Assembly (NCBI GenBank): GCA_913055635.1
Contig: CAJXLK010000018.1
Coordinates: 1 to 64,000 of the forward strand
DNA length: 64,000 nucleotides
Reading direction: 5' to 3'
Source of the DNA: an uncultured Bacteroidota bacterium
GTDB taxonomy: Bacteria; Bacteroidota; Bacteroidia; Bacteroidales; UBA12077
The notes under the pieces are model-generated. The model worked only from the letters and a program-made list of their open reading frames with translations. It did no database searches and was not told where the DNA came from. The position numbers were made by a program, and so were the translations under genes. Positions within the stretch are counted from its first letter, which is position 1. Every line of letters starts with the position of its first letter. Shown here piece by piece: positions 1-64,000 of the stretch.

Positions 1-75
1 GGGCGATTAGCTCAGTTGGTTCAGAGCATCTGGCTTACAACCAGGGGGTCGATGGTTCGAATCCATCATCGCCCA
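1..75 (+). tRNA. tRNA-Val (anticodon TAC)
   Basis: A complete cloverleaf can be folded. The acceptor stem GGGCGAT (1-7) pairs perfectly with ATCGCCC (68-74) and the discriminator is A75. The D arm holds AGCTCAGTTGGT, the T arm holds GGTTCGAATCC. The anticodon stem 29-33/41-45 (one G-T pair) encloses loop CTTACAA, so the anticodon is TAC at 36-38, which reads GTA as valine. The 3' CCA is not encoded. The gene starts at the first base of the window, so neighbouring tRNAs to the left cannot be excluded. Confidence 0.95.
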
Positions 76-83
76 CACCCGAT

Positions 84-121
84 AAAAGGGGTTGCAAGAG
101 GAAAATTGCAACCCCTTTTTT
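84..121 (+). terminator. Rho-independent terminator of tRNA-Val
   Basis: The ten-base arm GGGGTTGCAA (88-97) pairs perfectly with TTGCAACCCC (106-115), with an 8-nt loop. A run of T (116-121) follows, and the A-run 84-87 extends the stem. It lies 9 nt after the tRNA and has the form of an intrinsic terminator. Confidence 0.85.
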
Positions 122-506
122 ATTGAAGGTCCAGCAGATATTGATTTCCCCGGAGCGGGAAAACCCGGCTGGATCGGATCGTTAAAATCTCAAATAAATT
201 TTTCTCCACCACCTCATAGGCAATCTGATATAACCATAACCTGGTCTTCTGCTCATCCTCCGGCATTTGATCCAGTCTGTTAAGGACCGGGATCATGGTG
301 TGTTGTTTAGGTGTTTTCCCCCTTTTATCACCCCCTGGGAGGCAATAAAATCGGGTAATAATACCCGATGCTTCTTTTGCTTGTGAACGTAAATCCTAAT
401 CAAGGTAATGGTTCCCGGGGCCCTTCGGTGAGGAATGGATTTACCGGGAGAAGAGAAGGGTTGTTGCTGAGTCAGATCAAACGGGTTCAACTTTAAAACA
501 CAGGAT
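122..506. other. intergenic gap, no gene recognised
   Basis: 385 nt lie between the tRNA terminator and the first protein gene. Short open frames exist on both strands, but none looks like a protein. One perfect hairpin is visible, TCGGGTA (351-357) with TACCCGA (362-368), without a good T run; its role is unknown. No clear Bacteroidota -33/-7 promoter was found in front of the gene at 507. Confidence 0.5.
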
Positions 507-1748
507 ATGGGCAAATCATTGGTTTTATTTGGTTTAATGTGTCTGGGTGTCTTTTCTATTATGGGCCAGGAAAAGAATTCTGATATCACCCTGGATTTAG
601 AAGGGTTCATCAAACATGATGTTTTCTATGATACCCGTCAGGTCGTATCGGCCCGGGAGGGTCATTTTTTGTTATGGCCCCGTCGGCAGGAGGAAGACAG
701 TGAAGGAAGGGATATAAATGCGCAAAGCAGTTTCAACATGTTGTCTCTTCAAAGCCGGCTTTCAGGAAGGGTATCTGGACCTGACCTATTGGGTGCCCAA
801 ACATCGGGGCGGTTAGAAGGTGATTTCTTTGCCCAGGCCAACGACAACATCCACCTTTTTCGCCTGCGCCATGCTTTTATCCGACTTGATTGGGAGGATA
901 CCCATCTTACCATGGGCCAGTACTGGAATCCTTTGTTTGTTACTTCCTGTTTTCCAGCCACCGTATCTTTTAATACCGGGGTGCCCATTCAGCCTTTTGC
1001 GCGTAACCCCCAAATTCGCCTGCGTCAGGAGATCGGCCGCTTCGATGTGATCCTGGCAGCCCTGTCCCAGCGGGACTATGTCAGCCATGCCCAGGGAAAA
1101 GCTTCATCCCGTTTTCTCCGGCAATCAGGCCTTCCGGATATGCACCTTCAATTGCATTATGCCGCCTCCCAATGGAAGGCCGGAGCCGGCCTGGCTTATA
1201 AGGCAATCGTCCCCAGGCTCCAAACCGGAGTGGGATTGGCCACCGATGCCCGGGTCAGCGGATGGTCTTTTTTAGCTTTTACCAGCCTTCAACTCGATGC
1301 CTTTACCATTAAGCTGGAAGCTTTCTCCGGACAAAACGTCAGCGATGTGCTTCAGATTTCCGGCTACGCCGTCGAACAAATGAACCCCACAACCGACCAG
1401 CGTTCCTATCTGCCCCGGCGCAATTTTTCATTGTGGGCAGATATCCATACCAATGGTAAGCCCTTTCAGGCAGGCCTCTTTGCAGGATATACCCGAAACC
1501 TCGGTACCCCATCCCCTGTCATTGACAACCCCCAATTGATCTATGGTTTTGGAAATCAGATCGCTTCGCTTTACCGGATCGCCCCCAGAATCCTTTACCA
1601 TGCCAACCCCCTCCGCTTTGCCCTGGAAGTTGAATATACTTCCGCGGCTTTCGGCCAGGAGTTTGACCGGCATGCGGTTCCCGTAAATCTTCACAGAACC
1701 ACAAACATGCGCATTTTGTTTGCTACTTACTATTTCTTTAACCGTTAA
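507..1748 (+). CDS. putative outer-membrane beta-barrel (porin-like) protein
   Basis: The 413-aa protein has an N-terminal signal peptide (hydrophobic residues 4-19, then MGQEKN). The rest is built of alternating amphipathic strands rich in Tyr, Trp and Phe, and it ends in the aromatic run ATYYFFNR, typical of outer-membrane barrels. Segments such as TMGQYWNPLF and the long pattern of paired strands recall porin-like proteins of Bacteroidota, but no family signature is decisive and the substrate is unknown. ATG at 507 is the first start that gives a complete signal peptide. The gene stands alone; it converges with the next gene, which is on the opposite strand 57 nt away. Confidence 0.65.
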   Translation: MGKSLVLFGLMCLGVFSIMGQEKNSDITLDLEGFIKHDVFYDTRQVVSAREGHFLLWPRRQEEDSEGRDINAQSSFNMLSLQSRLSGRVSGPDLLGAQTSGRLEGDFFAQANDNIHLFRLRHAFIRLDWEDTHLTMGQYWNPLFVTSCFPATVSFNTGVPIQPFARNPQIRLRQEIGRFDVILAALSQRDYVSHAQGKASSRFLRQSGLPDMHLQLHYAASQWKAGAGLAYKAIVPRLQTGVGLATDARVSGWSFLAFTSLQLDAFTIKLEAFSGQNVSDVLQISGYAVEQMNPTTDQRSYLPRRNFSLWADIHTNGKPFQAGLFAGYTRNLGTPSPVIDNPQLIYGFGNQIASLYRIAPRILYHANPLRFALEVEYTSAAFGQEFDRHAVPVNLHRTTNMRILFATYYFFNR

Positions 1749-1805
1749 GGCCCTCCCCCGCAGACTGTATTTGATGTTGTATCCCCCCCTGTCAAGGTTA
1801 TTGCA

Positions 1806-2975
1806 TTAGTCATAAGCCCATTGGAGACGAACCAGCCCTACCAGGCAGTTATCCCGGTAGGATCTCATTCCCGGGTGGATAATATATTGCATATCCGGTT
1901 GAATTTTGATCTGATCGGTGATGTGATGGGTGTAGGTCAGCTCAACAGCTGTTTCACAGCTCTGATAATCGGTGCTGCTATGTTGCCTTAATTGATCGTT
2001 TATAGAGGCATGAGCTATAGCTAACCCCAGTTTGTTGAAACGTTCGGCTTCGGTGGGGATGAAAACATTTACCCCGGCGGCCATATAGAAATCGTTCATG
2101 CTACAGGGATCGGGAGAGTAGCCGGTCTGGAAAAAAAGCCCCGCCTGGGTGTTTTCCTTCGATTGCTGGGGGGTAAGCATCTGATCGGCAATCAAATAAA
2201 GACCCCCTGCCCCTTGATGAACATGGCCGGGATCACCAGGGTGGGTAAAGTTTCCTCCGTGATAAAATCCCCCAATCTTATAGGTGCTTTTCAGATTCCC
2301 AATCTGATGACTCCAGGCCAACTCGCCGATGTAAAACAACCCCCTGGAAAAATTCAGGTTCAAATCGGTCCCAAAATTGGTTTGGGTGATCTCTCCGGGG
2401 TATCCATTGTAAACGCCCCCCCGGATGGTCAACCCTTTGGCTGCATGATAAGCGGCAACAGCACCAAGGGTGGTGGAAGGAAAGATTGAAACCGGAACGT
2501 TCAGCGAAGCCACCGGCATGATCCCAAACGAACTATTGATGTAAAGCCCGGCTTGCTCGCTGGTAAAAAATATACTGTTCATGTCATGCTTGCCTGCCAG
2601 GATGGAAAAATTTTCCATTTGGTGCTTATACCAGAACTGATACAGATAGGTGTAGTTGCCATGTTCAATATTGGAAAAGACCTGTACATCGCCAACCAGT
2701 TTTTTGGTGGGTTGATGCCCATATGTATTCTGCAGGTGGAGTTTCCAGATTCCGTTTTCCCACAAACCTGCCTGGTCGCTCGACAGGGTGGCTGAGAGAT
2801 TGATCAACCCCAGCTGGGCGTAGCCCGAATGTATCCCGCCCTGCATGTTTTTGGCTATATCTTGCTTAATGCCCGCATGAAAATCATAGGGCTCTTCCTG
2901 GGCCTGAATACCGGTAGCCCCCATGAACAAAATAAAGATTAAGAACCCTTTCGTTGTCAAATTTCTGATAATCAT
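1806..2975 (-). CDS. OprB-like carbohydrate porin family protein
   Basis: The 389-aa protein begins with a signal peptide (MIIRNLTTKGFLIFILF, cleaved near GIQAQ). The mature part has features I associate with the OprB carbohydrate-selective porins: an early aromatic strand with WKLHLQNTYGHQP, then AGKHDMNSIFFTSEQAGLYI, a stretch GIMPVASLNVPVSIFPSTTL, and YNGYPGEITQTNFG. The C-terminus RLQWAYD fits a last barrel strand. Family members let sugars or small solutes diffuse through the outer membrane; the real substrate is not visible here. No transporter or glycosidase lies beside it, so it appears to be a single-gene unit. Confidence 0.7.
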   Translation of the reverse strand: MIIRNLTTKGFLIFILFMGATGIQAQEEPYDFHAGIKQDIAKNMQGGIHSGYAQLGLINLSATLSSDQAGLWENGIWKLHLQNTYGHQPTKKLVGDVQVFSNIEHGNYTYLYQFWYKHQMENFSILAGKHDMNSIFFTSEQAGLYINSSFGIMPVASLNVPVSIFPSTTLGAVAAYHAAKGLTIRGGVYNGYPGEITQTNFGTDLNLNFSRGLFYIGELAWSHQIGNLKSTYKIGGFYHGGNFTHPGDPGHVHQGAGGLYLIADQMLTPQQSKENTQAGLFFQTGYSPDPCSMNDFYMAAGVNVFIPTEAERFNKLGLAIAHASINDQLRQHSSTDYQSCETAVELTYTHHITDQIKIQPDMQYIIHPGMRSYRDNCLVGLVRLQWAYD

Positions 2976-3162
2976 AATTTTAATTTTTTGTTTGCCTGTC
3001 GCGTTGAAAGAATATCTCCGTTGGGCCCCGAAGCTTTTTCTAACTCCGTGACACCAACAGGACCTCGTTTATTACAGGGGGGCGCATGGTTTTTTTTGCA
3101 ACCGTCTGGCCGTTTGAAGGTCAGGATATTATTTTAGCCGATTGTGGCTGGGGAAGGGGATA

Positions 3163-4644
3163 TTAATACTGGGAGAGGATTTTACGAAAACGGGCATTGG
3201 GATAAATCCCTTCCTCATCCTCAGAGTATTCGGGTTTTATTCGGTTGACAAAGTACATGTCAATATCTTCAGCATTGTTTTTGATCTTTATTTTTCCCCG
3301 GTAAGTGCAATCAAAATAATCCTTGATGTAATCATAGGTAGCCCCTGAGACATTGACTTTACCTGTCTGGCTGGTTTCTTCCATTCTACTGGCAATGTTA
3401 ACGGTATTGCCCCAGATGTCATAGGCAAATTTTTTGGATCCGATCACCCCGGCCATGACCCGGCCGGTATGAATGCCCAGCCGCAATTTCCATGGCCGTT
3501 CGCCCCAGGCCGTTTTTACCTGGGCCAGATCGCTGACAAATTTCTGGATTTGCAAACTGGCCAGGGTCACGTCGAAAGGATTGCTGTAATTTTTAAGGGG
3601 CAGCCCACCGGCACACATGTAGGCATCCCCCATGGTCTTTATCTTTTCAAGATAGTGGTTTTCAATGATTTCATCGAACTTACGCACGTACCGGTTGAGT
3701 TCAGTGATCAGTTCGTCTACTGTCATGGTTTTGGTCAGGGTGGTGAAATTTTCAAAGTCAGCAAACAGCACGGTCACCATCTTGTATTTTTTTGATTTAG
3801 CCCGCCCTTTGCGTTTCAATTGTTCGGAGATCTCATGGGGGAATAGGTTGGCCAGCAATTCCTCCGTTTTCTTCTTTTCTGCATAGAAGCGGGAAATATC
3901 CGTTTCCACGGCTACAATCCGGTTCAGGTTCCCGTTATCGTTATGTAGGGGGGTAAGGGTGGTCTGGACCCATTTATAGTCCCCTGAGTGGGCCTGTATC
4001 TGATGCTCCACGGTGAGCCCTTCCTCTCCATGGGCAAATTGATCGAGGGCCCACTGAAAGCCCTCGCTGTTTGGAGAATAAATATAGTGGCCGAATGTTT
4101 GGATATACTCATCAAAGGAGCAACCGTAGATTTGCTCAAATCCTCCGTTCACACTTTCCGCCTTTCCATCGGGATATAAACGGATCACTGCATTGGTGGA
4201 ACTTTCAATTTCGGGGGGATCACTGACCAATTCATGCCGTTCGGATGCCGGTTGAGGTGTTTGCTGATGCTGATGGCGCTTGCTCAGGGTTTTGAGCCGG
4301 TATAGCAACTCTTGCTTGTCTATGGGTTTGAGAATGAAATCGGATATCCCAATATCCAGTAATTTGGGGAGTTTTTCCTGTTCCGGATTATCCGAGAGAA
4401 AAATGATCGGGATTTGCTCGGATTGACGTCTTTCAACCATTCGACGAACGTTCTCTAGCCCTTCCCGGTAAATCACTGACGAATCCAACAGGATATAATC
4501 AGGCTTTAAATCGGGAAACCCTTCCATGCTTTCCGTCTCATGAACCACCTGGAGGTTGAATGAACCCCCGAGTTGGCCCTTTAAATGACTGATCTGATGT
4601 TCAAGCTCATCCGATCGACTGATGATGAGAATCCGGTTGATCAT
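3163..4644 (-). CDS. class III adenylate cyclase with receiver and PAS domains
   Basis: The 493-aa cytoplasmic signalling protein has three parts. Residues 1-120 are a receiver domain with phospho-acceptor D54 (ILLD), acidic D12/E13 and K106 (ILKP). Residues about 150-255 are a PAS domain with a PAC-like end (VAVETDISRFYAEKKK). Residues about 285-465 are a class III cyclase domain. Metal-binding aspartates D296 (LFADFENF) and D340 (KTMGDAYM) are present, as are transition-state residues N416 and R420 (NTVNIASRM). The purine-selecting pair is K336 and D409, the combination found in adenylate rather than guanylate cyclases, so ATP to cAMP is the likely reaction. No cognate kinase lies next to it. 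A palindrome array lies upstream of the start. Confidence 0.9.
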   Translation of the reverse strand: MINRILIISRSDELEHQISHLKGQLGGSFNLQVVHETESMEGFPDLKPDYILLDSSVIYREGLENVRRMVERRQSEQIPIIFLSDNPEQEKLPKLLDIGISDFILKPIDKQELLYRLKTLSKRHQHQQTPQPASERHELVSDPPEIESSTNAVIRLYPDGKAESVNGGFEQIYGCSFDEYIQTFGHYIYSPNSEGFQWALDQFAHGEEGLTVEHQIQAHSGDYKWVQTTLTPLHNDNGNLNRIVAVETDISRFYAEKKKTEELLANLFPHEISEQLKRKGRAKSKKYKMVTVLFADFENFTTLTKTMTVDELITELNRYVRKFDEIIENHYLEKIKTMGDAYMCAGGLPLKNYSNPFDVTLASLQIQKFVSDLAQVKTAWGERPWKLRLGIHTGRVMAGVIGSKKFAYDIWGNTVNIASRMEETSQTGKVNVSGATYDYIKDYFDCTYRGKIKIKNNAEDIDMYFVNRIKPEYSEDEEGIYPNARFRKILSQY

Positions 4645-4770
4645 GTATGCACCTTCTTATATCATTCTGGTAAAACTACTAAGGATTATATAATATCCCA
4701 ATCCTTTTTTTATGAAACTCCCCTTTGCAATGACCGGCGATATGATACCATATGTAAAAAAGGCTCCCTA

Positions 4771-4951
4771 ATCAGACCCCGCTTAGCGGGGTCTGATTTG
4801 TACCCACCCCCGCTTAGCGGGGTCTGATTGTACCTACCCCCGCTTAGCGGGGTCTGGTTTGTACCTACCCCCGCTTAGCGGGGTCTGATTGTACCTACCC
4901 CCGCTTAGCGGGGTCTGGTTTGTACCTACCCCCCGCTTAGCGGGGTCTGAG
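4771..4951. repeat. palindrome array 1 (six copies)
   Basis: Six copies of CCCCGCTTAGCGGGG have cores at 4777-4791, 4808-4822, 4838-4852, 4869-4883, 4899-4913 and 4931-4945, separated by spacers of 15-17 nt built on TCTGRTTTGTACCTA variants. The first copy is flanked so that ATCAGACCCCGC also pairs with its mirror on the other side. The period is 30-32 nt. The last copy ends 16 nt from the stop codon of the ferritin-like gene on the minus strand. All six have TTA in the centre on the + strand. Confidence 0.95.
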
Positions 4952-4961
4952 ACATGGGGGA

Positions 4962-5411
4962 TTAGAAATAGCTCAGGAGTTTCTCCAACCGGAGGCGGTG
5001 GTTTTTTTCGTGTTCAGCCATTTGATCAAAAAGTTGCTGTAATTCCTGGTCCTGAACCTGGCCGGCAATTTTCAGGTAAAGTTTTTCGGCGTGGGTTTCC
5101 TCGTTGATGGCAGATTGGAAGATCGCCTTTAGGGTTTGGGTGTTGAAGGGCCTGGTCGGGCGAACCATCAGATCCGCTTTAACGGATACCGGGGCTGGAA
5201 AGTTGGCGCGATGATAATGCTCCCGCATGGCTTTTAGTCGACTAATATGGCCCGTCTCTTCCCGAGACAATTGTTTAAATGTTTGTTTGTATTCAAGGGT
5301 TTCAGAGCGTGAAGCAAGGGAATTATAGAGTTCAACGGCTTTTTCCTCTTCGCTGATCAGCAAATCAAATACATCATTATAATTGCTGAAAGTCAGATAT
5401 TTTTGTGGCAT
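4962..5411 (-). CDS. ferritin-like (rubrerythrin-type) diiron protein
   Basis: The 149-aa all-helical protein fits a four-helix ferritin-like fold. Candidate diiron ligands appear in the expected order: SEEEKAVELY in helix 1, REETGHISRL in helix 2, INEETHAEKLY in helix 3 and AEHEKNHRLRLE in helix 4. There is no rubredoxin Cys4 domain, so this is the rubredoxin-free class (COG1633-like) and not a full rubrerythrin. Members are linked to oxidative stress or iron handling, but the reaction is not established. The start MPQKYLTFSN is 59 nt from the divergent receiver gene. A TAATTTTG (-7-like) element on the minus strand at 5438-5431 could drive it, without a clear -33 box. Confidence 0.8.
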   Translation of the reverse strand: MPQKYLTFSNYNDVFDLLISEEEKAVELYNSLASRSETLEYKQTFKQLSREETGHISRLKAMREHYHRANFPAPVSVKADLMVRPTRPFNTQTLKAIFQSAINEETHAEKLYLKIAGQVQDQELQQLFDQMAEHEKNHRLRLEKLLSYF

Positions 5412-5470
5412 TTTTACTGGCTTTTGAATGCAAAATTAATTATTTTAACCACATAAATACCTTGCTTTTA

Positions 5471-5824
5471 ATGAAGATATTAATTGCTGAAAACAGCGAG
5501 TTAACGGGCTTTCTGGTTAAATCCGTTTTGGAAAGTCAGGGCCATCAGGTGACCCTGGTTCTCGATGGATTGTCCACCTTCCGTCAATTACACACCGAGT
5601 CATATGATCTGGTTATTTCGGAGGTGCTGCTTCCTTATTACACGGGTTTGGAAGTTCTACAGATGATCAGGAAAAATTCAGGCCATGCCAAAACCATCAT
5701 CCTCTCAACGGTTCAGAATCTCAATACCGTTTACCAGGCCTATCAGATGCAGGTGGATTTGTATATGACCAAGCCGTTTGATCCGGATCGGCTGCCGCAG
5801 GAAATTGAAAAAATTAAAATTTGA
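5471..5824 (+). CDS. stand-alone receiver domain with Glu at the phospho-acceptor site
   Basis: The 117-aa protein has only a CheY-like receiver fold and no output domain. The frame is open further upstream, but ATG at 5471 (MKILIAENSE) gives the correct first beta strand. The normal Asp at the end of beta 3 is Glu: the segment reads VISEVLLPYYTG with E51 in that place. The acidic pair after beta 1 is E7-N8 instead of two acidic residues. S79/T80 and K101 (MTKPFDP) are kept. The protein may therefore act as an unphosphorylated or permanently on-like receiver. Its TGA overlaps the ATG of the next gene (TGATG), which indicates translational coupling to the polysaccharide operon. Confidence 0.8.
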   Translation: MKILIAENSELTGFLVKSVLESQGHQVTLVLDGLSTFRQLHTESYDLVISEVLLPYYTGLEVLQMIRKNSGHAKTIILSTVQNLNTVYQAYQMQVDLYMTKPFDPDRLPQEIEKIKI

Positions 5825-6768
5825 TGAGAAGGTTGACTTTTTTGTTGATTTTATGGGGGATTTGGATTTGTTTGGGAGATGGGGCATTCGCTGAAGGTTT
5901 TGGCAATGGGGCCAGTAGAGTCGGGATAAATCGGCCCTGTGCAGCATGCTTTCCTTGCTTCTCGGGGTCAGGCCCTGACGGGTCTGATTTTATCTCTCCG
6001 GTTGATACTGTGGATGAGGCGGATCGCCCGTTCATTGTTATGGACCGTACAGGTCTGGTGCATCACTTTAGTTTTTTTAACCTACCCTGGGTTCGGCGCT
6101 GGCACGTGCTGTCTTTGCGGAATGAGCTGAATATGGCCGGCTGGCCCCTGGTGGGAGTGATCAATTATGGCCGGTTGATGGGGGCTCCTGAGCCCGGCCT
6201 TTCAGCAGCCAACTGGCAGTTTCAGCTTGAGGCCTATCCCCGGCTATCCCCCGGCGATTATGTGCATCTTCTTGCAGCTTACAGCGAATCCCGTCTTTTT
6301 CCCCATCATCACTACGGGGGCGAATGGTTTCACAGTTTTGGCCATGGTCTGGAGGCTTCTGCCGGCATGAGATGGATGGAGTGGGGGCCATCCATATGGT
6401 TCTATACCGGTTCCCTGGCAAAATATACCGGCAATTACTGGTTCTCTTTTCGTCCCTATATAACCCGCCAAAATGGAAATACCGGTCAAACATACAGCCT
6501 TGCTGCCCGCCGGTATGGGGCAACACCCCAAAACTACCTTGGAGTGAAGCTCCTCTATGGGACCTCGCCCGAGTACCTCTCTTATGTGGTGGATTATCCC
6601 GACATAAAAACCCTCAAAGGATATGGGGGCTATCTGAGCTTTCAGCAATCCTGGAATCATTGGATTGTCAAAACAGTGGTGGGATACCGACGGGAAGAAT
6701 TTAGCACAGACCGCTTCCGGGGCCATTTCACCTCACAGTTGCATCTATTGTATCAATTGAACCGCTGA
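5824..6768 (+). CDS. YaiO-family outer-membrane beta-barrel protein
   Basis: The 314-aa protein has a signal peptide (MRRLTFLLILWGIWICLGDG, cleaved after AFA) and a C-terminal half built of aromatic barrel strands. The run YTGSLAKYTGNYWFSFRPYI and the flanking GEWFHSF are what I recognise from YaiO-type barrels; the last strand ends in LLYQLNR. In Bacteroidota such barrels often accompany a HEAT-repeat protein and a family 2 glycosyltransferase, as here, so a role as outer-membrane exit for an extracellular polysaccharide is inferred. An unusual Cys-rich segment (CAACFPC) lies near residue 40. ATG at 5824 overlaps the previous stop by one base, and the stop overlaps the next start in the same way. 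Confidence 0.7.
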   Translation: MRRLTFLLILWGIWICLGDGAFAEGFGNGASRVGINRPCAACFPCFSGSGPDGSDFISPVDTVDEADRPFIVMDRTGLVHHFSFFNLPWVRRWHVLSLRNELNMAGWPLVGVINYGRLMGAPEPGLSAANWQFQLEAYPRLSPGDYVHLLAAYSESRLFPHHHYGGEWFHSFGHGLEASAGMRWMEWGPSIWFYTGSLAKYTGNYWFSFRPYITRQNGNTGQTYSLAARRYGATPQNYLGVKLLYGTSPEYLSYVVDYPDIKTLKGYGGYLSFQQSWNHWIVKTVVGYRREEFSTDRFRGHFTSQLHLLYQLNR

Positions 6769-8081
6769 TGTTGATCAAACACCCATTCCTCACCCTTATC
6801 ATGCTTCTGGGCATGATTTATTCAACGCCTGCCTGTCACCCACATCTGTCAGGCGGGGTAACGCTTTCGTCGACAACAACCTTTATGCTAAACCGGCCGG
6901 AAGGCACCGCCGATGTTGCCAGGCAACAACCTTCCCCAAAAAAAGAGGGACTTTTTGATCGCATCAAGCAAAGCATATATAGCCAGATTGAGCGCTATTC
7001 AAAAGATCCCTTTGTAAAGAAGTCCCTATTCTACCGCTTTGTACCGCTTTTTGTGGTCCTGATGTTCGCTTTCATTATTTCCATCGTAACCATTATGCTG
7101 GTGGTGCTGGTTGTTAAATTGCGCCGGTACCGGCAAAATAAAAAATGGCAGCGGATATGGCACCTTTACCGCCATATCCTGATCCGCTACCTCACCCACA
7201 ACCCCGAGGAAGAGGTCCCGGATTTTCCCGGTCTCAACAAGGCTACCCATAAGAAAGTCTTGATCCGCCAACTTTATCAGTTGGCCAATGATATATATGG
7301 ACGCAAACAACTTAAACTGCAGCACGTTTACGAGACTAAAAAACTTCATGGTTTTATTATCCGGAAAATACGCAGAGGAACCTCGGTGGAACGTACCCTT
7401 TATCTAAAGTACCTTTCCATTCGCCCGTTCAAAACGGGTCCCGCCCAAAAACTTTTTAAATTTGTCCGAATCGCTAATCCCCGGGTGAGGCTGTATAGCC
7501 AGCTGGCATTTATCAGTCAATACCCTTACCAGGCTTTCTCTTTCCTGGAGGATTATCCTTATTCCCTGACCGAATGGGAACAGTTGAATTTATATGCTTC
7601 CATGCTGCACAATTCCATCCCGATCCCCGAACTGTACCACTATCTGGATGCTTCCAACCCAACGGTAGTCATCTTTACCCTGCGGATGATCCGATGGTAT
7701 TATGTCATGCCGAAGGATCGGGAAAGGCTGCTTCAACTGATCGACCATCCGGGAGGTCAAATCAGGCTGGAAGCCTATAAAACCATTGTAGAATTGAATA
7801 TGAAGGCAGTGGGCGATGTCTTTCGTTACCATTACCTAAACGAAACCACCGAAGTAAAAAAAGTGATGGTGGACTATTTTGTGAAAAACAAACAGTTGAC
7901 CCGGGAAATCTATCAGCCTGTCCTGGAGTTGGAAACCGACCCGGAGATGGTGTTTTACCTGTTGGAGGCTTTGTATAACCAAAATTATAAAAGTCAGCAG
8001 GAAGTGGTTGCCATGAGGGATGAAACCCGTGATTCAACTGTTTATTCGATGTGTCAGCATATTATTGAAAATGCCTATTAA
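6768..8081 (+). CDS. HEAT-like repeat membrane protein of the polysaccharide operon
   Basis: The 437-aa protein starts with a hydrophobic signal or anchor (residues 5-20, followed by PAC, a possible but poor lipobox). A short polar linker follows, then a strong membrane helix at about 85-110 (VVLMFAFIISIVTIMLVVLV) followed by a basic stop-transfer. Residues about 150-437 are helical repeats of HEAT character (for example DHPGGQIRLEAYKTIVELN and the next two repeats), probably on the cytoplasmic side. It sits between the barrel and the glycosyltransferase, sharing TGATG with the former and 14 nt from the latter, so a scaffold or regulatory part in the synthesis complex is likely. No enzyme motif is seen. 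Confidence 0.65.
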   Translation: MLIKHPFLTLIMLLGMIYSTPACHPHLSGGVTLSSTTTFMLNRPEGTADVARQQPSPKKEGLFDRIKQSIYSQIERYSKDPFVKKSLFYRFVPLFVVLMFAFIISIVTIMLVVLVVKLRRYRQNKKWQRIWHLYRHILIRYLTHNPEEEVPDFPGLNKATHKKVLIRQLYQLANDIYGRKQLKLQHVYETKKLHGFIIRKIRRGTSVERTLYLKYLSIRPFKTGPAQKLFKFVRIANPRVRLYSQLAFISQYPYQAFSFLEDYPYSLTEWEQLNLYASMLHNSIPIPELYHYLDASNPTVVIFTLRMIRWYYVMPKDRERLLQLIDHPGGQIRLEAYKTIVELNMKAVGDVFRYHYLNETTEVKKVMVDYFVKNKQLTREIYQPVLELETDPEMVFYLLEALYNQNYKSQQEVVAMRDETRDSTVYSMCQHIIENAY

Positions 8082-8095
8082 CGGAGAGAAACCAG

Positions 8096-9532
8096 ATGAG
8101 GGAATTTTTGCAGGTTTTCACCTTTATTGTAGATCATTTGATTTTGATTTATTCGGTAGCCATAACGGGTTCCTACCTTATTTTGGGGGTGGTTTCGGGG
8201 TTTTATCTGACCCGGTATATGAGGGGAACCCGGGCCGACGACTATTCCAGGATCATCAATTCTCCGCTTGCCCCGGAGGTTTCAGTTATTGCTCCCTGTT
8301 ACAACGAGGCCAAAAGCATTGTCGCCAATATACGGGCCCTGCTCAACCTGCACTATAACAACTATGATGTAATTGTCGTCAATGACGGCAGCACCGATGG
8401 AAGCCTTCAGCAGGCGATTGAAGCCTATGAACTGAAGCAAGTCAGCTATTATGTCAACGAACGGTTGGAAACACGCCCTATACGCGCTATTTATCGTTCC
8501 ACCAACAAAGCTTACCACAATTTGACGGTGGTCGATAAAGTCAATGGTGGCAAATCAGATGCTTTGAATGCCGGGTTGAATTTGTCCAACAAATCGTATG
8601 TGGTTTGCATGGATGTTGACTCCATTATTGAGCATGATGCCCTGCTGAAGTTGGCCCAGCCTTTTCTGAAGCAGGGGAAAAAGAAACTGATCGCTGTCGG
8701 AGGTGTGGTCCATGTGGCCAATTCTTGTAAGATAGAGAAGGGGCGGCTCATAAAAAGACGTGTTCCCCGGGGGTTCCTGGCCCGCGTTCAGGTCATTGAA
8801 TATGCCCGTGCCTTTTTGATTGGGCGTATTTCCTGGAGCCATATGAATGGATTGTTGATCATTTCCGGGGCCATTGGCATGTTTGACCGGGAAGCGCTGG
8901 TGGGATGCGGGGGCTACCTGACCAAAACCGTGGGCGAAGATATGGAGTTGGTGGTGCGTATGAGGCGATATTTATACGAAAAAGGGATCAAACACCAGGT
9001 GATTTATCTGCCGGATCCCCTCTTATGGACCGAAGTACCCTCAGGCAGAAAAACACTGGGGCGTCAGCGCAACCGCTGGACCCGCGGTACCATGGATAGC
9101 CTTTTCATGCATACCCGGTTGTTTTTCAATCCCAAATATGGCTCCCTGGGCATGCTCGGTTATCCTTACTGGTTTTTCTTTGAATGGCTGGCCCCCATTG
9201 TAGAAGTGTTGGGTTTTATCTATTTTTTAACCATGGCCCTGATCGGTGCCATCAACTGGCCCCTGTTTTTGACCATTTTACTTTTTATTTATCTGTTTGC
9301 CCTGTCTTTTTCCTTTTTCTCCATCCTTTATGATGAGCTCACCTTTCATCCTTACCAGTCGTTGCGGGAAAACTTCAGGCTTTTTTTGGTGGCCATGGCT
9401 GAGCCTTTTATCTATCATCCCCAGGTGGTTTACTGGAGCATTCGGGGCAATATTTCTTATCTAAGGGGATACCGCAAGTGGGGTGACATGAGGCGAACAG
9501 GCTTTTATTCCGGGGAGGATGCACTGGCTTAA
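8096..9532 (+). CDS. processive family 2 glycosyltransferase (PgaC/IcaA-like)
   Basis: The 478-aa inner-membrane enzyme has one N-terminal helix (15-38), a cytoplasmic GT-A domain and about three C-terminal helices (360-425). Catalytic motifs are complete: nucleotide-binding NDGSTDG (D97), metal-binding D173-V-D175, the TED-like TVGED at 278-282, and QRNRW at 324-328, the Q-x-x-R-W signature of processive synthases. Poly-beta-1,6-GlcNAc or cellulose-type synthases share this set, and the length is like IcaA/PgaC. It would polymerise an NDP-sugar and move the chain through the membrane. No deacetylase is encoded beside it. It is the last gene of the four-gene operon; a purine-rich GGAGAGAAA precedes the start. 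Confidence 0.85.
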   Translation: MREFLQVFTFIVDHLILIYSVAITGSYLILGVVSGFYLTRYMRGTRADDYSRIINSPLAPEVSVIAPCYNEAKSIVANIRALLNLHYNNYDVIVVNDGSTDGSLQQAIEAYELKQVSYYVNERLETRPIRAIYRSTNKAYHNLTVVDKVNGGKSDALNAGLNLSNKSYVVCMDVDSIIEHDALLKLAQPFLKQGKKKLIAVGGVVHVANSCKIEKGRLIKRRVPRGFLARVQVIEYARAFLIGRISWSHMNGLLIISGAIGMFDREALVGCGGYLTKTVGEDMELVVRMRRYLYEKGIKHQVIYLPDPLLWTEVPSGRKTLGRQRNRWTRGTMDSLFMHTRLFFNPKYGSLGMLGYPYWFFFEWLAPIVEVLGFIYFLTMALIGAINWPLFLTILLFIYLFALSFSFFSILYDELTFHPYQSLRENFRLFLVAMAEPFIYHPQVVYWSIRGNISYLRGYRKWGDMRRTGFYSGEDALA

Positions 9533-9597
9533 CGTGAAGGGCATTGGATCAAGAGCCACCGGATTCTGCCTGCGCATTGCAAGAGTTTTAACCCATT

Positions 9598-9614
9598 ACC
9601 CGGCTTTTCCGGGT
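9598..9614. other. GC-rich hairpin between convergent genes
   Basis: ACCCGG (9598-9603) pairs with CCGGGT (9609-9614) around CTTTT. It lies in the 156-nt gap between two convergent genes and could end transcription, but the T run is poor on both sides. Confidence 0.3.
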
Positions 9615-9688
9615 CCCCCTTCTCTGTTATTGATGATCTGTGGAAGTATTGCTGCAGGAGCTGTCTCTCTACGGGACGCCCTTTTCTG

Positions 9689-11377
9689 CTATTGGGCATC
9701 TATCCGGATTACCTTTTTCCCGGTGAAGGTTCTTCCATATCGGTCGCTAACTTCCACCTCAAGGGTGTGGCTGCCTGAAGGCAAATTACCCGGAAGCTCA
9801 CCGGTCCAGAGGTGAGTGGAGGCCTGAGGCTGCGGCAAATCCTCTCCGGGCAGGGGGAAGCCGGTTTGTTCGGTGGCTTGCTTCCACCTTTCCCTTAATC
9901 CCAGCTTCCTGAAATTATTCCAGCGTCGGTTGAGTTTTGCATAGAAGGGATCAACCCGGTTTACTTTTTGCATGGACTGCCATTGCCCCGTTTTATTTAT
10001 CCGGTAACGGACCCGGCTTTGTTGGGTACCGTTGAAAAAGTTCACCGTAAAGTTTTTATCTGCGGTGGAGCCTTCTGCCAGATCGCGGGGGACATAAATG
10101 TTCATCCGGTGAGATGAACCGCTGCCGGCCACTTTCCAGTCAATGGTATAGTCGTTGTTGCGTATGGTCAACACGGCGTACCCGTTGGGCGTACCATCTC
10201 GCATCATGGTGTGAGGGATGTTCGTCTCACCCTTGATCCCGGTCCACCAGCTGCCGGAAGTGGTCCCTACATTATAATGGTGATGAGGCTTGGCCTGCCG
10301 CCACCGGCTTGAATCACGGTGGAAGAAAAGGTTGTCCTGTACATGGGTGTGCGCCGAGATAGAGAGGGTATGGGGGTAATCCCCCAGCAGGTCAAACAGC
10401 CGCTGCTGATCTTCCTGGCGGAACCGATCCCCCTCCCTGGCCAGGGGTATGTGCATGTTTAAAACAATCAGATGATCTTTGGGGACGGTTTGAAGGTAAT
10501 TTTTTACAAACTTCAGCTGATCATCCCTCAATCCCCCCACGTATTCACGGGAACCGCTTTTGGCCTCATGGATGATGTCATCAAGAATGATGAAATGGGC
10601 CCTTCCATAAACAAAGGCATAAGTAGCCGGGCCGTAAACCCGCTCAAACGTTTCATCAGACATTTTGTCGCTGGCCGCCTGGTAGTTGATGTCATGATTG
10701 CCCATGACATGATACCACGGGATCCCCACCTGAGCCACCGCCTGGTTAACCTCTCTGAACAGGGGAAGGGTATCTCCCACAATATCGCCCATGGTGATGC
10801 CAAAGCTTAGGTTGTCACTTGCAATAAGCTCGCTGACAATGTCTTCGGCAAAATAATCCACCTCTCGACTGCTATAGGGTTGGGGATCTCCCAAAACCGC
10901 AAAGCGGAATTGGGGGGATTCGTCATGGCGGTGCAGGGGAAAATTGACCCTTTCCGGCAAGGGCCCGGTTGGACTTACCCCCCGGTATTTGAAATTTTTC
11001 GGCGATCCCCCGGGCTTATGCAGGTAATAAAATCGGGGCAGGTTGAGCGAATTGACTGGCGTCATCCAGTTGCCCGGCTTGATGACAAAAACCGGGTTGT
11101 CATCTCCCACCGGCAACCCGTAATGCCCCTGCTGGTCGGTTACCACGACATCTGTGCCGTTGGATACGGCTACTCCTGCTATTCCGGATTCACCTTCATC
11201 CTTTTCCTGATTGCGGTTTTGATCGTGGAATACATAGCCTTCCACCTGCTTTTCTCCCTTCTCCGGTGCTATATGCGAGGCAATGCCCGATTCGGATGCA
11301 CCGTTTTGTTTGTTGCCACTGCATGCCGCCAGCATAATGAAAGTGACCACCGGGATCAATAAAGACCAGCTTTTCAT
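9689..11377 (-). CDS. calcineurin-like phosphoesterase lipoprotein
   Basis: The 562-aa protein is exported as a lipoprotein (lipobox MLAAC, Cys19). After the linker comes a beta-sandwich domain (about 40-140, VEGYVFHDQNRNQEKDEGE) of the SdrD-B/MetallophosN kind. The metallophosphatase core runs from about 155 to 390, with metal motifs LGDPQPY, MGDIVGD, MGNHDIN, LNMHIPL and SAHTHVQ. A C-terminal beta domain (about 400-562, MetallophosC-like) completes the architecture found in Bacteroidota surface phosphoesterases. The first motif has Gln where many relatives have His (D-P-Q). The substrate is unknown. It starts 11 nt after the UPF0182 gene and is probably co-transcribed with it. Confidence 0.85.
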   Translation of the reverse strand: MKSWSLLIPVVTFIMLAACSGNKQNGASESGIASHIAPEKGEKQVEGYVFHDQNRNQEKDEGESGIAGVAVSNGTDVVVTDQQGHYGLPVGDDNPVFVIKPGNWMTPVNSLNLPRFYYLHKPGGSPKNFKYRGVSPTGPLPERVNFPLHRHDESPQFRFAVLGDPQPYSSREVDYFAEDIVSELIASDNLSFGITMGDIVGDTLPLFREVNQAVAQVGIPWYHVMGNHDINYQAASDKMSDETFERVYGPATYAFVYGRAHFIILDDIIHEAKSGSREYVGGLRDDQLKFVKNYLQTVPKDHLIVLNMHIPLAREGDRFRQEDQQRLFDLLGDYPHTLSISAHTHVQDNLFFHRDSSRWRQAKPHHHYNVGTTSGSWWTGIKGETNIPHTMMRDGTPNGYAVLTIRNNDYTIDWKVAGSGSSHRMNIYVPRDLAEGSTADKNFTVNFFNGTQQSRVRYRINKTGQWQSMQKVNRVDPFYAKLNRRWNNFRKLGLRERWKQATEQTGFPLPGEDLPQPQASTHLWTGELPGNLPSGSHTLEVEVSDRYGRTFTGKKVIRIDAQ

Positions 11378-11388
11378 ATTGAGGGGAT

Positions 11389-14262
11389 TTAATATTTTGT
11401 GGTATCGGCCTGTGCCGTTTGCTCTTTGAGTTTTTGAAGGGTTTGCTGCAAGTTTTTAAGGGCGCGGGAGGCCTGGTCAAACTGTTGATCGCCCATATTG
11501 CGCAGGTAATCCTTTAGATACTGGTCGGCATCCTGGATGAGTTGTTGGTTTTGCAGGGTTTTTCCAGGTTGCTCCTGTTCAGGGGCCTCTTCCTGTTTTT
11601 CTTCAGCGGCTTCAGTGATTTGCTTAACGGGTTCGCCGGCAAAGATGCCTTCCAGGGCTTTGTCAAAGGTTTCGGCGTAACTCAGGTTATCGCCATGCAT
11701 GATGGCCACCAACCTTAATTCTGGATAAGCGGCCGTTTCGCTTTGGAGGTAGATGGGCTCTACATACATCATCGTCTCGCCGACGGGAATGGCCAGCACA
11801 TTGCCGCGGATTACATTCGAGCCCCTTTGGTCCCAAAGGGTGAGCTGACTGGAGAGTTCAGCATCCTGGTCGATTTTGGTTTCTACCTGTTGGGGGCCCA
11901 GGATCCGCTTCTCCTTGGGAAATTTGTAAGCCATGAAACGCCCGTAGTCCTTGCCATCACTCAATCCGGCAATCCACCCGATCAATACCTGACGGTTTTT
12001 GGGGGTGAACGGCAGCATCAGGGTGAACTCGGATTCATCCGATTGGGGGCGTTCCCACATGATGTAGTAAGGATCCACCGGTTTAATGGTGTTGTGGTAT
12101 TTCTCAGTGGCCCTGACCCATAGGTCCTCCTGATTATAAAAGACAGTGGGATCGGTCATGTGGTACTTGGCATAGACCATCCCCTGGACCAACAACTTGT
12201 CGATGGGATAGCGCACATGCTTTTGTAAAGCCTCGGGCATTTGGCCCTTATCTTTGAACATGCCCGGAAAGATTTGATCCCATACCTGGATGATGGGATC
12301 CTTTTGGTTGTAAACATAGTAGCTGATATCGCCATCGAAGGCGTTGACCACCACTTTCACCGAATTGCGCATGTAATTATCCCCGTGCATGTAGCTGGCT
12401 ACGTTGTTAACCAACTGCCGGTCTTGTTCTCCTTCGGAGTAATCGATGACTTCCCGCGAATTATAGGGTTCGCTATAGGGGAAGGAGTTGGATGTGGTAT
12501 AAGCATCGATGATCCAGTATAGTTTTCCGTTGGCCAGCACCGGGTAGGGGTCGCGGTCGAATTTTAAGAAGGGGGCCACCTTTTTAATGCGCTGGCTAAT
12601 CTGGCGGTTGAACATCAGCCGGCTGCTGCGGTCGGGATAGCTGGAGAAAAAGAATTTGGTGCCGTCAAATTTCCAGCCATACAGGAACTTTCGCCAGAGA
12701 TTGGACAACTCGACCCCGCCGCTTCCCTGATAATTGGTGTATACATTTTTTTCACCGCTGGGATAGTCGAATTCCTCGGTGGCGGAATTGGCGATCACAT
12801 GCGTTCGGGTGGCTTCCCCATAATATATCTGGGGTTGATCGACTTCCAGTTCCGGGTATTTGCTCACCGGAGGAATGTCTTTAACCAACATGTTGGGCAA
12901 TCCGTTTTGGGTGAACTCATTGACCCTGGTCAGGGTGATGCCGTAGCCGTGGGTGTATTTGAAACGTTTGTTGACAAAGGTCTGGCTCTTATCGGGCAGG
13001 TTGTTCAGTTCCATTTCCCGGGCCGAGACCATCACCTGCTGATATTGATTGTTGAAGGTATAGCGGTCCATGTCAACGTCTTCAAATTCATAGTAGAGCC
13101 GTATCTCCTGGAACTGGTTGTATACCTGCAGCAGGGCACTCCAGTCCCACAGACGGATGTTCGAAAAAACGCTTTGATTGTCCTGAACGGTTTGCCGGGT
13201 GAAATCCCCCTTCATCGGATACTGGCGTTCTTCAATGTCATCCAGCTCAAAGGCCTGTCGGGTGAGTTGGATGTTGTTTTCAATGTAGGGCTTTTCCATG
13301 GAGATTTCATTGGGCTCGACCACCAGGGCCTGAAAAGCACTGGGAATAAGAACGATGAAAAGCAACCACACCACCAGGATTCCCCCGAACAGACTGCCAA
13401 ATACACTGGGCACCAGGTTGTAGTTTTGCATCCGGAAGCGTTTGAAATAGTTTATTAACCTGCGGCGGGTGAAAGGAAGGAAGAAGAAAAGGCCCACCAA
13501 CAACGTGATGATGGCCGAGACGGTGTACCCGGGCATGCGCACATGAATATCGGTCCAGCCTGGGCCGGAAACAGCGCCCCAGTCAGAGAAAAGCAAATCG
13601 TAGCGGGCAATAAACTTCTGCAACCCCAGGATGATGAAAAACAATGATCCGGCAATGACAAGGGCTCGTCCGATTTTAACCCCCTGAATGTTCATGTCTT
13701 CCAGTGAAACCGACCCCTGCTGATTGTCCTGAGAGTAGAGCGACAAAAGCATGGCCGCAATGGAGATGATCAAAATAACAATCAAAAAGGTGAACAATTC
13801 TTTGTAGAAGGGCAACATGAACATATAGAAAGAGGCATCGCGCTGAAGTACGGGTTCTATGATGCCCGATTCAACCGAGTTGAAAAATTGAAGGATGACC
13901 TCCCAGTTGGAATGGCCCCAGATGCCACCAAAAAGGAGGGCAATGGCCAAACCCAGGTACCGGAAAAAAACATTGCGCTTGTCGATGCTCGCGGTGAAAC
14001 CGTAAACCAAAAGCCCGGCCAATACCAGGCCCAGAACAATCAGCCCTGCTTTGGTGCCAATCTCGATCCAAAACCGCTGGGCAAAGCCCAGGGACTCAAA
14101 CCAAAGCTTTTCACCCCAAAAAGACATGAACCAAAAGGCCACCAGGGTGAAGGCTAAAATGGCCGCTCCGGTGATGATGTTTTTTCTCTTATTTTTTCGC
14201 GCTCCAAAATAGATGAAGCGGATGCCAAAAAATATCAGAATCAGAATGATGATCGTATACAT
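11389..14262 (-). CDS. UPF0182 family integral membrane protein
   Basis: The 957-aa protein has about seven membrane helices in residues 1-320, including MYTIIILILIFFGIRFIYFG, AAILAFTLVAFWFMSFW and TKAGLIVLGLVLAGLLVYGF. A large soluble part of about 550 residues follows, with the family's typical segments LWDWSALLQVYNQFQEIR, KYTHGYGITLTRVNEFTQ and YPIDKLLVQGMVYAKYHMTD. The end is a charged Gln/Glu-rich helix. Length and order match UPF0182 (COG1615), a family of unknown function found in cyanobacteria, actinobacteria and Bacteroidota. The phosphoesterase lipoprotein follows after 11 nt, so the two may act together at the envelope. Confidence 0.9.
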   Translation of the reverse strand: MYTIIILILIFFGIRFIYFGARKNKRKNIITGAAILAFTLVAFWFMSFWGEKLWFESLGFAQRFWIEIGTKAGLIVLGLVLAGLLVYGFTASIDKRNVFFRYLGLAIALLFGGIWGHSNWEVILQFFNSVESGIIEPVLQRDASFYMFMLPFYKELFTFLIVILIISIAAMLLSLYSQDNQQGSVSLEDMNIQGVKIGRALVIAGSLFFIILGLQKFIARYDLLFSDWGAVSGPGWTDIHVRMPGYTVSAIITLLVGLFFFLPFTRRRLINYFKRFRMQNYNLVPSVFGSLFGGILVVWLLFIVLIPSAFQALVVEPNEISMEKPYIENNIQLTRQAFELDDIEERQYPMKGDFTRQTVQDNQSVFSNIRLWDWSALLQVYNQFQEIRLYYEFEDVDMDRYTFNNQYQQVMVSAREMELNNLPDKSQTFVNKRFKYTHGYGITLTRVNEFTQNGLPNMLVKDIPPVSKYPELEVDQPQIYYGEATRTHVIANSATEEFDYPSGEKNVYTNYQGSGGVELSNLWRKFLYGWKFDGTKFFFSSYPDRSSRLMFNRQISQRIKKVAPFLKFDRDPYPVLANGKLYWIIDAYTTSNSFPYSEPYNSREVIDYSEGEQDRQLVNNVASYMHGDNYMRNSVKVVVNAFDGDISYYVYNQKDPIIQVWDQIFPGMFKDKGQMPEALQKHVRYPIDKLLVQGMVYAKYHMTDPTVFYNQEDLWVRATEKYHNTIKPVDPYYIMWERPQSDESEFTLMLPFTPKNRQVLIGWIAGLSDGKDYGRFMAYKFPKEKRILGPQQVETKIDQDAELSSQLTLWDQRGSNVIRGNVLAIPVGETMMYVEPIYLQSETAAYPELRLVAIMHGDNLSYAETFDKALEGIFAGEPVKQITEAAEEKQEEAPEQEQPGKTLQNQQLIQDADQYLKDYLRNMGDQQFDQASRALKNLQQTLQKLKEQTAQADTTKY

Positions 14263-14582
14263 GGTGGTGTGATTTTAGGATTTATCAATTCTCAAGATAC
14301 AAGATTATCTCTAAAATTCCAATGGATCGAATGGTTAATTCCTTTGCCTGATGGCTGATAGCTATTTACCCGGCTATCCCCATACCCGTTTGTCGCCTTT
14401 TATCTCATGGATCTGATGAGTAGGGTCTGAATGCAGGCATGATCAGGTTTCATTCCCCGGTAAAATGGTATAAATGCATGGTTAGGGATTGGTCGCATGG
14501 GGGAATTCCTGGCCTGCCTGTCTGTTGGCCCAGGAAATGGGTGGCCCGTTGCGGGTAATTGCAAGTTGAACGGCGGTACAGT
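14263..14582. other. intergenic gap, no gene recognised
   Basis: 320 nt lie between the start of the UPF0182 gene and the end of the type IX secreted protein gene, both on the minus strand. It should hold the promoter of the UPF0182 operon; only a weak TAATCTTG (-7-like) is seen on the minus strand close to the gene. No repeat of either family and no RNA gene was found. Confidence 0.4.
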
Positions 14583-15212
14583 TTAGCGAAAGAGATGGAA
14601 GAAGCCTTTTCTGACAATGTCCTCAGGCCCCTGCGAAGTTAAAACATAATAATAGACCCCGGGTTTGGCATAATTGCCCGAGGCCAGCTTCCCGTCCCAG
14701 TAAACGACCTGCCCGATCTTTTCGTGGATCAGATTGCCGTTGCGGGTATATATCTTTAGATTTAAGGTGGTGCTCCCCCCGGATTTGATGATGAAAACAT
14801 CGTTGATGCCATCTTCATCGGGAGAAAACACATTGGGAATTTCAATCTGATCGCTGACCAGGATGCTTTGAGAAGCAAAGTAGGACAATCCGGCAGTATC
14901 AACCAGTTCCATGCTGATGTCAAACGTGCCGGTGCGGGTGAACTGATATTGGTAAATTAAATAACCGGACTTCATGGTGGGCTCCGGCTCTATGAGCTTG
15001 CCGTTTGAGCGCCATTCAATGTCCTCGATGCCAGTAGTGTCGGTAAATCTGAGGGTGTCGGCGTTTTTAACTTTCTGGGGGATGAAATAATGGGTCTGGG
15101 TGGCAACATAAACACTGTCCCTGAAAGTAATCCCAGTTTGCTGGGCATGAGATGGCAGATATAATACAGCGTTTAAAACAATGATCAGAAGTACGATTTT
15201 AATGTTGCCCAT
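14583..15212 (-). CDS. type IX secretion (type B, CHU_C) sorting-domain protein
   Basis: The 209-aa secreted protein has a signal peptide (MGNIKIVLLIIVLNAVLYLP, cut after SHAQ). A short Ig-like beta region (about 25-120) is followed by a C-terminal gliding-associated domain (about 125-209). This domain opens with IPNVFSPDEDGINDVF, contains LKIYTRNGNLI and WDGK, and ends with KPGVYYYVL and KGFFHLFR, the marks of the PF13585/CHU_C type B signal. The cargo is very short, so it may be a small surface or matrix protein. Its presence implies a type IX secretion machinery elsewhere in the genome. It appears to be a single-gene unit. Confidence 0.9.
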   Translation of the reverse strand: MGNIKIVLLIIVLNAVLYLPSHAQQTGITFRDSVYVATQTHYFIPQKVKNADTLRFTDTTGIEDIEWRSNGKLIEPEPTMKSGYLIYQYQFTRTGTFDISMELVDTAGLSYFASQSILVSDQIEIPNVFSPDEDGINDVFIIKSGGSTTLNLKIYTRNGNLIHEKIGQVVYWDGKLASGNYAKPGVYYYVLTSQGPEDIVRKGFFHLFR

Positions 15213-15233
15213 TCAGTGTTGTTTTGTTCATCG

Positions 15234-15266
15234 TAAATATATAAAATAGCCGCCTAGATTCTCAAA
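15234..15266 (-). promoter_or_regulatory. candidate Bacteroidota promoter for the sorting-domain gene
   Basis: On the minus strand TTTG (15266-15263) is followed after 21 nt by TATATTTA (15241-15234), one base away from the TAnnTTTG -7 consensus. It lies about 22 nt upstream of the start codon at 15212. Spacing is near the long end of the known range. Confidence 0.4.
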
Positions 15267-15603
15267 TTTTTCCTTTGATTTTTTTAACCCGCCTTCAATG
15301 AGTTGGGACAGGTGTTGATTTTTATGTATTGATAGTCAGGTGCATTGAATGCGGTGCTAAGGCATACGGCAGGTGCTTACTTGTTGATAACTTTTATGCA
15401 GGGGGCTCTGGCGCCCGGACAATTTCAAATGGGGCTCGATCATGTGTTCAATCATTATTCAGCATATGAAGGCGATCTTTTATCAGCGGTTTAAACTTTT
15501 CGAAGGCGTAGTCATCTAAATCATCAATTGCTTTTTGAGACATTGCATTCCATTCAGGGGTTTTCCGGAAACCTGTATTGATCAACGAAAAAAACAGCGG
15601 AAG
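15267..15603. other. intergenic gap upstream of the DMT transporter
   Basis: 337 nt without a recognisable gene. The transporter's frame is open back to 15535, but only through a TTG without homology-like sequence. No repeats, RNA genes or convincing promoter boxes were seen. Confidence 0.4.
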
Positions 15604-16545
15604 ATGGGTTCACATTTTGGAGAGTTTGCAGGGTTAATGGCTGCATTTTGCTGGACAGCCACAGGTTTGGCCTTTGAGTCGGCCGGCCGGAAGGTTGGTT
15701 CACTAAGTGTAAACCTGATCCGGCTTTTCATGGCGATTTTTTTACTGGGGGCCTATACCTGGTTTACCCGGTCGATGTTTTTTCCCCTTGATGCGGGGCT
15801 GCATCAGTGGAAGTGGCTTATTATTTCAGGGTTGATTGGTTTTTCGCTTGGGGATTTGTTCCTGTTTGAGGCCTATGTGCGCATTGGTGCCCGCATTTCC
15901 TCCCTGATCATGTCCTTTGTTCCCCCGATCACCGGATTGATCGGGTGGCTGATCATGGATGAACGGTTATCTTTTGAAAATATGCTGGGGATGGCCATTA
16001 CCCTGACCGGTATCATTCTGGTAATCAGCCAGCGCAAGAACCGCAACCCCAATCCCTCCAAAATCGTTGAAAACGGCAGCCCCAAAAAACGGCGTTTGCG
16101 TTTTAGTTTTTCTTATCATGGGGTAGGCATATTAATGGCATTTGGTGGGGCCGTGGGCCAGGCAACCGGTTTGGTTTTGAGCAAATATGGGATGCAGGAC
16201 TATGACGCCTTTGCCGCCACTCAGATAAGGGTCTTTGCAGGTACCGTAGGTTTTATCGTGCTTTTTACCATCCTTCGCCGGTGGAATCGAGTCTTTACTG
16301 CCCTTAAAAACCGAAAGGCCATGAAGCGGGTTACCCTTGGGGCTTTTTTCGGTCCTTTCCTGGGCGTCTCTTTTTCCCTTTTAGCTGTCCAACATACCCT
16401 TACCGGCATTGCTTCTACCCTGATGGCCCTGGTACCGGTATTGATCATCCCCCCGGCCGTGATTTATTTTAAGGAGAAGATCAACTGGGTGGAAGTACTC
16501 GGCGCCTTTATCGCCTTTGGCGGTGTTGCCCTGTTTTTCCTGTGA
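15604..16545 (+). CDS. DMT/EamA family membrane transporter
   Basis: The 313-aa integral membrane protein has ten predicted helices in two EamA repeats. The first runs from EFAGLMAAFCWTATGL to about residue 140, the second from HGVGILMAFGGAVGQATGL to the C-terminus. A basic cytoplasmic loop (QRKNRNPNPSK and PKKRRLR) joins them. I start at ATG 15604 (MGSHFGEFAG), since this places helix 1 correctly; an upstream TTG would add 23 polar residues. The EamA proteins export amino acids, nucleotides or other metabolites, and the substrate cannot be read here. It has no operon partner: the next gene is over 200 nt downstream. A weak hairpin AACCC/GGGTT (16645-16662) follows. Confidence 0.85.
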   Translation: MGSHFGEFAGLMAAFCWTATGLAFESAGRKVGSLSVNLIRLFMAIFLLGAYTWFTRSMFFPLDAGLHQWKWLIISGLIGFSLGDLFLFEAYVRIGARISSLIMSFVPPITGLIGWLIMDERLSFENMLGMAITLTGIILVISQRKNRNPNPSKIVENGSPKKRRLRFSFSYHGVGILMAFGGAVGQATGLVLSKYGMQDYDAFAATQIRVFAGTVGFIVLFTILRRWNRVFTALKNRKAMKRVTLGAFFGPFLGVSFSLLAVQHTLTGIASTLMALVPVLIIPPAVIYFKEKINWVEVLGAFIAFGGVALFFL

Positions 16546-16768
16546 TGATGCCTTCCCCTGGTTCAAAGCTGTTCCGGCACAGGGTCAGCATTGAGGCAGA
16601 CAACAGGAAAATGGAGATGAAATGTGTCAATGTTTGTTCGGGAGAACCCCCGCCTGAGGGTTTTCAGTGAAGACGGCGAAGCAAATCCCCTCAAATTTTA
16701 AACAGCGGCCCATGATTTTGGGTTAAGTTTGGGATGAATCTACTGAGATGTTTGTAATTTTGTGTATA

Positions 16769-17290
16769 ATGTCTATAATCCACAGAGTCAAATTATTGGT
16801 GGCTTTTTCTGCATTGTTGATCTTTGCCGGCTGTAGCGCTCCGAAGCAGGTTAAGAAGGATCGTCCATGCCATCCATTGACCCAACAGGCCTTTTTGGAC
16901 CAACCTTTTTACATCCCGATGAAGATGGCCCATTTTGAGGATGCCTACGGAAGCAAATTCCGCCTTAGGAAATTTCTCCGGGATGTGCCCCATGTGAAAA
17001 CCAGGAAAGATACCATTTATCGTTTCCATCACGGGCCTACCAGCATGCTGTTTTATTTAACCCCTGAGCAGGACACCACTTTTTTAACCTCCAAAATAGC
17101 CGATCCCTCGATTGAATTGCGCCCTTGTATCAGGGTGGGGTTGTCCAGGAAACGCCTGGAAGGATTGATCCAACATTTCCCTTCCAATACCCTCGATACG
17201 GTCACAATCGCCAATGACAAACGCCAGGCGGTTTTTATTTTTAAGGAGCGTCGCCTGCAGACGATCTATATCAATAACTATTTCAAATGA
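16769..17290 (+). CDS. small lipoprotein of unknown function
   Basis: The 173-aa protein starts with a lipoprotein signal (MSIIHRVKLLVAFSALLIFA, then GCS; lipid Cys near residue 22). The mature part is basic and mixed alpha/beta, without motifs I recognise; HPLTQQAFLDQPFYIPMKMA and FKERRLQTIYINNYFK are characteristic segments. An in-frame ATG at 16748 would add seven residues, but ATG 16769 gives the better signal length. The sequence TAATTTTG at 16755-16762 resembles a -7 promoter box, and if used it also favours the downstream start or a leaderless message. No clear partner gene is present: the next gene is on the other strand. Confidence 0.65.
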   Translation: MSIIHRVKLLVAFSALLIFAGCSAPKQVKKDRPCHPLTQQAFLDQPFYIPMKMAHFEDAYGSKFRLRKFLRDVPHVKTRKDTIYRFHHGPTSMLFYLTPEQDTTFLTSKIADPSIELRPCIRVGLSRKRLEGLIQHFPSNTLDTVTIANDKRQAVFIFKERRLQTIYINNYFK

Positions 17291-17516
17291 TGCCACTCGG
17301 TTCTGGATCAAGAACCTGCTGAAGAGGAGGAGGTTGAGAAGGGGGAAGGTATGCTCTTGGTAAAAAGGCTTCTTTAAACTTGTATTAAGGCCAGGGAATC
17401 AGTCTCGTATTATATACCCATCATCCATTATTACCGGATCTCTTACCAGGGAAAGCACATGTTTTATGCATCGCCCTAATGTGTAGGTTCCTGCAGGCGG
17501 GTTTTATTTGGAACCA

Positions 17517-18173
17517 TCAGCGCCAGCTGGCTAAAACACTCACACTGCCTTTCACCTGGTCTTTGAGGTTGACTTTCAGTTGTACGTCCAAAGGCAGAAA
17601 CACATCAACACGGGAGCCGAATTTGATGATGCCCAGTTGATTACCCTGTTGAACCTGTTGGCCGGGAGCGGGGTTGGTGATGATTCGGCGGGCTACTGCC
17701 CCGGCTATTTGCCGAACCATCAGGGCATGTCCGTTGGCATGGCGGATGGCCACCGAAGCCCTTTCATTCAAAAGGGAAGATTTGGGATGTTTGGCGATCA
17801 AATATTTGCCGGGATGGTACTGGTAATGCTCAACGGTACCACTGACGGGATTCCAGTTTACATGTACGTTCCAGATCGACATGAAGATGGAGATCTGAAG
17901 CATTTTATCCTTAAAATATTCATCCTCGGTGGTTTCTTCTATGGCAACCACCCTGCCGTCAGCGGGCGAGAGGATTAAGGTCTCATCTGTTATGCTCTGG
18001 CGTTGGGGAACACGGAAAAATCGCACCACCAGAAAGAGTACCCCCAGAGAGAGTACTCCAATGGTAATGCTATAAATTGCTTTAGCCGGGATCAAATAAA
18101 GGATCAGATTGATCCCGATGATCGCCAGCAGGAACCATTTGATAACAGGATGGCCTTTTTTATGAATGTACAT
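17517..18173 (-). CDS. psd: phosphatidylserine decarboxylase, short (archaeal-like) form
   Basis: The 218-aa enzyme makes phosphatidylethanolamine from phosphatidylserine at the inner membrane. Two hydrophobic helices lie at the N-terminus (residues 10-47). The middle has LILSPADGRVVAIEET and the conserved IFMSIWNVHVNWNPV. The self-cleavage site is KFGS near the C-terminus: cleavage between G186 and S187 would create the pyruvoyl group. Length matches the short Psd-like form usual in Bacteroidota. The gene follows cdsA by 137 nt on the same strand, so two consecutive steps of phospholipid synthesis (CDP-diacylglycerol and PE formation) are encoded together behind ftsH and rsfS. Confidence 0.93.
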   Translation of the reverse strand: MYIHKKGHPVIKWFLLAIIGINLILYLIPAKAIYSITIGVLSLGVLFLVVRFFRVPQRQSITDETLILSPADGRVVAIEETTEDEYFKDKMLQISIFMSIWNVHVNWNPVSGTVEHYQYHPGKYLIAKHPKSSLLNERASVAIRHANGHALMVRQIAGAVARRIITNPAPGQQVQQGNQLGIIKFGSRVDVFLPLDVQLKVNLKDQVKGSVSVLASWR

Positions 18174-18310
18174 TGATATTCCTCTAAGTTTATAACAAAG
18201 ATAATGAAAAAACGAATGGTGGCAGAATGGTATTTTATGTAGATGGGTGTTTTATTAAAGGTCTTAAGGCAGGAAAACAGGCCGCCCGGCTCTGTCAGGT
18301 CCTGTATGGT

Positions 18311-19129
18311 TTACCACACGAAGTATTTCAGGTAAAGAAAGGCCAGGGGAAAAACAAAAAGGGCAGCATCCATTCGATCGAGCATTCCCCCGTGTCCGGG
18401 TAGGATTTGTCCGGAATCTTTCAGGCCGGCATTTCTTTTCAGGGCAGATTCACTCATATCGCCTGTTGTCCCTGCTAAAGCCACAATGACAGCCAGTCCG
18501 GCCCAGTGGACAAAAGGCAATGGTTCCAGCAGCAGGGTAAGGATCCAGCTCATGAACACGCCAAAAATCAGTCCCCCCAGAACCCCTTCCCAGCTTTTGC
18601 CGGGCGAAAGGCGGCGATCAATCTTATGGCGGCCCAGCCATTTGCCGGTCAGGTAGGCCGTGGTATCGAAGGTCCATATCAACAGGAAAAGCCCGAGGAT
18701 GATCCAGGGAGAATAAGTACCAGCCTCCGGGGGAAATGCCAGGTAATTGATGCTGGCCATGAAGGAGGCCGGGTAAATCAATGCCATCAGGGCATAAGCC
18801 AGGTTGCGGGAGGAATTTTTGGGTTGCCGCACCAGTTCCCAGACCCACATCACTATGGGCAGCAAAAACAACCCATGCAGATCGGATCCCTTCCAGTAAC
18901 CTGCGGCTGCCAAATGATGCGCCAAAAAAATAAGGGTACCTGCGGCAATAACCATCGCCCTACCTGGAGCCGCCTGGTTGCGCTTGGCCAAATGGACGAA
19001 TTCATTCAGGCATAGGCCCGAAATGAGGGCAAAAACGGGTAAAAAAGCAAGAGGCCCTCCTATTAGGGCCCCCGCAATGATTGCCACAAAAGCAACCCCG
19101 GAAAGGGTTCTTTGTGTAAAATTATTCAT
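18311..19129 (-). CDS. cdsA: phosphatidate cytidylyltransferase
   Basis: The 272-aa inner-membrane enzyme turns phosphatidic acid and CTP into CDP-diacylglycerol. About seven to eight helices are spread over the chain. The C-terminal signature is complete: SALKRNAGLKDSG followed by LPGHGGMLDRMDA, which holds the catalytic and metal-binding aspartates. WEGVLGGLIFG precedes it. It starts 17 nt after the stop of ftsH, in an operon rsfS-ftsH-cdsA-psd, an order common in Bacteroidota. Nothing unusual is seen in the sequence. Confidence 0.95.
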   Translation of the reverse strand: MNNFTQRTLSGVAFVAIIAGALIGGPLAFLPVFALISGLCLNEFVHLAKRNQAAPGRAMVIAAGTLIFLAHHLAAAGYWKGSDLHGLFLLPIVMWVWELVRQPKNSSRNLAYALMALIYPASFMASINYLAFPPEAGTYSPWIILGLFLLIWTFDTTAYLTGKWLGRHKIDRRLSPGKSWEGVLGGLIFGVFMSWILTLLLEPLPFVHWAGLAVIVALAGTTGDMSESALKRNAGLKDSGQILPGHGGMLDRMDAALFVFPLAFLYLKYFVW

Positions 19130-19146
19130 CTGCGATCGCGATGCCT

Positions 19147-21546
19147 TTAGCTTTTATTTTTATTCTGCGCCTCATCCTTGCCGGATGTGTTTCTCTGCGA
19201 AGTGTTGTCCTTTTTGGTGGCTGAAAGATGCTCCTGGTCATCTTTTCCTGGGCCATCGCTCTTTTCAGGGTTTTTGGCTTGGTTTGGCTTGTTTTCCGCC
19301 TTTTCTTCTCCGTCAGATTCGGATTGCCCCTGCTGGCCGTTATCTGAAGGCGTCTGGTTTTCCTTGTTCTCTGGAGCCTCCGTTTGCTGTGCCGGGGAAT
19401 CGGCCTGCTCCGCGCTGCCCTCCGTCTTTTCCCGGCTGGCCTGCTCCTGGCCTTCCTTATGGGATTGCCCTTGTTTTTTCGAGGCGCCGGCTTCTTTCTC
19501 TTCCTCCTCTTTGCTCCTCTTTTCGCTGTCTTCGTGTATCTTTTTTACTTTTTTGCCTTCTTCCAGGATCTTTTGTTTTTTCTCGTCATCAATTTCCCTT
19601 TTCCCCAAAATGCGTTCCAGGTCTTCGGTAAAGATGATCTCCTTTTCCAGCAACAGCTCAGCGAGCTGATCCAGTTGCTGGCGGTATTCGCTTAGGATAC
19701 TGTAGGCGCGGGAATAGGCTTGATCCACATAACCCTGGACTTCGGTGTCAATCAGTTCAGCTGTCTTTTCGCTGTAAGGCTTGGTGAATGTGAAATCCCG
19801 CTGGCCGGTGGAATCGTAGAAACTCAGGTTTCCGATTTTATCGCTCATCCCGAAATAAGCCACCATGGCATAGGCCTGCTTGGTGACCTTCTCCAGGTCA
19901 TTGAGGGCACCGGTGGATATTTTTTCAAAGACCAGCTGTTCGGCAGCTCTACCGCCCAATGCGGCACTCATTTCATCGAGCATCTGATCGGTGGTGGTCA
20001 GGTTGCGTTCCTCCGGCAAATACCAGGCCGAACCCAGTGCTTTGCCCCGGGGAACAATGGTGACTTTCACCAGCGGGCTGGCATGCTTGAGCATCCAGCT
20101 TACGATGGCATGTCCGCATTCGTGGTAGGCGATGGCCTTTTTCTCAGAGCTGGTGATCAGTTTGTTCTTGCGTTCCAGCCCCGCAATGATCCGGTCAATG
20201 GCATCGAGGAAGTCCTCTTTTTCCACCACATTCTTTTCTTTGCGGGCTGCAATCAGGGCCGCCTCATTCGAGACATTGGCAATGTCAGCCCCGGAAAAGC
20301 CGGGGGTCTGTTTGGCCAGAAAATCAATGTCCAGATTCTTATCAATCTTCAGGGGCTTGAGGTGAACCCTGAAAATTTGTTTGCGTTCATTCAAATCAGG
20401 CAGATCGATGTGCACCTGGCGGTCGAAGCGTCCGGCCCGCAGAAGGGCTTTGTCCAGCATGTCGGCCCGGTTGGTGGCCGCCACGATGATGATCCCGATG
20501 TTGTTGCTGAAACCGTCCATCTCGGCCAGCAACTGGTTCAGGGTGTTTTCCCGTTCATCGTTGGCCCCCATGCTGGGATTCTTCCCGCGGGCCCTGCCGA
20601 TGGCGTCAATCTCATCGATGAAGATGATACACGGGGCCTTTTCCTTGGCCTGCTTGAAGAGATCGCGTACACGCGAGGCCCCGACCCCTACAAACATCTC
20701 AACAAAGTCAGAACCCGAAATGGAGAAAAACGGAACGCTGGCTTCTCCTGCCACAGCTTTGGCCATCAGGGTTTTGCCTGTCCCGGGCGGCCCCACCAGC
20801 AATACCCCTTTGGGGATCTTTCCCCCCAGCTCCGTATATTTTTTGGGGTTTTTTAAAAATTCAACCACTTCGCGCACTTCCACCTTGGCTTCATCCAACC
20901 CCGCTACATCACTGAAATCAATCTTTACATTCGACTCTTTGTCAAAAAGCACCGCTTTGGATTTGCCCACGTTGAATATGTTGCCGCCACCTCCGCCGCC
21001 GGAGCCACGGGCAATCCTTCGGAAAATGAAAAGCCAGATGGCCACCAGAATGAATATGGGCAGCAACCAGGTGAGCACTTCCCCCAGGATGTCTTTACGC
21101 GTCTCATATCTGACCTGTATGTATTCGCCTTCAGGCATCCTATCCTGGGCATCGGACAGCCGTTTCTCAAAGATCTCCAGCGAGCCGATGGTGAAATAAT
21201 AATGCGGGCCCTCTTTGGGCACCGAAAACATGTCATCTTTGCGCAACTCGCTGTAGGCTTCCTTGCTTAGGGCTTCTTCCTTCAGATAGACTTCAGCCTT
21301 TTCCTTGTTGATCACCACAATCTTTTTGACATCATTGTCTTCCAGCATCGTACGTTGGAATTTTTGCCAGGTGATCTCCTTGGCTCCACCTCCCAAATTC
21401 ATGAAGTTAAGAGCAATGAAAAATATGGCGATCAGTGCATAAACCCAATAAATGTTAAACTTGGGAAAAGGTTTTTTACCGTTGCTGTTGCTATTATCGG
21501 ATCCCTGATTGTTTTCTCTATTTTGATTTTGGTTGTTATTGGCCAT
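19147..21546 (-). CDS. ftsH: ATP-dependent zinc metalloprotease FtsH with long charged tail
   Basis: The 799-aa membrane-bound AAA+ protease has TM1 at 33-52, a periplasmic domain, and TM2 at 157-177. The AAA domain carries Walker A GPPGTGKT (252-259), Walker B IIFIDEID (307-314) and the SRH arginines (LLRAGRFDR). The zinc protease motif is HECGH (475-479) with third ligand D550; most relatives read HEAGH. After the protease domain, residues from about 652 to 799 form a very hydrophilic tail rich in Glu, Lys, Gln, Ser and Asn, much longer than the short tail of E. coli FtsH. The gene begins 24 nt after rsfS. The N-terminus is also Asn/Gln-rich ([13 protein letters not shown]). Confidence 0.97.
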
Positions 21547-21570
21547 GCCTGTTGTTCCTCCGTTATTAAT

Positions 21571-21951
21571 TTAAATGATGTCCTGATACTGTTCCATTGG
21601 GGCGTCCGCCCACAAATCTTCCAGGTTGTAAAACTCGCGGTATTCCTTTTGAAAGACGTGGATGATGATGCTGGCATAATCCATCAATACCCAGGTGAGG
21701 TTTCCCATCCCCTCCTTGCTGTAGGGCTTTTCATTGAGCTCTTTCTTAACGCGGGCTTCTATTGCCTCCACAATGGCATCTACATGGGTGTTTGATGTCC
21801 CATGACAGATTACAAAATAATCGCAGATCGAGTTCTCGATCTCGCTGATCTTTAATGTTATCAGGTCTCTGCCTTTTTTATCCTGTATTCCTTTTATAAT
21901 TTTGTCCAACAATTCTTCGGGTGTGATATCTTCTTGCTTGCCTGGCTTCAT
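21571..21951 (-). CDS. rsfS: ribosomal silencing factor RsfS
   Basis: The 126-aa protein of the Iojap/RsfS family binds ribosomal protein uL14 and blocks joining of the subunits when nutrients run low. The sequence shows the family core: KGRDLITLKISEIENSICDY, then FVICHGTSNTHVDAI, GNLTWVLMDYASIIIHVF and EYREFYNLEDLWADA. Length is normal. It is the first gene of the rsfS-ftsH-cdsA-psd operon. Upstream on the minus strand TAATTTTG (21972-21965) may be the -7 box of its promoter; no good -33 box is visible. Confidence 0.95.
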   Translation of the reverse strand: MKPGKQEDITPEELLDKIIKGIQDKKGRDLITLKISEIENSICDYFVICHGTSNTHVDAIVEAIEARVKKELNEKPYSKEGMGNLTWVLMDYASIIIHVFQKEYREFYNLEDLWADAPMEQYQDII

Positions 21952-22101
21952 TCAAATTTTTTTACAAAATTAATCAAATTTTTATGAATCATCATCTTAG
22001 TAATATGTTGATGTGGATAACCGCTAAGATGGTATCAAATATTATTCCTTAACAATTATAATGAAAAATTGTCGCAATTTATTTTATCGGTTGAAAATAA
22101 T

Positions 22102-22109
22102 TAGTTTTG
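22102..22109 (+). promoter_or_regulatory. candidate -7 box for birA
   Basis: TAGTTTTG fits the Bacteroidota -7 consensus TAnnTTTG and lies 24 nt upstream of the birA start codon. No matching -33 TTTG at 17-23 nt was found, so this is only a partial promoter. Confidence 0.3.
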
Positions 22110-22133
22110 TTTCAAAGACACCGGTTAACAGGT

Positions 22134-22883
22134 ATGAAAGAAAGAATCATAGGGCGTGAGTTGATTTCCCTGCTTTCGGTGGACAGCACCAATGATTATG
22201 CCAAGGCATTGCTCGAGGAGGATCGGCCTACCGAGGGGTTGGTTGTTGTAGCTGGAGAGCAGCGCAAGGGGAGGGGCTATGGCAGGAACACATGGTATAG
22301 TGGGCGGGGGAAGAATTTGCTGGTTACCGTGGTGCTTTATCCTGAATTTTTGGCGGCCAGCCATCAATTTTTAATCTCCAAGGCCATTAGTCTGGGTTTG
22401 TATGATTATTTGTCCCGCTATGTGTCGGATGTCAGCATCAAATGGCCCAATGATATGTATGTAGAAGACCGCAAGATGGCAGGCATTCTGATCGAAAATG
22501 ACCTGGTGGGTTCGACGTTAAAAAACAGCATTGTGGGCATAGGTTTGAATGTCAACCAACAAGACTTTCCTCAGGATATACCCAATCCGGTATCTCTGCG
22601 GCAAATGACTGAAAGAAGATTTCCCCTGAAAAAGGAGTTGAACCGGCTTTGTGCCTGTCTGGACAAGCGCTACCAGATGCTTGCCCGGGGACAGGTCGAT
22701 AAGATCCATCGCGAATACCATGATCGCCTTTTCCGTTTAAATGCGATGGCCTGGTATCAGGCGGGAGAAGAGCGTTTCCGGGCAAAGGTGGTCGGGGTAA
22801 GCGATTATGGACAACTCATTGTCGAAAATGAGGCCGGCAAGACCCTGGAGTACAACTTTAAAGAGGTTGAATTTGTTTTATAG
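22134..22883 (+). CDS. birA: biotin--acetyl-CoA-carboxylase ligase (no DNA-binding domain)
   Basis: The 249-aa enzyme activates biotin with ATP and attaches it to the carboxylase carrier protein. The biotin/ATP loop reads GEQRKGRGYGRNTWYSGRG; KWPNDMYV and KMAGILIEN are the other signature segments, with GIGLNVNQ after them. The C-terminal SH3-like domain is present (about 200-249). There is no N-terminal winged helix, so it is a pure ligase (group I), not a repressor of biotin genes. ATG 22134 (MKERIIGREL) is chosen over a TTG nine codons upstream. It is transcribed divergently from rsfS and its last 6 nt overlap the convergent SRPBCC gene. Confidence 0.93.
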   Translation: MKERIIGRELISLLSVDSTNDYAKALLEEDRPTEGLVVVAGEQRKGRGYGRNTWYSGRGKNLLVTVVLYPEFLAASHQFLISKAISLGLYDYLSRYVSDVSIKWPNDMYVEDRKMAGILIENDLVGSTLKNSIVGIGLNVNQQDFPQDIPNPVSLRQMTERRFPLKKELNRLCACLDKRYQMLARGQVDKIHREYHDRLFRLNAMAWYQAGEERFRAKVVGVSDYGQLIVENEAGKTLEYNFKEVEFVL

Positions 22884-23297
22884 CCCTTCCTGCTGGTCCA
22901 GGTAAGCTGTCAGTTTGTCAACCATGGCATTGATTCCTTTTTGCAGGTAAGGTGTTACCATTGAGGCAAGGGCCGGATTCATCCCGGCTTCGGCGGTTAT
23001 TCGGATGCGGGTGTCGCCCGGGCTGACCTGTTTGATTTGGATCCACAGGGTAAAATCGAGTGTGGGATTTTGGAGGTTTTTAAGTTTGACCAGTTTATGG
23101 GGCGTTTTTTCTACAATCTCCATGCCCAGCGAACCAAATCCTTTGAGTTGGAAGTGGCATTGGTTTTCACACGACTGCCAGTTCTCTATGGTCTCTTCAG
23201 GCACCAGGGGATCCAGGTGGCGGAGGTCGGCCAAAAACGTATAGACTTTTTCCGGGTCCTGGCCGGTGGCTCCTGTTTTGCTCACGACTCTGCTCAT
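22878..23297 (-). CDS. SRPBCC (START-like) family protein
   Basis: The 139-aa protein has the Bet v1/START-like fold pattern: SKTGATGQDPEKVYTFLADL in the first strand and helix, a curved sheet with HFQLKGFGSLGMEIVEK and RIRITAEAGMNP, and a long C-terminal helix (SMVTPYLQKGINAMVDKLT). Members bind hydrophobic ligands; the ligand is unknown here. In Bacteroidota this small protein usually accompanies pyrE, as here. ATG 23297 is chosen because it overlaps the pyrE stop as ATGA, which suggests translational coupling; an upstream start would add 11 residues inside pyrE. Confidence 0.85.
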   Translation of the reverse strand: MSRVVSKTGATGQDPEKVYTFLADLRHLDPLVPEETIENWQSCENQCHFQLKGFGSLGMEIVEKTPHKLVKLKNLQNPTLDFTLWIQIKQVSPGDTRIRITAEAGMNPALASMVTPYLQKGINAMVDKLTAYLDQQEGL

Positions 23298-23923
23298 GCG
23301 GGTTTCCAGTTTGCCGGGTCCTGCCGCCATTGCTCCAGCTGCTGGCGGTTTTTCTCTTTAAGATAGCCCTGATCCAGGGCGACCTCCATTAGGCTGGAGT
23401 AATCGGTTAGGGTATGGACAGGGCATTGATGATGCTCAAACTTTTCGCGGGCCAGATCAAAGCCATAGGTGAAGATGGCAGCCATGCCCAATACCTTTAC
23501 CCCACTTTGCCGAAGGGCTTCAACAGCCTGAAGGCTGCTCTTGCCGGTGGATATGAGGTCCTCCACAACCACTGCCCGCTGTCCCTTTTGTATTTCCCCT
23601 TCAATGGTGTTTTCCAGGCCATGCTTCTTTTGGGACGATCGCACATAGACAAAAGGCAAATCCAGTGCCTCAGCTGTGAGCGCCCCTATGGCAATGGCAC
23701 CGGTGGCTACCCCCGCTATTATATCCGCCTGCTGGCCATAATGCCGGCGGATTAACTCAACAAAACCTTTTTTGATGAGATTCCGCACCTGCGGATGAGA
23801 GAGGGTCTTGCGGTTGTCACAATATATGGGCGATTGCCATCCTGAAGTCCATTGGTACGGATTTGCAGGATTGAATTTAATTGCGTTAATTTGCAGTAGC
23901 TGTGCGGCGATTTGATGTTTCAT
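23294..23923 (-). CDS. pyrE: orotate phosphoribosyltransferase
   Basis: The 209-aa enzyme of pyrimidine synthesis joins orotate to PRPP to give OMP. Seen in order: YQWTSGWQSPIYCDNRK near the N-terminus, GVATGAIAIGAL, and the PRPP motif VVVEDLISTGKSS. Length is normal. Two ATGs are possible, 23932 (MENMKHQ) and 23923 (MKHQIAAQ); the second is used here because the NUDIX gene begins divergently in the same few bases (ATG at 23931 or 23940). The promoter of each gene must therefore lie inside the 5' part of the other, or both messages are nearly leaderless. TACATTTG on the minus strand at 23944-23937 is a possible -7 box. Confidence 0.93.
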   Translation of the reverse strand: MKHQIAAQLLQINAIKFNPANPYQWTSGWQSPIYCDNRKTLSHPQVRNLIKKGFVELIRRHYGQQADIIAGVATGAIAIGALTAEALDLPFVYVRSSQKKHGLENTIEGEIQKGQRAVVVEDLISTGKSSLQAVEALRQSGVKVLGMAAIFTYGFDLAREKFEHHQCPVHTLTDYSSLMEVALDQGYLKEKNRQQLEQWRQDPANWKPA

Positions 23924-23939
23924 ATTTTCCATGTCACAA

Positions 23940-24554
23940 ATGTATAAAGTTTTTTTCGACCACAGAACCATTTGCATTACCGATCAGTTTGAGAAATACT
24001 ACCACCAACATCATGGGCTCTTTGTCCGGTATATCAACGAGATCCAGTTGGCCTATATCATTGAGTTGTTCAGGAATGTGCAGGAGTTAAAGAATGTGTT
24101 CATTTTCCATAAGGACACAGAGATGGTTTTCAATGCCTTCCGCACTTTTTTCACCGAGATGGAAGCTGCTGGCGGGTTGGTTTTTGATGGACATTCCCGG
24201 GTTTTGGTCATTCATCGCCGTGGAAAGTGGGATTTGCCCAAGGGTAAGATGGAGCCGGGAGAAGATGCTCAAACAACGGCGGTCCGCGAGGTCTCTGAGG
24301 AATGTGGCATTACTTCACCCCAACCCCGTGGCCTGTTGCATGTCACTTACCATTCCTACCTTCAGGAAGGGGTGATGATTTTAAAGAAGACCTACTGGTA
24401 CCGCATGCACTATACCGGGGATGAGCCGTTAAAGCCTCAGACCAAAGAAGACATTACAGAAGCCCGTTGGTTGGAGCCCTCCCAGATAGAGCTGGTCACG
24501 GCCAATACCTACCCCTCGATTGAAAAAGTCCTGCAGGCCGGTGGCCTCCTGTAA
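23940..24554 (+). CDS. NUDIX hydrolase
   Basis: The 204-aa protein has about 75 N-terminal residues of unknown role (MYKVFFDHRTICITD), followed by a NUDIX domain. The NUDIX box is complete: GKMEPGE, then seven residues, then REVSEECGI. Such enzymes split nucleoside diphosphates linked to another group; the real substrate is unknown. This two-part form next to pyrE is common in Bacteroidota. The start is uncertain between ATG 23931 and ATG 23940; the latter is used because MYKVFF is the first hydrophobic strand. It is transcribed away from pyrE. Confidence 0.88.
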   Translation: MYKVFFDHRTICITDQFEKYYHQHHGLFVRYINEIQLAYIIELFRNVQELKNVFIFHKDTEMVFNAFRTFFTEMEAAGGLVFDGHSRVLVIHRRGKWDLPKGKMEPGEDAQTTAVREVSEECGITSPQPRGLLHVTYHSYLQEGVMILKKTYWYRMHYTGDEPLKPQTKEDITEARWLEPSQIELVTANTYPSIEKVLQAGGLL

Positions 24555-24689
24555 GTCCCAAACCGGGATAAGCTTCATTTCTTATTGTCTATTGGCTTTC
24601 CCCTGGGCCATTGGAAAGCTACTTCAAACCAGCGCTTGGGTATCAACCAGCCCGCTTAACAGGGATTTAAGCCCTTCAAGCCAATTCCG

Positions 24690-26129
24690 CTATCTTCGAG
24701 GGTTTCGTCTTAATGCCCCGTCGGCCTTCATCTTTTGGTAGATTCGCTTCTCAATATTTTCTGACGGACCCGGGGCCTGGGGTATGGCGATCTTTCCTTT
24801 TCGGTCAATAAAGAAATAGGTCGGCATATTGCGAACCTGGTATTGCTGTAAAATATCTTTCTGGAGGCCATGGTGCAGAAAGGTGAACCGATAGTCATGG
24901 TGTTGGACATACCGCTTCATGCTGTCGAATTCGTTGTTCGAGATGATTATGATACGAAAGTGCTGCTGATGCCTTTTATATAGGCTCTCCAGAAGTTGAT
25001 AGTCACGGATGCAGGAGTAATTTTTAGAATTGCAGAAAGCCAGATAAATATATTCACCCTTCAGATCATTCAGGCACACCTTGTTGCTGTCCACATCATA
25101 GAGGCAAAAGTCGGGGGCCTGATCTCCTGCTGAGAGTTGACGGCTGGTTTCAACGATTTTTTGGGCAATTTGGATGTTTTCCCCGTTTTGGCTGTACTGG
25201 GGAAATTCTTTCAGCATCTGGCTGACAGCTTTTTTAGAGAAGCGCCGGTCGTAATAGGCCTGGTTTAAGCTTTTGAGAATAACCAGTTCTCTGAGTCGGG
25301 GATGCCCCCGAAGCATGGAATCGCGGCTAACCAGGGAGTCGAGCTTGTGGTAGCTTTGCACGCCGTTGATCACCCAATACAGGCGGTTGCCATGCCTGGA
25401 AAACAAATCCATCAGGTAGTCGCTGTAAAGGGTGGAAAAGGCATCCATATAGGCCGGGTTGTGGTAGCGCACCGGGCGATCCGCAAAATATTGTTTTTCT
25501 ATTTGTTCAGGGGTGAACCCCAGCGGCAGCTTCAAACCCGCAATGGTGTACTTTTTATATTGGTTGAAAAAAGGGTGATCACTGACCACCGCCGTATCCA
25601 GCAGGCGAAGGACCGAATCCCGCTTTTTGACCATCCCTTTCACATTGTCCAGGTTTGGGCCGATGATCCCTTCATATACCTGTGAAAAACGGTCGAGCTG
25701 ATAGTTCAGACTTCCGCCCCCGGCCTCTTCCAATCCAATGTGTACGGTGATGCCCTCAAAAAAAGGATTGAGCTTTTGAGCCTGCGTCTTTTCCCGCTTT
25801 TGGGGCAGGTCCAGTCGATATCTTTGGCCGGGTTCCACATAAAGATACCCTTTATAAGGGCCCAGGTTCGTGAATATTTGGCTGGTCTGATTTAAAGCAA
25901 TCTTACAGGTGAAATTTCCCCGGCCGTCAAAGGGAGTGGTCACCAGATGGGTGGTGTCGCGGGTGATATAATCTGAATACCGGTAAAAGGTGATGGTTTC
26001 TCCTGCATAGCTGGGGGCCTGACCTTCCAGCAATACCTTTTGCTGGCCCTTCACCGGCGAAATAAACAATAAAAGGCTTAGCAGCAAACCGGCCCCATAA
26101 AAACAATATGTATCATTTGCCTGAATCAT
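24690..26129 (-). CDS. TlpA-like thioredoxin-fold protein without CXXC
   Basis: The 479-aa exported protein has a signal peptide (hydrophobic segment GAGLLLSLLLFISPV, cut near KGQQ). It carries an N-terminal beta domain (about 30-130, DUF4369-like in style), a helical middle and a C-terminal thioredoxin-like domain (about 335-470). The last domain has the start GDQAPDFCLYDVDSN, the expected strand YIYLAFCNSKNYSC and the cis-proline region NMPTYFFIDRKG. The usual redox CXXC is replaced by two cysteines six residues apart, so classic thiol exchange is doubtful. ATG 26129 overlaps the coaD stop by 17 nt. A longer frame upstream lies inside coaD and is not used. Confidence 0.75.
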   Translation of the reverse strand: MIQANDTYCFYGAGLLLSLLLFISPVKGQQKVLLEGQAPSYAGETITFYRYSDYITRDTTHLVTTPFDGRGNFTCKIALNQTSQIFTNLGPYKGYLYVEPGQRYRLDLPQKREKTQAQKLNPFFEGITVHIGLEEAGGGSLNYQLDRFSQVYEGIIGPNLDNVKGMVKKRDSVLRLLDTAVVSDHPFFNQYKKYTIAGLKLPLGFTPEQIEKQYFADRPVRYHNPAYMDAFSTLYSDYLMDLFSRHGNRLYWVINGVQSYHKLDSLVSRDSMLRGHPRLRELVILKSLNQAYYDRRFSKKAVSQMLKEFPQYSQNGENIQIAQKIVETSRQLSAGDQAPDFCLYDVDSNKVCLNDLKGEYIYLAFCNSKNYSCIRDYQLLESLYKRHQQHFRIIIISNNEFDSMKRYVQHHDYRFTFLHHGLQKDILQQYQVRNMPTYFFIDRKGKIAIPQAPGPSENIEKRIYQKMKADGALRRNPRR

Positions 26130-26583
26130 GAATGTCCATCCCTTTGGGCAAAAATTTGCTGGCATCCCCCCCATTGCGAATGATATCGCGCACAATGGTC
26201 GAAGTAACCGGGGTATGCTCAGGCATGGTCAGCAGAAAAACCGTTTCGATGCCCTCATGCATGGCCTTGTTGACCTGTGCAATGGCCCTTTCATACTCAA
26301 AATCAGCGGATGTCCTTAAACCCCTTAGCAAATAACCGGCGTCCACCTGCTTGCAGTAATTGATCGTTAATCCTTCAAAATGATCGACCTGAATCTGGGG
26401 TTGATCATTAAAAACCGAGCGAATCCATTGTTTCCTTTTTTCCAGGGGAAAATAACCCTTCTTGTTGACATTATACCCGACAGCAATGATGATTTCATCA
26501 AATAAAGGAACAGCCCTCCTTACGATGGATTCGTGGCCGATGGTGAAGGGATCGAAAGACCCCGGAAAAACAGCTCTTTTCAT
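26113..26583 (-). CDS. coaD: phosphopantetheine adenylyltransferase
   Basis: The 156-aa enzyme makes dephospho-CoA from 4'-phosphopantetheine and ATP. The nucleotidyltransferase motif TIGH lies in FPGSFDPFTIGHESI, and the second motif is VTSTIVRDI near the C-terminus. GYLLRGLRTSADFEYE is the substrate-binding segment. Length is standard. It lies between the BtuF-like gene (34 nt upstream) and the thioredoxin-fold gene (17 nt overlap) in a three-gene minus-strand operon. Confidence 0.96.
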   Translation of the reverse strand: MKRAVFPGSFDPFTIGHESIVRRAVPLFDEIIIAVGYNVNKKGYFPLEKRKQWIRSVFNDQPQIQVDHFEGLTINYCKQVDAGYLLRGLRTSADFEYERAIAQVNKAMHEGIETVFLLTMPEHTPVTSTIVRDIIRNGGDASKFLPKGMDIHDSGK

Positions 26584-26616
26584 GACAAACGCTTTTATGA
26601 CGTTGAAGGGACAAAC

Positions 26617-27393
26617 TTAAAACAATTGTTTGAAATACGAAGGGGCGTGGATCAAATGTGATCCATACCAGGTGAAATATTCGCCTTCCACCCTTTTGAT
26701 CTCGGCCTTCGGAAAGGAATCGGCCAGCTTGTTCAATTCGCTGGCTTTAAAGTTGTAAGGCTCAGAGGGCAGCAAAATGAAATCCGGCTTGCTCGCGCGG
26801 ATCTCCTTTTCCGAGATGATGGGGTACGACTCGGATTTATCGGCAAACACATTTTCTATCCCGCATCTCTGGAGCATGTCATGGATAAAGGTGTTGCGGT
26901 TGATCGTGTAAAAGGGGTTGTTCCATATCAGGTACACCGCCCTGATGATGCCAGGGGGGATGTGGTTAAGCTGGCTGAAGGCCTCCCTTATTTGCTGCTG
27001 TATCTGGCCTGCCCGATCATCGCGGCCACATATTTGCCCGATGGAGGCGATCATCTCCAGGGCATCTTCCAGATTATGAACATCGCTGACCCATACCGGA
27101 TGAGTTTTGGCCAGATCCAACACCTCTCGCTGGGCATTTTCCTCCTTCGCTGCAAGGATCAAATCTGCTCCGGTCTTGTTGATTTCATGAGTGTTAAGCC
27201 CCATTACCCCGCCAATCACCGGAATCTTTTTGACCTTGTCGGCCGGATGAATGCAAAAACGGGTCCTCCCCACCATTTGCTCCTCCAGGCCCAGGTCAAC
27301 CAACAACTCAGTTATGGAAGGCACCAGCGAAACAATGCGCTGTGGATACCCCTTAATCTCTACATGACGATTGATTTGATCTTTTACTTCCAT
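26617..27393 (-). CDS. BtuF-like helical-backbone metal receptor, no signal peptide
   Basis: The 258-aa protein resembles the periplasmic vitamin B12/iron-binding proteins: RIVSLVPSITELLVDLGLE at the start, then VGRTRFCIHPADKV, GVMGLNTHEINKTGADLIL, and a second lobe with FILLPSEPY. There is no export signal, so it is predicted to stay in the cytoplasm, a form often seen in Bacteroidota. It has no ABC transporter beside it. It is the first gene of the operon with coaD. The role is unclear; it may bind a cofactor or have another function on the same fold. Confidence 0.8.
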   Translation of the reverse strand: MEVKDQINRHVEIKGYPQRIVSLVPSITELLVDLGLEEQMVGRTRFCIHPADKVKKIPVIGGVMGLNTHEINKTGADLILAAKEENAQREVLDLAKTHPVWVSDVHNLEDALEMIASIGQICGRDDRAGQIQQQIREAFSQLNHIPPGIIRAVYLIWNNPFYTINRNTFIHDMLQRCGIENVFADKSESYPIISEKEIRASKPDFILLPSEPYNFKASELNKLADSFPKAEIKRVEGEYFTWYGSHLIHAPSYFKQLF

Positions 27394-27505
27394 GGCTCGC
27401 CTTAATCATTGGTGGTATGAACACGCCCAAATATTTGTATAAAAATAGCACAATCCATCAAACCGCCATGAGCAAATCTTTATTCTCTTTGAAAATTTTA
27501 AATTC

Positions 27506-27585
27506 GACCCCGCTTAGCGGGGTCATCCCGAATACCACCCCGCTTAGCGGGGTCCATTGTAAAAATCTCCCCGCTTAGCGGGGTC
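27506..27585. repeat. palindrome array 2 (three copies)
   Basis: Three copies of CCCCGCTTAGCGGGG have cores at 27508-27522, 27538-27552 and 27569-27583, each flanked by GACC/GGTC-like bases. The array lies 34 nt behind the stop of the helicase gene (minus strand) and upstream of the BtuF-like gene. Confidence 0.95.
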
Positions 27586-27619
27586 AGTTTTGGGCTCGGT
27601 TCAGACTCGTTTCCGGGAT

Positions 27620-30600
27620 TTAAAAGAGTTTAAGCTGCGAATCTTCCGTTTGCTTTTTTTGATAGGTGTTTTCCGCCACTTCGGTGAGTTCTTTTTCGAT
27701 TTGATCCAAAAACGGGCTTGGCGGCAATTTTTTTTCCTGCCCCATGACGGAGCGTTTGCGGGCATGGGTGAGATACAAATAGGATTCGGCCCGGGTCATA
27801 CCCACATACAGCAGACGTTTTTCCTCTTCCCGGTCGCTTTGTTGGCTTTTAAACAGGGAATAGGGAAGGAGACCGTCTTCACAGCCGGCAATAAAAACAC
27901 ATTTGAATTCCAGTCCTTTGGAGGCATGGAGGGTCATCAGGGTTACTTTTTCGCTCTGGCCCTGGTGGGAATCTCCGGGAGCCCCGAGTTTAAGGTAACG
28001 GATGAATTCCTGGGTGCTATTTTGAAAAGAGGCGGCCAGGTCTTTAATTTTCTGGCGTACCTCTTGGGCATGGTCCTCCTCCTTTTCTCCGGCGAGGTTA
28101 TTCAGCAACAGTTCTGCTTTTTCTTTGACCGTTTCCCGTTGCCGGAGTTCCTCAGTAAGCGATTCAGCAGTGGCAGACAGGTTTTGGATCTTCGAGGTTT
28201 GATTTTTAATGTAGGTGTTATGTGGGTTTTCAGAGCGTTCGATCAGGTGGCGCACTTTCTGTACCAGGGGATGATGAAAAAAGACATCGTCCACCACCGA
28301 TTGATAGGGGATGGTATGGTCCTGCAGGGCTTTTTCGATATCACCCATTTGAGCCCTTGTTCGGCACAGGATGGCGAAATCGGAGAGGCTTTCAATCTGC
28401 TCATCCCCCTGGCCGCCTGTAATACCGCTGTCCATGGAGAAAAAACGCAATCCTCCGCTCAAAGATTCGATGGTTCGTGCAATGTATTCGGCCTCACTTT
28501 TCTCGCTTTGGTGTGGGGCTATTTTAATTTTAACCCCATCGCTTAGCCCTTCCAGCCCTTTTTGTTGAAGCACGTTGCCTGAGGCCTGCAAGATGTTGCG
28601 GGAACAACGGTAACTGGTATGCAGCGTATATTGGGCGGTATCGGGATGGTCTTCAATAAAACGACTGATGAACCTTTTGCTGGAGCCACGGAAGCCATAA
28701 ATGGCCTGGTTGGGATCGCCAATGACAAAGAGGTTGGGGGGCTCGGCATTTTGGGTTAAAAGCTGCAGCAACTGGTACTGCAGGGGGTTGATGTCCTGAA
28801 ATTCATCGACCAGGATCCACCGATAGCCTCGGGCCATCTGGTCCCGGATGTCAGGATTGTTCTCAAGCACCTGTAGGGTTTGATGGATCAGATCATCCAG
28901 GTCAAACACATCCAGGGTTTGAAGGTGGCGTTCATATTGATCAAACGTCTTTTGGACCTCCCGGGCATCCTGGTCCATGTTCAGGGGAGTCTCCCTCTGC
29001 TGTTTGATCCGGCTGAACAGAGCGGCCTGCTTTCTGGCCTGTTGGGCATTGATATCAAAGATTTTGCCAATCAACTCCTGTTTTTCCTGTTGATCGATCA
29101 CCGTGAAGCGATTGCTCCGGCTGGCCAGGCTTGCATATTCTTGGAGGAACTGGTAGCCGAAGGCGTGGAAGGTGGCGATGGCCAGTTCATCGGCCTGGCC
29201 GGGGCGATCCAGCAAGTCATGGCACCGGTCTTTCATCTCACCGGCGGCCTTGTTGGTAAAGGTGATGGCCAAAAGGTTTTGGGGATTGATCTGTTGCTTT
29301 TCCACCAGGTAAGCCATCCGGCGGGTTAAAACCCGGGTTTTGCCGGTGCCGGGCCCGGCAATCACCACGGCCGGCCCCCTGTGATGGGCAGCTGCCTGCC
29401 TTTGTTGAGGGTTTAACCCTTCCAAAGGTCCCGCTCCATAGGTCTTATAAGAGGAAGGCTTTTCTTCGGCCACCACCTGTTCAGCCGAAGCGGCTTCCAA
29501 TCGCCGGTATTCGGCCAAATCAAAATGGATGAGCTGCCTTGGGGCAGGTTTGCGGAAAGCCCTAGAGGCATCAAACAACGATTCCTGGTTCCCGATAAAC
29601 CTGAGCTCATCGGGCTGGAAAACTTTGATTTCTCCGTACTGGCCATCAAAGCCTTCATGGATGATCACTTCATTGTTGCGCATCCGACGAATGGCCTCAC
29701 CCAATACCTGGCCGCCCAGCTGGCTGACCTGATCCGTCGGGAGGTATTGCAGGATATTGAATTCACTGCCGGCCTTGCGGATCAACTGATCGTAGCGGCG
29801 GGTGATCTTTTTGGACTTTTCTCCAACGCCTTCGATCTCCGATAAAATCTCCTTAAGCGGTATGATGGAATAGTAAGGAAGCCGGTTCTTGCGCTGCTCA
29901 ATGTCCTGGCGGTCAGAAAGCCTTACAATGCGGTTAACCACACCAACCGTTACCTGCTTGCCACATACCGGACAAATGCCCCGGTGCTTGAGGGTCTGTA
30001 CCGGATTCCAGCAAATGCCGCACTTGCGGTGCCCATCATAGTGGTATTTGCCCTCCTGGGGAAACATGTCAAAGGTGCCGCCAAATTGGCCCGGATCCCC
30101 CGTCTTCATGGCTTCTACCATCGCCTGGTAGGTCAGGGAGGTTTTGAATAAATTGGCATTGCGGCCCAGTTTTTCCGGCGAATGGGCATCCGAGTTGGAT
30201 ACCAGGGTGTAGGCGTCCAGAAAACTGCACATCCAGTTCAGTGGTGGATCGGTGGAAAGGCCGGTCTCAACAGTATGAATCTCGCCAGATAGGTCCTCAA
30301 AACACTCCTTGATGCTGTCGAAGCCCGATTTAGATCCAAAAACGGAAAACCATGGTGTCCAGATGTGGGCGGGAATGAAGAAATTCTCCGGGTTGACTTC
30401 CAGGGTCAGCTCCAGTAAATCGCGCACGTCCATGCCTAAAATGGGCCGCCCGTCAGAGGTGATGTTGAAATCCATCGACGAAAGCTTCTGCTGAAATTGC
30501 CCGACGGCCTCAAAGTCGGGGGCCAGGATGACGCTGTGAACTTTACGTACCTGTCCGTTCTTCTTGTAGATGTTGCTGATCTCCGCCGAAAGCATAAAAC

Positions 30601-30853
30601 GCACCGAATTCTCAGGCGTCTCGGCTACGATATTATCCAGTTTATAGCTTTCTTTGAGTTTGAATAATCCGGGTTCGGCTGGTTCCAACTTTTCCTTCAT
30701 CTCCTTCAGCCACTCAGGATGGGTGAAGTCGCCCGTGCCTACTACCTTGATGCCCTTGACCCGGGCCCAGTAATCCAGATACTCGGGACGCAGCTGCTTG
30801 CTGGTGGCCATCGAAAAATGAGAGTGGATATGAAGGTCTGCAATGAAATCCAT
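27620..30853 (-). CDS. PHP/EndoQ-like nuclease fused to UvrD helicase
   Basis: The 1077-aa protein joins two enzymes. Residues 1 to about 430 resemble endonuclease Q: a PHP domain with metal residues in DLHIHSHFS (H8, H10), GTGDFTHPE, and NSDAHSPEKLG near 220, then a zinc finger with C278, C281, C294 and C297. Residues 480-1077 are a superfamily 1 UvrD/Rep helicase with Walker A AGPGTGKT (499-506), AITFTNKAAGEM, DEFQD (683-687) and the late motif LLYVGMTRAE. EndoQ cuts DNA beside deaminated bases, so the fusion may nick at uracil or hypoxanthine and then unwind. It appears to be a single-gene unit; a palindrome array lies on each side. Confidence 0.88.
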   Translation of the reverse strand: MDFIADLHIHSHFSMATSKQLRPEYLDYWARVKGIKVVGTGDFTHPEWLKEMKEKLEPAEPGLFKLKESYKLDNIVAETPENSVRFMLSAEISNIYKKNGQVRKVHSVILAPDFEAVGQFQQKLSSMDFNITSDGRPILGMDVRDLLELTLEVNPENFFIPAHIWTPWFSVFGSKSGFDSIKECFEDLSGEIHTVETGLSTDPPLNWMCSFLDAYTLVSNSDAHSPEKLGRNANLFKTSLTYQAMVEAMKTGDPGQFGGTFDMFPQEGKYHYDGHRKCGICWNPVQTLKHRGICPVCGKQVTVGVVNRIVRLSDRQDIEQRKNRLPYYSIIPLKEILSEIEGVGEKSKKITRRYDQLIRKAGSEFNILQYLPTDQVSQLGGQVLGEAIRRMRNNEVIIHEGFDGQYGEIKVFQPDELRFIGNQESLFDASRAFRKPAPRQLIHFDLAEYRRLEAASAEQVVAEEKPSSYKTYGAGPLEGLNPQQRQAAAHHRGPAVVIAGPGTGKTRVLTRRMAYLVEKQQINPQNLLAITFTNKAAGEMKDRCHDLLDRPGQADELAIATFHAFGYQFLQEYASLASRSNRFTVIDQQEKQELIGKIFDINAQQARKQAALFSRIKQQRETPLNMDQDAREVQKTFDQYERHLQTLDVFDLDDLIHQTLQVLENNPDIRDQMARGYRWILVDEFQDINPLQYQLLQLLTQNAEPPNLFVIGDPNQAIYGFRGSSKRFISRFIEDHPDTAQYTLHTSYRCSRNILQASGNVLQQKGLEGLSDGVKIKIAPHQSEKSEAEYIARTIESLSGGLRFFSMDSGITGGQGDEQIESLSDFAILCRTRAQMGDIEKALQDHTIPYQSVVDDVFFHHPLVQKVRHLIERSENPHNTYIKNQTSKIQNLSATAESLTEELRQRETVKEKAELLLNNLAGEKEEDHAQEVRQKIKDLAASFQNSTQEFIRYLKLGAPGDSHQGQSEKVTLMTLHASKGLEFKCVFIAGCEDGLLPYSLFKSQQSDREEEKRLLYVGMTRAESYLYLTHARKRSVMGQEKKLPPSPFLDQIEKELTEVAENTYQKKQTEDSQLKLF

Positions 30854-31074
30854 AATGGGAAGCTTTGTTCAAATTTCTTAAAAATTTTGACCCCTTCCCC
30901 GAAAGGCTAATGTGGGTTGTTAACAAAAGCCAACAAATTATGCACAGGGAGGTAAACGGTTCCTTTTTCTTGTTCGCTTGCGCACATCTCCTGTTTTTAT
31001 GCCGTACAGATTTAGCCGGGGTTTGGAGTGGCAACTTCAAATCAAAAGGCTGTTAGTTAAATATTTATGTTGCT

Positions 31075-31089
31075 TGGCACGTTACTTGA
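31075..31089 (+). promoter_or_regulatory. candidate sigma-54 promoter of the first tandem permease
   Basis: TGGCACGTTACTTGA matches the sigma-54 consensus TGGCAC-N5-TTGC except that the -12 GC is GA. The GG and GA are 10 nt apart, the correct spacing. It lies about 290 nt upstream of the permease start, with array 3 in between. A nearly identical site precedes the second permease at 34056. Confidence 0.5.
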
Positions 31090-31167
31090 TGAAGAAATCC
31101 CTGAGTAATGATTATTACGCTTTTAGATATTGAAAAGATATTCAAAGAGGGTTGATGTTTTAAATCG

Positions 31168-31340
31168 ACCCCATTAAAAACTTCCCTAAGCGGGGTTTCC
31201 ACCGAAGACGACCCCGCTAAGCGGGGTTAGTGAAAACTTCCCTAAGCGGGGTTTCCACCGAAAGCGACCCCGCTAAGCGGGGTATTGAAAACTTCTCTAA
31301 GCGGGGTTTCCACCGAAAGCGACCCCGCTAAGCGGGGGGT
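31168..31340. repeat. palindrome array 3 (three compound units)
   Basis: Three tandem units of 55-56 nt each hold a half palindrome (CTAAGCGGGG), the spacer TTTCCACCGAAAGCGA, and a full core CCCCGCTAAGCGGGG at 31212-31226, 31268-31282 or 31323-31337. All have TAA in the centre on the + strand. Unlike the other arrays it lies upstream of both neighbouring genes. Confidence 0.93.
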
Positions 31341-31379
31341 AAGATCATCTGTACTGATAAATCCTTCAAAAAGTTGTCT

Positions 31380-33761
31380 ATGTTCAGCAATTACCTAAAA
31401 TCTGCCATCCGTCATCTTAAGAAATATCGATTTTATACCATCATTAATGTCACCGGTCTGGCCATTGGCCTGGCCGCTTCCATTCTCTTGTTCCTGTATA
31501 TTCGTTTCGAGTTGAGCTACGACACTTTTCACCAGGGGCATGAACAGATTTATCGCATTGTTTCCCATGTAGAAAGGCCGGGAGGCAAGTCCATGGTGGT
31601 CCCGCGCACTTTGGCCAAAGTATCAGGAGCAATGAAAAGGGAGATACCGGAAGTCACCGAAACCAATAAGCTCTATGAAGATGAGGTGACCTTGATAGAC
31701 CAGAAGGAGCATATGTATCCCGACATCGAGCTGATGTATACGGATTCTTCTTTTTTCGAGGTGTTTTCTTTTAAAGTACACCAGGGCGAGGGAGCTACTG
31801 CACTAAGCACCCCTGGAGAAGTGGTGATCACCCGTTCACTGGCCAGCCGGTATTTTGGCAGTGAAGATCCCATTGGGAAGGAGATACGGCGAAAAACGAA
31901 GCGTTATACAGTAGGGGCTGTGCTTAAAGATATACCCGCCAACTCCCATTTTGACTTCGACATGCTGACCAGTTTTAAGACCATGGAGCATCCCGAACGG
32001 TTTATGGAACAACATGGTTGGGATTTTTTCACCTATTTTCGTGTTAAACCCGGTGTGCAGAAACAGGAATGGGCCGGTGAAGTCCAAAGCCTGGCCAACC
32101 GCATAGGGACCAACATGATGCAGGAGATTGGTTCTGAGGGAGCTTTCGATGTGCAGACCCGGGTTCAGCCATTGACCCGCATCCACCTTCATTCCGGGTA
32201 CAATTTTGATATCGACCCCCAGGGCGACATCAACACCATTTATATCTTTTCTTTCCTGGCAGCTTTCATACTGGTTATCGCCATCGTCAATTTTGTCAAC
32301 CTGGTCACTGCCCATGGTGAGTACCGTTCTCGTGAGATGGGGATGCGCAAGGTACTGGGTGCCCGCAGGAAATCTCTGATTATCCAACACCTGCTGGAAT
32401 CATTTGTGGTGGTTTTTGGGGCCCTGATCATCTCACTGGTGTTGGTGAACTGGCTGGCCGATCCTTTGGGCAACCTGTTGAACAGTGAGCTGGTGATCGA
32501 CTGGATAAATCCATCGTTTATACTGTCTCTGGTTGGTTTTGCTGTTTTGGTGGGGCTAATGGCCGGTTCCTACCCGGCGTTCTATCTTTCCCGATTCGAT
32601 CCGGTGAAAATTTTCAGCCGCACAGGAAGCCGCGGCACCCGGAACAGAACGCTGCAGATTGGCCTGGTGGTGGTGCAGTTTGGCATTGCCATCTTCCTGA
32701 TCACCTCGCTGATCATCCTGCGTGATCAACTCAACTATTTGAACAACAAAGAACTGGGGGTAAACCAGGAAAACATCCTGGTGATTCAGAATGTTACCGG
32801 CGATATCCGCGAGAGTTACCAAGCCCTCAGAGAAGAGTTAATGCAATACCCCTCCATTCAGGAAGTCACCGCTTCGGTAAGCTATCCGGGCGCCGGCCGG
32901 GCAGTGCAGACGGCTAAAAAAGCGGAGGATCCCTCTTCCGAATCCATCGTCATTCAGGAAAATCGGGTGCAGGATCACTATGTGCAAACCTATGGGATTG
33001 AAATGGTTAAGGGCCGAGACTTCCGCCAGGAACTGGCCAGTGACAGTACCGGTTTTATTCTTAACCAACAGGCTGTTGATAAGTTGGGCCTGAGCCATCC
33101 TATCGGCAAACAGATAGAAGTTTTTCAGCAAAAAGGGCAAGTCATCGGGGTGATGAAAGATTTTCACTTCCGCTCGTTCCACCATCAAATCGAACCCCTG
33201 GTGCTTTCTCATTACTACGATTATTTTCAAAACATATCTGTTAAAATGGACATGCGCAATGTTTCGGCAACATTGGACCATGTTCGCCAGGTGATTGATG
33301 AGTTTGATTCACAGTATTATTTCAGGTATACTTTTATTGATGATGTGTTTGCTCAGCTGCACCAGCAGGAGCGGCAAACCAACAAGATGATCATGGCCGG
33401 TTCGGTCCTGGCTATCTTTCTGGCCATTCTCGGGCTTTTTGCCCTGAGCTCCTTCACGGTGGTTAAGCGTAGCCGGGAGATCGCCATCCGTAAGGCCATG
33501 GGGGCCTCTTACCACCGGGTGGTTCGCCTGCTGCTGATCGATATCCTCAGATGGGTTGTACTGGTCAACGTGCTGGCCTGGCCCGCCGCATGGTATTTTA
33601 TGAACGGCTGGCTGCAGAATTTTGCCTACCGCATCGAGCTCCAGGTATGGATGTTCCTGCTGGGTGGGCTCATTGCACTGGGCATCGCCGGGTTAACCAT
33701 TAGCGCTCAAACTATTCGGGCTGCCGCTGTCAACCCCGCCCACAAACTCAGAGATGAATGA
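31380..33761 (+). CDS. double FtsX/MacB-type ABC permease (tandem copy 1)
   Basis: The 793-aa inner-membrane protein is two MacB-like halves in one chain. Half 1 has TM1 at about 19-42, a periplasmic domain (45-275), and three helices to about 400 with the coupling motif REMGMRKVLGAR. Half 2 repeats the pattern: a helix near 425, a periplasmic domain, then REIAIRKAMGAS and the last helices, ending in NPAHKLRDE. ATG 31380 is used, not the TTG two codons earlier. FtsX-type permeases of this class move lipoproteins, peptides or drugs, or pass mechanical force, driven by a separate ATPase; none is encoded beside it. A sigma-54-like site lies upstream. It is the closest relative of the next gene and has the same length. 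Confidence 0.88.
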   Translation: MFSNYLKSAIRHLKKYRFYTIINVTGLAIGLAASILLFLYIRFELSYDTFHQGHEQIYRIVSHVERPGGKSMVVPRTLAKVSGAMKREIPEVTETNKLYEDEVTLIDQKEHMYPDIELMYTDSSFFEVFSFKVHQGEGATALSTPGEVVITRSLASRYFGSEDPIGKEIRRKTKRYTVGAVLKDIPANSHFDFDMLTSFKTMEHPERFMEQHGWDFFTYFRVKPGVQKQEWAGEVQSLANRIGTNMMQEIGSEGAFDVQTRVQPLTRIHLHSGYNFDIDPQGDINTIYIFSFLAAFILVIAIVNFVNLVTAHGEYRSREMGMRKVLGARRKSLIIQHLLESFVVVFGALIISLVLVNWLADPLGNLLNSELVIDWINPSFILSLVGFAVLVGLMAGSYPAFYLSRFDPVKIFSRTGSRGTRNRTLQIGLVVVQFGIAIFLITSLIILRDQLNYLNNKELGVNQENILVIQNVTGDIRESYQALREELMQYPSIQEVTASVSYPGAGRAVQTAKKAEDPSSESIVIQENRVQDHYVQTYGIEMVKGRDFRQELASDSTGFILNQQAVDKLGLSHPIGKQIEVFQQKGQVIGVMKDFHFRSFHHQIEPLVLSHYYDYFQNISVKMDMRNVSATLDHVRQVIDEFDSQYYFRYTFIDDVFAQLHQQERQTNKMIMAGSVLAIFLAILGLFALSSFTVVKRSREIAIRKAMGASYHRVVRLLLIDILRWVVLVNVLAWPAAWYFMNGWLQNFAYRIELQVWMFLLGGLIALGIAGLTISAQTIRAAAVNPAHKLRDE

Positions 33762-33795
33762 GACCGCCCCATAACAACCCCCGGTAAAGATTTTA

Positions 33796-33854
33796 ATGAA
33801 ACCCACATGCAAAGCCTTACAAAACAAGGCTATCAATAAAGCATTTGGGTCCAT
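33796..33854 (+). repeat. 59-nt inverted-repeat element, copy a
   Basis: It starts ATGAAACCCACATGC and ends GCATTTGGGTCCAT, so the ends can pair imperfectly. The middle has CCTTACAAAACAAGG, the conserved centre of the family. Read from its ATG the frame is open for 27 codons (MKPTCKALQNKA...), longer than the element. It lies in the leader of permease copy 2. Confidence 0.8.
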
Positions 33855-33952
33855 GGTGAGCTTTTTCGATAAGAATTGATCCTGGTGGAATACTATACGG
33901 AAATAAGTCTTTATCCAAATGAAGTCTTTAATATAAGCATATTCCAAAGAAC

Positions 33953-33968
33953 CGTTCGATATCGAACG
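33953..33968. promoter_or_regulatory. 16-bp perfect palindrome, possible activator site
   Basis: CGTTCGATATCGAACG equals its own reverse complement over 16 bases. It ends 87 nt upstream of the sigma-54-like promoter at 34056, a usual distance for an NtrC-type upstream activating site. Confidence 0.4.
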
Positions 33969-34055
33969 CAGCCCGTATTCATACCGAACACCTTTCCGCA
34001 GTCATTTATTTTGCTTTTTGTTTTAAATGTTTGTTATTCTGATTTTTATGGCATA

Positions 34056-34070
34056 TGGCATGTTAATTGA
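34056..34070 (+). promoter_or_regulatory. candidate sigma-54 promoter of permease copies 2 and 3
   Basis: TGGCATGTTAATTGA has GG and GA ten bases apart and differs from the site at 31075 at only two positions. The start codon lies 45 nt downstream, a normal leader length. Confidence 0.5.
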
Positions 34071-34114
34071 GCAAAATTTTAAATGATGTGAGAGAACCTT
34101 TCAAAAAAGGATTT

Positions 34115-36496
34115 ATGTTCAGGAATTATTTTAAATCTGCCCTTCGCCATCTGAAAAAAAACCGTTTTTTTACCGCCATTAATATCACCGGCCTGGCCAT
34201 TGGTCTGGCCGCCTCCATATTGCTTTTCCTGTATATCCGTTTTGAACTCAGTTATGACAGGTTTCACCAGCATCATGAGCAGATTTACCGCGTCGTTTCG
34301 CATGTGCAAAGGCCTGAGGGCAAGTCTGTGCTGGTACCCCGAACCCTTCCGGCGGTATCAAAAACCATCAAACGCGATATACCTGAAGTCGTTCAGTCCT
34401 GCAGGATTTACCCGAAAGAAGTAACCCTGCGGGATAACGAGGATCACCTTTTTCCGGATGTCGAGTTTTTTTACACGGATTCATCCTTTTTTGATCTGTT
34501 CTCCTTTGAAGTTCATCGAGGAGACGGGCCGTCTGCTTTGAGAACCCCTGGCCAGGTCGTCATTACCCGCTCACTGGCAAAACAATATTTTGGCGACCAG
34601 GACCCACTGAACCGTGAAATTCTCAGGGAAGGCAAAAGTTATACTGTGGGGGCTGTACTGGAGGATATTCCCGCCAACAGCCATTTCGACTTTGACCTGC
34701 TTACCGGTTTTCATACCATGAAGCATCTGGAGTATTTTATGGAGCGCCAGGGGTGGAATATGTTCACCTATTTCCGGGTTAGGCCTGGAAGCGAGCGGTC
34801 AGTATGGGGTTCAAAGGTCAGTGAATCGGCCAATCAGGTCAGTGCAAGTGCCATGCAGGATATGGGAGGGGACGGGGCCTTTGATGTGGAAACCCGCTTG
34901 CAATCCCTCTCGCGGATCCATTTGCATTCTGACTATAATTTTGACATTGATCCCCAGGGGGACGTCCAGCGCATCTATATTTTTTCCTTTCTGGCTGCTT
35001 TTATACTGATGATCGCCCTGGTGAATTTTGTCAATCTGGTAACTGCCCATGGTGAATACAGGGCGCGTGAAGTGGGTATGCGCAAGGTGCTGGGAGCCCG
35101 CCGCAGGTCACTGATCAAACAGCATCTGCTGGAGTCTTTTGTGATGGTTTTCTTTGCCACGCTCATCTCCCTGGTCCTGGCCGAAGGCCTTGCTTCTCCC
35201 CTGGGCAAACTCCTGGGCAGTGAACTGGCGATTGACTGGCTGAATCCCTGGCTGATTTTTGGTTTGATCGGCTTTGTCCTATTGGTAGGACTAATTGCTG
35301 GTTCCTATCCAGCTTTCTATTTATCCCGTTTCAACCCGATAAAAATATTCAGCCAAACAGCCAGTCAGGGTTCCCGCAAACGGACCCTTCAGGTTGGGCT
35401 GGTGGTGGTTCAGTTCGGCATTGCCATATTCCTGATCACCTCGCTGATCATCCTCCGGAGTCAACTCAATTACCTCAGCGACAAAGATCTGGGTGTAAGC
35501 AAAAACCACGTTTTGGTAGTAAAAGAAATCACCGCACCCATCCGTCAAAGTTATTCAGCCATCCGGGAGGAGCTGATCAAACACCCCTCCATACAATCTG
35601 TAACTGCCTCGTTTAGTGTTCCCGGTATGAACCGTCCATTACAGACGGCCCGCAAAACACAGGATTCCCCCGATGAATCCATTGTTATCCAGGAAAACCG
35701 GGTTCAGGATCATTACCTGGAGACCTACGGCATTGAGCTGGTTAAGGGAAGAGGTTTCAATCCAAAGATGGCCACCGACAAGACCAGCTTCATCCTCAAT
35801 CAGCAGGCAGTGGACAAGCTTGGCCTGAGCCGGCCCATCGGAAAAGAGATCGTGGTGTTTAAGCAGAAAGGCCAGATCATTGGGGTGATCAATGATTTTC
35901 ACTTCCGTTCTTTCCACCACCAGATAGATCCCCTGGTGCTGACCCATTACAGCAGTTATTTTAACCATCTCTCCATCCAGACTCATATGCAGGATTTTCC
36001 GGCCACACTTCAACATGTGCGCCAGACCCTTCAGGAGTTCGATTCTGGCTATTATTTCAAATATACTTTTCTGGATGAAATTTTTGCCCAACTGCATCAG
36101 CAGGACAAACAGACCAACCAACTGATTATGTATGGTTCCCTGTTGGCGATTTTTTTGGCCCTTTTGGGATTGTTTGCCCTGAGCTCTTTGACGGTGGTTA
36201 AGCGAAGCCGTGAGATCGCTGTTCGCAAAGCAATGGGAGCCACCTATCAAAGAGTGGTGCGCCTGTTGCTCAGCGATATCCTTAGATGGGTGGTTTGGGT
36301 CAATATACTGGCCTGGCCGGCAGCGTACTTTTTTATGAATGACTGGCTGCAGAATTTTGCCTATCGCATCGACCCCCAACTCTGGATGTTTTTGGGGGGT
36401 GGTGCGATTGCCCTGCTTATTGCCGGTTTAACCATTTCTGTTCAAACCCTGCGCGCCGCCGCAGTGAACCCGGCCGAAAGATTGCGCGACGAGTAA
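34115..36496 (+). CDS. double FtsX/MacB-type ABC permease (tandem copy 2)
   Basis: The 793-aa protein is the paralogue of the preceding permease: same length, same domain order, with long identical stretches such as NITGLAIGLAA versus NVTGLAIGLAA and SREIAVRKAMGA versus SREIAIRKAMGA. Eight helices and two periplasmic domains are expected. ATG 34115 (MFRNYFKSALRHLKK) aligns with the start of copy 1; the frame is open upstream only via a TTG. The C-terminus is NPAERLRDE. The next permease follows after 19 nt, so copies 2 and 3 are probably co-transcribed from the sigma-54-like site. The pair looks like a recent duplication. Confidence 0.88.
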   Translation: MFRNYFKSALRHLKKNRFFTAINITGLAIGLAASILLFLYIRFELSYDRFHQHHEQIYRVVSHVQRPEGKSVLVPRTLPAVSKTIKRDIPEVVQSCRIYPKEVTLRDNEDHLFPDVEFFYTDSSFFDLFSFEVHRGDGPSALRTPGQVVITRSLAKQYFGDQDPLNREILREGKSYTVGAVLEDIPANSHFDFDLLTGFHTMKHLEYFMERQGWNMFTYFRVRPGSERSVWGSKVSESANQVSASAMQDMGGDGAFDVETRLQSLSRIHLHSDYNFDIDPQGDVQRIYIFSFLAAFILMIALVNFVNLVTAHGEYRAREVGMRKVLGARRRSLIKQHLLESFVMVFFATLISLVLAEGLASPLGKLLGSELAIDWLNPWLIFGLIGFVLLVGLIAGSYPAFYLSRFNPIKIFSQTASQGSRKRTLQVGLVVVQFGIAIFLITSLIILRSQLNYLSDKDLGVSKNHVLVVKEITAPIRQSYSAIREELIKHPSIQSVTASFSVPGMNRPLQTARKTQDSPDESIVIQENRVQDHYLETYGIELVKGRGFNPKMATDKTSFILNQQAVDKLGLSRPIGKEIVVFKQKGQIIGVINDFHFRSFHHQIDPLVLTHYSSYFNHLSIQTHMQDFPATLQHVRQTLQEFDSGYYFKYTFLDEIFAQLHQQDKQTNQLIMYGSLLAIFLALLGLFALSSLTVVKRSREIAVRKAMGATYQRVVRLLLSDILRWVVWVNILAWPAAYFFMNDWLQNFAYRIDPQLWMFLGGGAIALLIAGLTISVQTLRAAAVNPAERLRDE

Positions 36497-36515
36497 ACTC
36501 AAAATACATCTTGCC

Positions 36516-38879
36516 ATGTTTTTAAATTATTTAAAGATCGCTTTCCGGAACATTTATAAACATCCCAGACACTCGCTGTTCAATATCCTTGGATTATCCA
36601 TAGGTATGGCAGCAGCGGTGATCATTCTTTCGTTTATCCTCCATGAATTGAGTTATGACAATTTTCACCAAAACAAGGAGCGCATTTATCGTGTGATTGC
36701 CAATGCAAAGATTTCAGAGGGAAAGAACCTGAGTGCCCCGATGGCCCATGGTTTTGCAAAAAAATGGACGGAAGACGAATTTCCTTCGATTGCCTCGATC
36801 ATCCGCATTGATTTGGAGAATCCCGTTTTTATTCATAACGACAAAAGGTACCGGGGCAATCAGGGGTATTACACCGATTCTTCCTTTTTGAAGGCCTTTA
36901 CTTTTGAGGCCAAATATGGCGATGTGAGCCGGGCCTTATATGCCCCCGACCGGATTGTGCTGGTCGAGGACATGGCCAGGCGGATTTTTGGTTCAGCCAA
37001 CCCGGTAGGCGAAGTTCTTGAGATGGGGGATAAAGAGCTTACCGTGGCCGGTGTGCTTAAGGAGATTCCCCCCAACAGCCACATGGATTTTGATTTTCTC
37101 CTTCCCATGATTGCTAAGGATAATCCTACCCTGGAATTTCGTCGGCGGGGGGTGAGCCTTTTCACCTATGTCGTTTTCAAGGAACCTGTGGATAAGGCCA
37201 CTCAGCAGGAAGTGAGTTCTTTCATTGAACAAAAGACAAATGAAGCCTTTGAATCCCTGGGATTAACGGTGAACCATCATTTGCAGCCCCTGGAGCAGGC
37301 CCATCTGAATTCCTCGGGCTTTCAGTTCAACCTTTCCCCTCCGGGCAATATGAGCAACCTTTATACCCTGGGAGCCCTGGCTTTATTGATTATTGTGATT
37401 GCCGTGATCAACTATGTCAACATGGAAACAGCCCGTTCCGAGAACCGGGCCCGGGAGATTGGCATGCGGAAAGTCAGCGGAGCTGGTCGGCAGGCCCTGA
37501 TCCGTCAGTTTCTGGGCGAATCGTTGATGCTCTCTTTTATTGCCATGCTGGTGGCCCTGCTGCTGGTAGAGGTGTTCATTCCCGATATTCAAAGTTTATT
37601 GCAAAGAGAATTCCACCAGTTCATCTATGATCCGGCCCGAATCGCCATGTATGTTCTGATCACCATTTTTATCGGCTTGATGGCCGGGGCTTATCCGGCG
37701 ATTTACCTGGCCCGCTTCAGCCCCGTCAGAATCCTTAAAGGTTCCCCCGCTTCCGGGCGTACCAAAAATGGCCTGCGCCAGGTCCTGGTGGTGGTGCAGT
37801 TCTCCATCGCTACCTTTTTGATCATCAGCCTGCTTTTTATAAGCCGCCAGATCCATTATATGAAAAATAAAGACCTGGGCTTCGATCAAAAACAGGTCAT
37901 GGTGCTCAGGGATCTGACCGACCCGATCCAGGACAGTTATGAAGTGGTTCGCCAGGATTTGTTGAACATACCGGGTATTGACCAGGTTACTACTGCCCAG
38001 TATTATCCCGGAAACATCGGTTCCCATCAGCAACTGAGAAGGGACCAAAAATCCGAAGGTGGGGTTTTGATCAAACACAACCGGATTGATCCCAATTATA
38101 AGAAAACCCTGGGCATTGAGATGAAAGAGGGAAGATACTTCAAAGCGGATGTGGCTTCCGACAGCAACAAATATGTGGTCAATCAAAAGACCCTGGATTA
38201 TCTCGGGATGAAGGATCCCATCGGTAAAGAGGTGGTGTTAAACAGTGAGAAAGGTCGAATTATAGGAATTATGGAGGATTACCACACGGAAGGGTTGCAG
38301 AATGAAATCATGCCCATGATTCATACCCTTGAAGATGAATACCGCGATTACATCATGGTGAAAATGGATCCCCAAACCATAACGGCCACGATGGAGCGGA
38401 TCAAGGCCCAACTGAGTTCCTATGATCCGACCTATCACATGGATTACACCTTCCTGGACCAGTTCTTTAATCAAAAATACAAGCAAGAGGAGCGCATCCA
38501 TCAACTCAGTATGGCCGGCTCAGTATTGGCCATCTTTATTGCCATATTGGGCTTGTATGCGCTGGCTTCTTTTGTGGTCATCAAACGGACCAAGGAAATC
38601 GGTATCCGCAAGGCCATGGGTGCAACCGGCAGAAATGTGGCCCTGCTCATCAATATCAGCATCAACAAATGGGTCCTGCTGGCCAATATCCTGGCCTGGC
38701 CCCTGGCTTTCTATTTCATCAGGAAATGGCTGGAAAATTTTGCTTACCACATCAACCTGCAGGTGGATTTTTTCCTGTTGGGAGGTCTGTTGGCCCTGTT
38801 GATCGGGATCTTCACGGTCAGTTACCATACCATGCTCGCTGCCCGGACCAACCCGGCCGAGACACTGAAAGAAGAGTGA
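36516..38879 (+). CDS. double FtsX/MacB-type ABC permease (tandem copy 3)
   Basis: The 787-aa protein has the same two-half plan: TM1 in LFNILGLSIGMAAAVIILSF, periplasmic domain, coupling motif REIGMRKVSGAG, then the second half with KEIGIRKAMGATG and terminal NPAETLKEE. It is clearly less alike to copies 1 and 2 than they are to each other. The 19-nt gap to copy 2 leaves no room for a promoter, so it should be read from upstream. Its periplasmic domains differ most, which suggests a different partner or substrate. Palindrome array 4 follows its stop after 8 nt. Confidence 0.87.
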   Translation: MFLNYLKIAFRNIYKHPRHSLFNILGLSIGMAAAVIILSFILHELSYDNFHQNKERIYRVIANAKISEGKNLSAPMAHGFAKKWTEDEFPSIASIIRIDLENPVFIHNDKRYRGNQGYYTDSSFLKAFTFEAKYGDVSRALYAPDRIVLVEDMARRIFGSANPVGEVLEMGDKELTVAGVLKEIPPNSHMDFDFLLPMIAKDNPTLEFRRRGVSLFTYVVFKEPVDKATQQEVSSFIEQKTNEAFESLGLTVNHHLQPLEQAHLNSSGFQFNLSPPGNMSNLYTLGALALLIIVIAVINYVNMETARSENRAREIGMRKVSGAGRQALIRQFLGESLMLSFIAMLVALLLVEVFIPDIQSLLQREFHQFIYDPARIAMYVLITIFIGLMAGAYPAIYLARFSPVRILKGSPASGRTKNGLRQVLVVVQFSIATFLIISLLFISRQIHYMKNKDLGFDQKQVMVLRDLTDPIQDSYEVVRQDLLNIPGIDQVTTAQYYPGNIGSHQQLRRDQKSEGGVLIKHNRIDPNYKKTLGIEMKEGRYFKADVASDSNKYVVNQKTLDYLGMKDPIGKEVVLNSEKGRIIGIMEDYHTEGLQNEIMPMIHTLEDEYRDYIMVKMDPQTITATMERIKAQLSSYDPTYHMDYTFLDQFFNQKYKQEERIHQLSMAGSVLAIFIAILGLYALASFVVIKRTKEIGIRKAMGATGRNVALLINISINKWVLLANILAWPLAFYFIRKWLENFAYHINLQVDFFLLGGLLALLIGIFTVSYHTMLAARTNPAETLKEE

Positions 38880-38887
38880 CCGGGTTA

Positions 38888-39003
38888 CCCCCCGCTAAGC
38901 GGGGGGAACCAACGCGGGGAAAAATCCCCCCGCTTAAAACCACCCCGCTTAGCGGGGGGTAACCAATGATAGACCCCGCTAAGCGGGGTAAGTTCAAGCG
39001 GGA
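38888..39003. repeat. palindrome array 4 (three full, several half copies)
   Basis: Full cores lie at 38890-38904 (TAA centre, extended to six C and six G), 38943-38957 (TTA) and 38974-38988 (TAA). Half copies are seen at 38914, 38926-38936 and 38995. The array starts 8 nt behind the stop of permease copy 3. Confidence 0.93.
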
Positions 39004-39038
39004 TAAGTTCCATTTGATCAATAAACCAATATAATTAG

Positions 39039-39095
39039 ATGAACTCCACATGCAGGAACCGGTATAACGCTATGCATAAAGCATGGGGGTTCCAT
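39039..39095 (+). repeat. 57-nt inverted-repeat element, copy b
   Basis: It starts ATGAACTCCACATGC and ends GCATGGGGGTTCCAT. This is the most diverged copy in the middle, but the ends still pair. The frame from its ATG stays open for 40 codons. It lies about 80 nt before permease copy 4. Confidence 0.65.
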
Positions 39096-39172
39096 GGCAG
39101 AGGTTACCGAGACCAACGAATTATTTGCTATTATTTTACTGAAATACAAGCTGTTAATTAAGCCATATCCGT

Positions 39173-41545
39173 ATGAAGCATTTATTAAAAGTTGCCTTGC
39201 GCAACATACGCCGCGAAAAGCTGCATTCGTTCATCAATATATTTGGCCTGGCAGTGGGTTTGGCCGCAACGTTCTTAATCTTCAGCTATGTCAGTCATGA
39301 GTTGAGTTACGATCGTTTTCACCGCAATGCCGATCACATGTACCGGTTTGTGGAGACCCTTTCACGGCCGGGGGGATCAGCCAGTACCTATCCGATCAAC
39401 ATCAACAGCGTGGGGCCAAAGGTCAAGGAGAAGTTTCCGCAGGTTACCAATTATGTACGCCTGAAGCCCAGGGGTGAGACCTTTATTGATTTCCGCCAGG
39501 ATCGTTTTAGCGGCTTGTCGCTTGTATATGCAGACAGCACTTTTTTTTCCATGTTTGATTTTCCCCTGATGGCCGGCAATCCACAACAGGCCCTGGCCGA
39601 TCCCCAAGGCGTGGTGATCAGTTCATCCCTGGCGGATAAGATATTTGACCAGGATGAAGCAATGGGCCGGATGATCCGGGTAAAACAGGATACTTTCCGG
39701 ATTACAGGCATCATGGAAGATTTTCCACCCACCTCTCATTTGCAGGCTGATATCCTTTTACCCCTTCACGGGATGCCCTATTTCAATGAGATGGGCTCAC
39801 TCGAATATGCCACCTACCTTTCCCTGGATCCCCAGGGCGATGGCCCTGAGGTGCGCCAGCGGATTGAGGCTTTATCCGACCGCCTGATCAGCAAAAGGTT
39901 TGGTGATTCGGGCTACAAGGTGGAAAGCCGGCTTCAGGCTTTAACCGATATCCATCTGCGCTCAGGCCATCTCCAGCATGATTACGGTACCAATGGCGAC
40001 ATCCAGAAAGTCTACATGTACCTGTTCCTGGCCCTGGTTATTCTGGTGGTGGCCGTGATCAATTATCTGAACCTTTTTACGGCAAGGGCAGAAAACCGCA
40101 GCAAAGAGGTGGGCCTGCGCAAAGTGGTCGGGGCCTCCCGGGCAGAATTGATCAAACAATTCCTGGGCGAATCCTTGCTAACCACCTTCTTTGCCCTGGT
40201 CGTCGCTTTGGGGTTGGTGGAGTTGCTTATGAATGACTTCGGAAACATGTTGGGACGAAACCTCTCTGCGAGTTATTTCAGTAACCCCCTGCATCTGTTG
40301 GCGGTCATTGGAATCACCGGGGTTGTTGGTCTGCTGGCAGGGTATTATCCTTCCTTTTACCTTTCCAGGTTGAATGTGATCACGATCTTTCGCGGCGGCG
40401 AGGACACTGTTAAGCGAAAAAGCCTGTTCACTGTTACCCTGGTGGTGGTGCAGTTTGCCATTGCCATCTTTTTGATATCAGCGGTCATTGTCTTCAACCG
40501 GCAGGTGAACTATATGAAAAGCAAGGAGTTGGGCTTTGATGACCAGCAGGTGCTGGTGGTGCGCGGTTTATCTGAGCCCCTGAAAAACAGTTTTCCTGCG
40601 ATCCGCGATCAGCTGCTGGCCAATCCCCGCATCCATACGGTTACTTCTTCGCAGAGTGTTCCGGGCATTCGCAGCAGAAGCGGCCAGTCGGTTCAACCTG
40701 TGGGCAGCCCGCGCTCCTCGGCCATTGCCATCAAAGAAAACCGGGTAAACTTTGACTATGTGGAAACGATGGGGGTCAAGTTAAAAAAAGGACGATCTTT
40801 TTCCCGCGAATACGGCGATGAGGCCAATAAGTTCATCATCAATGAAACAGCCAGCCGAATGCTGGGCCTTCAGGATCCGGTAGGCAAACGCCTGAGCTTT
40901 GGTTTTATGGAAGGAACCGTCATTGGCCTGGTCGAGGATTATCACTTCCTCTCACTTAAATACCAGGTGGATCCACTGATCCTGACCCATTATGAATCGC
41001 CGCGCAATAAGGCTTTTTATTCGATGAAAATTGAAACAGGGAACATCCCCGAAACCCTCGACTATGTGGAAAATGCCCTTCAGCAGGTTGACCCCAACTA
41101 TACCATGAACCATTTCTTTGTCGATCAGCAGTTTGATCGCTTATACCGCTCGGAGGAGCGCAGTACCAGACTGGTGGGGTTTGCCACTGTCCTGGCCCTG
41201 ATCATCGCTTTTCTGGGCTTGTTTGCCCTGACCTCTTTTTCCATCGTTAAACGTACACGGGAGATCGGCATACGAAAGGCGATGGGCGCCAGTCAGGGCA
41301 GTATCCTGCAACTCTTTAACCTGGGTATGCTCAAATGGATCGGTGTGGCTTGCCTGCTTGCTTCTCCTCTGATCTGGTATTTTATGGATCAGTGGCTCCA
41401 AAATTTTACCTACCGCATTCAGATGCAACCCTGGATGCTGTTGGTCTCAGCCCTGTCAGCAGCCGGTGTGGCCACCCTAACGACCAGTACCCTGACTTGG
41501 CGGGCTGCCAATATCAATCCGGCCGATACCCTGAAAGAGGAGTGA
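39173..41545 (+). CDS. double FtsX/MacB-type ABC permease (tandem copy 4)
   Basis: The 790-aa protein has TM1 in FGLAVGLAATFLIFSYVSH, a coupling motif SKEVGLRKVVGAS in half 1, REIGIRKAMGAS in half 2, and the end NPADTLKEE. All helices and both periplasmic domains are present. The leader just before ATG 39173 reads TTAATTAAGCCATATCCGT, nearly the same as in front of the half-size permease at 50521, so the two probably share control. It is preceded by palindrome array 4 and one inverted-repeat element. No ATPase is adjacent. Confidence 0.87.
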   Translation: MKHLLKVALRNIRREKLHSFINIFGLAVGLAATFLIFSYVSHELSYDRFHRNADHMYRFVETLSRPGGSASTYPININSVGPKVKEKFPQVTNYVRLKPRGETFIDFRQDRFSGLSLVYADSTFFSMFDFPLMAGNPQQALADPQGVVISSSLADKIFDQDEAMGRMIRVKQDTFRITGIMEDFPPTSHLQADILLPLHGMPYFNEMGSLEYATYLSLDPQGDGPEVRQRIEALSDRLISKRFGDSGYKVESRLQALTDIHLRSGHLQHDYGTNGDIQKVYMYLFLALVILVVAVINYLNLFTARAENRSKEVGLRKVVGASRAELIKQFLGESLLTTFFALVVALGLVELLMNDFGNMLGRNLSASYFSNPLHLLAVIGITGVVGLLAGYYPSFYLSRLNVITIFRGGEDTVKRKSLFTVTLVVVQFAIAIFLISAVIVFNRQVNYMKSKELGFDDQQVLVVRGLSEPLKNSFPAIRDQLLANPRIHTVTSSQSVPGIRSRSGQSVQPVGSPRSSAIAIKENRVNFDYVETMGVKLKKGRSFSREYGDEANKFIINETASRMLGLQDPVGKRLSFGFMEGTVIGLVEDYHFLSLKYQVDPLILTHYESPRNKAFYSMKIETGNIPETLDYVENALQQVDPNYTMNHFFVDQQFDRLYRSEERSTRLVGFATVLALIIAFLGLFALTSFSIVKRTREIGIRKAMGASQGSILQLFNLGMLKWIGVACLLASPLIWYFMDQWLQNFTYRIQMQPWMLLVSALSAAGVATLTTSTLTWRAANINPADTLKEE

Positions 41546-41737
41546 TTTACTAAGTCTGCTCTAAACGTTTAAATGATTTCACCCTGGACAAAAACTTGTA
41601 AACCTGATGGGTATTACCCCAAGACATCAAACATGAACCATATTACTTGGAACACCATTGGTGGGATACCTGGAAAGGGTGAACCTGAGCTATTATGAAC
41701 CGGAAACCTGGTTAGAGGAAAAGAAAAAGATTTTTGC

Positions 41738-44104
41738 ATGATCAAACACTATCTGAAATCGGCTTTTAGAAATCTCACCCGGCATAAGGGCTTTTCCTTG
41801 ATCAACATTCCGGGGATGGCCATTGCGCTGGCCTCAGTGATGCTGTTGCTTTTATTCATTGATCATGAGTTAAATTATGACCGGTTTTTTCAAAATTCTG
41901 ATCGGATATGCCGGGTGATCACTGATTATAAGACCAAAGGCAAACCAATGAGCATGCCCAAATCCATCTATCAGATTGATCAACAGATCACGGAACGGGT
42001 GCCGGAGGTGGAAGTTTCCGGGGTGGTTTATCGCAGTTATTATCGCTATGTGACCCGACAAAAGAAGCAGTATGGCAAATACATCCAGAGTTATGCAGAT
42101 GCTGACTTTTTCAGGGTTTTTTCCTATGAGGTGATCAGCGGCGATCCGGGCAGGCTGGAAGAGCCCCATACGGTGGTTCTGACCCGGCAAACGGCTGGCG
42201 AAATTTTCTCTCATCAGCAGCCGCTTGGGCAAACCCTGCAAATCAAAGGACAGGATTTTACGGTAGTGGCAGTCGTTGAGGATCCTCCCGCTCAAACCCA
42301 CCTTCAGTTCGAGGTCCTGCTCAGTATCCATACCCTGGGCTCCAAATTGCTGCTTTCCCGCGGTCATGACTTCAATACCTATTTTTTGCTGAATCAGCCC
42401 TGGAGCCAAACACTGGGCGAGAAAATAACGAGGGTCACCGAAAACATCGATCGTGAGCGTTATGGGCAATCTTCCCGGGATTTTCACCACTTCCTTCAGC
42501 CTTTGAAAAGGATCCATCTCCATTCTGACTTTAATTCGGACCTGGCCGTCACTACCGATATTGAATATATTTACATCTATTCAGCCATCGCTTTTTTTAT
42601 TTTGCTGATTGCCCTGTTCAACTTCATCAATTTGTCGGTCGCACGGAGTGAAACGCGCACCCGGGAAGTGGGTGTGCGTAAGGTGCATGGGGCCAGTCCG
42701 GCTGACCTGCGGAAACAGTTCACCGGTGAATCCCTTCTTTTCACATGGATGGCCTTCCTATTGTCCCTTTTGTTAGTGGAATTGTTTGTGAACGATTTTT
42801 CCCGCCTGGTAAGCAGCAACCTGCACCTGTCTTTTGGCCAGAACTACTGGTGGATAGGGGCCACTTTTTTTCTTGCCTGCCTGGTGGGTATCGTGGCCGG
42901 GGCTTATCCGGCTTTTTATCTCTCCCGTAAGCCGAGTATGCTCGTGTTGAAGGGCCATCAATACCGGGGCAAACAAAAGATCGGCCTCCAGAAGATATTG
43001 GTTGGCTTGCAGTTTTTTATTGCCATTGCCCTCATTGCTGCTCTTGTTGGGATATGGAACCAGATCCATTTCATTGAAAAGAAGGATCTGGGTTTCCGCC
43101 AGGAAAACATTTTAAGGGTAGGGGCTTTGACTGGCAACATTCAGGCTAAGTATGGCTCCATCCGACAGGAATTGCTTAAATCTCCGCATGTGGAGGATGT
43201 TACAGGGTCTCTTGCCGTGCCGGGCACCAAAGGCAGTGGCACCCATTTATCTTTGGCCGTCAGTCCGAAAGAAACCGTCCAGGTGCGGGCCAACCTGGTT
43301 CGACCCGGATTTACAGACCTGTATGATATATCCATTGTCGAGGGCAGAAGCTTTTCACACCTGCATGAAACCGATCAGGAGGGTTTCCTGATTAACCAAA
43401 AAACCGCCGATCTTTTGGGGGTCACAGATCCCGTGGGTAAAGAGGTCTCTATCTGGGGCAAATCCGGCCCCATACTGGGGGTATTTGCCGACTACCATAA
43501 CCGGTCCCTTCACCGGCCAATGGATCCCATGGTACTGGGCCACCTGGGCAAACAGAACGGACTGATATATAACCTCTCCATAAGGCTCTCACCCACCGGT
43601 AAGACCCCTGCCATTAAATACATAGAAAAACACCTTAAAACCTATGATCCGGCTTATACCTTTCAATATGAATTCCTACGCGATTATCTTCAAAGGCGCT
43701 ATTACCGAAGGGAACAGAAATATGGTCGTCTGATGGTGGCAGGAACCCTGCTGGCTCTGATCCTCTCTGTGATGGGGCTTTTTTCATTAACCGCCTTTCA
43801 TATTAACCGCAAAATAAAGGAAATTGGAATACGTAAAGCCATGGGTGCTTCATCAAACCAGATCATATGGATGTTTAGCCGTCGGTATGTAATCTGGGTG
43901 GGCATGGCAGCTGTTTTGGCCCTGCCCTTATCCCTGCTGTTTATCCGCAACTGGTACAGCAATTTCTTTTATCACAGCCCAATCCATTGGTGGTTCTTTG
44001 GTTTGGCCTTTTTAACAACCCTGCTGGTGGCCCTGGTTACTGTCTGGGGCAGGGCATCCCTTGCTGCCCATGCCAACCCGGCTGAAACGCTTCGGGATGA
44101 ATGA
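41738..44104 (+). CDS. double FtsX/MacB-type ABC permease (tandem copy 5)
   Basis: The 788-aa protein is the last and among the most diverged of the tandem set. TM1 lies in INIPGMAIALASVMLLLLFI; coupling motifs are REVGVRKVHGAS and KEIGIRKAMGAS; the end is NPAETLRDE. The 192-nt gap before it has no palindrome array and no inverted-repeat element, and no promoter of either type could be recognised. The periplasmic parts are strongly basic in places (RYVTRQKKQYGKY). Same class and same open question about the ATPase as the others. Confidence 0.86.
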   Translation: MIKHYLKSAFRNLTRHKGFSLINIPGMAIALASVMLLLLFIDHELNYDRFFQNSDRICRVITDYKTKGKPMSMPKSIYQIDQQITERVPEVEVSGVVYRSYYRYVTRQKKQYGKYIQSYADADFFRVFSYEVISGDPGRLEEPHTVVLTRQTAGEIFSHQQPLGQTLQIKGQDFTVVAVVEDPPAQTHLQFEVLLSIHTLGSKLLLSRGHDFNTYFLLNQPWSQTLGEKITRVTENIDRERYGQSSRDFHHFLQPLKRIHLHSDFNSDLAVTTDIEYIYIYSAIAFFILLIALFNFINLSVARSETRTREVGVRKVHGASPADLRKQFTGESLLFTWMAFLLSLLLVELFVNDFSRLVSSNLHLSFGQNYWWIGATFFLACLVGIVAGAYPAFYLSRKPSMLVLKGHQYRGKQKIGLQKILVGLQFFIAIALIAALVGIWNQIHFIEKKDLGFRQENILRVGALTGNIQAKYGSIRQELLKSPHVEDVTGSLAVPGTKGSGTHLSLAVSPKETVQVRANLVRPGFTDLYDISIVEGRSFSHLHETDQEGFLINQKTADLLGVTDPVGKEVSIWGKSGPILGVFADYHNRSLHRPMDPMVLGHLGKQNGLIYNLSIRLSPTGKTPAIKYIEKHLKTYDPAYTFQYEFLRDYLQRRYYRREQKYGRLMVAGTLLALILSVMGLFSLTAFHINRKIKEIGIRKAMGASSNQIIWMFSRRYVIWVGMAAVLALPLSLLFIRNWYSNFFYHSPIHWWFFGLAFLTTLLVALVTVWGRASLAAHANPAETLRDE

Positions 44105-44232
44105 TTGATTTTGGTTATAGGTTTGCAGCTATAAGCCCGGAGGATGAATATTTGGGAAGTGTTCGTTTTTGAACATTCCTGTTGCATTTTGTCACACAAC
44201 AGCCTGCAATGGATGGACGAATTTATAGATAA

Positions 44233-44742
44233 GTGTCACATATTTTGGGTTTTGTGACTAATGGTACGGTGCTTGAAGTCACCTTTAACAGATGGGGTAA
44301 AACGCATCAAATTTGTTCGGTGGAAGTTAAACCGAATTCCGCTATTAACAATCAATATACTACAATTAACACTCAATATACCACTGATGAGCGTTTCTTT
44401 GGAGCCTATTTAAAAAATGAACCCAAATATTTCTGCCTTATGAAAGACATTTGTGTTCCCATCCCCGGATTTGGCGATGATGAAGTCGCGGAACTTTATC
44501 TTAAAATAGGGGATAAACAAATCAGTTATGATTTCCGCATTGAATCCTTCCTTTGGGAAGCTGAAGATGAGCTCAGCGAAGGCAAGGATGAGTTAACCCA
44601 TTCGATAGCCCGAATAGAAAGGCTACGGCGGGCAATCAACAGCTATGACAAGCGTTGGGAGTTGGTTCAAATTTTCAATCCGCCGGAAAACTCCAAATAT
44701 ATTCAGGTACTTTTCCGGAAGCGAAACAGCACGGGCGATTGA
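44233..44742 (+). CDS. hypothetical protein, start uncertain
   Basis: The 169-aa open frame is more AT-rich than its neighbours and has no family motif I recognise. The C-terminal half is helical and charged (FRIESFLWEAEDELSEGKDE, then ARIERLRRAINSYDKRW). The frame begins at GTG 44233 directly after an in-frame TAA, and the first ATG comes only at residue 69. It could be a real gene with a GTG or TTG start, or the 3' part of a gene whose beginning was lost. The palindrome array starts 7 nt behind its stop, as with the stops of real genes nearby, which supports a true 3' end. Confidence 0.5.
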   Translation: MSHILGFVTNGTVLEVTFNRWGKTHQICSVEVKPNSAINNQYTTINTQYTTDERFFGAYLKNEPKYFCLMKDICVPIPGFGDDEVAELYLKIGDKQISYDFRIESFLWEAEDELSEGKDELTHSIARIERLRRAINSYDKRWELVQIFNPPENSKYIQVLFRKRNSTGD

Positions 44743-45094
44743 GTTAAACGCCCCCGCTAAGCGGGGGCGCAAGGGGTGCAAACAACCCCGCTTCAAACAA
44801 CCCCGCTTAGCGGGGTCCCAAATTCAAACAACCCCGCTTAGCGGGGTCCCAAAGCGGGGTCCCAAATCATTACCCCCGCTTAGCGGGGTAATATCCAGCG
44901 GGGTCAGTACCATTGAGCCGGCAGCACTGAACCAAAGTTTAACAATTGATTCATTTAAATTTTTTGACTATATTCTAAAAGATGGTTGATCATTATAATT
45001 ATATTATTGATATCAATATACAATTAAATAATGTTCTTCTTTAACCAACCAACATCTAGAATTTAACCGATCCTATTAACCAAATCTTTATCCC
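44743..45094. other. intergenic gap with palindrome array 5
   Basis: 352 nt. The first 165 nt are palindrome array 5 (44750-44906). The remaining part is very AT-rich and must carry the promoter of the NTF2-like gene; no clear -33/-7 pair was found. Confidence 0.5.
44750..44906. repeat. palindrome array 5 (four full, three half copies)
   Basis: Full cores lie at 44752-44766 (TAA centre, arms extended to GCCCCCGC), 44801-44815, 44832-44846 and 44874-44888 (TTA centre). Half copies lie near 44785, 44853 and 44897. Spacers are built on GTCCCAAATTCAAACAA. The array starts 7 nt behind a stop codon. Confidence 0.93.
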
Positions 45095-45559
45095 ATGAAA
45101 AAAACAGTTTTACTAGTAGCAATGGTATTATTTGGCTTTTCCTCTTTTGCCGGTGTACCGACAGAAGGCGATGATACCGAAAAAGAAACCCAGGCCATCC
45201 GGCAGGTGATCCAGTCAGCCTATGTTGATGGGCTGCAGAATATGGGAAGCATTGATGAAATTGAAGCCGGTTTTCATCCGGGATTCAATTTGCTGGGTGT
45301 GCGCGACAACATGCTGACGAAGTTTCCCATTTACAGCTGGATTTCCAGGGTTAAAGCCCGCAAGGCTAAAAATCCTGAAGGCCGGTCGCCAGAGGAAAAG
45401 ATCACATGCAAGTATAAGTCGGTGGATGTAACCGGCCATGCGGCTATGGCCAAGATTGAACTCTATCAGAAAGATAAGAAGTTGTTCACCGACTATTTGC
45501 AGCTTTATAAATTTGAGGAAGGCTGGCGCATCGTTAGCAAGATTTATCACCGGCATTGA
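45095..45559 (+). CDS. NTF2-like (lumazine-binding type) secreted protein
   Basis: The 154-aa protein has a signal peptide (MKKTVLLVAMVLFGFSSFAG). The mature part has the cone-like alpha+beta pattern of the NTF2/DUF4440 group: a first helix QAIRQVIQSAYVDGLQNMGS, then FHPGFNLLG, and strands ending in FTDYLQLYKFEEGWRIVSKIYH. It is closest to the putative lumazine-binding family (Lumazine_bd_2) common in Bacteroidota. The ligand is unknown. It is placed between a palindrome array and the S46 peptidase, without close operon partners. Confidence 0.8.
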   Translation: MKKTVLLVAMVLFGFSSFAGVPTEGDDTEKETQAIRQVIQSAYVDGLQNMGSIDEIEAGFHPGFNLLGVRDNMLTKFPIYSWISRVKARKAKNPEGRSPEEKITCKYKSVDVTGHAAMAKIELYQKDKKLFTDYLQLYKFEEGWRIVSKIYHRH

Positions 45560-45824
45560 GCCGGCCCATTGGTTTGTGATTTTGGGCGGGGAGTGACCTA
45601 AAGGGTTCCCTGGCCCTTCGATTTTGTCCTTTCTGACTGAGAGTATTCAAAGCCCCTGATCCCCTCCGTTTTTGGCCTTTCTGATTGACAGGGTTAGAAA
45701 GCACACGGGTCCATGCCGGGCGGTAATTTTTTGTCTGGATGTCAGTTTATTCATTAAACGATTTTTCTTTTACCGGGTCTGAGGAGCAGAACCAACAACC
45801 TTCAAACACAAAACCGACCCCATC

Positions 45825-47993
45825 ATGAAAAAACGGATCATTACAGCACTGATCACCATCCCCCTTCTTTTTTCACATGTTTTACAGGCAGATGAAGGCA
45901 TGTGGATGGTCAATTTACTGAATAAGCTGAATTATGGCAAGCTCAATGAAATGGGCTTAAGGCTTTCGCCCGAAGATATTTACAGCATCAACCATTCCAG
46001 CTTAAAGGATGCCATTGTCATATTTGGTGGCGGATGTACCGGGGAGATGATCTCCGAAAAGGGATTGTTATTGACCAATATGCACTGCGGTTATGGTCAG
46101 ATTCAGACGCACAGCACCATGGAGGATGATTACCTGAAAAATGGTTTCTGGGCCCAGTCGATGGATGAAGAATTGCCCAACCCGGGGCTGAAGGTGCGTT
46201 TTCTCAGGCGGATAGAAGATGTCACCGATCAGGTGACAGCAAACCTTGAACCGGATATGTCCCAGCAGGAGCGCCAGGCGCATATCAGTTACATTTCCGC
46301 CCGGTTGGAAGAGCAGGCGGAAGAAGGCACCCATTACCAGGCCACCGTCAGGCCTTTCTATGAAGGCAATGCTTTTTATAGGCTGGTATACGAGACGTAC
46401 AAGGATGTGCGGCTGGTGGCTTCTCCGCCCACTTCCATCGGGGATTTTGGAAGCCTGACCGATAACTGGATGTGGCCCCGCCATAAGGCCGATTTTTCCA
46501 TCTTTCGCGTGTATATGTCGCCCGAGGGCAAACCCGCCGAATACGACCCGGAAAATGTTCCTTACCAGCCCCGCCATCACTTACCCGTTTCGCTCAAAGG
46601 AGTGGAAGAGGGTGATTTTGCCATGATCATGGGTTATCCCGGCAATACCGACCGTTTTATGACCTCCTACGGCATACAGGAGCTCAAACAGGTGAGCCAT
46701 CCCAACCGCATCAGCATCCGCGGCAAAAAACTGGAGATCATGAAGCAAATCATGAATAAAAGTCCTGAAAACCGCCTCAAGTACGCTTCCAAATACAAAG
46801 GCACCAGCAATTACTGGAAATACAGCATTGGCCAGATGCAGGGGTTTGAGCGAATTGATCTGGTCTCCCAACGCAAGGCCCTGGAAAAAGATTTCATCAA
46901 CTGGATCAATGGCCATCGTCAGCGGGAGGAGAAATACGGCCAAACCCTTGAAATAGTGCAGAGTGCCTATGATCAAAGGCGCCAGTATGAAAACGCCAGT
47001 CAGTATATCCGGGAAGCCCTTATTTCCGGTCCCGAAATCATCCGCTTTGCCAGAAAAGCCGATGAACTGAACCAGGAGCTCCAAAAACCTTTCCTCAAAC
47101 GGGTCTTCCATGGGAAACAAAGACGAAAGGCCATCAAAAGCCTACAGGCCCGTGCCCAAAGGTTCTTCCGTGATTACCATCAACCCACCGACCAGCGGAT
47201 CGCCAAAGCCTTGTTTGCGATGTTTGCAGAAGATATAGACCCCCGGTTTTATCCGGAGATGTTAACCTCCGCTTTGCAAAAACATAACGACAATGTGGAG
47301 GCCTATGTCAATGAGCTTTATGCCCATTCCATCTTTACAGATCAACAGCGCTTTGAGACCTTTCTGGATCATCCCCGGCCCGAGGCCCTGAAAAATGATC
47401 CGGTCTATCAATTGGCCCATTCGGCTTACGAAAAGTATTATGACCTGCGCGGGCTTTCCAGCCAGTATGACCACCAACTTCAAAAAGGTCAGCGGCTTTT
47501 TGTTCAGGGGGTGGTGCAGATGAAGCCCAAAAAAAGGTTTTATCCCGACGCCAATTTTACCATGCGCATGACCTACGGACAAGTGGGCGGCTATAAGGTG
47601 AAAGATGCCGTGCGGTACCGCCATTATACCACTCTGAAAGGGGTGATGGAAAAAGAAGACCCCCATAACTACGAATTCATTGTCCCGGAAAAACTTAAGC
47701 AATTATACCAACAAAAGGATTATGGCAGGTATGGCGAAAAAGGTGAAATGCCGGTTTGTTTCATTACCAATAATGACATCACCGGTGGCAATTCCGGTAG
47801 TCCGGTTATGAACGGAAAGGGCCAGCTGATTGGTCTGGCTTTTGACAGCAACTGGGAAGGTATGACCGGTGATATTGAATTTGAAGAAAACATGCAGAAA
47901 ACCGTTTGTACCGATATCCGTTACTTGTTGTTTATCCTCGATAAGGTGGGAGATGTCGACTGGCTGATCGAGGAGATGGATGTTGTGGGTTGA
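45825..47993 (+). CDS. S46 family dipeptidyl-peptidase (DPP7/DPP11-like)
   Basis: The 722-aa periplasmic serine peptidase has a signal peptide of about 22 residues. It removes dipeptides from peptide N-termini, a main route of peptide use in asaccharolytic Bacteroidota. The triad is seen as H87 (LLTNMHCGYGQIQ), D223 (RHKADFSIFRVY) and S657 (TGGNSGSPV). A long helical domain lies between 300 and 560. Eighteen residues behind S657, where DPP11 is reported to have Arg (acidic P1) and DPP7 Gly (hydrophobic P1), this protein has Ser (AFDSN), by my count from memory of the family. Specificity is therefore open. A good terminator lies 200 nt downstream. Confidence 0.93.
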   Translation: MKKRIITALITIPLLFSHVLQADEGMWMVNLLNKLNYGKLNEMGLRLSPEDIYSINHSSLKDAIVIFGGGCTGEMISEKGLLLTNMHCGYGQIQTHSTMEDDYLKNGFWAQSMDEELPNPGLKVRFLRRIEDVTDQVTANLEPDMSQQERQAHISYISARLEEQAEEGTHYQATVRPFYEGNAFYRLVYETYKDVRLVASPPTSIGDFGSLTDNWMWPRHKADFSIFRVYMSPEGKPAEYDPENVPYQPRHHLPVSLKGVEEGDFAMIMGYPGNTDRFMTSYGIQELKQVSHPNRISIRGKKLEIMKQIMNKSPENRLKYASKYKGTSNYWKYSIGQMQGFERIDLVSQRKALEKDFINWINGHRQREEKYGQTLEIVQSAYDQRRQYENASQYIREALISGPEIIRFARKADELNQELQKPFLKRVFHGKQRRKAIKSLQARAQRFFRDYHQPTDQRIAKALFAMFAEDIDPRFYPEMLTSALQKHNDNVEAYVNELYAHSIFTDQQRFETFLDHPRPEALKNDPVYQLAHSAYEKYYDLRGLSSQYDHQLQKGQRLFVQGVVQMKPKKRFYPDANFTMRMTYGQVGGYKVKDAVRYRHYTTLKGVMEKEDPHNYEFIVPEKLKQLYQQKDYGRYGEKGEMPVCFITNNDITGGNSGSPVMNGKGQLIGLAFDSNWEGMTGDIEFEENMQKTVCTDIRYLLFILDKVGDVDWLIEEMDVVG

Positions 47994-48194
47994 CAAAGAG
48001 GATGAAACGGGCCTTGATGGTTCACGGATTTTACCGGAACGAATGAACGCCACCGATAATTGAACCTGCGGATCCACTCGGGGAAAAAGATTTTCTACCC
48101 GACAAGTCTGAATGTGGGGCCTGCCGGTCCAAATTGGGCAAGATGATTGTATGGCTGCTATAGTTGAAAAGCTGAAGGTAAATCAGATTTTTAG

Positions 48195-48220
48195 GCCGCC
48201 CTCAAAAGGGTGGCTTTTTT
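48195..48220 (+). terminator. Rho-independent terminator after the S46 peptidase
   Basis: GCCGCCCT (48195-48202) pairs with AGGGTGGC (48207-48214), with one G-T pair and a CAAA loop, followed by six T. It has classic intrinsic form, although it is 200 nt behind the stop codon. Confidence 0.8.
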
Positions 48221-48237
48221 GTTAGGAAACCGGACAA

Positions 48238-48257
48238 CCTGTCCATTTGTGGACAGG
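48238..48257. promoter_or_regulatory. inverted repeat upstream of the adaptor gene
   Basis: CCTGTCC (48238-48244) and GGACAGG (48251-48257) are perfect mirror arms around ATTTGT. No T run follows, so a protein-binding operator is more likely than a terminator. It lies 98 nt before the adaptor start. Confidence 0.4.
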
Positions 48258-48355
48258 GAGGTGATTATGGTTTTGAGGCAAATAATCTGACATCCAGGCT
48301 TTTGCTTTTTATGGCAATGAAATTGCAGTTCCTTCCCTCCAATAAAAAGGTAGCC

Positions 48356-49609
48356 ATGGATCGGAATTTATCCAAATCTTATTTGCGCAGGCGTAAGACC
48401 CAACGGTGGATTATCGGGGTTTCACTCCTGACGGCTTTTATCGGGATTTTTTTGTTTATCCCTTCTTTTATGGAACCGACGGTCGAGCTGGACCAGTATC
48501 GGGTAGGTAAGGTAACGCGGGGAGGGATCATCACCAGTACCAGTACAGAAGGCAAGGTAGAGCCGGTATATCAGGAAGTAATTACCACCCCGGTCACCAC
48601 CAGGGTTTTGGCCATCCGTTGCCAGCCCGGGGATACGGTAAATGATGATTCAGGCATCATTGAGTTGGATATGAGGGACCTGCTGCGGCGATACCGGAAG
48701 GTACAAAACGAGGTAGCCCTGAAGGAGAACAGCGCTGCCCGGAAAAAAGAAGAACTGAGGAAACGCAGAAATGCGCTGAAGGCTGATTTGAAGGCTGATT
48801 CCCTGAGAACAGAGCGTTTGAAAGCGCAATATGAAAATGAAAGGCAGCTTTTGCAGATGGGAGGAACTTCCCGGCAAAGCCTTGAGCAGGCCCGGATTGA
48901 TTACAGGCTGAATAAACTGGAGCAGGAGAAGTTGCAACGCAACTACCAGGCTTTTAAACGGATGATCCGATTGGATCTGAAAGCCCTGGACATTGAGTTG
49001 TCAATGAAGCGTCAGAAGCTTCGCCAAATGAGGGAACTATTGGACCAGGCCCGGATTAGGCCTTCGCGTAAGGGGGTTGTCACCCGGATCAGTGTCACAC
49101 CGGGAGAAAGCGTCTCCCAGGGCCAGGAAGTGGCCAGGGTGGCCAGCCAGGCCGCTTTCCAGGTCAAAGGCGCCATCCCCGACCAATATGTAGACCGGGT
49201 CTACTCCGGCCAGCCAGTGCAGGTCTTGATCGACGATACCACCCTCGCCGGCTCCCTCAGCAGCCTGACCCCCGGGGTCGACCACGGCGAGATCGCTTAT
49301 ACAGTAAAACTTCATCATGCCAACTATGTCGGACTTAAAGCCAAAAAAAAGGTCGAAATCCGCCTGATTGAAAATCAGATCGATGATACCCTTCGTATCC
49401 CCAACGCCAGCTATTACCTGGGGGCAGGTACCACCACCCTTTTTGTCATCCGCGGCCGGGAACTGGTCCGGCGAAAAGTCCGCCTGGGTTCCTGCTCCTA
49501 CGATTACGTGTTGGTCAAGGCTGGTTTAAAACAGGGTGAACGGGTCATCCTTAGCCGTTCACTCTATAAAAGTTATTCCGATCATCAACGCTTGAAATGG
49601 AAAAACTAA
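48356..49609 (+). CDS. membrane-fusion adaptor (MacA/HlyD type)
   Basis: The 417-aa periplasmic adaptor is anchored by one helix (residues about 18-36). Then come the first lipoyl half (ITTPVTTRVLAIRCQPGDTV), a long coiled coil (about 105-230, rich in Arg, Lys, Leu and Glu), the second lipoyl half (SRKGVVTRISVTPGESVSQG), a beta-barrel domain and a membrane-proximal part. ATG 48356 (MDRNLSKSYLRRRK) is preferred, with AAAAAGG seven bases before; other ATGs upstream add residues without a match. It begins the transporter operon: the ATPase follows after 10 nt. No TolC-type outer-membrane channel is encoded in the window. Confidence 0.88.
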   Translation: MDRNLSKSYLRRRKTQRWIIGVSLLTAFIGIFLFIPSFMEPTVELDQYRVGKVTRGGIITSTSTEGKVEPVYQEVITTPVTTRVLAIRCQPGDTVNDDSGIIELDMRDLLRRYRKVQNEVALKENSAARKKEELRKRRNALKADLKADSLRTERLKAQYENERQLLQMGGTSRQSLEQARIDYRLNKLEQEKLQRNYQAFKRMIRLDLKALDIELSMKRQKLRQMRELLDQARIRPSRKGVVTRISVTPGESVSQGQEVARVASQAAFQVKGAIPDQYVDRVYSGQPVQVLIDDTTLAGSLSSLTPGVDHGEIAYTVKLHHANYVGLKAKKKVEIRLIENQIDDTLRIPNASYYLGAGTTTLFVIRGRELVRRKVRLGSCSYDYVLVKAGLKQGERVILSRSLYKSYSDHQRLKWKN

Positions 49610-49619
49610 CCCTCTCAAT

Positions 49620-50294
49620 ATGCAAACAATGATCTATTTGGAAAGCATCAGTAAGGTTTACCAGACCAGAAACATTGAAACCCTGGCCCTGGACCAGATC
49701 AGCCTTTCCATCCAGCGGGGTGAATTCGTCTCGGTCATGGGCCCTTCAGGCTGCGGTAAATCCACGCTGCTCAATGTAATGGGACTTTTGGATAATCCCA
49801 CACAGGGAAAAATTATGCTCGAAGGGATTGAGGTTCAGGGATATAGCGATAAATCTCTGGCTGGATTGAGGAATCAGAAACTGGGTTTTGTCTTTCAAAA
49901 TTTTCACCTGATCCCCTCCCTCAATGTCCGCGACAATGTAGCCCTGCCGCTGTTGTATCGCAAGATGGCCAATGATCAAAGAAAGCGGCTCACCCGTGAG
50001 GTGCTTGAGCAGGTCGGATTGACCCACCGTGCCCAACATTATCCTTCGGAATTGTCCGGAGGTCAATGTCAGCGGGTGGCCGTTGCCAGGGCCGTTGTTG
50101 GCCAACCGGAAATCATCCTGGCCGATGAACCCACCGGTAACCTCGACAGCAAAATGGGCGAGGACATCATGCTCCTGCTGCAGTCCCTGAATAAGGAAAT
50201 GGGCACCACCGTGGTGATGGTTACCCATGACCGCAAACTCGCCGATGAAACCCGAAGAATCGTCCATCTCTTTGATGGGCGTCAGGTCAATTAA
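49620..50294 (+). CDS. ABC transporter ATPase (MacB/LolD type)
   Basis: The 224-aa ATPase has a complete nucleotide-binding domain: Walker A GPSGCGKST, Q-loop VFQNFHLIPS, signature LSGGQCQRV, Walker B IILADEP, D-loop GNLDS and H-loop VMVTHD. It belongs to the LolD/MacB-N class that drives FtsX-type permeases. It is the only ATPase of this class in the window and therefore the natural energy source for the two half-size permeases, and perhaps also for the five tandem ones. ATG 49620 or 49629 could be the start. The next gene is 226 nt downstream, beyond two inverted-repeat elements. Confidence 0.93.
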   Translation: MQTMIYLESISKVYQTRNIETLALDQISLSIQRGEFVSVMGPSGCGKSTLLNVMGLLDNPTQGKIMLEGIEVQGYSDKSLAGLRNQKLGFVFQNFHLIPSLNVRDNVALPLLYRKMANDQRKRLTREVLEQVGLTHRAQHYPSELSGGQCQRVAVARAVVGQPEIILADEPTGNLDSKMGEDIMLLLQSLNKEMGTTVVMVTHDRKLADETRRIVHLFDGRQVN

Positions 50295-50306
50295 AACCCT
50301 TTCATT

Positions 50307-50365
50307 ATGAAACCTGCATCCAGTAACCTACACAACAAGGATATGATTATACATGCGGGTTCGAT
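50307..50365 (+). repeat. 59-nt inverted-repeat element, copy c
   Basis: It starts ATGAAACCTGCATCC and ends CATGCGGGTTCGAT, with CCTACACAACAAGG in the middle. The frame from its ATG is open for 24 codons (MKPASSNLHNKD...). It is followed 32 nt later by copy d in the same orientation. Confidence 0.85.
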
Positions 50366-50396
50366 ACGGCCAATATATTAACAAAAAAATAACCGT

Positions 50397-50455
50397 ATGA
50401 AACCCGCATGCAAGGACTTACACAACATGGACATGGATATACATGCGGGTTCCAT
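50397..50455 (+). repeat. 59-nt inverted-repeat element, copy d
   Basis: The most regular copy: ATGAAACCCGCATG at the left end and CATGCGGGTTCCAT at the right end pair over 13 of 14 bases. The frame from its ATG is open for 28 codons (MKPACKDLHNMDM...). Its end is 65 nt before the half-size permease start. Confidence 0.9.
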
Positions 50456-50520
50456 AATGATTGACCACATAATGTCTGTTTAAAGATTCAGACCATAACT
50501 ATTAATTAAGTTATATCCGT

Positions 50521-51786
50521 ATGAAATTTATTCACTTGAAACAAATATGGGAACAGTTCCGCAGCAACCGGTTCTTTGGTTTTTTGAGCCTTTTTGGAAT
50601 GAGCATCCCCGTGATGGTCATCATGATCATGGTACTGAAAATCGATCTATCCATCCATCCCGGCGGTCCGGAGCGCAACAATGACCAGATGCTGTTCCTC
50701 AACCAGATGAAAATTACCCGGGCAGACGGGAGTTATGCCTGGGGCGGATTGCCGGTGGGTATGATTGAGAAGCACTTTGCCCGGATGGCTCCCCAAAACA
50801 GACTGGCTTTTTCAGCAAGCGAAACCACCACCATGTTCCGCGAAACCAATGCCCTGGATCTCTCCCTGCGTTATACCAATGCCGGTTTCTGGCAGGTTTT
50901 TGATTTTGAATTTTTACAGGGCCATCCTTACACCAGGGGAAATGTGAAAGATCAGGATAATGTGGCGGTCATTTCCCGTTCCTTAAAAGAGCGGTTGTTT
51001 AATCAATCCGAAGTGGCGGGAAAAACCCTAAAGCTGGATGGCCATACTTTTCGTGTCATCGGAGTGGTCCAAAAGGTTAATTCCCTGGCCCGCAATACTT
51101 ATGCCCAGGTGTGGCTCCCTTATACCTGGCGTCGGCATTCGACCACTACACCTTACTACAACCGCACCGGGGCCTATGGCCTGACCTTCAGGTCGTCCGG
51201 TGGATGGGGCTTCCCAGATATCCGCCGTCAGGTCCGGGATCTGAAAAGAAAAGTGAATCACCTCAATGATGAGGGAACCCGGGTTCTCTTTGCCGGCCCG
51301 GCCCAAGCGGCTGAAATCTATTTCAGGGCTTATCGCGACCCTCAGGCCTATAAAGGTGTAATAATGAGCTATATAGGCGTAGCCGGGAAGGCGTTGATTA
51401 TCCTTCTGTTGCCGGCACTGAACCTGGTTAGCATTAACCTGACCAGGATACAGGAGAGAAGCCAGGAAATTGCCATTCGAAAGGCTTTTGGAGCTACCCG
51501 CAAAAGCTTGACATATAGAATTATGGGCGAGAATGCCGTGCTTACCCTGGCAGGCGGTTTTTTGGGGTTGGTCCTGGCCTATTTGGCGGCCTTCTTATTT
51601 AAAGATCAGATTTTTACGGCCTACTTTGTGGCAGATGCCCAACAGGCCATGATTCAGATGAATTATGGGGTCTTTTTTATTTTGATTCTCGTTTCCTTGA
51701 TTTTTAGCATACTTTCCGGGTGGATTCCCGCCATGAGAATTTCCCGGCTTAATCCGGCTTATGTATTGAAAGGAGGTGCCTTATGA
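50521..51786 (+). CDS. half-size FtsX/MacB-type permease 1
   Basis: The 421-aa inner-membrane protein has TM1 at about 18-42 (FLSLFGMSIPVMVIMIMVL), one periplasmic MacB-like domain (about 45-275) and three helices at the end, with the coupling motif SQEIAIRKAFGATRKS. It equals one half of the 790-aa permeases elsewhere in the window, with which it shares the motif RLNPAYVLKGG before the stop. The next permease starts inside its stop codon (ATGA), so the two form a heterodimer. The leader is TTAATTAAGTTATATCCGT, as before permease copy 4. Confidence 0.88.
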   Translation: MKFIHLKQIWEQFRSNRFFGFLSLFGMSIPVMVIMIMVLKIDLSIHPGGPERNNDQMLFLNQMKITRADGSYAWGGLPVGMIEKHFARMAPQNRLAFSASETTTMFRETNALDLSLRYTNAGFWQVFDFEFLQGHPYTRGNVKDQDNVAVISRSLKERLFNQSEVAGKTLKLDGHTFRVIGVVQKVNSLARNTYAQVWLPYTWRRHSTTTPYYNRTGAYGLTFRSSGGWGFPDIRRQVRDLKRKVNHLNDEGTRVLFAGPAQAAEIYFRAYRDPQAYKGVIMSYIGVAGKALIILLLPALNLVSINLTRIQERSQEIAIRKAFGATRKSLTYRIMGENAVLTLAGGFLGLVLAYLAAFLFKDQIFTAYFVADAQQAMIQMNYGVFFILILVSLIFSILSGWIPAMRISRLNPAYVLKGGAL

Positions 51787-52961
51787 TCGTACATGGATTC
51801 AAGACCATGTGGAACCAGAAACGCAAATATGGTTTCATTCTTTTTGAGTTGTTCGTCATTTTTTTGATTGTTATCGCCACATTGATGTATATGATTGATC
51901 AGTTGTCAAACTACCTGGAAGGGACCGGGTGTGAGATCAGCCAGGTGTATTACATCAACCTGGAACGGCATGCCGGGAAAAAGCAGCCTGAAGAGGATCC
52001 ATTTTCCAGGATCCCTGCCCGGCTTGAACGGCTCAAAGGGGTGGAGTCGGCCAGTATTTCGAGATATGCCGCTCCCCATCTGATGCAATTTTCCAATTCT
52101 TCTTTTCGCCACGCAGATAAGATCACCCGGGCAAATATACAATATGTTGACCGGGGATTTCGGGAAGTCTTAAAGCTGAACCTCATTGATGGGCGCTGGT
52201 TTGGCCAGGAAGGTCACGCTTCCGGTGTGGTCCCGGTGGTGATCAACCGGCAAATGGCGGTAGAACTTTTTGGCCAGGCTAATCCCGTTGGCCGTCGCAT
52301 CAAAGGTAAACAACAGCGGTACAGAGTGGTGGGGGTCATAGGACATTATAAAAAGCGGAGTTTTCAGCAAGAAAAGGCTTCCATTTTTATACCGGCCACC
52401 CATCCCAAAACGGGAATATCCGGAAATGCCGATCTGCTGATTCGCTATAGCCGGGGGTCATTCCCCCGGCCCCGGGCTTATGCAAGGGAAGTGTTTTCGG
52501 TGCTTTCCACAGACCATTTCAGGATCGGGCGCAGCATGAAACTTGCCCTGCTCAGGGAACAATCCAATGCCAATGCTTCTGAGGATATATCTTTTGTCGG
52601 GCTGTTGGTGGGATTTTTGGTTTTTAACCTTGTACTCGGGCTGATCGGTATATTGGGCTACAACGTCAATCAACGCTGGTCGGAAATGGGCATCCGAAGA
52701 GCCGTCGGCGCAACTCAAGGCCATGTGCGCCGGCTGATTTTTTCAGAGTTGTTTGCCCTAACCGCCATGGCTTTTATCCCGGCCCTGTTGCTTTTGGTCC
52801 AAATACCCGCCCTGGATCTGATGCCCCTTTCCTGGGGGCTGTTTACCCGTGGAATGGTCGCCTCGCTCATCGTGATCCTGTTACTGGTTACCGCCAGCGT
52901 GCTTTACCCGGGGATAAAGGCCTCCAAAATAGAACCTGCCGTGGCGTTAAAAGAGGAATAA
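51783..52961 (+). CDS. half-size FtsX/MacB-type permease 2
   Basis: The 392-aa partner of the preceding permease has TM1 in YGFILFELFVIFLIVIATLM, a periplasmic domain (about 45-260), then three helices with the coupling motif SEMGIRRAVGATQG and the end EPAVALKEE. The start overlaps the previous stop by four bases (ATGA). Together the two genes have about 813 residues, the size of one double permease. The response-regulator gene follows after 29 nt, so transport and regulation genes are probably in one transcript. Confidence 0.88.
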   Translation: MIVHGFKTMWNQKRKYGFILFELFVIFLIVIATLMYMIDQLSNYLEGTGCEISQVYYINLERHAGKKQPEEDPFSRIPARLERLKGVESASISRYAAPHLMQFSNSSFRHADKITRANIQYVDRGFREVLKLNLIDGRWFGQEGHASGVVPVVINRQMAVELFGQANPVGRRIKGKQQRYRVVGVIGHYKKRSFQQEKASIFIPATHPKTGISGNADLLIRYSRGSFPRPRAYAREVFSVLSTDHFRIGRSMKLALLREQSNANASEDISFVGLLVGFLVFNLVLGLIGILGYNVNQRWSEMGIRRAVGATQGHVRRLIFSELFALTAMAFIPALLLLVQIPALDLMPLSWGLFTRGMVASLIVILLLVTASVLYPGIKASKIEPAVALKEE

Positions 52962-52990
52962 AAGTTTGTATATTGGTATAAAAAATCGCT

Positions 52991-54349
52991 ATGGTATTGA
53001 TCGTGGATGATGACAAAGCGGTGCGCTCTTCCCTGAAGCTGCTGTTGAAGCAGGCAGGCCATCAGGTCGAGGCCCTCGAGGGACCTCAACAGACCCTCCG
53101 GTGGGTGCGCCACCAGTGGCCATCGCTCATCCTGATGGATATGAATTTTTCCAGCGATACCAGTGGGCGTGAAGGCATTGAGCTGTTGCAGAAAGTGCGC
53201 GTTTTTTGCCCCGATGTACCGGTTATTTTGATTACGGGTTGGGCAACCATTGATTTGGCCGTGGAAGGCATCAAACAAGGGGCCAACGATTTTATTACCA
53301 AACCCTGGGACAATCAGGCCCTGCTTGAGTCGGTGCATACCCATATGATGATCCATCAGGGAGACCACCCGGATATGAACCGCAAGCAACTGGATGAGCA
53401 GTTCAATTTAGCCAACATTGTAGGGGAAGACCCGGTTTTTTTGGAGGTGCTTAATGCCATGGGGAAGGTGGCCCCCACCGAAGCCACTGTCCTGATCCAC
53501 GGAGAGAGTGGAACAGGAAAGGAGCTGATTGCCGAGGCCATCCACAAGAACAGCCATCGCTGTCATAAGCCTTTTGTGAAGGTTAATATGGGAGGGATTG
53601 CCACAAACCTTTTTGAGAGTGAGATGTTTGGTCACCGAAAAGGGGCATTTACCGATGCCTGGCACGACCGTCAGGGCCGGTTTAGCCTGGCTGAGGGGGG
53701 TACCATATTCCTGGACGAGATTGCCGAGTTGGATCCTGCTGGCCAGGTTAAGCTTTTAAGGGTGCTTCAGGAACGCCAGTATGAGGTATTGGGAGAGAGC
53801 ACCACCCGGAAAGCGGATGTGAGGGTTATCTGCGCTACCAACCAGAATCTCGAGGAACTGGTGCAAACGGGGAGGTTTCGTGAGGATCTGTATTACAGGA
53901 TCAACCTGATTAATATTAAAGTGCCTTCCCTGCGCGAACGCCCCCACGATATACCTGCCCTGACACGCTATTTTGTAACTCAGGTCTGTGCTGAAAATGG
54001 CCTGCCGGCCAAAAAACTTTCTCAAGATGCCCTCCAATGGCTGAAAAAATACAGGTTCCCCGGTAATATACGGGAGTTAAGGAACCTGGTTCAGCGCTCG
54101 GTTCTTTTATCTTCGTCAAATGAGCTTTCTGAACAGGACTTCAGCACTCAGTTGGTTGCCAGCCACTGTGTTGCATCCAATAAAGACCGAATGGGGCTGC
54201 AGACCCTTGAAGAAGCCGAAGAGCAACTGATAAGGGAAACCCTCGATTTTTACCGCGGGAACCTCTCGCAGGTGGCCCGCTCATTAGGCCTGTCGAGGGG
54301 AGCCTTGTACCGGCGGCTCGAAAAATTTAATATCCGCTATGACGATTAA
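52991..54349 (+). CDS. NtrC-type sigma-54-dependent response regulator
   Basis: The 452-aa activator has three domains. Residues 1-120 are a receiver with acidic D6/D7, phospho-acceptor D50 (LILMDMNF) and K104. Residues about 140-370 are the AAA+ domain: Walker A GESGTGKE (171-178), Walker B GGTIFLDEI (236-244), and the sigma-54 loop GAFTDA (218-223), where most proteobacterial relatives read GAFTGA. The C-terminal Fis-like helix-turn-helix is QVARSLGLSRGALYRRLE. It would activate sigma-54 RNA polymerase at promoters such as those at 31075 and 34056. The histidine-kinase gene overlaps its end by 11 nt. Confidence 0.93.
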   Translation: MVLIVDDDKAVRSSLKLLLKQAGHQVEALEGPQQTLRWVRHQWPSLILMDMNFSSDTSGREGIELLQKVRVFCPDVPVILITGWATIDLAVEGIKQGANDFITKPWDNQALLESVHTHMMIHQGDHPDMNRKQLDEQFNLANIVGEDPVFLEVLNAMGKVAPTEATVLIHGESGTGKELIAEAIHKNSHRCHKPFVKVNMGGIATNLFESEMFGHRKGAFTDAWHDRQGRFSLAEGGTIFLDEIAELDPAGQVKLLRVLQERQYEVLGESTTRKADVRVICATNQNLEELVQTGRFREDLYYRINLINIKVPSLRERPHDIPALTRYFVTQVCAENGLPAKKLSQDALQWLKKYRFPGNIRELRNLVQRSVLLSSSNELSEQDFSTQLVASHCVASNKDRMGLQTLEEAEEQLIRETLDFYRGNLSQVARSLGLSRGALYRRLEKFNIRYDD

Positions 54350-55643
54350 AAAACGTTTTTGGGTTTTTTTGGGCCTGTTTTTTATCGGTTACGGGTTCAT
54401 CCTCTATGAATTGCTTCAGCATAACCGGTGGGTTTTCCTGGTGGGAGAGGTACTTCTGGCGGGGATGGTGGTTTTTTTGGCAGCCCTTTACCGGCAATAC
54501 CTCCGCCCCATTCATGTCATAAGTAGCGGCATATCTTTGCTTCGGGAGAAGAATTTTTCCACATACCTTAAAAAGGTCGGTCAATGTGATGTGGACGCCA
54601 TCGTGGAGGTTTACAATCAGATGGTCAACCAGCTCAGGAAAGAGCGGGTCGAGAAAGAAGAGCAGCACCATTTCCTTGAACTTCTGCTGGAGGCCAGTCC
54701 GGTGGGGGTATTGATCATGGATACCGCAGGCAATATTATGCAGGTCAACCCGGCTGCCATTCGGCAAATGGGATTGGACAACGCTCAAAAAGCCGTGGGG
54801 CGGAGCATCGCCAATTTGTCCCATCCGCTGGCCCGTGAACTGGAGGTTATGACATGTTGCCAGTCCCGATTGATTCAACTCGATGGGGTCAGCATGTATC
54901 AGGTGCACCGCAAATATTTCATGGATCGCGGAGTTCAAAGGCCCTTTTACCTGATCGAGGATGTCTCCAAACAATGGCTGTACTTCGAAAAGCAGTCCTA
55001 TGAAAAGGTCATCCGAACCATGTCGCACGAAGTGAATAATACGGTCGGCAGCATCAATTCGGTGCTGGGGTCCCTCTCCGGCTACTACCGCCAAATGGAT
55101 GATGAAACGGCAGTGGATGTGCGTGAAGCCCTGGAAGCCTCCATCGAGCGGAACAACAACTTAAACCGCTTTATGGCCAATTATGCCAGCGTGGTCAAAA
55201 TACCGGAACCCAGTAAAAACGACCTTGATATCAACCAACTCGTTTACAGGGTCACGCGTTTGTTTGAATCCGATTGCCGGCAAAAGGGCATTCACCTCGA
55301 ACATCATCTCAGTGAACACTCCCCCTTGATTTGGGCCGATCAACCCCAGATGGAACAGGTCCTGGTAAATGTGGTCAAAAACAGCCTTGAAGCCATCGAA
55401 AAGGACGGACGTATCCAGGTGCAAACTTCCCGCAAACCACTTCAAATAAAGGTGTTGGATAATGGAAAGGGCCTTACCCCTTCCGCCCGGAAAAAAATCT
55501 TTACCCCCTTCTATTCCGATAAAGAAAAGGGCCAGGGCATCGGACTGACCTTTGTCCGCGAAGTGCTCCTGGCCCACCAGTTTTTCTTTTCCCTCTCCAG
55601 CCTTCCTGATGGCTGGACCCAATTCCTCATCCGCTGCGATTGA
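54339..55643 (+). CDS. sensor histidine kinase of the NtrB/ZraS type
   Basis: The 434-aa membrane kinase has two helices at the N-terminus (7-25 and 31-50) with almost no periplasmic loop. A linker is followed by a PAS domain (about 108-212). The phospho-acceptor is H230 in RTMSHEVNNTVGS; the ATPase domain shows NVVKNSLEAI, VLDNGKGL and GQGIGLTFVREV. Without a sensing domain outside, it probably detects a signal in or near the membrane, or the state of the transporter. It pairs with the regulator encoded directly upstream (11-nt overlap). Confidence 0.92.
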   Translation: MTIKKRFWVFLGLFFIGYGFILYELLQHNRWVFLVGEVLLAGMVVFLAALYRQYLRPIHVISSGISLLREKNFSTYLKKVGQCDVDAIVEVYNQMVNQLRKERVEKEEQHHFLELLLEASPVGVLIMDTAGNIMQVNPAAIRQMGLDNAQKAVGRSIANLSHPLARELEVMTCCQSRLIQLDGVSMYQVHRKYFMDRGVQRPFYLIEDVSKQWLYFEKQSYEKVIRTMSHEVNNTVGSINSVLGSLSGYYRQMDDETAVDVREALEASIERNNNLNRFMANYASVVKIPEPSKNDLDINQLVYRVTRLFESDCRQKGIHLEHHLSEHSPLIWADQPQMEQVLVNVVKNSLEAIEKDGRIQVQTSRKPLQIKVLDNGKGLTPSARKKIFTPFYSDKEKGQGIGLTFVREVLLAHQFFFSLSSLPDGWTQFLIRCD

Positions 55644-55895
55644 ATGCCAGATTTTCTTTATAGCCCCCTGCAATAGAGCGGTACAAATATCCGCCACTGA
55701 CGGTTTTTAAAAGCCAATCGGATGTGATATAACCGCCTATAAACGTGTGGATTCTGTGAGGAAGCCCCCGGTAATAATCAAACAACTTTTATTATTATGC
55801 TGATTTTTGGCCATTCATAAGTTGTATCCTGATGAGAGAGTCGCATGATGGTTTATGACGAGGCAAACCACAGTTGAGGCTCATGTCAACAGCAT

Positions 55896-56993
55896 TTAAT
55901 TGAATCCGGCATAGGCTGCCCGGTTGATATCACTGACCGAACGGATTTTTTGCGGTGGATTGAGATGTTCATCCAAAAATTGATAGATCTTCACCCGGAT
56001 CTCCTTCGCCTTTTTGGTGTCGAGCCGGTTGAAGCTGTGTCCGCCCGGAACATCCTGGTAGATCTTGTATTCGAAATCTTTTTCATGTGCCTTTAGCGAT
56101 TTGATCAGGTGTTCCACCTCCAGCACATTTACATCTGCGTCATTGGTGTTGGTATGAATCAAGAGGGGTACATCTTCCAGTTTATGTGCATTCCAGGCGG
56201 GCGAGCGACGGCGGTACTCTTCCACATTCTCATAGGCGGTCTGACCAATATGGTAGTCGGCCGAATACAGGTCACGGTAGCCCTGGGTCTTATAGCCCAT
56301 CCGGGCAATCAGATCACTGACCGGTACCCCGGTATAGGCGACCTGGTAATGGTCGGGATAGTCAAAAATGTTGTGCAGGGCGATCAATCCCCCATGGCTC
56401 CAGCCAATGATGCCAACCCGCTCGGGGTCGACGAATGAATAATTCTCCAGCATGTACTGGCGGCTGGCATCTACATCTTCCACTTCACGTCCGCCGTAAT
56501 CAATCTTGCGGTAGTGACGCCCGCCGTAGCCAGTGCTTCCCCGGTACTCGGCCGCTACCACAATGTATTGCTGGGCCATCAATTCCTTTACAATGTGGGC
56601 ATAATAGGTGTTGAAATTGCTGTGCACCCCGCCGTGCGGAAATACTATCAGCGGATACTGCTTGTCCACATCGATGCCTTTGGGAATGAATACATAGGAG
56701 CGAAATTTAACCGGATTGCCGTAACCCTGCGAATCAGGCTTCTTCTCATTCCATATTGGCGGACCGGTTATATAAACCTTGTCAATGTGCGCCACATCTC
56801 CTACTTTTTTGTACCACAGCACATCATCTACAGCTTTTTCCAATTCGTTCATCCGGTGTTGCATAAACTCCATATGCCGGTTCATCGCCTCGATGATTTC
56901 GGCGTTTTTACTTTTTTCCTGCGACCAGGCAGGCCTTAGGCCCGAGGTGAACAAGGCCACCAGGGTTAGTAAGATAAGGGATTTTTGAATCAT
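55896..56993 (-). CDS. secreted S9-type prolyl-oligopeptidase-like hydrolase
   Basis: The 365-aa alpha/beta hydrolase has a signal peptide (MIQKSLILLTLVALFTSGL). Oxyanion region FPHGGVHSN, nucleophile GWSHGG, then the acid in NTNDADV and the histidine in GGHSFNRL form a normal catalytic triad. Only the hydrolase domain is present; the beta-propeller of full S9 peptidases is missing, so it may act on small peptides or esters. ATG 56993 gives a good signal peptide; a TTG seven codons earlier is not needed. It appears to be a single-gene unit. Confidence 0.87.
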   Translation of the reverse strand: MIQKSLILLTLVALFTSGLRPAWSQEKSKNAEIIEAMNRHMEFMQHRMNELEKAVDDVLWYKKVGDVAHIDKVYITGPPIWNEKKPDSQGYGNPVKFRSYVFIPKGIDVDKQYPLIVFPHGGVHSNFNTYYAHIVKELMAQQYIVVAAEYRGSTGYGGRHYRKIDYGGREVEDVDASRQYMLENYSFVDPERVGIIGWSHGGLIALHNIFDYPDHYQVAYTGVPVSDLIARMGYKTQGYRDLYSADYHIGQTAYENVEEYRRRSPAWNAHKLEDVPLLIHTNTNDADVNVLEVEHLIKSLKAHEKDFEYKIYQDVPGGHSFNRLDTKKAKEIRVKIYQFLDEHLNPPQKIRSVSDINRAAYAGFN

Positions 56994-57202
56994 GGGAGGT
57001 AAAATTTTATTCAACTCGGATTATTAGACGATGGAAGCCATCAAAGGTTTATTATCTCCTGACTCTTCCGCTCTAATATCTGTTGGAATGGTTGGCCAGG
57101 CCTGGCTGGATATAGATGCGCCTTGCCGATGGATGGGCCTTGGGGTAATGGTTGGCTGTGCGGGCTGTCGGGACTATCCAAAACAGCTGTCAAAGGTAGC
57201 AT

Positions 57203-57667
57203 CTATATACCAAAGATGCTTTTTTTTCTCTTTTTTCGCATCATCAGTATGAGCCCGAAAGCCATGATCAGGGGTGCAGGAAAGGCAGAGCCCACGCCCA
57301 GGGGTGCAATGGCCAACATGAATATAACCCCGCCGGTCAGCCCCAGGTAATACCAGAAGCCACCTGACCAGATCAGGCCCCCGGCCAGTATTTGCCCAAG
57401 CGCAATAAGGGTGACATATAGAGCCGAACGCTCGCTGAAGGGGCCGTTGATGAATTGCTGGTAGATATCAATCGCCGGTGGACCAAAAGCATCGACGTAT
57501 ACCCCGGGTTCATTGTAAACGGTGATCAGGTTAAAAATACCGGCAATGATGAAGATAAGCCCCCAGATAACCCTCAGAAAACGGGGAAAATTGTAGGAAG
57601 ACAGTACCAGAACAAAAGCCACCAGGTTGGCCAAAATAACAGGCAGCATATATTCCTCGTAGGTCAT
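57203..57667 (-). CDS. four-helix membrane protein, function unknown
   Basis: The 154-aa integral membrane protein has about four hydrophobic helices (MLPVILANLVAFVLVLSS, VIWGLIFIIAGIFNLITV, VTLIALGQILAGGLIW and FMLAIAPLGV with PLIMAFGLILMM). It ends in a strongly basic tail (MRKKRKKSIFGI). I do not recognise a family with confidence; DoxX-like or other small membrane families would fit the shape. The neighbours give no clue. Confidence 0.65.
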   Translation of the reverse strand: MTYEEYMLPVILANLVAFVLVLSSYNFPRFLRVIWGLIFIIAGIFNLITVYNEPGVYVDAFGPPAIDIYQQFINGPFSERSALYVTLIALGQILAGGLIWSGGFWYYLGLTGGVIFMLAIAPLGVGSAFPAPLIMAFGLILMMRKKRKKSIFGI

Positions 57668-57706
57668 GGCAGGATAGGGTTTGTTCGGCTGATCATTTTA
57701 ATGGGT

Positions 57707-57746
57707 CCTGTGCATTCTGTCTCTAACCTGTGCATTCTGTCTTTAA
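57707..57746 (+). repeat. 20-nt tandem direct repeat, two copies
   Basis: CCTGTGCATTCTGTCTCTAA (57707-57726) is followed directly by the same sequence with one change, C to T (57727-57746). Function unknown. Confidence 0.85.
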
Positions 57747-57799
57747 ACCCGTCGGGGAGAACCTGATTTTTAACACACCCCGGTGACCGCTTCATCGTT

Positions 57800-57881
57800 A
57801 TATCTCCGGACAGGTTTAATGAGGTCATTCGCAAATCCGCCACAATATCTCCGGACAGGATTTAACAGTGTCATTCGCAAA
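57800..57881 (+). repeat. 37-nt direct repeat, two copies
   Basis: Both copies (57800-57835 and 57845-57881) hold ATATCTCCGGACAGG, then TTTAA and GTCATTCGCAAA, with small differences. The period is 45-46 nt. They could be binding sites in a promoter or remains of an older duplication. Confidence 0.8.
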
Positions 57882-58102
57882 CGAAAGATACAAAAAAATC
57901 CCCGAATGCCTTAACTTGGAAAGGAGGGTTTTATGAGAAGAACGCTGATGGTCCTTTAGCGGATCTTTTCCCTGATTAATCAAAGCCTGGTGGGATGCTA
58001 GGGTTACCAACAATTATTTCTTTGATATTACTGTTACCAAATTTTTGTTTGCTCCCCGTAATATATATTTTGAGCTTATTTCGGAAATTTTTGGTTATGG
58101 CA

Positions 58103-58477
58103 TTAACTGAATTCAACATCATATCCGAAGGGCGTAAAAGCCAGGCGGGCCAGCTTAAAATGTTGCCGGGCAAAGGGCAATCCGATGATGGTAATGGCCA
58201 GGAGCACCCCGAAAGCCAGATGGGTCAGGCTGATCCATATTCCTCCGATGATGATCCAGAGGATGTTCATAAACAGGTTGAGGCAACCCGAAGAGGTTTC
58301 GCGGTGACGGATCTCCTGCCCGAAGGGCCACAGTGTAAGCACCCCCAGTTTAATGGATTGCAACCCGAAAGGAATGCCAATGATCGTGACAATCAGCACA
58401 ATACTTGCTGCGAAATATTCCAGGGATGTGACCAGACCCCCTAGTATCAGCCAGATGATGTTGCCAAGTATTTTCAT
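58103..58477 (-). CDS. YccF domain protein
   Basis: The 124-aa inner-membrane protein is made of two copies of the YccF unit. Copy 1 has NIIWLILGGLVTSLEYF and ITIIG-like IVTIIGIPFGLQSIKL; copy 2 has NILWIIIGGIWISLTHLAF and AITIIGLPFARQHFKL; both are followed by the F-G-Y or P-F-G turn. ATG 58477 (MKILGNIIW) is used, since the residues further upstream are polar and run into the palindrome array. The function of YccF proteins is not known. Confidence 0.9.
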   Translation of the reverse strand: MKILGNIIWLILGGLVTSLEYFAASIVLIVTIIGIPFGLQSIKLGVLTLWPFGQEIRHRETSSGCLNLFMNILWIIIGGIWISLTHLAFGVLLAITIIGLPFARQHFKLARLAFTPFGYDVEFS

Positions 58478-58498
58478 AGGATAATGAAAGTTGATCAA

Positions 58499-58613
58499 CC
58501 CCGCTTAGCGGGGTCGCTCATCCAACCCCCGCTTAGCGGGGTCAGATGTTCACCCCGCTTTTCTTCACCCCGCTAAGCGGGGTCATTTTACTTCACCCCG
58601 CTAAGCGGGGTCA
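58499..58613. repeat. palindrome array 6 (four full, one half copy)
   Basis: Full cores lie at 58499-58513 and 58527-58541 (TTA centre), and 58568-58582 and 58596-58610 (TAA centre); a half copy is at 58553-58560. Half of the array is thus in one orientation and half in the other. It ends 6 nt from the stop of the small membrane protein gene on the minus strand. Confidence 0.94.
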
Positions 58614-58619
58614 GTTAGG

Positions 58620-58817
58620 TTACCATCTGCCGCCGAAGAACCAGGCGTAGATGATGATTCCGACGATAATGGCTATTCCGGCCACGATGACGTAAACAAT
58701 GAACCGGGCAAAAGCCCCGACGGCGTCCCAGGAGATGATGCCAAAGGCGGCCATGAAGACCAGGATCAAAAGGATGGTGATCAGACAATTGCCTCTTGGC
58801 CGGCGTACTTCCCGCAT
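58620..58817 (-). CDS. small two-helix membrane protein
   Basis: The 65-aa protein has a basic N-terminus (MREVRRPRGN) followed by two membrane helices (CLITILLILVFMAAFGIISW and FIVYVIVAGIAIIVGIIIYA) and the end WFFGGRW. The frame is open further upstream into the TonB-receptor gene; ATG 58817 is chosen since it avoids the overlap and precedes the basic stretch. No family is recognised. It lies 67 nt behind the receptor gene on the same strand and could be read with it. Palindrome array 6 follows immediately. Confidence 0.6.
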   Translation of the reverse strand: MREVRRPRGNCLITILLILVFMAAFGIISWDAVGAFARFIVYVIVAGIAIIVGIIIYAWFFGGRW

Positions 58818-58884
58818 AGGCTTGTTTAATATTGACGTGGTTTCGTCAGACCAAAATACCGAGAAAATTGTTTTTTTCAAAATT

Positions 58885-61167
58885 TTAAGGCCGGAAAGCA
58901 TAGCGCAGGGAGAGTCCCGCAAAGTAGTTTCTGGGCCGGGCGGGGTAGAAATAGCGTGGGGGCGCACCACCATAGGAGGGGGCATTGATCAGGATCATGG
59001 AGGCGTAATGGTGGTCGGTGGCATTGCGGATGCCTCCGTAGAGGTTAAGGCTCCAGCGGGAAGAAAGGGAACGGCGGATGCCAGCCTTCAGGTTCAAGCG
59101 GTTGTAGGGGTCGGAGTAGAGGCTGTTGCTATCGTTCATGGGCATTTTGCCCACGCCCATCCAGTTGGCCTGCAGGTAGAGGCCGGCGGGGAAGCTGGCC
59201 TGAAGCTTCAAAAAGAGCTTATGTTTGGGGATCCCTGGCAATTGGTTGCCGGAATAGTCGTTGCCTTCATCGGTAAAATCGCGGAAGCGGTAATCGGTTA
59301 GGGTATAGCTCACATCCACTTCACTGTTGACCAGGGCATGATCGAGCCATCGGACTTTGCCCATCAGTTCCAGTCCGTTATGGCGGGTCTCTCCGGCATT
59401 GATTTTTCGAAAGCGGTCTTCAGCCAGTCTTTTGGTGACCAGCAGGTTTTTTACCGTAATCGAGTAGCCGGAGAGTTTGATTAACCACCGGTTGTTGCCC
59501 CCCCGGGCCCGCACACCGAGTTCCCGGCTCCAGCCTGTCTCGGGCTGTATGCTGCCATTGACAAAACCCTGTGCGTTGAGGGTTTCCTCGTAGGATGGGG
59601 CCGAGAATCCGTGGCTGATGTTGCCAAAGGCCATCAGGTTTTTGCTCAACCGATAGGTAAGGGACAATCGGGGAGAGGCGATCCACTGGTAGCGTTTTTG
59701 GTCTGAAAGGTCAATGGTGTCCTGTGTTTGGTCTTGATAGTCATAGCGGGTGCGGTTCAGGTTGGCTCCAAGGCTTATCCCCAAACGCTCCCATTTCAAA
59801 GAAAGGGCGGAGAAGATGTTGGATTGGATGCGCTTTTGGCTGTTTTTATTCAACAATGTACCGACTTCTCCCCCGGAGAGGGTCTCGTGTATGTCCCAGT
59901 CGTAAGCTTCCTGAAACATTTCATATCCTGCTTCAGCATTGAGACGACCGCCGGCCAGGGTGTCGGACCATTCGAATAGGCTTCGCAGACCGGTGGTCCG
60001 GGTCTGATCGTCCAGGGTATTGAACGGGCGTATCTCTTGTCCGTCATATTGTTTAAAAAAGACACTGGTCTCATTGCGCAGGGCCTCATTGATATCCACA
60101 TCGAGAGAGAGCCCGTGCAGCATTTTAGAGTAGGCTTCATGGCCATTGATGGCATTCCAGTTTTCCGCGGCCTGGCCGGGGCGGCGGTTGAAGGTTTGGC
60201 GGTCGATGGAACTGGGGATATAGGCTTTCAGGTGATGATACCTGCCAAGATAGGAGATGCCCATTTTGGGATTAATTTGGTGGCGGAACATGGCGGTAAA
60301 AGCATCCCGGTTGTAATCGTCGTTGGTACGGAATCCCTGCTGGGTATGTTTATCGTAAGCAAGGCGGAGGCTGGATCGCTGGCCTTTCCAGCTCAGATGG
60401 GTGGCATTCTGAAGCATATGAAAACTGCCCACCGAAGTCTTTTGTTGGGCGACCACCCCCTGCTGTGACGGGGATCCCATTCGGTAGAGGATGGTACCGC
60501 CCAGGGCTGCCCCGTGAATGGACGAGGAAGGGCCTTTCAATATCGTGATGCGGTCGACCAGGTTCAGATCCAGGTCTTCCAGGGTGGTTTCCCCTACCCC
60601 TGAAGTAAGGGGAATGCCGTTCAAATAAGCTTTCAGCTTCGTGGTGGTGTACTGGCTGCGGGAGCCAATGCCACGAATGGTGATCCGGTTGGTGTTTTTG
60701 GCCCCATGATGCATATACAATCCCGGCAGGCTGTTCATAACGGGGGCCGTCGAGCCCGTGGACAGCTCCTGTATGTCAAGCGAGTGAAGCAGGTTGAGGG
60801 GGCCCGGTGCCTCAAAGCTTTTTTCCCGCGTGTTGTAAGCCCGAACCACCACATCCCCCACATCAAACTGCCGGCTGGCCATGTTTACCGATATCAGGCT
60901 CTCGCCAGGGGTGATCCATACCTTCCGGGTGTGGTATCCCAGACGCCGAAAAGTGAGGGTGTCCGGCAAAGTGGACGAAGAAAGGGTGAACGTGCCCTGC
61001 CCCCCGGTTCGGGTTAAAAGCCTGTCTCCCGAGAGGATCAGTACCTGTTCAAGCGGAGTCTGATTTTCTTTATCGTAAACTTTGCCCCGTACCTGGGCCT
61101 GTAAGTTCCCCAGAGAGAAAGCGATAAGAAAAATCAGCATTATGGGGGTGTAAAAAAGGGTCCGCAT
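58885..61167 (-). CDS. TonB-dependent receptor with carboxypeptidase-like N-terminal domain
   Basis: The 760-aa outer-membrane receptor has a signal peptide (MRTLFYTPIMLIFLIAFSLG, cut after LQAQ). An N-terminal carboxypeptidase-regulatory-like domain (about 25-105) is followed by the plug (about 115-235: PVMNSLPGLYMHHG, ITIRGIGSRSQY, VDRITILKGPSSSIHG) and the 22-strand barrel to the aromatic end RYAFRP. Such receptors import iron complexes, cobalamin or sugars using TonB. No SusD partner is present, so metal or cofactor uptake is more likely than glycans. The plug signature RGIGSRSQYTTTKLK resembles iron-chelate receptors, but the ligand cannot be stated. Confidence 0.92.
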   Translation of the reverse strand: MRTLFYTPIMLIFLIAFSLGNLQAQVRGKVYDKENQTPLEQVLILSGDRLLTRTGGQGTFTLSSSTLPDTLTFRRLGYHTRKVWITPGESLISVNMASRQFDVGDVVVRAYNTREKSFEAPGPLNLLHSLDIQELSTGSTAPVMNSLPGLYMHHGAKNTNRITIRGIGSRSQYTTTKLKAYLNGIPLTSGVGETTLEDLDLNLVDRITILKGPSSSIHGAALGGTILYRMGSPSQQGVVAQQKTSVGSFHMLQNATHLSWKGQRSSLRLAYDKHTQQGFRTNDDYNRDAFTAMFRHQINPKMGISYLGRYHHLKAYIPSSIDRQTFNRRPGQAAENWNAINGHEAYSKMLHGLSLDVDINEALRNETSVFFKQYDGQEIRPFNTLDDQTRTTGLRSLFEWSDTLAGGRLNAEAGYEMFQEAYDWDIHETLSGGEVGTLLNKNSQKRIQSNIFSALSLKWERLGISLGANLNRTRYDYQDQTQDTIDLSDQKRYQWIASPRLSLTYRLSKNLMAFGNISHGFSAPSYEETLNAQGFVNGSIQPETGWSRELGVRARGGNNRWLIKLSGYSITVKNLLVTKRLAEDRFRKINAGETRHNGLELMGKVRWLDHALVNSEVDVSYTLTDYRFRDFTDEGNDYSGNQLPGIPKHKLFLKLQASFPAGLYLQANWMGVGKMPMNDSNSLYSDPYNRLNLKAGIRRSLSSRWSLNLYGGIRNATDHHYASMILINAPSYGGAPPRYFYPARPRNYFAGLSLRYAFRP

Positions 61168-61535
61168 ACAAAATCAATGTTTTTATTCATATACACTTCA
61201 GCCTGACAAATGTTTATGAAAAATATGAGACAAACTGAATGAAAGGGGGAACCTTTATCCGTTTTCTACTCAAATGTTATGAAATTGGACTATCTTTTTG
61301 CCCGTACCAAACTGTCTTAAAAATGACTGATTCCCAGATCCCTTGTTGTTGGTTTAAAAGGAGAATTCTATGACTGGCTTGGGGAAGGTCAACAACAGTA
61401 TGTTGGTTTATTAACCAGCTGGTAGTACAGCTCTTAAGTCCGAAAAGGATTAAGAAATCTCATAGTGATGATAGGCTCGTCTTTTAAACCTGATTTTACC
61501 AAATGGAAATCAAGGTTATTACCATAGGGTAGAGG
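61168..61535. other. intergenic gap, no gene recognised
   Basis: 368 nt between the end of the last permease gene (minus strand) and the start of the TonB receptor. It must hold the receptor promoter; TTTG and AT-rich stretches are there but no spacing of 17-23 nt to a TAnnTTTG box could be confirmed. No repeat of either family is present. Confidence 0.4.
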
Positions 61536-63920
61536 TCATTCATACCGCAGCGAATCGGCCGGGTTCAGGTTGGCGGCCTGCCATGATTTATAGGAGATGG
61601 TTGTGGCAGCGATCAATAAAGCTGCGGCAGCTCCCAGAATGAAAATATCCGGAGTCAGGGTGATCTTGTAAGCGAAGTTGGCCAGCCACCGGTTCATGGC
61701 AAACCAGGTAATAGGGGCGGCCAGCATAATGGCCACCACCACCCATTTGAGGAATTCTTTCCCCAGCAACAGGATGATTTCGTTGACGGTGGAACCCATT
61801 GCTTTGCGGATGCCAATTTCCCGGGTTCTGCTTTCAGCCACATAGGTCGACATCCCATACAGGCCCATGATGGCGATGATGATGGCCAGGACGGAAAAAT
61901 AGGTAAAAATTTTGCCCAGCCTTTCTTCTGTTTTGTAAAGCTTGTCAAATTCCTCCGACAGGAAAGTGTACTTAAAGGGCAGGGCGGGATTGAAGGTTTT
62001 CCAGATTTCTTTCAGTTCATCAATGGTAGCTGGGAGGTTGTCGGGTTGCACCTTAATGTTGATGTAGTTGTGCCAGTCGGCATTCCACACCAGGCCCAGC
62101 GGGGTGATGGGTTCGTGCATGGAACGGAAATGAAAATCTTTGACCACGCCAATGACTTTACATTGTTTGCTGGGCAGAACCGTCAGGTACCAGTCGTCGC
62201 GGTGAAAGACTGTACCGGCGGCATCGCCCCTTTTCAGTCCCGATTCCTTCAAAGCGGTCTCATTGAGGATGATGGCTGTTTTTTTCTCAGAAGTTCGCTC
62301 ATAGGAAAAATTGCGGCCTTCCAGCAATTTGATGTCCATCATCGGGATGTAGTCGGGATCGACAGTGATTAAATTGAGGGTGGTGTTTTGTCCATCCCCG
62401 TCGAAATCATAGTTTTCCATATTGTTGCCCCGTTCGGCGACTGAAAAACTATAGGCGGCCTGCTTTACCCCGGGGAGGGCTTTGACCTGTTGCTTGAAAA
62501 CGTCCATTTTCTTTTTGATGGCTTCACTCAACCGGATGGCCACTACTTGATCCTCATCAAAGCCCAGTGTCTTGTTTTTCATGTACTGGAGCTGTTTGTG
62601 CACGGCCAGGGTAGAAATGATCAAAGCCACAGAGATGGTAAACTGAAAGACGATGAGAAATTTACGGAACATAGCTGCTCCTTTGCCTTTGGTTTTTTCT
62701 CCCTTCAGGACCTGGACTGGTGAGTAGCGTGTCAGGTAAAAAGCGGGATAAATCCCTGCCAGGGTTCCTATGATCAGGATTCCCGCCAGTGACAATGCGA
62801 TGAAGGCAGCAGAGGTCATGATGGAGGTGGACATTTCGGCCTGGATGATCCGGTTGAAATGGGGCAGAAAGATCTGTACCAGTGTCAGGGCCACCAGGAA
62901 CGAGATGAAGGTGATCAGCACCGATTCGGCGATGAACTGGCCGATGAGTTGTTTTTTTCGGGCTCCGTGGACTTTGCGCATGCCCACTTCATTGGCCCGG
63001 CTGGCTGCCCGGGCAGTGGTCAGGTTGATGAAATTGACCGAGGCCAGAGCCAGGATGAAAATACCAATGGCAATGAAAATCATCACCGTTTTTTTGTTGC
63101 CATGAACCGCCCCGAAATCATACCTGGAATGATCGGCAAAATATACATCCTTTAGCGGACGCAGGTTGGGGTCAATCGTTTCATCCCCGCTCAGATCATC
63201 GGCAAATTTCTTTCGGAAAAAATCTTCCATCTTTTGCTCCAGCATTGAAATGTTGGTGCCCTTTTCCAGAAAAAAGAAGGTGGGAAATTGATAGGTTCCG
63301 TAGCTCTGTAAATATTCCGGTCCTTTTCTTGCCCCCAGCAACTGGAACGGACGTAAGGCTTTAATCTGCAGGTAAAAAAGCTTCGGATCCGCTATCACTC
63401 CCGTTACGGTCATTTTTGTACCCGATACCGATTCCAGGGATTTGCCCATGGGATTGATGCCCGGGAAAATTTTATCGGCCATGCTTTGGGTCAAAACAAG
63501 GGAGTTGTTGTTCTCCAGGGCATTGCGGGGATTCCCCTGAACAAACTTAATGGTGAAGAGGTCGAAGAAAGTGCTGTCGACCAGAAATACATTCTCCAGC
63601 TGGTAAGTGTTTTTTTCGCGGGTTACGTATTGATCGCCTTCCACCTTATATCGGCAGTATTTTTTGATCTCAGGAAGGGCCTGGTGCAGGTCGGGCCCCA
63701 TGGCCGAGGTCATATGTACCCCCCGGGCATCACCCCATTCCATCCGGTAAATCTGATCGATGTGCTCATTGAAACGGTTGTAGCTGTATTCGCGCTTCAC
63801 AAAGAGCATGATGAAGATGAATATGGCAATGCCCACTGAAAATCCGATGAAATTGATGGCCGAGAAAATTTTGTTCCTGGCGATGTTTCTCAGGGCGGTT
63901 TTGAGGTAATTTTTGATCAT
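61536..63920 (-). CDS. double FtsX/MacB-type ABC permease (sixth copy)
   Basis: The 794-aa protein has the same double plan as the tandem set: TM1 in INFIGFSVGIAIFIFIMLFV, periplasmic domain, coupling motif NEVGMRKVHGARKK, second half with REIGIRKAMGSTVNE, and the end NPADSLRYE. It lies on the opposite strand, about 17 kb from the tandem array, and is distinct in sequence. No ATPase gene is next to it. An inverted-repeat element of the same family as near the other permeases lies 29 nt in front of its start and runs past the window edge. Confidence 0.88.
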   Translation of the reverse strand: MIKNYLKTALRNIARNKIFSAINFIGFSVGIAIFIFIMLFVKREYSYNRFNEHIDQIYRMEWGDARGVHMTSAMGPDLHQALPEIKKYCRYKVEGDQYVTREKNTYQLENVFLVDSTFFDLFTIKFVQGNPRNALENNNSLVLTQSMADKIFPGINPMGKSLESVSGTKMTVTGVIADPKLFYLQIKALRPFQLLGARKGPEYLQSYGTYQFPTFFFLEKGTNISMLEQKMEDFFRKKFADDLSGDETIDPNLRPLKDVYFADHSRYDFGAVHGNKKTVMIFIAIGIFILALASVNFINLTTARAASRANEVGMRKVHGARKKQLIGQFIAESVLITFISFLVALTLVQIFLPHFNRIIQAEMSTSIMTSAAFIALSLAGILIIGTLAGIYPAFYLTRYSPVQVLKGEKTKGKGAAMFRKFLIVFQFTISVALIISTLAVHKQLQYMKNKTLGFDEDQVVAIRLSEAIKKKMDVFKQQVKALPGVKQAAYSFSVAERGNNMENYDFDGDGQNTTLNLITVDPDYIPMMDIKLLEGRNFSYERTSEKKTAIILNETALKESGLKRGDAAGTVFHRDDWYLTVLPSKQCKVIGVVKDFHFRSMHEPITPLGLVWNADWHNYINIKVQPDNLPATIDELKEIWKTFNPALPFKYTFLSEEFDKLYKTEERLGKIFTYFSVLAIIIAIMGLYGMSTYVAESRTREIGIRKAMGSTVNEIILLLGKEFLKWVVVAIMLAAPITWFAMNRWLANFAYKITLTPDIFILGAAAALLIAATTISYKSWQAANLNPADSLRYE

Positions 63921-63948
63921 GACAACGATGTTTTAATCCTGTTTTGAA

Positions 63949-64000
63949 ATGAAGTCCGCATACACGAACTTACGCAACAAGGCTCTATATAATGCAGCCG
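63949..64000 (+). repeat. inverted-repeat element, copy e, cut by the window end
   Basis: It starts ATGAAGTCCGCATACACG and contains ACTTACGCAACAAGG, the shared centre of the family; the right arm lies beyond the window. The frame from its ATG is open to the end (MKSAYTNLRNKALYNAA). Its orientation is opposite to that of the permease it precedes. Confidence 0.7.

Follow-up and report, generated by a model that had tools for sequence, protein, structure and literature searches.

Sigma-54 regulons controlled by bEBPs are known as a kind of system. In classical NtrC-type bEBP/RpoN control, an activator with receiver, AAA and Fis HTH domains is paired with a kinase, and tandem dyads lie about 90 bp upstream of a -24/-12 promoter. 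A C at -12 (GC) is usual in sigma-54 promoters but it is not absolute. A 2025 study (PMC12316311, PLoS One) predicted that FtsX permeases of Bacteroidia are under sigma-54 control. The available part of that paper describes an in silico sigma-54 regulon of COG0577 FtsX-like permeases with enrichment at the class level, gives TGGCAC-N5-7-TTGCT as the consensus, reports chaperones and proteases as sigma-54 linked in Bacteroidota, and has EBP specificity as not available for all its organisms. A GAFTDA loop is accepted as a functional variant (PMC4641369). A search of the literature found no paper on sigma-54 in Bacteroidota which assigns EBPs to these permeases.

In the window, which is the whole stretch of 64 kb analysed here, two genes for ABC-transporter permeases are preceded by matching 15-mers. 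Both are very probably real sigma-54 promoters, which would put these genes under a two-component switch. The locus resembles the regulon of PMC12316311, as far as the available text describes it, in the permease family, the kind of promoter, the phylum (as inferred from gene content and from named distant relatives) and prediction in silico. It differs in having A or G as the -12 base, in the assignment of an enhancer code, a spacing and a candidate EBP, and in the linking of targets that are scattered. It shares with classical NtrC-type control the receiver-AAA-Fis HTH activator, the paired kinase and tandem dyads placed some 90 bp ahead of the -24/-12 element, whereas here the predicted targets are ABC permeases and exporter parts and the loop is GAFTDA in most EBPs. 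Like tripartite exporters of the MacAB-TolC type, it has MacB_PCD and FtsX domains, and the same control site is found at an HlyD adaptor with an ABC ATPase (C1) and at a TolC-like gene (C29). In contrast to these exporters, copies 1 and 2 are duplicated permeases of about 800 aa with no ATPase adjoining, the nearest being 13-18 kb off at 49689-50135. New elements are an enhancer code, its spacing, a candidate regulator, the drift at -12 between genera and a link among scattered parts.

31075..31089, plus strand: predicted sigma-54 -24/-12 promoter of permease copy 1, TGGCACGTTACTTGA; the same 15-mer occurs in congener G002
31168..31345, plus strand: three hairpin repeats of 55 bp, located in the leader that separates promoter 1 from the ATG of copy 1; absent from the G002 ortholog, which has a 27-bp leader
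31380..33761, plus strand: MacB_PCD/FtsX permease copy 1, 793 aa; ATG 31380, 290 bp after site 1
34056..34070, plus strand: predicted sigma-54 -24/-12 promoter of permease copy 2, TGGCATGTTAATTGA; ATG 34115 lies 44 bp on
34115..36496, plus strand: MacB_PCD/FtsX permease copy 2, 793 aa with 70% identity to copy 1; ATG 34115
36516..38879, plus strand: MacB_PCD/FtsX permease copy 3, 20 bp past the end of copy 2, without a site of its own

The earlier note had drawn attention to these two 15-mers, and its description is confirmed: at 31075 and 34056 they are alike at 13 of 15 bases and differ at two positions, the gap from GG to GA is ten bases in both, as in -24/-12 geometry, and each lies before a MacB/FtsX-type permease. 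One correction of details concerns the true starts of the two genes, which are likely ATG 31380 and ATG 34115 and not the mechanical TTG starts. Copy 3 is probably carried by the transcript of copy 2, since it follows after 20 bp and has no site of its own. Permeases of about 800 aa with these domains are abundant in the own genome.

The leader of copy 1 is as long as 290 bp because the three hairpin repeats sit inside it, and its folding is unusually strong (z -4.2). The 18-mer TAAGCGGGGTTTCCACCG of this array is found nowhere else in the genome (at most 2 mismatches), while the palindrome itself recurs across the window. Arrays of CCCCGC-TNA-GCGGGG palindromes, about 30 or 55 bp apart, lie between genes at 31168-31345 and, with approximate positions, at 4777-4945, 27508-27583, 38890-38988, 44752-44888 and 58499-58610. 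Upstream of a divergent UvrD-like helicase gene, window positions 30920-30955 hold a DnaA-box-like TTATGCACA stretch with GTTAACAA, which for the most part is also kept in G002 and G003. Intergenic regions ahead of permease genes, at window positions 50300-50460 and 33796-33830 and at C18:63950-64010, hold imperfect repeats of related sequence, ATGAAACCCGCATGCAAGGACTTACACAACA ... ATGCGGGTTC and variants.

The strict motif, TGGCAY-N5-TTGM, has TGGCACGTTACTTGA and TGGCATGTTAATTGA as its only exact matches in the 64-kb window. The genome scan suggested by the earlier note gave 84 exact matches in 4.08 Mb, about three quarters of them within ORFs, and 1.3 are expected per 64 kb. Thus the mere presence of two sites in the window is no evidence, and it is their placement that counts. 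When 26 long MacB/FtsX permeases of the own genome were searched up to 350 bp upstream on the coding strand, the strict motif was found in 7 of the 26 (shuffled upstream regions: mean 0.059, largest 2). The relaxed motif, TGGNAY-N5-TTGN, occurs in 41 of 91 permease upstream regions of the own genome and relatives (shuffles: mean 1.5, largest 5); 36 of these 41 sites sit 23-49 bp ahead of the start codon, and the reverse strand of the same 91 regions has one match only. An unbiased scan of permease upstream regions for spaced trimers ranked GGC-N7-TTG and TGG-N8-TTG, which are the same element, at the top. Where a permease lacks the site, it is mostly a downstream member of a cluster; some lead genes, too, have no recognisable one, which counts against the promoter reading. 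The motif also stands at promoter distance in orthologs. TGGCACGTTACTTGA is kept letter for letter in G002, 27 bp before the ATG of the copy 1 ortholog (protein 87% identical), and G003 has TGGCATGTGATTTGA 25 bp before the ATG of its ortholog.

It could be argued that the two sites match by chance and that an ordinary Bacteroidota sigma-A promoter drives copies 1 and 2. The 84 genomic matches, mostly within genes, and the non-canonical -12 base fit such a view, but the statistics of position, strand and spacing together with the conservation across species oppose it. A scan of 30801-35000 for two sigma-A patterns only, TTTG-N17..21-TANNTTTG and TTG-N18..22-TANNTTTG, gave no match near either copy, and chance is considered very improbable.

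It should be noted here that the -12 base is A in both window sites, so that the usual GC is missing; this was not taken to rule out sigma-54. Among permease promoters of the genus, 14 of 19 have A directly after TTG, and among those from other relatives 13 of 21 have G there. GA is thus the local norm and not a defect, which lifts the worry of the earlier note over GA in place of GC. Exact sites, intergenic or in a leader, also precede dnaK, lon and an hsp20 gene, again with A at -12. They were counted in favour of the sigma-54 reading since these are kinds of genes reported as sigma-54 linked in the available part of PMC12316311. The genome has a single rpoN, for which the earlier note had proposed to look (PF04552, E=2.4e-56; RpoN box ARRTVAKYR intact), and rpoN was found in 36 of the 39 genomes searched. 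The relatives without rpoN are too few to serve as a negative control: G026 lacks permeases of this type, the one in G038 is without the motif, and G019 is 78% complete with a start not in frame. The earlier reading of the sites as sigma-54-type promoters is therefore supported by the presence of rpoN, by a motif conserved across the genome family at promoter distance and by its recurrence at dnaK, lon and hsp20. The drift of the last base by group, A in the genus and mostly G in other relatives, is unusual for a classical -12 element and would agree with the conserved TGG-N8-TTG being the site of an unrelated DNA-binding protein and not of RpoN. However, the spacing of GG and G is exactly that of -24/-12 promoters, the motif is accompanied by divergent Sigma54_activat genes and by an enhancer-like site about 90 bp upstream, it recurs at dnaK/lon/hsp20, and an HlyD operon keeps TTGC. 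An unrelated protein is thus held to be a highly unlikely owner of the motif.

Sigma-54 promoters switched by an NtrC-type regulator would be expected to carry a shared enhancer site, and such sites are predicted upstream of both copies and of a third promoter.

30971..31008, plus strand: predicted enhancer site (UAS) of copy 1, TGTTCG-N4-CGCACA with second half CCGTACA; dyad 1 to promoter 88 bp
33953..33990, plus strand: predicted enhancer site (UAS) of copy 2, CGTTCGATATCGAACG with ATACCGAACA; dyad 1 to promoter 87 bp
44160..44175, plus strand: predicted enhancer dyad of the third promoter, TGTTCG-N4-TGAACA, the same dyad as at copies 1 and 2
44262..44276, plus strand: third sigma-54-like site, TGGTACGGTGCTTGA, 86 bp from the dyad; the short ORF that follows has no Pfam match

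The pattern at copies 1 and 2 is TGTTCG-N4-CGNACA followed by a second half CCGWACA, with one outer base altered per side in copy 2. The UAS of copy 1 is also found in the G002 and G003 orthologs. Spacing was taken from the end of dyad 1 to the TGG of the promoter, and the values of 88 and 87 bp fall within the roughly 80-150 bp upstream considered for an enhancer site. A spacing of 86-89 bp is observed at seven promoters of the own genome, namely those of copies 1 and 2, the site at 44262, the C51 permease, the C21 gene, the C29 TolC-like gene and the C1 EBP/HlyD intergenic region. It is shifted at the C37 permease (78), C19 (77) and C10 (142). Over the tested range of 20-260 bp, 3 of 12 dyad matches fall outside 77-89 bp. 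Many loci in this survey were chosen for holding a strict site, so the counts are biased and the spacing is not. In the congeners G001, G002 and G003 permeases have a spacing of 87-89, and the C1-type EBP locus has one of 88. There are seven near-perfect dyads genome-wide, of which five precede a sigma-54-like site; at two mismatches there is no genome-wide enrichment of the dyad (139 against 130 in the control), and the signal lies only in near-perfect dyads and in the spacing. In many relatives an NtrC-type gene is divergent from a permease promoter with a dyad between them, and the dyad types match the clades of these permease-linked activators. The idea of one regulon, put forward in the earlier note, gains support from the same enhancer-like site 87-88 bp upstream of both promoters.

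Which activator reads this site is a separate matter. The window has an activator and a kinase of its own, and they are present as the earlier note described, in an operon of the order HlyD-ATPase-permease-permease-activator-kinase that starts at ATG 48356.

48240..48255, plus strand: dyad TGTCCA-N4-TGGACA, conserved in both G002 and G003, where the window's activator probably binds
48312..48326, plus strand: predicted sigma-54 site TGGCAATGAAATTGC of this operon, with canonical GC; 56 bp from the dyad in three species
52991..54349, plus strand: NtrC-type activator with receiver, Sigma54_activat and Fis HTH domains and a GAFTDA loop; it probably does not switch copies 1 and 2
54339..55643, plus strand: PAS sensor histidine kinase, partner of that activator

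The earlier note had suggested that copies 1 and 2 are switched by the pair at 52991-55643. Synteny speaks for it and counts against our preferred explanation, as copy 1 and this activator lie on the same contig in the same orientation in the own genome, G002 and G003, and both are missing from G001 and G004. In addition, the dyad predicted for the pair resembles TGTTCG-N4-CGAACA in its outer TGT..ACA. However, its own operon carries TGTCCA-N4-TGGACA at 56, conserved with TGGCAATGAAATTGC in G002 and G003, and not the TGTTCG-N4-CGNACA double dyad found at 87-88 before copies 1 and 2 and at 86-89 elsewhere. G001 is without this activator and yet has a TGTACG-N4-CGTACA dyad at spacing 89 ahead of a permease. 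In the tree the window's activator stands outside the clade of permease-linked EBPs, on a long branch whose placement is unsure. The claim is therefore disfavoured, and sigma-54 promoters switched by the window's own pair are regarded as rather unlikely.

The switch which fits the shared control site would instead be encoded elsewhere in the genome, not adjoining copies 1 and 2. Most likely it is the EBP-kinase pair C1:12407-15119. The same site is found there, at a spacing of 88-89 in four species including G001, in the intergenic region shared with a divergent operon for HlyD and an ABC ATPase. A matrix made from this C1 regulator locus (EBP at C1:13743-15119) of the four species alone ranked the UAS of copy 2 first and that of copy 1 third among ~128,000 window positions. 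The C3 EBP (C3:143093-144457) comes as a close second candidate, and the window's pair would be third; this ranking is read from the DNA sites. The C3 EBP had been considered as sole reader of the site, and this was widened after the C1-type locus showed the same double dyad in four species. Two further points count against the preferred explanation: the C1 promoter reads ATGA and not TTGA, and several EBPs are paralogous, with C1 and C3 both having a fitting site. The C1 HlyD-ATPase operon is followed downstream by a serpin gene (L263:12590-13843). A further EBP-kinase pair (C18:64246-66940) lies just beyond the window and is divergent from a permease (61536-63920); no exact sigma-54 site lies between the two, the best being TGGCACAATTCTTTC.

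The activators of the window and of C1 both read GAFTDA at the loop position of GAFTGA. Among 62 distinct activators (L167-L252), a sample chosen largely by similarity to the window EBP, GAFTDA or GSFTDA replaces GAFTGA in 56. A covariation of the GAFTDA loop with a non-C base at -12 was considered and dropped because in three species TTGC is retained at the HlyD operon, whose linked activator has the GAFTDA loop.

The explanation we consider likely as a whole is that of sigma-54 promoters with an NtrC-type regulator at the shared double dyad, most likely that of the C1 pair. RpoN-polymerase would bind TGGCAY-N5-TTGA. A signal, perhaps from the envelope, would lead the kinase to phosphorylate its NtrC-type partner, which would sit about 90 bp upstream on TGTTCG-N4-CGAACA and the second dyad. 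The regulator could then loop onto the polymerase, and ATP hydrolysis would open the promoter and turn on the MacB/FtsX permease genes. The same code also lies before the C51 and C37 permeases (the latter at spacing 78), the C29 TolC-like gene and the third window promoter at 44262. Sites, conservation, spacing and gene content were computed, and we infer RpoN binding, the identity of the regulator, the phosphorylation signal and a joint envelope-exporter function of the products.

Since the C1 operon encodes an adaptor and an ATPase, C29 a channel, and both belong to the same proposed regulon, the products may work together. It is possible, and we propose it tentatively, that they form one scattered exporter, in which the C1 adaptor and ATPase and the C29 outer-membrane channel would be served by several interchangeable ATPase-less permeases (C18, C51, C37), joined only by the enhancer and sigma-54 code. 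Paralogous two-component pairs could read slightly different dyads and so deploy different sets of permeases.

A hunch about two sites thus becomes a regulon that can be tested, to which an enhancer site, a spacing and a candidate regulator are assigned. DNA-binding domains of activators and the dyads naturally paired with them, in at least five types, may be used for reading the specificity code of bEBPs. Searches that require GC at -12 would miss most sigma-54 promoters of this permease family. For the orphan FtsX permeases that are common in these genomes, the regulon predicts which ATPase may drive them.
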